Shown here: positions 1-14,826 of the stretch, piece after piece
Position numbering within the stretch: position 1 is the stretch's first letter
How the letters are laid out: each line of letters opens with the position of its first letter
Origin: a bacterium
GTDB taxonomy: Bacteria; ARS69
Reading direction: 5' to 3'
Length of the DNA: 14,826 nucleotides
Assembly: GCA_025774805.1 (NCBI GenBank)
Contig: JALGZR010000096.1
Location: 1 to 14,826, forward strand
Notes under the pieces: generated by a model
Databases searched by the model: none
Told to the model about the DNA's origin: nothing
Seen by the model: the letters and a program-made list of their open reading frames with translations, nothing else
Translations under genes and position numbers: made by a program

Positions 1-746
1 CTCTCTGGGAAAACCGCGGGGCCGTTCACCGGCTCGCCAACGTGGACGCCTACGTCGGAAACCGATTGAACCTGACCCGCGAGCACGAGCGGTTGCTCGA
101 CGGGTTGCGGCGCTCGAAGCCCTGGCTGGATCTGTACTCGACCCGTTACGTCCTGCGTCGGGAGGGACACCGGGCGGGGCCCCTGCATCCGGTGTTCCGG
201 GACGAGGGCGTCGTCGTTTACGAGAACCCGGATCCCCTTCCCCGAGCCCGCTTTCTCACCGACGTCCGTTCGGTGACCGACGTAGAGACCGCGATCGCCG
301 AAATGCGGAGGCGCGGTTTCGACCCCCGACGCACCGGGCTGGTCACCGGCGCGGCGAGCCCGATTCGGTCCTCCGTCGCCCGGGCGGGCTCGCACGAGCG
401 GTGTGAGATCATCCGGTGGGATCCGGGCCGCATCGAGATCGACGTGACGTGCGACGTGCCGAGGTGGGTGGCCGTCGGCAGCTCGTTCGACGAGGGGTGG
501 GCCGCGAGTCTGGACGGCCGGGACGTCGAGCGCCTTCGCACGAACGCGTGCTTCCTCGCCGTGCACGTTCCGGCAGGACGGCACGTTCTCGCGCTGCGGC
601 ACGAGACTCCCCGGCTTCGATCGGGTCTCGCGATCAGCTCGATTTCGCTGGGCTCTCTTCTTCTCCTGGGACTTCTCTGGCGCGCGTCCCGTCTCCGGAC
701 CGGAACAGGTTCCGGGCCTCCAGGAATCCTCCGAGAATCGGGGTGA
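1..746 (+). CDS. YfhO-like membrane protein, C-terminal part (5' end outside window)
   Basis: The reading frame is open from base 3 at the window edge, so the GTG at 42 is probably internal and the gene starts upstream. About 247 residues are visible. The soluble region has a beta-rich tail with features of the YfhO family C-terminus: a VVVYENPDPLPRA stretch, then a segment with EIIRWDPGRIEIDV, a W-x-ASLDGRDV turn, and a VPAGRHVLALRHETP motif followed by a final hydrophobic helix (LAISSISLGSLLLLGLLW). YfhO-family proteins are large multi-spanning membrane proteins with a GT-C-like architecture, linked in Firmicutes to glycosylation of teichoic acids. The substrate here is unknown. The last 37 codons overlap the convergent flippase-like gene. 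The family call rests on the C-terminal pattern only. Confidence 0.75.
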   Translation, partial: LWENRGAVHRLANVDAYVGNRLNLTREHERLLDGLRRSKPWLDLYSTRYVLRREGHRAGPLHPVFRDEGVVVYENPDPLPRARFLTDVRSVTDVETAIAEMRRRGFDPRRTGLVTGAASPIRSSVARAGSHERCEIIRWDPGRIEIDVTCDVPRWVAVGSSFDEGWAASLDGRDVERLRTNACFLAVHVPAGRHVLALRHETPRLRSGLAISSISLGSLLLLGLLWRASRLRTGTGSGPPGILRESG

Positions 747-1659
747 AGAGATTGCGGGCGAAGAGGAGCAGGGAGAGGGCCACGGCGTCCGCGTTCGCCA
801 CGCCGTAGGGTTCGAGCAGGATCAGGAAGCTCCCCTCCCGGACCCCGAATCCCGAGATCGAGATCGGAAGGAAGAGGACGAGGAGGACCACGGAACGGAC
901 CCAGCCCACGTTGGCGACGCTCAAGTCGAGCCCGAGAGATCGGGCGAGCAGGACGATCGAGACGACTCCGACGAGATGTCGGGCGATCGAGGTGCCCATG
1001 ACCCCGATCTGTCCGGTTCGGGACAACCCTTCGAAGTCGCCGCAGGCGCGGACGACCTTCGCGATTCGCTTGCATGACCCCCCGATCCATCCCTCCGCGG
1101 GCAGGCGTCCGAGAACGACCGAGAGGAAGAACTGGCCGGCCGCCTTCGTGAAGAGGAGCAGACGCAGGACGGCGAAGCACGCGATCAACCCCGCAAAGAC
1201 GAGCGGCACCAGACGATTCGTTCTCGCGAGGGGATCGGCCGCCCAGAACGCGAGCCCCAGAATCACGGTTCCGGCGAGCTCCACCCATCGGTTGTAGGCG
1301 ACGACCGCCAGAGCCTGGGCGTTCTTCTTCTCCGGGCGTGCGAGCCGGTGCCAGCGGACGACCCCCGTGGCGAGGCTTCCGGGAAGAAACAGCCGGTAGA
1401 ACTCCGTAACGAGGTTGATGCGAAACAGATCGGGGATCGAGTGTGCCATCTCCTGGCGCCGGGTGAGGATCCCGAGCTGGGCCGCGGAGAGGAGCATCAC
1501 GGGAAGAAGCAGAAGCACGGCCACCAGGAAGTAGCGGAAGTCCGCCGATCGGATCGAGGCCGCGAGGTCGTCCAACGGGAGCTTGGTGAGAATGTAAGCG
1601 GTGATGCCCCCCGAAACGGCGATCTTGAGCGTCCAGATCAGGAGTTTTCGGGTCGTCAT
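634..1659 (-). CDS. Flippase-like multi-spanning membrane protein (LPG synthase TM / UPF0104 / AglD-type)
   Basis: A protein of 341 residues with repeated hydrophobic helices, beginning MTTRKLLIWTLKIAVSGG. The first helix followed by LDDLAASIRSADFRYFLVAV is typical of the UPF0104 family, which is related to the membrane half of lysylphosphatidylglycerol synthase and to AglD. Central features such as LFRINLVTEFYRLFLPGS, TGVVRWHRL and the later LPISISGFGVREGSF match the conserved family motifs (the last is the GxREG segment). Members act at the inner membrane in lipid-linked glycan or aminoacyl-lipid handling, and the substrate cannot be read from sequence. ATG at 1659 is chosen over upstream codons because GAGG lies 7 nt before it and the family begins here; a GTG sits directly before it. 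There is no MprF-type soluble synthase domain. The 3' end overlaps the YfhO-like gene by 113 nt. Confidence 0.8.
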   Translation of the reverse strand: MTTRKLLIWTLKIAVSGGITAYILTKLPLDDLAASIRSADFRYFLVAVLLLLPVMLLSAAQLGILTRRQEMAHSIPDLFRINLVTEFYRLFLPGSLATGVVRWHRLARPEKKNAQALAVVAYNRWVELAGTVILGLAFWAADPLARTNRLVPLVFAGLIACFAVLRLLLFTKAAGQFFLSVVLGRLPAEGWIGGSCKRIAKVVRACGDFEGLSRTGQIGVMGTSIARHLVGVVSIVLLARSLGLDLSVANVGWVRSVVLLVLFLPISISGFGVREGSFLILLEPYGVANADAVALSLLLFARNLFTPILGGFLEARNLFRSGDGTRAREVPGEEESPAKSS

Positions 1660-2003
1660 CACGGTGCCTCGTCTGCCGTTCGTCCGCTGACATTTCGGCC
1701 GATTCGCGGGCTCTCTCGATCCGGAACCGCCGATCGAGAAGTCGAAGCTACACTTTTCGCGGGCAACGCGCTCTGGAGAACCGGTTCGGAGAGCGAGGGA
1801 AGGCCGGCCGGGAGCGGTTCCCTTCCCGGCCGGGTCGGAGGAGGGACCTTCGGTTCCCGCCGATCCTGGGGCTTCGTCGCGTTCTCTGACCAACGCTGGG
1901 CAGGGGCGACGCGGCCCGCAACTCGTCCTCAAATCCCTCCACCGGACGTCCGATCGACTAGGGCGGTCCTCCCCCAGCCACCTACCCCCTCGGAGAACGC
2001 ACC
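1660..2003. other. Divergent intergenic region, 344 bp
   Basis: No convincing gene. It separates the minus-strand flippase-like gene from the plus-strand DUF6982-like gene, so it should hold both promoters, but I see no clear -35/-10 pair on either strand. It contains a 10-bp palindrome (GAACCGGTTC, 1778-1787) and the strong hairpin at 1804-1833. Open frames extend across it in several registers, but they lack family-like sequence and are probably a GC-rich artefact. Confidence 0.6.
1804..1833. repeat. GC-rich hairpin (10-bp perfect stem, 10-nt loop)
   Basis: CCGGCCGGGA at 1804-1813 is exactly complementary to TCCCGGCCGG at 1824-1833, with a 10-nt loop. There is no T-run on either side, so it is not a classical intrinsic terminator. 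It lies in the divergent spacer about 170 bp upstream of the DUF6982-like gene. It could be a 5' leader structure or an operator-like palindrome. Confidence 0.6.
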
Positions 2004-2486
2004 ATGCTGGTGGTTGCCCGTCTTCGCGACGGTACCAAGATAAAGGGTCGGACGACGGACTTCCATTCCGAGAACGACTACTTCACCGTCTTCACCGAGC
2101 CGGGCTCCATCCCGGTTCGCCTCGCGGTCGAGGACATGAAGGCGATCTTCTTCGTCAGGTCCCTCGACGGGAATCCGAGCCACGCCGACAGCCGCGAGTT
2201 TCCCGCAGTGACCGGCGTGCGCCGCCGTGCCTGGATCGAGTTCAAGGACGGAGAACGGATGGCAGGGTGGCCCGTGGGTCCGTCGCTCGGAAAGCGCGGA
2301 TTCTACATCGTGCCCGCCGACAGCGATTCAAACGTGGAGAAGGCCTGGGTGGTCCGCCGGGCGGTTCGGGAGGTTCTCGAAGGAGAAGCCGCGGAGGAGG
2401 CGTCCCAGCAGTTCGTCGAACGGAAGTCCGGGGCGGACGTCAAAACCTGCAAGGACGACTGGTCCGTCATCCCCACGATCGACTGA
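2004..2486 (+). CDS. DUF6982-like small protein with two related halves
   Basis: 160 residues, no signal peptide or membrane segment. The N-terminal half (about 3-51) reads VVARLRDGTKIKGRTTDF, then a YFTVF...IPVRL segment, then VEDMKAIFFVRSLDGN. This is the pattern I associate with DUF6982-type proteins. The second half (about 76-124) repeats the same scheme: WIEFKDGERMAGW, GFYIVPADSD, then VVRRAVREVLEG. Both halves look like small beta-barrel (Sm or PilZ-like) modules, suggesting an internal duplication. The tail (125-160) is charged and probably flexible. ATG at 2004 is supported by GGAG 8 nt upstream. Function is unknown; the proteins are cytoplasmic and sometimes sit near regulatory genes. 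It converges with the kinase gene, with a hairpin repeat between them. Confidence 0.75.
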   Translation: MLVVARLRDGTKIKGRTTDFHSENDYFTVFTEPGSIPVRLAVEDMKAIFFVRSLDGNPSHADSREFPAVTGVRRRAWIEFKDGERMAGWPVGPSLGKRGFYIVPADSDSNVEKAWVVRRAVREVLEGEAAEEASQQFVERKSGADVKTCKDDWSVIPTID

Positions 2487-2573
2487 CCGGGAGTCCGGGT
2501 CGGAAGGGCCGGGCGCGTCCTCGCCGTCGCCGTGGTCGAGACGGGTGGAATGGACCAGGATCCACCGCCTCGC

Positions 2574-2598
2574 GACGAGCCCGGTGAGACATCCGGGC
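2574..2598 (+). repeat. Hairpin repeat, copy 1 of 3
   Basis: Starts with GACGAGCCCGGTGAGA. The stem is GCCCGG (2579-2584) with CCGGGC (2593-2598) and an 8-nt loop TGAGACAT. It shares the GACGAGCC-GGTGAGA core with copies at 10234 and 13319, and with the first of these also the preceding GCCTCGC. It lies between the convergent ends of the DUF6982-like and kinase genes. Confidence 0.75.
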
Positions 2599-2606
2599 CG
2601 GATGTC
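2588..2606. terminator. Hyphenated palindrome just beyond the kinase stop, possible bidirectional terminator
   Basis: GACATCCGG (2588-2596) and CCGGATGTC (2598-2606) are perfect inverted arms around one base; as RNA this folds as a 7-bp stem with a 5-nt loop. It begins 4 nt past the stop of the minus-strand kinase gene and overlaps the right arm of the hairpin repeat, so the two stems are mutually exclusive. No U-run follows in either direction, so the terminator role is inferred from position only. Confidence 0.4.
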
Positions 2607-2610
2607 CGAG

Positions 2611-3645
2611 CTACGCGGCGGGGACGGGGTCGGCGAGCTCTCTTCGGGCCCCCGGCCGGAGGCAACGCTCGACGATTCTCTTCCGAGTGTGGGTCACTGG
2701 GTGGTCGACCGAGAAGAGGCGCGCCATCCGGTGGGTGGCGAAGAGCAGGTAGGCGGGCAGCAGGAGGGGAAACAGATCCTCGCGGACCCCCCCCTCCGCG
2801 AAGCACGTCAGGAGAAAGGCGCGGTTCCGATCCCTCGGACGACCGGGGCGAAAGAAGCCGTCCTCGAATCCGCGGAGTCGGTCGAGGCCTCGGCGGGACG
2901 CGTCGCGCAACGAGCAGTCCACGGCGAAGTGGATGGGGTCCAACCAGGGGAACTGACGCTTCTCTCCGAACTCCCAGTCGATCGCGCCGATACGCTCCCG
3001 CTCGACGATCAGGTTCGACGCCCTGAAGTCGCCGTGGCCGAAACCGTACAGGGACGTCTCGGTCGCCCGCGCCTCGACTTCCCGGATCAAGCTCTCGATC
3101 TCCCTTCGGATCGCCCCTTCGGGCTCCCAGGTCTCGAGGAAGAAGTGGGCCGAACGCAGAAACGGCTCCCAGAGCACTCCTTCCGCTCCCTCGAAGAGGC
3201 CGGTCTCTCCCCAGAGCTCCGCGAGCCAGCTCGTCGCCCGGTCGTGAATCTCGCGGACGGGCCGGTCACGCTCTCGGAGATCCGCGATTCGCCGATCCAG
3301 AGGAACCCCGGGGAGAATCGTCTGTACGGTGGCGACGCGGTTTTCGGTCTCCTCTCGGAGGAGCGCGCGGGGGAAGAGTCGGCCGGCGTTCCTCGGGGCG
3401 GCGCCTTCGAGCTCTTTCAGAACGGCGTGCTCGTGAAGGGCCCACTGTCGAGCCGTACCGTCCCTCGGGATCTTCCCGACCAGGAGAGGCCTCGACTCGC
3501 CGGCTCGAAAGACGTGGAAGAGGACCTTGCCGTGCCGCCCCTCGGATCCCGACGACAGAAAGAAGTCGAGTCGGGCCGGCGCCCTCCCCGGGAGGCCCAG
3601 CTCACGCCACCTCGCCCGGATCGACCGCTCGATCCGCTCGATCAT
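2611..3645 (-). CDS. Aminoglycoside-phosphotransferase-fold kinase (APH family)
   Basis: 344 residues with the kinase landmarks in order. LLVGKIPRD holds the putative ATP-binding Lys (about K58). A partner Glu lies in the HEHAVLKELE helix (about E72). The catalytic loop is HGDFRASN (H204, D206, N211), and AIDWEF (D223) is the metal-binding Asp equivalent to DFG. APH-fold enzymes phosphorylate small molecules, sugars or lipid-linked substrates. A resistance role is not indicated: the neighbours are a methyltransferase and an SGNH hydrolase, which suggests modification of a surface glycan or lipid. ATG at 3645 is preceded by GAGGGGAG with 7 nt spacing and overlaps the methyltransferase stop as ATGA, implying translational coupling. 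Possible terminator structures lie just past the stop. Confidence 0.8.
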   Translation of the reverse strand: MIERIERSIRARWRELGLPGRAPARLDFFLSSGSEGRHGKVLFHVFRAGESRPLLVGKIPRDGTARQWALHEHAVLKELEGAAPRNAGRLFPRALLREETENRVATVQTILPGVPLDRRIADLRERDRPVREIHDRATSWLAELWGETGLFEGAEGVLWEPFLRSAHFFLETWEPEGAIRREIESLIREVEARATETSLYGFGHGDFRASNLIVERERIGAIDWEFGEKRQFPWLDPIHFAVDCSLRDASRRGLDRLRGFEDGFFRPGRPRDRNRAFLLTCFAEGGVREDLFPLLLPAYLLFATHRMARLFSVDHPVTHTRKRIVERCLRPGARRELADPVPAA

Positions 3646-4796
3646 CGCTCGTCTCCCCTCGCGGCGACGATGCCGAGGTGGGGCGCGAGGTGCGGCAGGA
3701 GTCCGATCCGGAACGCCCTCTTCGCGACCACCGCCCGCCACCGGTGGCTCGCCCGGTCGACCCCGAGCCGCTCCGCGTACCAGTCGAAGACCGTCGGACG
3801 GTCGAGGGGGATCAGCTCCCGCGGGGCCCGGCAGGTCGGAACGGCCGCGTAGAACCGGAGGTCGCCGAAGCCTGCCGCGCGGAAGAGTCTTCGGTAGCCT
3901 CCTAGTCCGTAGGTATACATCCGGAACTCGGGTCCCGTCCTCCGCTTCGAGAGAAGGCCGGCGAGCCAGCGAGGCATCCGATTCACCCCCCGGATGTGCG
4001 TGGGATCGGCGGACATCCCGTAGAGATACGGATACCCCCACCGGTTCTCGGTCGCAACGTAAAGATGGCCCCCGGGCGCGAGCTTGCGGCGGATGTTCCG
4101 CAGGACGAGCTTTTGCACGTCGCGCGGATTCCTTCGGATCCTCGAGAGACCCGCCTTCGCGAGCTCCCCACGAAGGATGACGAGGTCGAATGTCCCGTCG
4201 GGAAAGGGGATGTCCTGGACGGAGGCCGCGTACGGGAAGACGTTGTCGAGTCCCGACTGCCGCGCCCGAATCTCGAGGAAGCGGGCCTTCTCGGGCAATT
4301 CGTCCGAGGCGGCGATGACCCCGACCTCCGGTGCGATCGCCGTCGTGACCTCTCCCCAGCCCGCTCCCATGTCGAGCACCCGGCTCGTCTCGGTCAGCGG
4401 CAGGAGAAACCGCCAGTCGGCCCGAGAGGAGTCCGCTGCGCCCTCGACCCGGAGCTCGCCGAGGGGGGCTCCGCTTTCCGTATCCGGCCCGCAGAGGACT
4501 CCGTCGCCGCCCGGGGCGGAGACCCGGTCGCCGGGCTCTCCGAAGCGGCGCGAAAGCGCCCGTTCCCAGCCGAGGGTCTCGGCATCCCGCAACAGGGACT
4601 CCATCTCCCCGCGCGGAATCTCACCCCGGTCGTCCTCCGGCCGGGAAAGGACGGGGATGTCGCCGGCTCGCTCCCATCGCTCCCCCGTCGACGGGCAGGT
4701 GATCTCCGTCTCGTCCCAGTGGAGAGGGGCTCCCGTTCGCGGGCAGACGAATTCGAGCTTCCGTCGCACCGACTCCGACACCAGAAGACCCGTCAC
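3642..4796 (-). CDS. Class I SAM-dependent methyltransferase with degenerate Trm112-like N-terminus
   Basis: 384 residues. Residues about 15-52 read CPRTGAPL...CPSTGERWERAGDIPVL, the layout of a Trm112/UPF0434 zinc-ribbon, but the second Cys of each CxxC pair is Thr, so zinc binding looks lost. The Rossmann methyltransferase domain follows: motif I LDMGAGWG (about 141-148), an acidic SDELPEKARF strand, QDIPFPDGTFDLVILRG (motif IV) and KLAPGGHLYVATENRWGYPY. The last is typical of methyltransferases in polysaccharide or lipid clusters. The substrate is unknown. No ATG fits the domain start; GTG at 4796 is used because GGAGGG lies 8 nt upstream. It is the first gene of a two-gene unit with the kinase and diverges from the SGNH hydrolase gene. 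Confidence 0.8.
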   Translation of the reverse strand: MTGLLVSESVRRKLEFVCPRTGAPLHWDETEITCPSTGERWERAGDIPVLSRPEDDRGEIPRGEMESLLRDAETLGWERALSRRFGEPGDRVSAPGGDGVLCGPDTESGAPLGELRVEGAADSSRADWRFLLPLTETSRVLDMGAGWGEVTTAIAPEVGVIAASDELPEKARFLEIRARQSGLDNVFPYAASVQDIPFPDGTFDLVILRGELAKAGLSRIRRNPRDVQKLVLRNIRRKLAPGGHLYVATENRWGYPYLYGMSADPTHIRGVNRMPRWLAGLLSKRRTGPEFRMYTYGLGGYRRLFRAAGFGDLRFYAAVPTCRAPRELIPLDRPTVFDWYAERLGVDRASHRWRAVVAKRAFRIGLLPHLAPHLGIVAARGDER

Positions 4797-4804
4797 GAGT
4801 GATT

Positions 4805-4810
4805 CCCTCC
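4805..4810 (-). promoter_or_regulatory. Shine-Dalgarno deciding the GTG start of the methyltransferase
   Basis: On the minus strand GGAGGG lies 8 nt before GTG at 4796. The frame stays open for over 300 codons upstream without family-like sequence, so this site fixes the likely start. Confidence 0.65.
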
Positions 4811-4994
4811 GGGGTCGTACCTCTCCTTCTCTCCCTTTCGGCAGGATTCGGTGGCATCTTTCGCAAGGAACCCCAGAATCGGCAAAGGGGCCGGGGAAGT
4901 CGCTTCCCTCCGAACCGGCCGACTTGGGGCAGAATGGGGGAGTCGCGGGCCCGGCCCCTCGGCCGGCCGCCAACCCGAGGAGATGAATCGATCC

Positions 4995-6140
4995 ATGCCG
5001 GGACTCTGGCGGAGCTCGCTCGTCGTGGTGTTGGGCCTGGTGGCGGGTCTCGTTCTCGCGGAGCTCTCGCTGCGCGTCCACAACCCGATCGAGGTACGGA
5101 TTCTCGAGTCGGAGATCCGCCTCCCGGTACGCAAGAAGGTCATCTACCGGAATCCGGGAACACCGAAGCTCGACCGGGAGATCGTCTGCGCGCGCAACAT
5201 CCTGGGCTTTCGGGGCCTCGACCCGCCGAAGGACTTCGAGGAGCCCCTCACGATCGTGATGGTGGGCGGGAGCACCACCGTGTGCCGCTACCTGTCCGAG
5301 GGAAAGACCTGGCCCGACCGGCTCGGCGCCCGTTTGGCGGAGAGGTTCGACAATGTATGGTGGAACAACGCCGGGATGGACGGCCACTCCACGTTCGGTC
5401 ACACGATCCTCCTGAGGCAGGTTCTTCTCGACCTCCGACCCGACTATCTCGTCTTCCTCGTCGGCCTGAACGACACCGATCGGACCGATCTGAACCGACG
5501 GGACGCCACGGTGATCGGCACCGGAACCCGGCTGGGGCGCCTGATCGACGCGAGCGAGCTTCTCTCGACGATTCGCGTCCTCGTCCGGGCGCGACGGGCC
5601 CACGAACGGGGACTGCAGCACGAGATGGGCATCGACCTCGCGAGGATGGAGGTGCGGGAAGTCTCGGAAGAGGAGATCGAGAGGACGGTCGAGCACAATC
5701 GAAGGAAGGAGGCGGTCTCCGCCTACGGAAGACGGCTGACCCACCTCATCGAGCTGTCACGCTCCGGAGGGATCGAGCCGATCCTCGTCACCCAGCCCAT
5801 GCTCTACGGCGACGGCATCGACCCGACGACGGGAGTCGAGCTCGGTCCGATCGTGGAGGGGCGGATCACGAGCCGCCAGGTGTGGCGGGTGATGGAGATC
5901 TACAACGACGTGACCCGCGCCGTCGGCCGAGATCATGATGTGCTCGTCATCGACCTGGCCCGTGAGCTCGCCAAGGACTCCGCGTACTACCACGACTGGA
6001 CCCACTTCACGAACGAGGGCGCCGAGCGGGTGGCGGAGATCCTGAGCGCCGAGATGGTCCCGTTCCTGGAATCGCGGGGGCATGCGGTCGGCGGGGCGGG
6101 AATCCCCGGACGCGCGCGAAACGGAATGGAATCGAGTTGA
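4995..6140 (+). CDS. Membrane-anchored SGNH/GDSL-family hydrolase
   Basis: 381 residues. An N-terminal hydrophobic segment (SSLVVVLGLVAGLVLAEL) serves as anchor or uncleaved signal, so the enzyme acts outside the cytoplasmic membrane. SGNH blocks are visible in order: VMVGGSTTV with the nucleophile Ser (about S93), the Gly block NNAGMDGHS, the Asn block VGLND (about N159), and DWTHFTNEGAERVAE with the catalytic Asp and His (about D334, H337). Family members are esterases, O-deacetylases or acyltransferases, often acting on exported polysaccharides. GAGGAG directly abuts an ATG at 4983, leaving no spacer, so the next ATG at 4995 (12 nt spacing) is chosen; 4983 remains possible. The gene diverges from the methyltransferase-kinase pair and may act on the same envelope product. 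Confidence 0.85.
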   Translation: MPGLWRSSLVVVLGLVAGLVLAELSLRVHNPIEVRILESEIRLPVRKKVIYRNPGTPKLDREIVCARNILGFRGLDPPKDFEEPLTIVMVGGSTTVCRYLSEGKTWPDRLGARLAERFDNVWWNNAGMDGHSTFGHTILLRQVLLDLRPDYLVFLVGLNDTDRTDLNRRDATVIGTGTRLGRLIDASELLSTIRVLVRARRAHERGLQHEMGIDLARMEVREVSEEEIERTVEHNRRKEAVSAYGRRLTHLIELSRSGGIEPILVTQPMLYGDGIDPTTGVELGPIVEGRITSRQVWRVMEIYNDVTRAVGRDHDVLVIDLARELAKDSAYYHDWTHFTNEGAERVAEILSAEMVPFLESRGHAVGGAGIPGRARNGMESS

Positions 6141-6150
6141 GTACACCAGT

Positions 6151-6164
6151 TCCGGCAGGCCGGA
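6151..6164. terminator. Small GC hairpin between convergent genes
   Basis: TCCGG-CAGG-CCGGA forms a 5-bp stem in the 52-bp gap between the ends of the SGNH hydrolase and secreted-protein genes. A competing GGCCG/CGGCC pairing overlaps it. CTCCTT follows on the plus strand, but there is no true U-run. A terminator role is suggested by position only. Confidence 0.3.
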
Positions 6165-6192
6165 CTCCTTGTCGGCCCTTGGCGCGGATCCC

Positions 6193-6989
6193 TCAGCGAT
6201 AGAGACCCTTGATCTTCCCCCAGCTCGTTCCCTCCACCGCGATTCCGTCGGGCGACAGGCCCACGATCGTCGCGACCACCGGCATCTCCGGCCAGCTGCC
6301 TCCGTTCGCCTCCGGGACCGTGCCGGTGCCGGTGATGAAGAAGACGCCGTCCGCTCCCGTGTCTTGCGCCACGGGGTGAGAATGTCGTCGACGTAGGCGT
6401 TCCCGGTCGGAGAGAAGGGGGAGTCCCGGAGGAACGCCGTTCCGGTCATCACGAACCCTTCCGAGGTGTCGGGGACACCTGTGCTCCCGAGGGTTGCCAC
6501 GAAGTCGACGCTGAGAGTGAACGCTCCGGTCGTGGGGTTGTACCCGCCGAAGTCGACGGCGGCGATCTCGGAGCTGTAAGGCCCGTGCCCGGCGAAAGGC
6601 TGGGAGCCACTCACGGTCCAGTCGGTGATGATTGCGCCGCCGCCGGACTGCGCGACCCCGACGTCGACGTCGATCGTCCCGTTGAGAAACGTCATCGCCT
6701 GCATTCCCGGGGGCATCCACGGGTCGGTCTGACCTCCGACCCCCGTGAAGTCGAACGCGTTGAAGCTCCACGCCCCCGACGCGTTCGGATCGGAGAACTG
6801 CAGGGTCGACGAGTTCGGATCGATCACGTCGTCTCCGGTCCCGATGAGAGCATCCGTGGCCGGCCAGTGGTTCAGTACGGCGTCGTCGTCGATCGCCAGT
6901 TGCATCGTCCTCACCTGGGCGGCGCAGAGCCGGAGGGAGAGGATAGAGGCGAAGACGAGAACGAAGAGAGTCGTGACAGCAAGCTTCAA
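6193..6989 (-). pseudogene. Secreted protein of unknown function, disrupted by a one-base frameshift
   Basis: The gene starts at TTG 6989 with a signal peptide (MKLAVTTLFVLVFASILS, cleavage likely after CAA). The mature part is Gly-, Asp- and Thr-rich, with stretches such as GAWSFNAFDFTGVGGQTDPW, GTIDVDVGVAQSGGG and FGGYNPTTGAFTLSVDFVA. It looks like an extracellular beta-sandwich; I do not recognise a family. The frame is good to ILTP, then continues one register over as VAQDTGADGVFFITGTGT and ends WGKIKGLYR-stop at 6193. Adding one C to the C-run opposite 6373-6376 restores a continuous 265-residue product. Without it the first frame runs on about 600 nt as unlikely sequence antisense to the SGNH gene. 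It is either a real lesion or a homopolymer error. No FlgD tail is present. Confidence 0.65.
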
Positions 6990-6994
6990 GAAAC

Positions 6995-7001
6995 ACCTCC
7001 C
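6995..7001 (-). promoter_or_regulatory. Strong Shine-Dalgarno deciding a TTG start
   Basis: On the minus strand GGGAGGT precedes TTG at 6989; 6 nt separate the GGGAGG core from the start. TTG is immediately followed by a textbook signal peptide. Upstream in-frame ATG would add 17 residues with no signal-peptide character. Confidence 0.7.
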
Positions 7002-7123
7002 GGTTGGGCCGAAAATTGCGGAGAAGCACGAAACGGCCAACCACGACTCTTGCGTTGATCAAAGCTTCGGGCACCCGCCCCGACCCGAGGACTCTCCCGG
7101 TTTCGAGACCCTGCCCGGTCGGG

Positions 7124-7491
7124 TTCGAACGGGGTTGGGTCTATCAGGGCGGCGGGGACTGGAAGCCCGACCGCGAGTCGGAGCCGGTCACGGATCTGAC
7201 GGCGCTTCTTGCGCTCGCGGGCGACGGAACGGAGATCACGTTCACGGCCGTGCTCGAGGGCGAGGAATACCGGTTGGGCGTGGAGCGCGATGAGGATACC
7301 TCGATGTGTTCGATGTGACCGGCTGTCGAATCCGGACGCTCGCTCGGAGTCCCCGTCTCATGGCAGGCAGCTACGAACACGCTTGGGATTTGCATGACGT
7401 CCGCGGTCGGCGCGTATCCGCCGGAGCCTACTTCGTTCGACTCTCCGCTCCGGAAGCGACGTCTCGGCAACGGGTGGTCGTACTGCGATAG
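7124..7491 (+). pseudogene. 5'-truncated, frameshifted remnant of a FlgD-tail secreted protein
   Basis: Two adjoining frames look coding. The first, to about 7295, reads FERGWVYQGGGDWKPD...VTDLTALLALAGDGTEITFTAVLEGEEYRLGVERDE. The second, from about 7294 to the stop at 7491, reads YLDVFDVTGCRIRTLARSP, AGSYEHAWDLHDVRGRRVSAGAYFVRL and a basic end RQRVVVLR. The second part is a complete FlgD-like Ig C-terminal domain (compare VFDVTGRxIRTL, W-D-x-x-x-x-RGRxVxAGxYFxRL). One missing base near 7294-7297 would join them. There is no start codon with signal peptide or RBS upstream, so the 5' part of the gene is gone. It ends 15 bp before the end of the convergent Asp-box gene, which carries the same kind of tail. 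Confidence 0.6.
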
Positions 7492-7506
7492 AGCCGAACG
7501 GGAACT

Positions 7507-10092
7507 TCAACGCAAGCGGGAGATCCGTCGTGTCGCGACCCCGTCGGGCGACTCGAGGCGCGCAAGATAGACTCCCGCCGCCACCTGCCGACCTCTCGCA
7601 TCCCGGCCGTTCCACTGCACCTCGTGCCGGCCCGCCGGGCGCGGCCCGTCGGCCAGCACGTTCACGAGACGTCCGGCCGCATCGTAGATCCGGACGTCGA
7701 CGTCTCCGCTCCGGGCTTGAGTGAAGCGCAGCGTCGTCGCCGAGCGGAAGGGATTCGGGTAGTTCATCAGGGAGAGAGGCTCGTCCGACCCCGGTTCGCG
7801 CAGCTCCGCGACCGACGTCGCGTCCTGAATCTGGTAATCCCAGATGCCGCGGCCGTAAGTACCGAACCGCATCGCACCCGCCGCCGGCACCGCCTCGACG
7901 CACCAGTACGTCGTAAGGGGAGCCGTCGCGTCATCCAGGGACTCCCACGCGTCCGTGGAAGGGTCGAGTCGGAATGGCCCCGCCTCCGTGGCGGCGTATA
8001 CGACCGCGCTCGGCCCCCCCTCGTAGGCCAAGTCGTACACGAGAGTCGGAGGGAGCCCGTCGCCGAGGGGCTCCCACGTGACACCGCCGTCCCCCGTGCG
8101 GTACACCGCCGGTCCGCTGTAACCGCTGCCTCCGATGGTGGCCTCGCCGGCGACCGTCGGAGAGAACTCGAGGGCGGTCCCGTAGAAGTAGTGCGCCGAA
8201 GGCCCGGAGTCGGCGGAGACCGTCCAGCTCGTGCCCCCGTCGGTCGAGTACCAGAGCACGCCGGAGTTCGTCACCGTAATGCGATCGTCGGAGTCCACGG
8301 GCGAGATCGCCAGCGCCGTCGTGTACGTTCCCCCGTGGACCGTGAAGTCCTGCGCGCCGAACACCATGGTCCAGGTCGTGTTGAAGGCGCTCTTGCGATA
8401 GTAGACGATCTGGTTTCCGCAGAAGTAGAACGAGTCGGGGTCGTTCGGATCGGCGAGGATATAGGGCATCCAGGAGAAATCCTGGTCGCCGGGAAAGTCG
8501 AGATACGCGACCAGGGCGTGCGCGAACTCGCCCCACTGCACGAGCACGAAACCGGGATAGACGGAGAAGACCCACTCGTGGGTGCCGTCTCCCGAGGTGA
8601 GATGGCCGTAGTCCCCGCTGATGAGCTGCTCGAAATCGCGCTGCGTCCCGACCGCCGGCCCCGTCGAGCGCTGATAGCCCTGGTCCTGCGAGCCCGCGAG
8701 AATGAGATTCGGATCGTTCGCGGACGTGAGAGTCGAGTAGTACTGACTCACTCCGAGCCACTCGAGCGAGATGTTCGTGACGCTCGCGACCCGATCGTCA
8801 CTCCGGTACAGGCCGCCGTCCGTGGCGATGTAGTGGATCTCGGATCCGCTTCCCGTCCAGACCGCGTTCAGTCCCGGAAGATCGGCGTGCAGCTTATTCA
8901 CCGGATCGGCGTAATACGCGCTCCACGGGTTCACGAGCGAGAAGGTCCCCCCTCCGTCCGCGGACCGCCAGAGCTCGACACCGCCGAAGAGCACCACGTC
9001 CGGATCGACGACGGACGCCTCCAGAGTCTCCCAGAAGTCGTGGATGTCGTACCGATAGCCCCAGGAGGCGCCGCCGTCGGTGGAGCGGTGCAGCTCCCAC
9101 TGGGATCCGTTCCGCAGGGCCGCGTAGAACGTCGGCGCCCCCGCCTCGGAACCGGCGAGCACCACGTTGTCCGGATCCGGGACCGCGTGGGTTCCCGCCG
9201 GCGTCCAGTTGGCTCCCTGATCGTCGCTGAAGAGGAGAGTCGGACCTTCGAGGAGCCAGATCCGCCCCCCCGACTGTCGATCGATCCAGATGTCGCCGGG
9301 ATTCGCACCCAGATTGCGGATGCGGGTGTAGCTGAGCCCACGATCCTCCGAAAGGAACAGACGCCACACGTTCCAGCCGAACTGATTGAGCTTTCGGCCG
9401 ATCAGGTAGATCCGGTCCGGATCGCTCGGGTCGGCGAGGACCCGAATCGCCCGGTTGAAGTTGTCCACGTTTCCCGACGGCAGATTCCAGTTCGCGCCCC
9501 CGTTCTCGGTGTAGTGGACGAGCCCGTCGTCGGTGATGCGCGTGATCGTCTCCGGAGGTCCCTCGGCGACGGCGACCCCGTGTGCTCCGCCGTAAAGATT
9601 GTCCGACAGCGGACGCCATCCCTGTCCGGTGAGGCTCGCCTTCCAAACGCCTCCCCGGGACGATCCGGCGTAGAGGCTGTCCCCGTCCGCGGACGGCGCG
9701 GCCGCGTGCATCCGCCCCGCCAGGTTTCGGCTTCCGATCTCGGTCCATGGAGAGACGCGGAGCGCTCTCTCGTCCTGGACGCGACGGTTCCGCGCCTCCA
9801 TCCTCGCGAGTCCGTTGCGTCGCTCGATCGCCCGCCAGTCCGTGCCGGGAGCCGTCCGGTGAATCTCCTCGATCCACTCCCGACGCCCCTCCTTCCGGAC
9901 CCGCTCCGAGTCGCGATCGAGAATGTGCTCCGTCGGCGACGGAAGAGCGGTCGCCGGGATGGTCACGACGGAGCGCTCGGAAGAGGGCGGGACCACGCCG
10001 GAGGAATGCGACGGAGACGATCGATCCTCCCCCGAGAGGCCGATCGTCAGGACGAGGACGGAAAGTGCCAGCGGCGGGAATCGTGGGCGCAT
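7507..10092 (-). CDS. Secreted Asp-box (BNR/sortilin-like) beta-propeller protein with FlgD-like C-terminal tail
   Basis: 861 residues. The signal peptide is MRPRFPPLALSVLVLTIGLS. Seven Asp-box-like motifs are visible: TENGGANW (196), SEDRGLSY (248), SDDQGANW (289), STDGGASW (337), SADGGGTF (377), STDGGTSW (616) and RTGDGGVTW (665). They match the BNR or sortilin/VPS10-like propeller of secreted sialidase-like proteins. Enzymatic activity cannot be claimed, because Asp boxes are structural. FGTYGRGIWDYQI (about 743-755) closes the propeller. The tail from about 773 has LMNYPNPFRSATTLRF, VRIYDAAGRLVNVL and GRDARGRQVAAGVYLARLE, a FlgD-like Ig domain used for cell-surface attachment or secretion sorting in FCB lineages. 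ATG at 10092 has GGAGG 9 nt upstream. This is the one large uninterrupted gene in a stretch of broken ones. Confidence 0.85.
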   Translation of the reverse strand: MRPRFPPLALSVLVLTIGLSGEDRSSPSHSSGVVPPSSERSVVTIPATALPSPTEHILDRDSERVRKEGRREWIEEIHRTAPGTDWRAIERRNGLARMEARNRRVQDERALRVSPWTEIGSRNLAGRMHAAAPSADGDSLYAGSSRGGVWKASLTGQGWRPLSDNLYGGAHGVAVAEGPPETITRITDDGLVHYTENGGANWNLPSGNVDNFNRAIRVLADPSDPDRIYLIGRKLNQFGWNVWRLFLSEDRGLSYTRIRNLGANPGDIWIDRQSGGRIWLLEGPTLLFSDDQGANWTPAGTHAVPDPDNVVLAGSEAGAPTFYAALRNGSQWELHRSTDGGASWGYRYDIHDFWETLEASVVDPDVVLFGGVELWRSADGGGTFSLVNPWSAYYADPVNKLHADLPGLNAVWTGSGSEIHYIATDGGLYRSDDRVASVTNISLEWLGVSQYYSTLTSANDPNLILAGSQDQGYQRSTGPAVGTQRDFEQLISGDYGHLTSGDGTHEWVFSVYPGFVLVQWGEFAHALVAYLDFPGDQDFSWMPYILADPNDPDSFYFCGNQIVYYRKSAFNTTWTMVFGAQDFTVHGGTYTTALAISPVDSDDRITVTNSGVLWYSTDGGTSWTVSADSGPSAHYFYGTALEFSPTVAGEATIGGSGYSGPAVYRTGDGGVTWEPLGDGLPPTLVYDLAYEGGPSAVVYAATEAGPFRLDPSTDAWESLDDATAPLTTYWCVEAVPAAGAMRFGTYGRGIWDYQIQDATSVAELREPGSDEPLSLMNYPNPFRSATTLRFTQARSGDVDVRIYDAAGRLVNVLADGPRPAGRHEVQWNGRDARGRQVAAGVYLARLESPDGVATRRISRLR

Positions 10093-10233
10093 CGGGGCCT
10101 TCCTCCTTTCGAATGAGAGGATAACACTTCACCGGGGTCGAGAAGGGGACCTCAATCTCGGGGACGCTCGCCGTGCCCGGTCACCTCGTCGTCGGCGGGA
10201 ATTCGGGCTCGCACGCGGTCACCGCAGCCTCGC

Positions 10234-10259
10234 GACGAGCCTGGTGAGAAATGCAGGCT
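10234..10259 (+). repeat. Hairpin repeat, copy 2 of 3
   Basis: GACGAGCCTGGTGAGA core. The stem is AGCCTG (10238-10243) with CAGGCT (10254-10259), loop GTGAGAAATG. It differs from copy 3 at one loop base and shares GCCTCGCGACGAGCC (10227-10241) with copy 1. Its end overlaps the stop codon of the minus-strand glycosyltransferase gene (10258-10260). It lies in the 165-bp gap before the Asp-box gene. Confidence 0.8.
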
Positions 10260-11785
10260 AGTATCCCGGGAGCCGCCGGATGAGCACGACGCGCAGCTCA
10301 TCGGGGGGGATTCTCGGCCCCCCCGCCCGCGGCTTGGTCAGCACCTGGATCCGCCGTTCCGGAAAGGTCAACTCCGCCCAGGCCTCGACCGAGTAGCCGG
10401 CGAGGATCGCCGCACCTTGGACCTCGGGATACTCCCCGCGCGGCTTCACCCACGTGGGCAGCGGTGGACCCTCCACGAGCGTGCCGTTCGCCGACCGCCG
10501 AATCGAGTCGCGCAGCTCCTCGAGAAAGGAGTCGCTCGCCGTGGTGGCGCGGTCCCATTCCCGGTAGTGGTAGATGAGCGGAGAGTAACTCGCCTGCCAG
10601 ATCAACGAGGCCGCCAGCAACAGGATCGACCCCGTGGCCGCGATTCGGAGCGCTCCCCTCTCGTGGTGCACCACGGAGATCAGCCACTCCGCCAGGGCGC
10701 CGGCCCCCATCGCCAGTCCGGCTGCCGGGATCAGCGCATACCACGTTTCCATCTCACCGGCCGTCGCATAGACCAGAGTGACCAAGACCAACCACATGAC
10801 GGCGAGGAGCCCCAGACGCAGCGGTTGAGAACCGGGGGGCACCGGCCCCGGTTCCCCGGCCCCTTCCCGGGATTGCCGGAAGGCGAGCCGTGTCGCCAAC
10901 AGTCCGGTGACGACCAGGCCCGTCACCAGGATCCCGAGCATCCACCGCCCCGCGACGACCTCTCTCATGACCGGTTGGGGCCAGACGAGCACCTCGATCA
11001 TGCGAAGCGCCCATCGGGGGAAGCGGCCGATTGCCGCCGCCAGGCTGGTCGACGCATGGCCACCGATCCCGCCGAGCACGGCGACTCGCACCGACAGAAC
11101 CGCGACGAGCACGGCGAGGTGCGGCACCAACGCTCTCGTCGCCCGTCTCAGACGATCGCGTCCGGATTCCCCGGGGCGGTCCAGTAGCACGGCGAGAAAG
11201 GTGAGTGCCGGGAGGATGAGGGCCGCCTCCCTGGAGAGCACCGCGATCAGAGTGAAGAAGGCCGGGAGAATCGGCGGCCGAGCAGCCCGCACCGACCGGG
11301 GGGAAAGCTGCGCCGCCAGTGACAGCATCATGAAGAGCCCGCAGAGCGTTTCCGGGCGCCGGGAGGGAACCGGAAGGATTTCGAGATGAGTGGGATGCAG
11401 CAGGAAGTACAGCAGCGCGGCGATCGGAGCCACGCGAGCCCGCGGCTCTTCGCACCAGGAGAAGGAGCGCCGTCGAGCAGCCGGCGAAGATCAACAGACT
11501 GGTGAGCTGGTAGCCGAAGGGTCTCAATCCCCAGATCGCGTAGTCCAGAGCGAATACGAGGTTGAGAACCGGACGGTAGAAACGACCGGAATACCGTCCT
11601 TCCATCAGGCCTTCGGTGAAATTGTCCCGGAGGTCGCCGAACGACTCCACGCGACTGGAGACGATGATCGGGTAGGTATCCCAACCCATCAGTCCCCAGT
11701 CTCGAGTCTGGCCGAACAGAATGCCGGCGGAGACGACGATCAGGGCGATCGGGACGGTCTGAGCCCAGAGATTCGGCCGTTTCAT
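10258..11785 (-). pseudogene. TMTC/PMT-like multi-spanning membrane glycosyltransferase, one-base frameshift
   Basis: The first frame (11785 to about 11440) begins MKRPNLWAQTVPIALIVVSA and carries WGLMGWDTYPII and RFYRPVLNLVFALDYAIWGL, then FGYQLTSLLI. The Y-R-P-x-x-N-L-x-F-A-L-D-Y-A-x-x-G-L pattern is characteristic of GT-C/PMT-related proteins that resemble TMTC O-mannosyltransferases. The next frame continues the same topology: VAPIAALLYFLLHPTHLEIL, RRPETLCGLFMML, SREAALILPALTFL and further helices, to a tail ending at TAG 10258. Removing one base from the G-run opposite 11439-11441 gives a continuous protein of about 508 residues, reading RRAAARVAPIAALLY across the joint. No TPR repeats are present. 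It lies 113 bp downstream of the sulfatase-like gene on the same strand, so the two could form one transcript. Confidence 0.7.
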
Positions 11786-11898
11786 GCATGCACCGAGCGG
11801 TCCCCAGTTCACGAAGCAACCGCGCGCGACTCTACCTGATTCCAGGCTCGGATCCTCACGAAACCGTCACCCCTGCCGACGACTCGACCTCGGTGCCG

Positions 11899-13263
11899 TC
11901 AATTCGTGTAGCCGAGGGCCCGGAGCTCGTCCTTCGTACCCGGATCGATCCGGGGTGCTTCTCCGGGGCGTCCCGCGAAGCGTGCCGGATCCCCCTCGAT
12001 CCAAAGCGCCTCCAGTCTCCGCCAGACGCCGGCTTCTCTCTCGCGGAAATCGCGCGTCTCACCGGGATCGTCCACGAGGAAGTAAAGCTCCCCCGTCTCC
12101 GATCCCCGGACGCGGATCGCCTTCCAGACGCTCGTTCGGGTCACCTCGAGCTCACCGTGATGTTCGGCGAAGACCGCCCGCGGCACGGAGGGGCCGATCG
12201 GCGTTCGGGCGAGATCGATTCCCTGGCACTCCGGAAGAGCATCGTCACTTACGACGGCGGCCACGGTCGGGAAGACGTCCACGAGACTGACCGGATCGTC
12301 AACGATTCGACCTCCGTCGAAGGCACCGGGCATCCGGATCAAGAGGGGCACTCGAAGCGTCTCCTCATAGAGGTGGAAACGGTGCCCGTGCCGCCCGTGC
12401 TCGAAGAACTCCTCACCGTGATCCGCGACCACGATGAGGAGGGTGCGGCCCAGATCCCCCCGCTCCCCGAGACGGCGGATGATCCGGGCGATGACCGCGT
12501 CCATCCAGCGGATCTCGGCCCGGTACAGGTCACGAAGATGCTCGAGATCCGCGGCCGGCATTCCGGCGTGGATCCGGTCGTCCGACAGGACGCCTCGACC
12601 GGTGATGTCTCCTTCGTAGCCGTCATCGACGTACCGCGGGTAGGGTCGAGGAGCCTCGTAGTCCGCGTGCGGATCCCAATGGTGAAGGAAGAGAAAGTAC
12701 GGATTACCCGTGGGAAGGGTGGTGAGCCACTCTTCGGCCTTGGCGTGCGTGATCGGACCGGTCACTCCGAAACGAGAGCGTATGATCGCGTGACCGGTGT
12801 TCCGTATGCGCCCCTCGTCGTTGACCTGGATGTGGTAGCCCACGCAACCGGTATAAGTCTCGAACCCCTGGGCAAAGCCGTAGCCGGGATGCAGGTAGGG
12901 TCCGGACCAGAATCCGGCCGTCCGGTACCCCTTCGACCGGAGGAATTCGGCGATCGTCTCCCTTTCCTCGGAAAGCGATTGGCCATCCCGGTTGACCCCG
13001 TGGCTCTCCGGGTACAGGCCGGTAATGAGGGAGATGTGTGAAGGGAGGGTTCACGAGGCGGTCGACAGCGCGTTCGCGAAAACGACTCCCTGGCGCGCGA
13101 GCCGGTCCAGAGTGGGGGTCGTGCCTTCGGGTGCGCCCCCGAAGCCCACGAAATCGTGACGAAGGGTATCAATCGAAATCAGCACGACGTTCGGAGGCGG
13201 CTCCGCAGAGGGGCCGCACCCGGAGAAACCCATCCAGGCGACCAGCATCCACACGCGACGCAT
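11899..13263 (-). pseudogene. Sulfatase/alkaline-phosphatase-superfamily lipoprotein with one in-frame TGA
   Basis: 454 codons in one continuous frame except TGA at 13053-13051. The N-terminus has a lipoprotein signal (MRRVWMLVAWMGFSGC, Cys16). PNVVLISIDTLRHD carries the first metal ligand Asp (about 32), followed by TPTLDRLARQGVVFANA. The next codons are S-T-A-S, TGA, then TLPSHISLITGLYPESHGV, so the stop sits one residue before the position of the catalytic C/S/T-x-P-S-R/H motif. Downstream are HHWDPHADY (about 194), VVADHGEEFFEHG with Asp281 and His282, GHRFHLYEETLRVPLLI, and the C-terminal ELRALGY, all typical of PF00884. The nucleophile would be Thr, not Cys, so sulfate ester hydrolysis via formylglycine is doubtful; a phosphotransfer or phosphodiesterase role is possible. 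AGGAG lies 6-7 nt before ATG 13263. Family homologues commonly have Trp before TLPSH, so TGG-to-TGA is the simplest explanation. Confidence 0.8.
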
Positions 13264-13318
13264 CGTCTTCTCCTAAGACCGCGCCCGAGTCCCTTCTTGC
13301 CGTGGCGTTCTCGATGAC

Positions 13319-13344
13319 GACGAGCCTGGTGAGATATGCAGGCT
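13319..13344 (+). repeat. Hairpin repeat, copy 3 of 3
   Basis: GACGAGCCTGGTGAGA core. The stem is AGCCTG (13323-13328) with CAGGCT (13339-13344), loop GTGAGATATG. It is one loop base different from copy 2, although their flanks are unrelated. It is 56 bp upstream of the sulfatase-like start, on the opposite strand relative to that gene. Confidence 0.8.
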
Positions 13345-13380
13345 GGACGATCGTTCTCCACCCGATCGATTGAAACCGTT

Positions 13381-13394
13381 CCACCGGCCGGTGG
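13381..13394. repeat. 14-bp perfect palindrome
   Basis: CCACCGGCCGGTGG is self-complementary over 14 bp and directly abuts the 51-bp hairpin at 13395-13445. It could be a dimeric regulator site for the sulfatase-like gene, whose start is about 120 bp away. No regulator is identified. Confidence 0.5.
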
Positions 13395-13445
13395 GGTCCT
13401 CCTCTCGGTGAGTTGCACGGAATCCCGATCGGGCGATGGAGGACC
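13395..13445. repeat. 51-bp inverted repeat with nested palindrome
   Basis: GGTCCTCC (13395-13402) pairs perfectly with GGAGGACC (13438-13445) across 35 nt. Inside lies the 10-bp palindrome CCCGATCGGG (13424-13433). No T-run follows. Confidence 0.45.
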
Positions 13446-13481
13446 AGAGTAGCAGGGGTCCGGCAGCGCTTCCACGAGGAG

Positions 13482-13753
13482 TGACGTCAAGGTAAGATGC
13501 GGCCCAGGCGATTCACCGGTATCCCCGCCCCAGGCGTCGCACCATGTACCGCAGAAGCACACTCCCGGTACACCCCTTCACCCCTTCGCCCGCCCCGCCG
13601 TTCGATCGGGCCGGGACGACGGGGGAGGACCGTTCAGCCGCTCCGATGCGCAAGAGCCATCCGTACCCACGGGCAGCGAATCGGGACGACGCGAGCGATC
13701 GAGCTACGGTGACGCTGAAGGAGACGGATGGGGAGAACCATCCCTTGACGTCA
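13482..13753. repeat. 11-bp inverted repeat pair bounding 272 bp
   Basis: TGACGTCAAGG at 13482-13492 recurs inverted as CCTTGACGTCA at 13743-13753. The TGACGTCA part is itself palindromic. The arms could be termini of a small non-autonomous element or two sites for one regulator. No target-site duplication is visible next to the arms and there is no transposase. Confidence 0.4.
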
Positions 13754-13760
13754 GGGGACT

Positions 13761-14393
13761 TCACACGCGTTGGCCCGCATCCTTGGTCCTCTTGAACAAA
13801 CAGTAGAGCAGTTTTTGCTCTGCGCCCGAAGAAGTACGATGTGATTCGTACGTTTCCTGCTTCAGGGCGAACGCCGGGCCGAGTTCTCGGCTCAGGGTCT
13901 GGGCGCTGTAACGGACGACGTCCAAACCACTGCAACGCGTGGGTCCCTCGAGGGAGAAGGTGGCCAGAATCGCTTGTCCGCCAGCCTTGAGGCTCCGGGC
14001 GGCGAGGTCTACATAGGCTCTACGATCCGCGGGCCTCGTCAGAAAGTGAAACACCGCGCGATCGTGCCACGTGTCGTACGCCTCCATGGGCAGGTCCACG
14101 GTGGTGACATCGCCGATGATCCATGTGACCGCTCCGGCCCGATCACCGAGGCGGTCTTTCGCCACAGCGAGGGCAGTGCTCGAGACGTCCAGAACCGACA
14201 CTTTCGTGAAGCCGAGAGCCAGAAGATCGTCGACAAGGGTCGAAGTCCCTCCCCCCACGTCGATGATTTCGTCTGACGCATCCGCGCCAGCCCGGATCAT
14301 TGCAATCGACCTCTCGAGATGCGGCGCGTACCAGGTGAGGTCCGTTGCCGGTTTTGCGCCGTAGACGCGATCCCAGTGCTCCTCGCGATCCAT
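13761..14393 (-). CDS. Small class I SAM-dependent methyltransferase
   Basis: 210 residues, cytoplasmic. It begins MDREEHWDRVYGAKPATDLTW, matching the HWDxxYxxKxxxxxxWYxP lead of a common stand-alone methyltransferase family. Motif I is IDVGGGTS (44-51), an acidic residue follows at VLDVSS (about D69), GDVTTVDLP is at about 94-102, and WHDRAVFHFL (109-118) is the motif IV region. Late residues include LKAGGQAILATF (motif VI). The substrate is unknown; family members may act on small molecules or metal(loid)s. ATG at 14393 is chosen because the family begins here; the SD (GGGGTGG) is weak. Base composition looks somewhat less GC-rich than its neighbours, especially at the 3' end, which may point to separate origin. 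It shows no lesions. Confidence 0.8.
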   Translation of the reverse strand: MDREEHWDRVYGAKPATDLTWYAPHLERSIAMIRAGADASDEIIDVGGGTSTLVDDLLALGFTKVSVLDVSSTALAVAKDRLGDRAGAVTWIIGDVTTVDLPMEAYDTWHDRAVFHFLTRPADRRAYVDLAARSLKAGGQAILATFSLEGPTRCSGLDVVRYSAQTLSRELGPAFALKQETYESHRTSSGAEQKLLYCLFKRTKDAGQRV

Positions 14394-14642
14394 CGTCCAC
14401 CCCGCATGTCGGGCTCCCGAGCCTTCTGCCGATCGAGGCAATTCAAATGCCTTGCGCTGGCTCTGGCAGCTCGGGAATCCTCCGATGCCTCCCGGCAATC
14501 TTCCGCCTCTCAAAGGTATGAGGTCAAATGGATTGCCGACGTGAGGCTTCGTGTTGGTGAACGGCCTCCGCGCCGTGGGGGACTGCGAAACAGCGATGGC
14601 CGAAGCGAAGAAGGGGGCGTTGCGGGTTCGCCATAGACCCCT

Positions 14643-14826
14643 TCACTCCACCACCACCCACCCGAACTCCCCGCTCACCTCCATCGCCTCCTCGACCATC
14701 ATCGGGAGGGCGCTGTAAGGCATCATAGGAAAGACACGGCCGCCGGCTCGGTTGAGCGGGATGTTGGTCAAGCTGGCGGTCTCCTCCGTGGGAAGGAATG
14801 CTCGGGACGTGTCAGAGCCCTTGCAT
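14643..14826 (-). CDS. 3' end of an unrecognised protein-coding gene (starts beyond window)
   Basis: The minus-strand frame is open from the window edge to TGA at 14645-14643, giving about 61 residues: CKGSDTSRAFLPTEETASL, TNIPLNRAGGRVFPMMP, then YSALPMMVEEAMEVSGEF and GWVVVE at the end. The residue mix and codon choice look like real protein, but I do not recognise the family. The 249-bp gap between it and the methyltransferase start at 14393 holds no recognisable gene; overlapping frames there appear to be shadows, and I see no clear promoter or terminator. The gene could lie in the same transcript upstream of the methyltransferase. Confidence 0.5.
   Translation of the reverse strand, partial: CKGSDTSRAFLPTEETASLTNIPLNRAGGRVFPMMPYSALPMMVEEAMEVSGEFGWVVVE

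Follow-up and report, generated by a model that had tools for sequence, protein, structure and literature searches.

Three solitary hairpins in the window

The window, a 14,826-nucleotide stretch of contig JALGZR010000096.1, contains three copies of a short hairpin repeat, at positions 2574-2598, 10234-10259 and 13319-13344. As stated in a preliminary description of this DNA, all three have the same orientation (+ strand) and lie outside genes or at a gene edge. They are solo, truncated right ends of a MITE family (Table 1). The number of interior bases kept differs between the copies (14 in copy 1, 12 in copy 2, about 0 in copy 3), and a left end was not found within 230 bp of any of them, the best match being no better than at control positions. 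The outer end of copy 1 has diverged and reads CCGG in place of CTAG. In copy 2, the terminal CTA provides the TAG stop codon of a leftward gene that ends at 10258.

Table 1. Repeat features in the window
Feature	Position	Strand	Description
Copy 1	2560..2601	+	Solo right end: 14 interior bases, GAC and the 25-base terminal repeat
Copy 2	10222..10261	+	Solo right end: 12 interior bases (CCGCAGCCTCGC), GAC and the consensus terminal repeat; ends with CTAG
Terminal inverted repeat of copy 2 (GAGCCTGGTGAGAAATGCAGGCTAG)	10237..10261	+	Exact match to the genome-wide consensus GAGNCTGGTGAGANATGCRGGCTAG
Copy 3	13319..13346	+	Solo right end: GAC and the 25-base terminal repeat alone; ends with CTGG

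Copies 1 and 2 have (C)GCCTCGC in common upstream, in agreement with the preliminary description. Copies 2 and 3, which were said to differ by a single loop base, do differ at that position, but their ends differ as well (CTAG versus CTGG). The stem pair that varies among the copies is C-G in copy 1 and T-A in copies 2 and 3. The sequence around the small palindrome reads GACG-AGCCTG..CAGGCT-AG, and a GTAG-type tag is absent. None of the three hairpins is followed by a T run on its 3' side, and they are therefore not intrinsic terminators. Elsewhere in the window, at 7300-7490, a short reading-frame remnant resembles a C-terminal secretion/sorting domain (RVSAGAYFVRLSAP...); it looks like a gene fragment, and the large gene beside it has a tail of this kind.

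The hairpins are ends of a 182-bp element

The genome-wide search proposed in the preliminary description, carried out on the host assembly (5.1 Mb, 284 contigs, 96% complete), gave 99 exact copies of the 16-base core GACGAGCCYGGTGAGA, 44 forward and 55 reverse, whereas the reversed pattern has 0. The 25-base end occurs 394 times genome-wide when up to 3 mismatches are tolerated, and 0 times in the control; both counts greatly exceed chance. The core was found in none of 40 other genomes, four of which belong to the host's phylum. Within the end consensus, GGTGAGA is almost invariant. Outward from the core, the copies stop at about ...GGTGAGANATGCRGGCTAG and then diverge into abrupt unrelated flanks; inward, most of them run through a common interior to a second, inverted 25-base end. 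Rather than the 25-bp hairpin assumed before, the unit is a non-coding MITE of ~182 bp, CTAGCCTGCATNTCTCACC...GGTGAGANATGCRGGCTAG, with short forms of 55-110 bp. It has CTAGCCYGCATNTCTCACC at the left and the complement at the right, and its interior is near-palindromic. It has properties by which MITEs are recognized: a length of 70-300 bp, no coding sequence, terminal inverted repeats and many copies.

Element-level counts refer to 0.63 Mb of stretches around copies, where the choice of loci by exact core biases the sample toward intact right ends. These stretches contain about 84 two-ended elements of 55-208 bp (mode 181-183), 52 of which are 180-183 bp long. Full-length copies have a consensus of 181 bp and a median pairwise identity of 0.89, and fold end to end. 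According to simple gene calls, in which strand is misassigned at high GC, 86 of the 99 cores are intergenic, compared to 17% expected at random. The best left-end match is bimodal over the exact cores, with 72 having a left end and 27 behaving like the control; therefore, 27 of the 99 are truly one-ended. Both element ends are CTAG or CTAG-like, with no clear direct repeat beyond CTAG.

At two host loci (L025:3470-3516 and C80:32454-32487), element ends abut head to head with one CTAG in common, forming a ~34-bp palindrome GGTGAGANATGCAGGCTAGCCTGCATNTCTCACC. Two further loci, L037 and L056 on contigs C35 and C104, carry near-identical HAD-type nucleotidase genes, each followed by the same element end, and probably reflect either a duplication or the presence of two strains in the MAG. 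This nucleotidase gene, located upstream of two copies, had been suspected to encode a transposase and was rejected. Pairs of terminal repeats 1-2.5 kb apart in the host were considered as autonomous elements and taken to be neighbours instead; one pair encloses an ordinary HAD-type nucleotidase gene.

Coordinated changes join the two ends of one element

The preliminary description interpreted the T-A to C-G change as a sign of selection on the small fold. The change itself is present in copy 1, but positions -19 and -6 show no association over 273 ends (TA 139, TG 52, CA 29, CG 17; Fisher p=0.21). In 112 of these ends the -21/-4 pair is broken, and the full 6-bp stem with its 10-nt loop is found in just 90. 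Selection on the fold of the small terminal hairpin is therefore not supported.

Coordinated change does exist between the two ends of a complete element, a form that the three window copies lack. Within one element, the left and right -6 positions agree in 85 of 104 cases (58.6 expected, p<0.0005), and 20 of the 104 elements have changed at both. The two ends are also coupled at -9 and -19. Elements in the G/G state form no subfamily, their interiors being as similar to each other (identity 0.903) as to those of A/A elements (0.901). Asymmetric mismatches and bulges are kept across copies or phyla, at -11 and -21, at the apex (CGAC/GCCT) and where CTGCTGCGG faces CCTCGCNACGA.

The folded interior is homologous across phyla

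Interior blocks (CTRCTGCGG, CTCGACRTA..TAYGCCT and CCTCGCTACGAA) are shared, in an almost gap-free frame, by 17 elements with a length of 183-185 bp, which come from Gammaproteobacteria, Acidobacteriota, Actinomycetota, Gemmatimonadetes and other groups and have a between-family identity of 48-58%. When the structure folded from one sequence was applied to nine unrelated sequences, 68% of the interior cells were paired, versus 33-45% with the structure slid. In an alignment of 13 rows, double changes occur at 34 of the 53 interior pairs, and the covariation score is 0.388, versus 0.186 for shuffled and at most 0.155 for slid versions.

Following another proposal of the preliminary description, a covariance model was built on the interior alone, without terminal repeats and without the host genome, so that it was trained on other phyla. 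It matches host elements of the window's family with a best E of about 1e-7 (many at 1e-6 to 1e-3), and a second host subfamily at 1e-12 or better. Because the model recovers them, the homology of the host copies is settled. A sequence-only HMM of the interior, tried as proof of homology, matched in exact register and was set aside as too weak for the host copies. The second subfamily of the folded core is located at L052:3861-3999, L087:8925-9063 and L302:1501-1639; the copy in L302 has different terminal repeats (CCGGCCCGGACCATTCATGA).

Among 289 other genomes sampled across bacterial families, the model matches 16. We regard 12 of these as safe, since they show the conserved side motifs, and the matches in G047, G174, G283 and G309 may be other palindromes. 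No Rfam match was found for the element family, and a BLAST search with a 184-bp element against plasmids and phages gave no match. The motif sequences are absent from the literature searched, which misses most subscription journals, and a prior description is possible. We also observed MITE classes of 248 and 168 bp (L195:820-1067, L196:649-896, L229:1944-2191, L157:684-851 and L162:2109-2276) with the same IS1380-type ends and different interiors, which likewise form end-to-end folds (z of the interior, -2.6 to -6.9).

The terminal repeats match those of IS1380 elements

Written as GTGAGAAATGCGGGCTAG, the element end is present in at least 119 DNA stretches from many phyla, some of which contain MITE-sized pairs. 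In a Planctomycetota MAG, these ends flank a 1683-bp IS (L237), the transposase of which scores 417 bits with Pfam DDE_Tnp_1_4 and 322.8 bits with the NCBIfam IS1380 equivalog model. The same ends are found on annotated IS1380 elements of plasmids from Bradyrhizobium and Pseudomonas putida, and two gammaproteobacterial MAGs contain full IS1380 elements with exact ends. One gammaproteobacterial genome holds both an IS1380 element (L271) and a 184-bp MITE (L140). The IS1380 element of R. leguminosarum has TTAG on both sides. Like our elements, the IS1380 family (NF033539 / PF13701) has terminal repeats of the type CTAGCCCGCATTTCTCAC..., and the type element IS1380A has the same TCTCAC core; unlike IS1380 elements, the MITE lacks coding sequence, and its structured interior is not found in them. 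The covariance model of the core finds nothing significant in 12 IS1380-bearing loci, neither placing the source of the core in the noncoding ends of IS1380 nor allowing the interior to be an IS1380 leftover, an idea that was rejected on this ground.

IS1380 is present in 28 of 50 genomes with the end motif, compared to 26 of 193 sampled genomes (p=2e-9); part of this enrichment is circular, since the motif searched for is at the same time the end of the IS itself. Of 12 core-positive genomes screened, 2 have IS1380 over the cut-off (G143, and the host by its fragment), which is about the background rate. Some core relatives have unrelated terminal repeats. In the host, the only trace is a C-terminal fragment of an IS1380-type transposase (L093, C17:1747-2085) without matching ends nearby, possibly a relic of a former partner or an unrelated element; a full IS1380 partner with matching ends was not found in the fetched parts of the 284-contig assembly.

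Other partners were rejected. Against RAYT-type mobilization, put forward in the preliminary description, no Y1/RAYT transposase was found in the 96%-complete genome: PF01797 has 0 matches in the host, while controls register in 5. IS91/Y2 has no ends in common with the element; a single fragment of an IS91-type Y2 transposase occurs in the host (L021, C212:28212-28670), without these ends. Judged from the end sequences, an IS1380-type DDE transposase acting in trans would be the likely partner.

Core and terminal repeats come apart

The same core is found between different terminal repeats: TAGCCCGNATTTCTCACC, TAGCCCGNATTATTCATGA, CTAGCCTGGANNATGCACG (genome G102), TTGAGCCAATTGCAAAATTATGA (G310) and TAGAAGCGGTTTCATAAGTC (G089). 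In G102, one free terminal-repeat position varies between A, G and C, and in all 11 elements the two ends carry the same base there (3.9 expected). The total end agreement in this genome is 217 versus 186, with 201 for the highest shuffle. A search of G102 by end motif found no transposon-sized pair of its terminal repeats and no autonomous partner. G102 also has a class of 327-329 bp (C33:4701-5029, C79:6098-6426, C50:14225-14552, C111:6208-6534 and C41:11821-12148) with the same terminal repeats as its 185-bp elements.

The family has the appearance of a structured MITE that is widespread, has no Rfam entry and borrows transposase ends. We speculate, tentatively, that it may be a distinct and widespread mobile lineage, in which a core hairpin of ~140 bp has a conserved asymmetric shape, must be recognized in folded form (RNA or single-stranded DNA) and has repeatedly acquired different terminal repeats to ride different transposases across phyla.

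Discussion

We hypothesize, with a probability of roughly 0.7, that the hairpins represent right-hand terminal inverted repeats from a MITE family moved in trans by an IS1380-type transposase, and that the solo ends are remnants. A single strand of the element is predicted to form one long, imperfect hairpin from end to end; its apex (CGAC-stem-tetraloop-stem-GCCT) and its side motifs (CTGCTGCGG / CCTCGCNACGA) are conserved. An IS1380-family DDE transposase, supplied in trans, most likely binds the terminal repeats and would move the element into intergenic CTAG-like (YTAR-like) sites, with duplication of the target. Single right ends would then be left after deletion of the rest of the element, an origin that has also been argued for REP singlets (PMC3116915). 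The fold may itself be used, as single-stranded DNA or as RNA.

Two explanations stand out for the coupling of the arms. The folded form may be used, or template switching may keep the quasi-palindromes matched. Template switching during replication creates and maintains hairpins and compensatory changes, and its role in maintaining quasi-palindromes is documented for RNA hairpins (PMC8794818). It would correct the arms without any selection on the fold, and the element would be an ordinary MITE. This explanation fits the finding that one coordinated change recurs: the G/G elements form no subfamily, as would be expected from correction. However, correction should erase the asymmetric mismatches and bulges that persist at -11, at -21, at the apex and at CTGCTGCGG/CCTCGCNACGA, and the conservation of these speaks for some selection on shape. 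The length also remains constant at 183-185 bp despite the low identity between families. We consider template switching alone to be a plausible account, at somewhat less than even odds. Alternatively, each genome could contain several transposases of differing end specificity, with each element keeping matched ends for its own one. The matched end subtypes in G102 and the association of one core with unrelated ends in different genomes are in line with this possibility, but neither G102 nor the fetched host parts contain an autonomous partner with these ends, and matched single-base variants would demand many transposases; we think it unlikely.

REPINs, pairs of palindromes that form a hairpin and are mobilized by a RAYT (Y1) transposase in the form of single-stranded DNA, resemble the element in several respects. 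Described REPINs are inverted doublets that fold end to end as one hairpin, with remnant-like singlets and compensatory changes from arm to arm (PMC3116915), and the arm coupling at free positions of the ends is easier to explain with a mover that depends on the fold than with a plain DDE element. In contrast to REPINs, the unit here is ~182 bp long, its ends match IS1380 elements, the GTAG tag is missing and the genome lacks a Y1_Tnp match where controls are detected, which makes a REPIN very improbable. CGTC-tagged REPs, for which the dedicated transposase is unknown, are similar in that GACG (reverse complement CGTC) adjoins the small palindrome; they are defined by a stem of 8-9 bp, a loop of 4-5 nt and a CCA tail (PMC3733652), whereas the 6-bp stem and 10-nt loop found here are often broken, being complete in 90 of 273 ends. 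The least credible explanation, which we give hardly any weight, is a non-mobile cis-acting RNA or terminator family. The intergenic position of 86 of 99 copies and the strong conserved fold would agree with it, but not the two-ended repeats with abrupt unrelated flanks, the hundreds of copies in a host whose end core is absent from four genomes of the same phylum, the abutting elements, or the lack of a T run and of an Rfam match. The preliminary description of a REP-like structured element is thus partly supported: it was right in kind, in that a small intergenic palindrome is probably mobilized in trans and its fold is under some pressure, and wrong in the particulars.

Returning to the MITE moved by an IS1380-type transposase, other bacterial MITEs (RUP, NEMIS, Nezha, ERIC; PMC3733652) are likewise non-coding, multicopy, intergenic and foldable, with inverted ends and a length of 70-300 bp. 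They differ from the family described here, the folded interior of which is conserved with covariation in several phyla and lies between different terminal repeats.

The usual view of MITEs is that they are decayed IS copies and that their interiors are passive. In this family, conservation across phyla lies in the interior, most of which covaries, while the terminal repeats vary from genome to genome and the two ends of an individual element change in concert. This raises the question whether a bacterial MITE must fold to multiply, or whether template switching alone holds a palindrome together across phyla. The covariance model also offers a means of annotating this class of repeats, which is missing from Rfam.

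Follow-up and report, generated by a model that had tools for sequence, protein, structure and literature searches.

A sulfatase-like gene interrupted by a single in-frame TGA

The window analysed here is a contig of 14,826 nucleotides taken at its full length. On its minus strand lies a gene for a sulfatase-superfamily lipoprotein (PF00884; 11899..13263), which runs from an ATG at 13263, with an AGGAGA upstream, to a terminal TGA at 11901-11899 and has one interruption in its 454 codons: an in-frame TGA at codon 71 (13051..13053, minus strand). The minus-strand letters at the site are ...GCC TCG TGA ACC CTC CCT TCA CAC..., with the TGA at 13053-13051, so that the stop adjoins the TLPSH motif at what is a tryptophan position in the subfamily. 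The original prediction, that a TGA stands directly before TLPSH in a single frame with no other stop in 454 codons, is borne out by the sequence, the frame, and the Pfam match. The Sulfatase domain crosses the TGA, scoring 157 bits over residues 24-336 of the read-through translation and covering profile positions 1-297 of 301; the segment after the stop scores 109 bits alone, and a PF00884 search of the genome independently flags the gene as having one TGA inside.

By this domain match and by its metal-site and nucleophile-motif residues, the predicted product is a member of the sulfatase superfamily, and it carries a lipoprotein-like signal peptide. All 29 alignment columns that are conserved at 93% or more in 102 relatives are intact in this copy, and because these strongly conserved columns are retained, the otherwise intact look of the gene is, judged from the alignment, not a matter of chance. 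Two explanations that would leave the TGA as an ordinary gene end can be set aside. The 70 codons past the TGA contain no ATG, GTG, or TTG, and the locus is therefore not a pair of adjacent genes in place of one split frame; a downstream restart finds no start codon over the same distance, and a restarted protein would be without the nucleophile motif.

The residue expected at codon 71

A change from TGG to TGA at a family tryptophan had been proposed as the simplest reading, with an alignment of homologues from the same lineage as the way to check it, and the alignment agrees. The aligned segments are loci from GTDB genomes, 89 with tryptophan at the TGA column and six others. Tryptophan is found in every one of the 89 segments with a WTLPSH/WTLPAH-type motif, encoded in each case by TGG, and of the six without it one is the interrupted gene, the other five being second copies from distant loci, with L, L, T, V, and Y. 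The nearest genomes among those searched are of the same family, none of them of the same genus; two of these same-family genomes hold the closest relatives of the gene (52 and 48% identity), both with TGG at the codon. An intact paralogue elsewhere in the same genome, on contig C19, is 50% identical to the interrupted gene and also has TGG at the site, and together with the TGA gene and the two same-family relatives it forms one fully supported clade. The position is variable in the genome's more distant sulfatase-like paralogues, which have L, V, I, S, or Y there and in a single case (L261) Cys; tryptophan at the site is therefore, in these alignments, typical of the subfamily and not of the entire superfamily. 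The step from TGG to TGA is one transition, and an early stop that a single substitution separates from the sense codon of the relatives is the pattern that a pseudogene or a sequence error would be expected to leave.

Lesions on the contig and in other sulfatase genes

The interrupted gene is not the only one on the contig whose frame is disturbed. The next gene, for a membrane protein with no Pfam match (10258..11812, minus strand), lies in two frames, split near 11441-11406, and its homologues in a same-family genome (L310 and L311) are single frames of 513 and 561 amino acids. A secreted-protein gene (6193..7040, minus strand) seems to switch coding frame near 6400, as judged from codon usage and reading and not from homology, and a gene remnant in two frames (7130..7488, plus strand) matches residues 179-358 of one open reading frame in L310. 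Lesions were counted across 1.9 Mb of the organism's own genome, of which 415 kb is covered by homology. In that homology-covered sequence two nonsense lesions are credible and three sites are candidate frameshifts, and one nonsense lesion and one frameshift of these sit on this 14.8-kb contig. Such an accumulation of lesions means that the contig is either decaying or poorly resolved as sequence.

PF00884 has 42 matches in the genome, 39 of them without a stop, and, with about 40 members in the family, we infer that a single copy such as the interrupted gene is expendable. Two other sulfatase-like genes in the genome are also damaged: one on C86 (L290:2925, minus strand) is interrupted by a TAG within this very active-site motif (VTAP*VATILTG) and loses its frame further on, and one on C56 (L235, near 18690-18980, minus strand) is broken over several frames.

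An ordinary lesion as the preferred explanation

The reading that we favor, at a probability of roughly 93%, is an ordinary TGG-to-TGA lesion, taking a real nonsense mutation and a sequence error together; between the two, we would put the odds at about 55:45 for a real mutation. The subfamily TGG codon would have become TGA by a recent nonsense mutation in an expendable paralogue or, alternatively, one wrong base in the assembly consensus would have produced the TGA. At such a codon, RF2 would be expected to terminate translation, and the product would be a fragment of 70 residues that lacks the catalytic motif. The frameshift in the neighboring gene favors decay or error at the sulfatase-like gene as well. 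A point against a lesion is that there is no older decay within the gene, its frame being otherwise open; because all 29 of the conserved columns are intact, the lesion would be either very young or artificial, and a true pseudogene could only be a young one.

Could the TGA be decoded?

The strongest of the competing explanations, and still an unlikely one, is that a near-cognate tryptophan tRNA reads the UGA at a useful low level, so that a little full-length enzyme is made and the codon acts as a throttle. The residue inserted in this way would match the family residue, and the remainder of the gene is intact; however, no relative has a stop at the site, the surrounding context is without distinguishing marks, and other lesions lie nearby. 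We regard as similarly doubtful the broader proposal that low-level UGA decoding, whether by near-cognate tryptophan insertion or by selenocysteine insertion without a standard SECIS, makes the stop a throttle on an exported sulfatase-like enzyme of a bacterium that uses selenocysteine.

Less probable again is that the genome's own machinery reads the UGA as selenocysteine, yielding a selenoprotein with selenocysteine beside the sulfatase nucleophile. The genome encodes SelA, SelB, and a tRNA-Sec with anticodon UCA, and it has true selenocysteine genes, so this reading needed a real test. A genome search for selA, selB, and selD had been suggested; it recovered the first two, along with the tRNA, and it gave no SelD above the cut-off (the best score was 20 bits, on C170). 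SelD may be absent from the assembly though SelA, SelB, and tRNA-Sec are present.

We searched 1.57 Mb of the genome for stops with coding sequence on both sides and obtained 51 candidates; in 34 of them a start codon lies within 8 codons, as neighboring genes would show. After Pfam checks of the other 16 candidates and one more, apart from the sulfatase, the credible TGA cases were three selenocysteine genes and the sulfatase-like gene. Each of the three is a likely selenoprotein gene. In a thioredoxin-like gene (C44, L216:878, minus strand), the TGA falls in a WCxxC motif (FFTTWUAACKRF), the Pfam thioredoxin match crosses it, and there is a SECIS-like hairpin. An HdrA-like gene (C124:62600, L189:2600, minus strand) has its TGA at a Cys-type site (TFPTMDCSIUILGPKAL), with strong hairpins after it. 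The third gene (C8:47024, L157:17025, plus strand) encodes a secreted Omp28-like/thioredoxin-fold protein (FGFSTUPYCPDV) with an FlgD-type tail and a weak Thioredoxin_3 match across the selenocysteine site; a limited literature search found no paper on an Omp28 protein with selenocysteine.

According to published constraints, a bacterial SECIS is a hairpin 16-37 nt past the UGA whose first two loop positions include a G, with an energy limit of -7.5 kcal/mol (PMC13188914). We scanned for such hairpins at the TGA site, taking 1000 random windows, 114 homologues that have TGG, and the three selenocysteine genes as comparison. In the 60-nt stretch that follows the TGA and should contain any SECIS (12991..13050, minus strand), no hairpin satisfies these constraints. 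Folding of five windows gave no SECIS either: the sequence after the TGA folds no better than its shuffles, and the first ~28 nt are predicted to be unpaired. The original prediction had already considered a SECIS unsupported, and both approaches uphold it. In contrast, each of the three selenocysteine genes has a hairpin that shows this G and whose loop starts 18 to 27 nt past the UGA, with energies of -9.5, -12.4, and -6.7 kcal/mol, the last slightly above the limit. In a genome this rich in G+C, hairpins of SECIS-like strength often arise by chance, which makes their presence in the selenocysteine genes weak evidence alone and the absence of one at the TGA site informative. The lack of a hairpin, together with relatives that have tryptophan rather than cysteine, tells strongly against selenocysteine at this site, which is moreover not a redox motif. 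The encoded machinery, the three convincing selenocysteine genes in the part of the genome scanned, and the cysteine at the TGA column of the distant paralogue L261, the one Cys homologue found, are what speak for selenocysteine, and against the evidence above they leave it very improbable.

Reassignment of UGA to tryptophan, for which this single TGA at a tryptophan site would be the argument, has a negligible probability, and a global code of this kind, against which the original prediction had argued, is excluded: RF2 is encoded, the sole tryptophan tRNA found has anticodon CCA (reading UGG) and not UCA, TGA is the main stop (ending 434 of 682 well-supported scanned genes, with the coding signal dropping at once after it, as after TAG and TAA), and the genome uses UGA for selenocysteine. 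A part of the earlier argument was that an ATGA-coupled methyltransferase uses TGA as its stop; this is the methyltransferase gene ending at 3642, where an ATGA overlap is present, and not the methyltransferase gene beside the sulfatase locus (14393-13764).

Comparison with known systems

An ordinary lesion at the tryptophan codon matters little as it stands, with a single paralogue, from a large family of hydrolases, written as broken. It does carry a caution: an in-frame TGA need not be a selenocysteine codon, even in a genome with selenocysteine machinery, and here it is the SECIS and the residue that relatives have at the site that distinguish the true selenocysteine genes from the sulfatase-like gene.

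With the WTLPSH/WTLPAH-type sulfatase-like hydrolases of Planctomycetota, Acidobacteriota, Myxococcota, and related metagenome-assembled genomes (MAGs), the gene shares a whole domain, the residues of the metal site and nucleophile motif, and a lipoprotein-like signal peptide; it differs from them in having TGA in place of the tryptophan codon before TLPSH. The likeness to bacterial selenoprotein genes, such as the thioredoxin-like and HdrA-like genes of the same genome, extends to an in-frame UGA within a conserved domain and a genome with SelA, SelB, and tRNA-Sec, but the sulfatase-like gene is without a SECIS, has relatives with tryptophan and not cysteine, and offers no redox site. The remaining comparison is with a nonsense pseudogene or a single-base assembly error in a MAG, which the locus resembles in having one premature stop within an otherwise intact paralogue and in the further lesions on the contig, although decay within the gene is limited to one codon.
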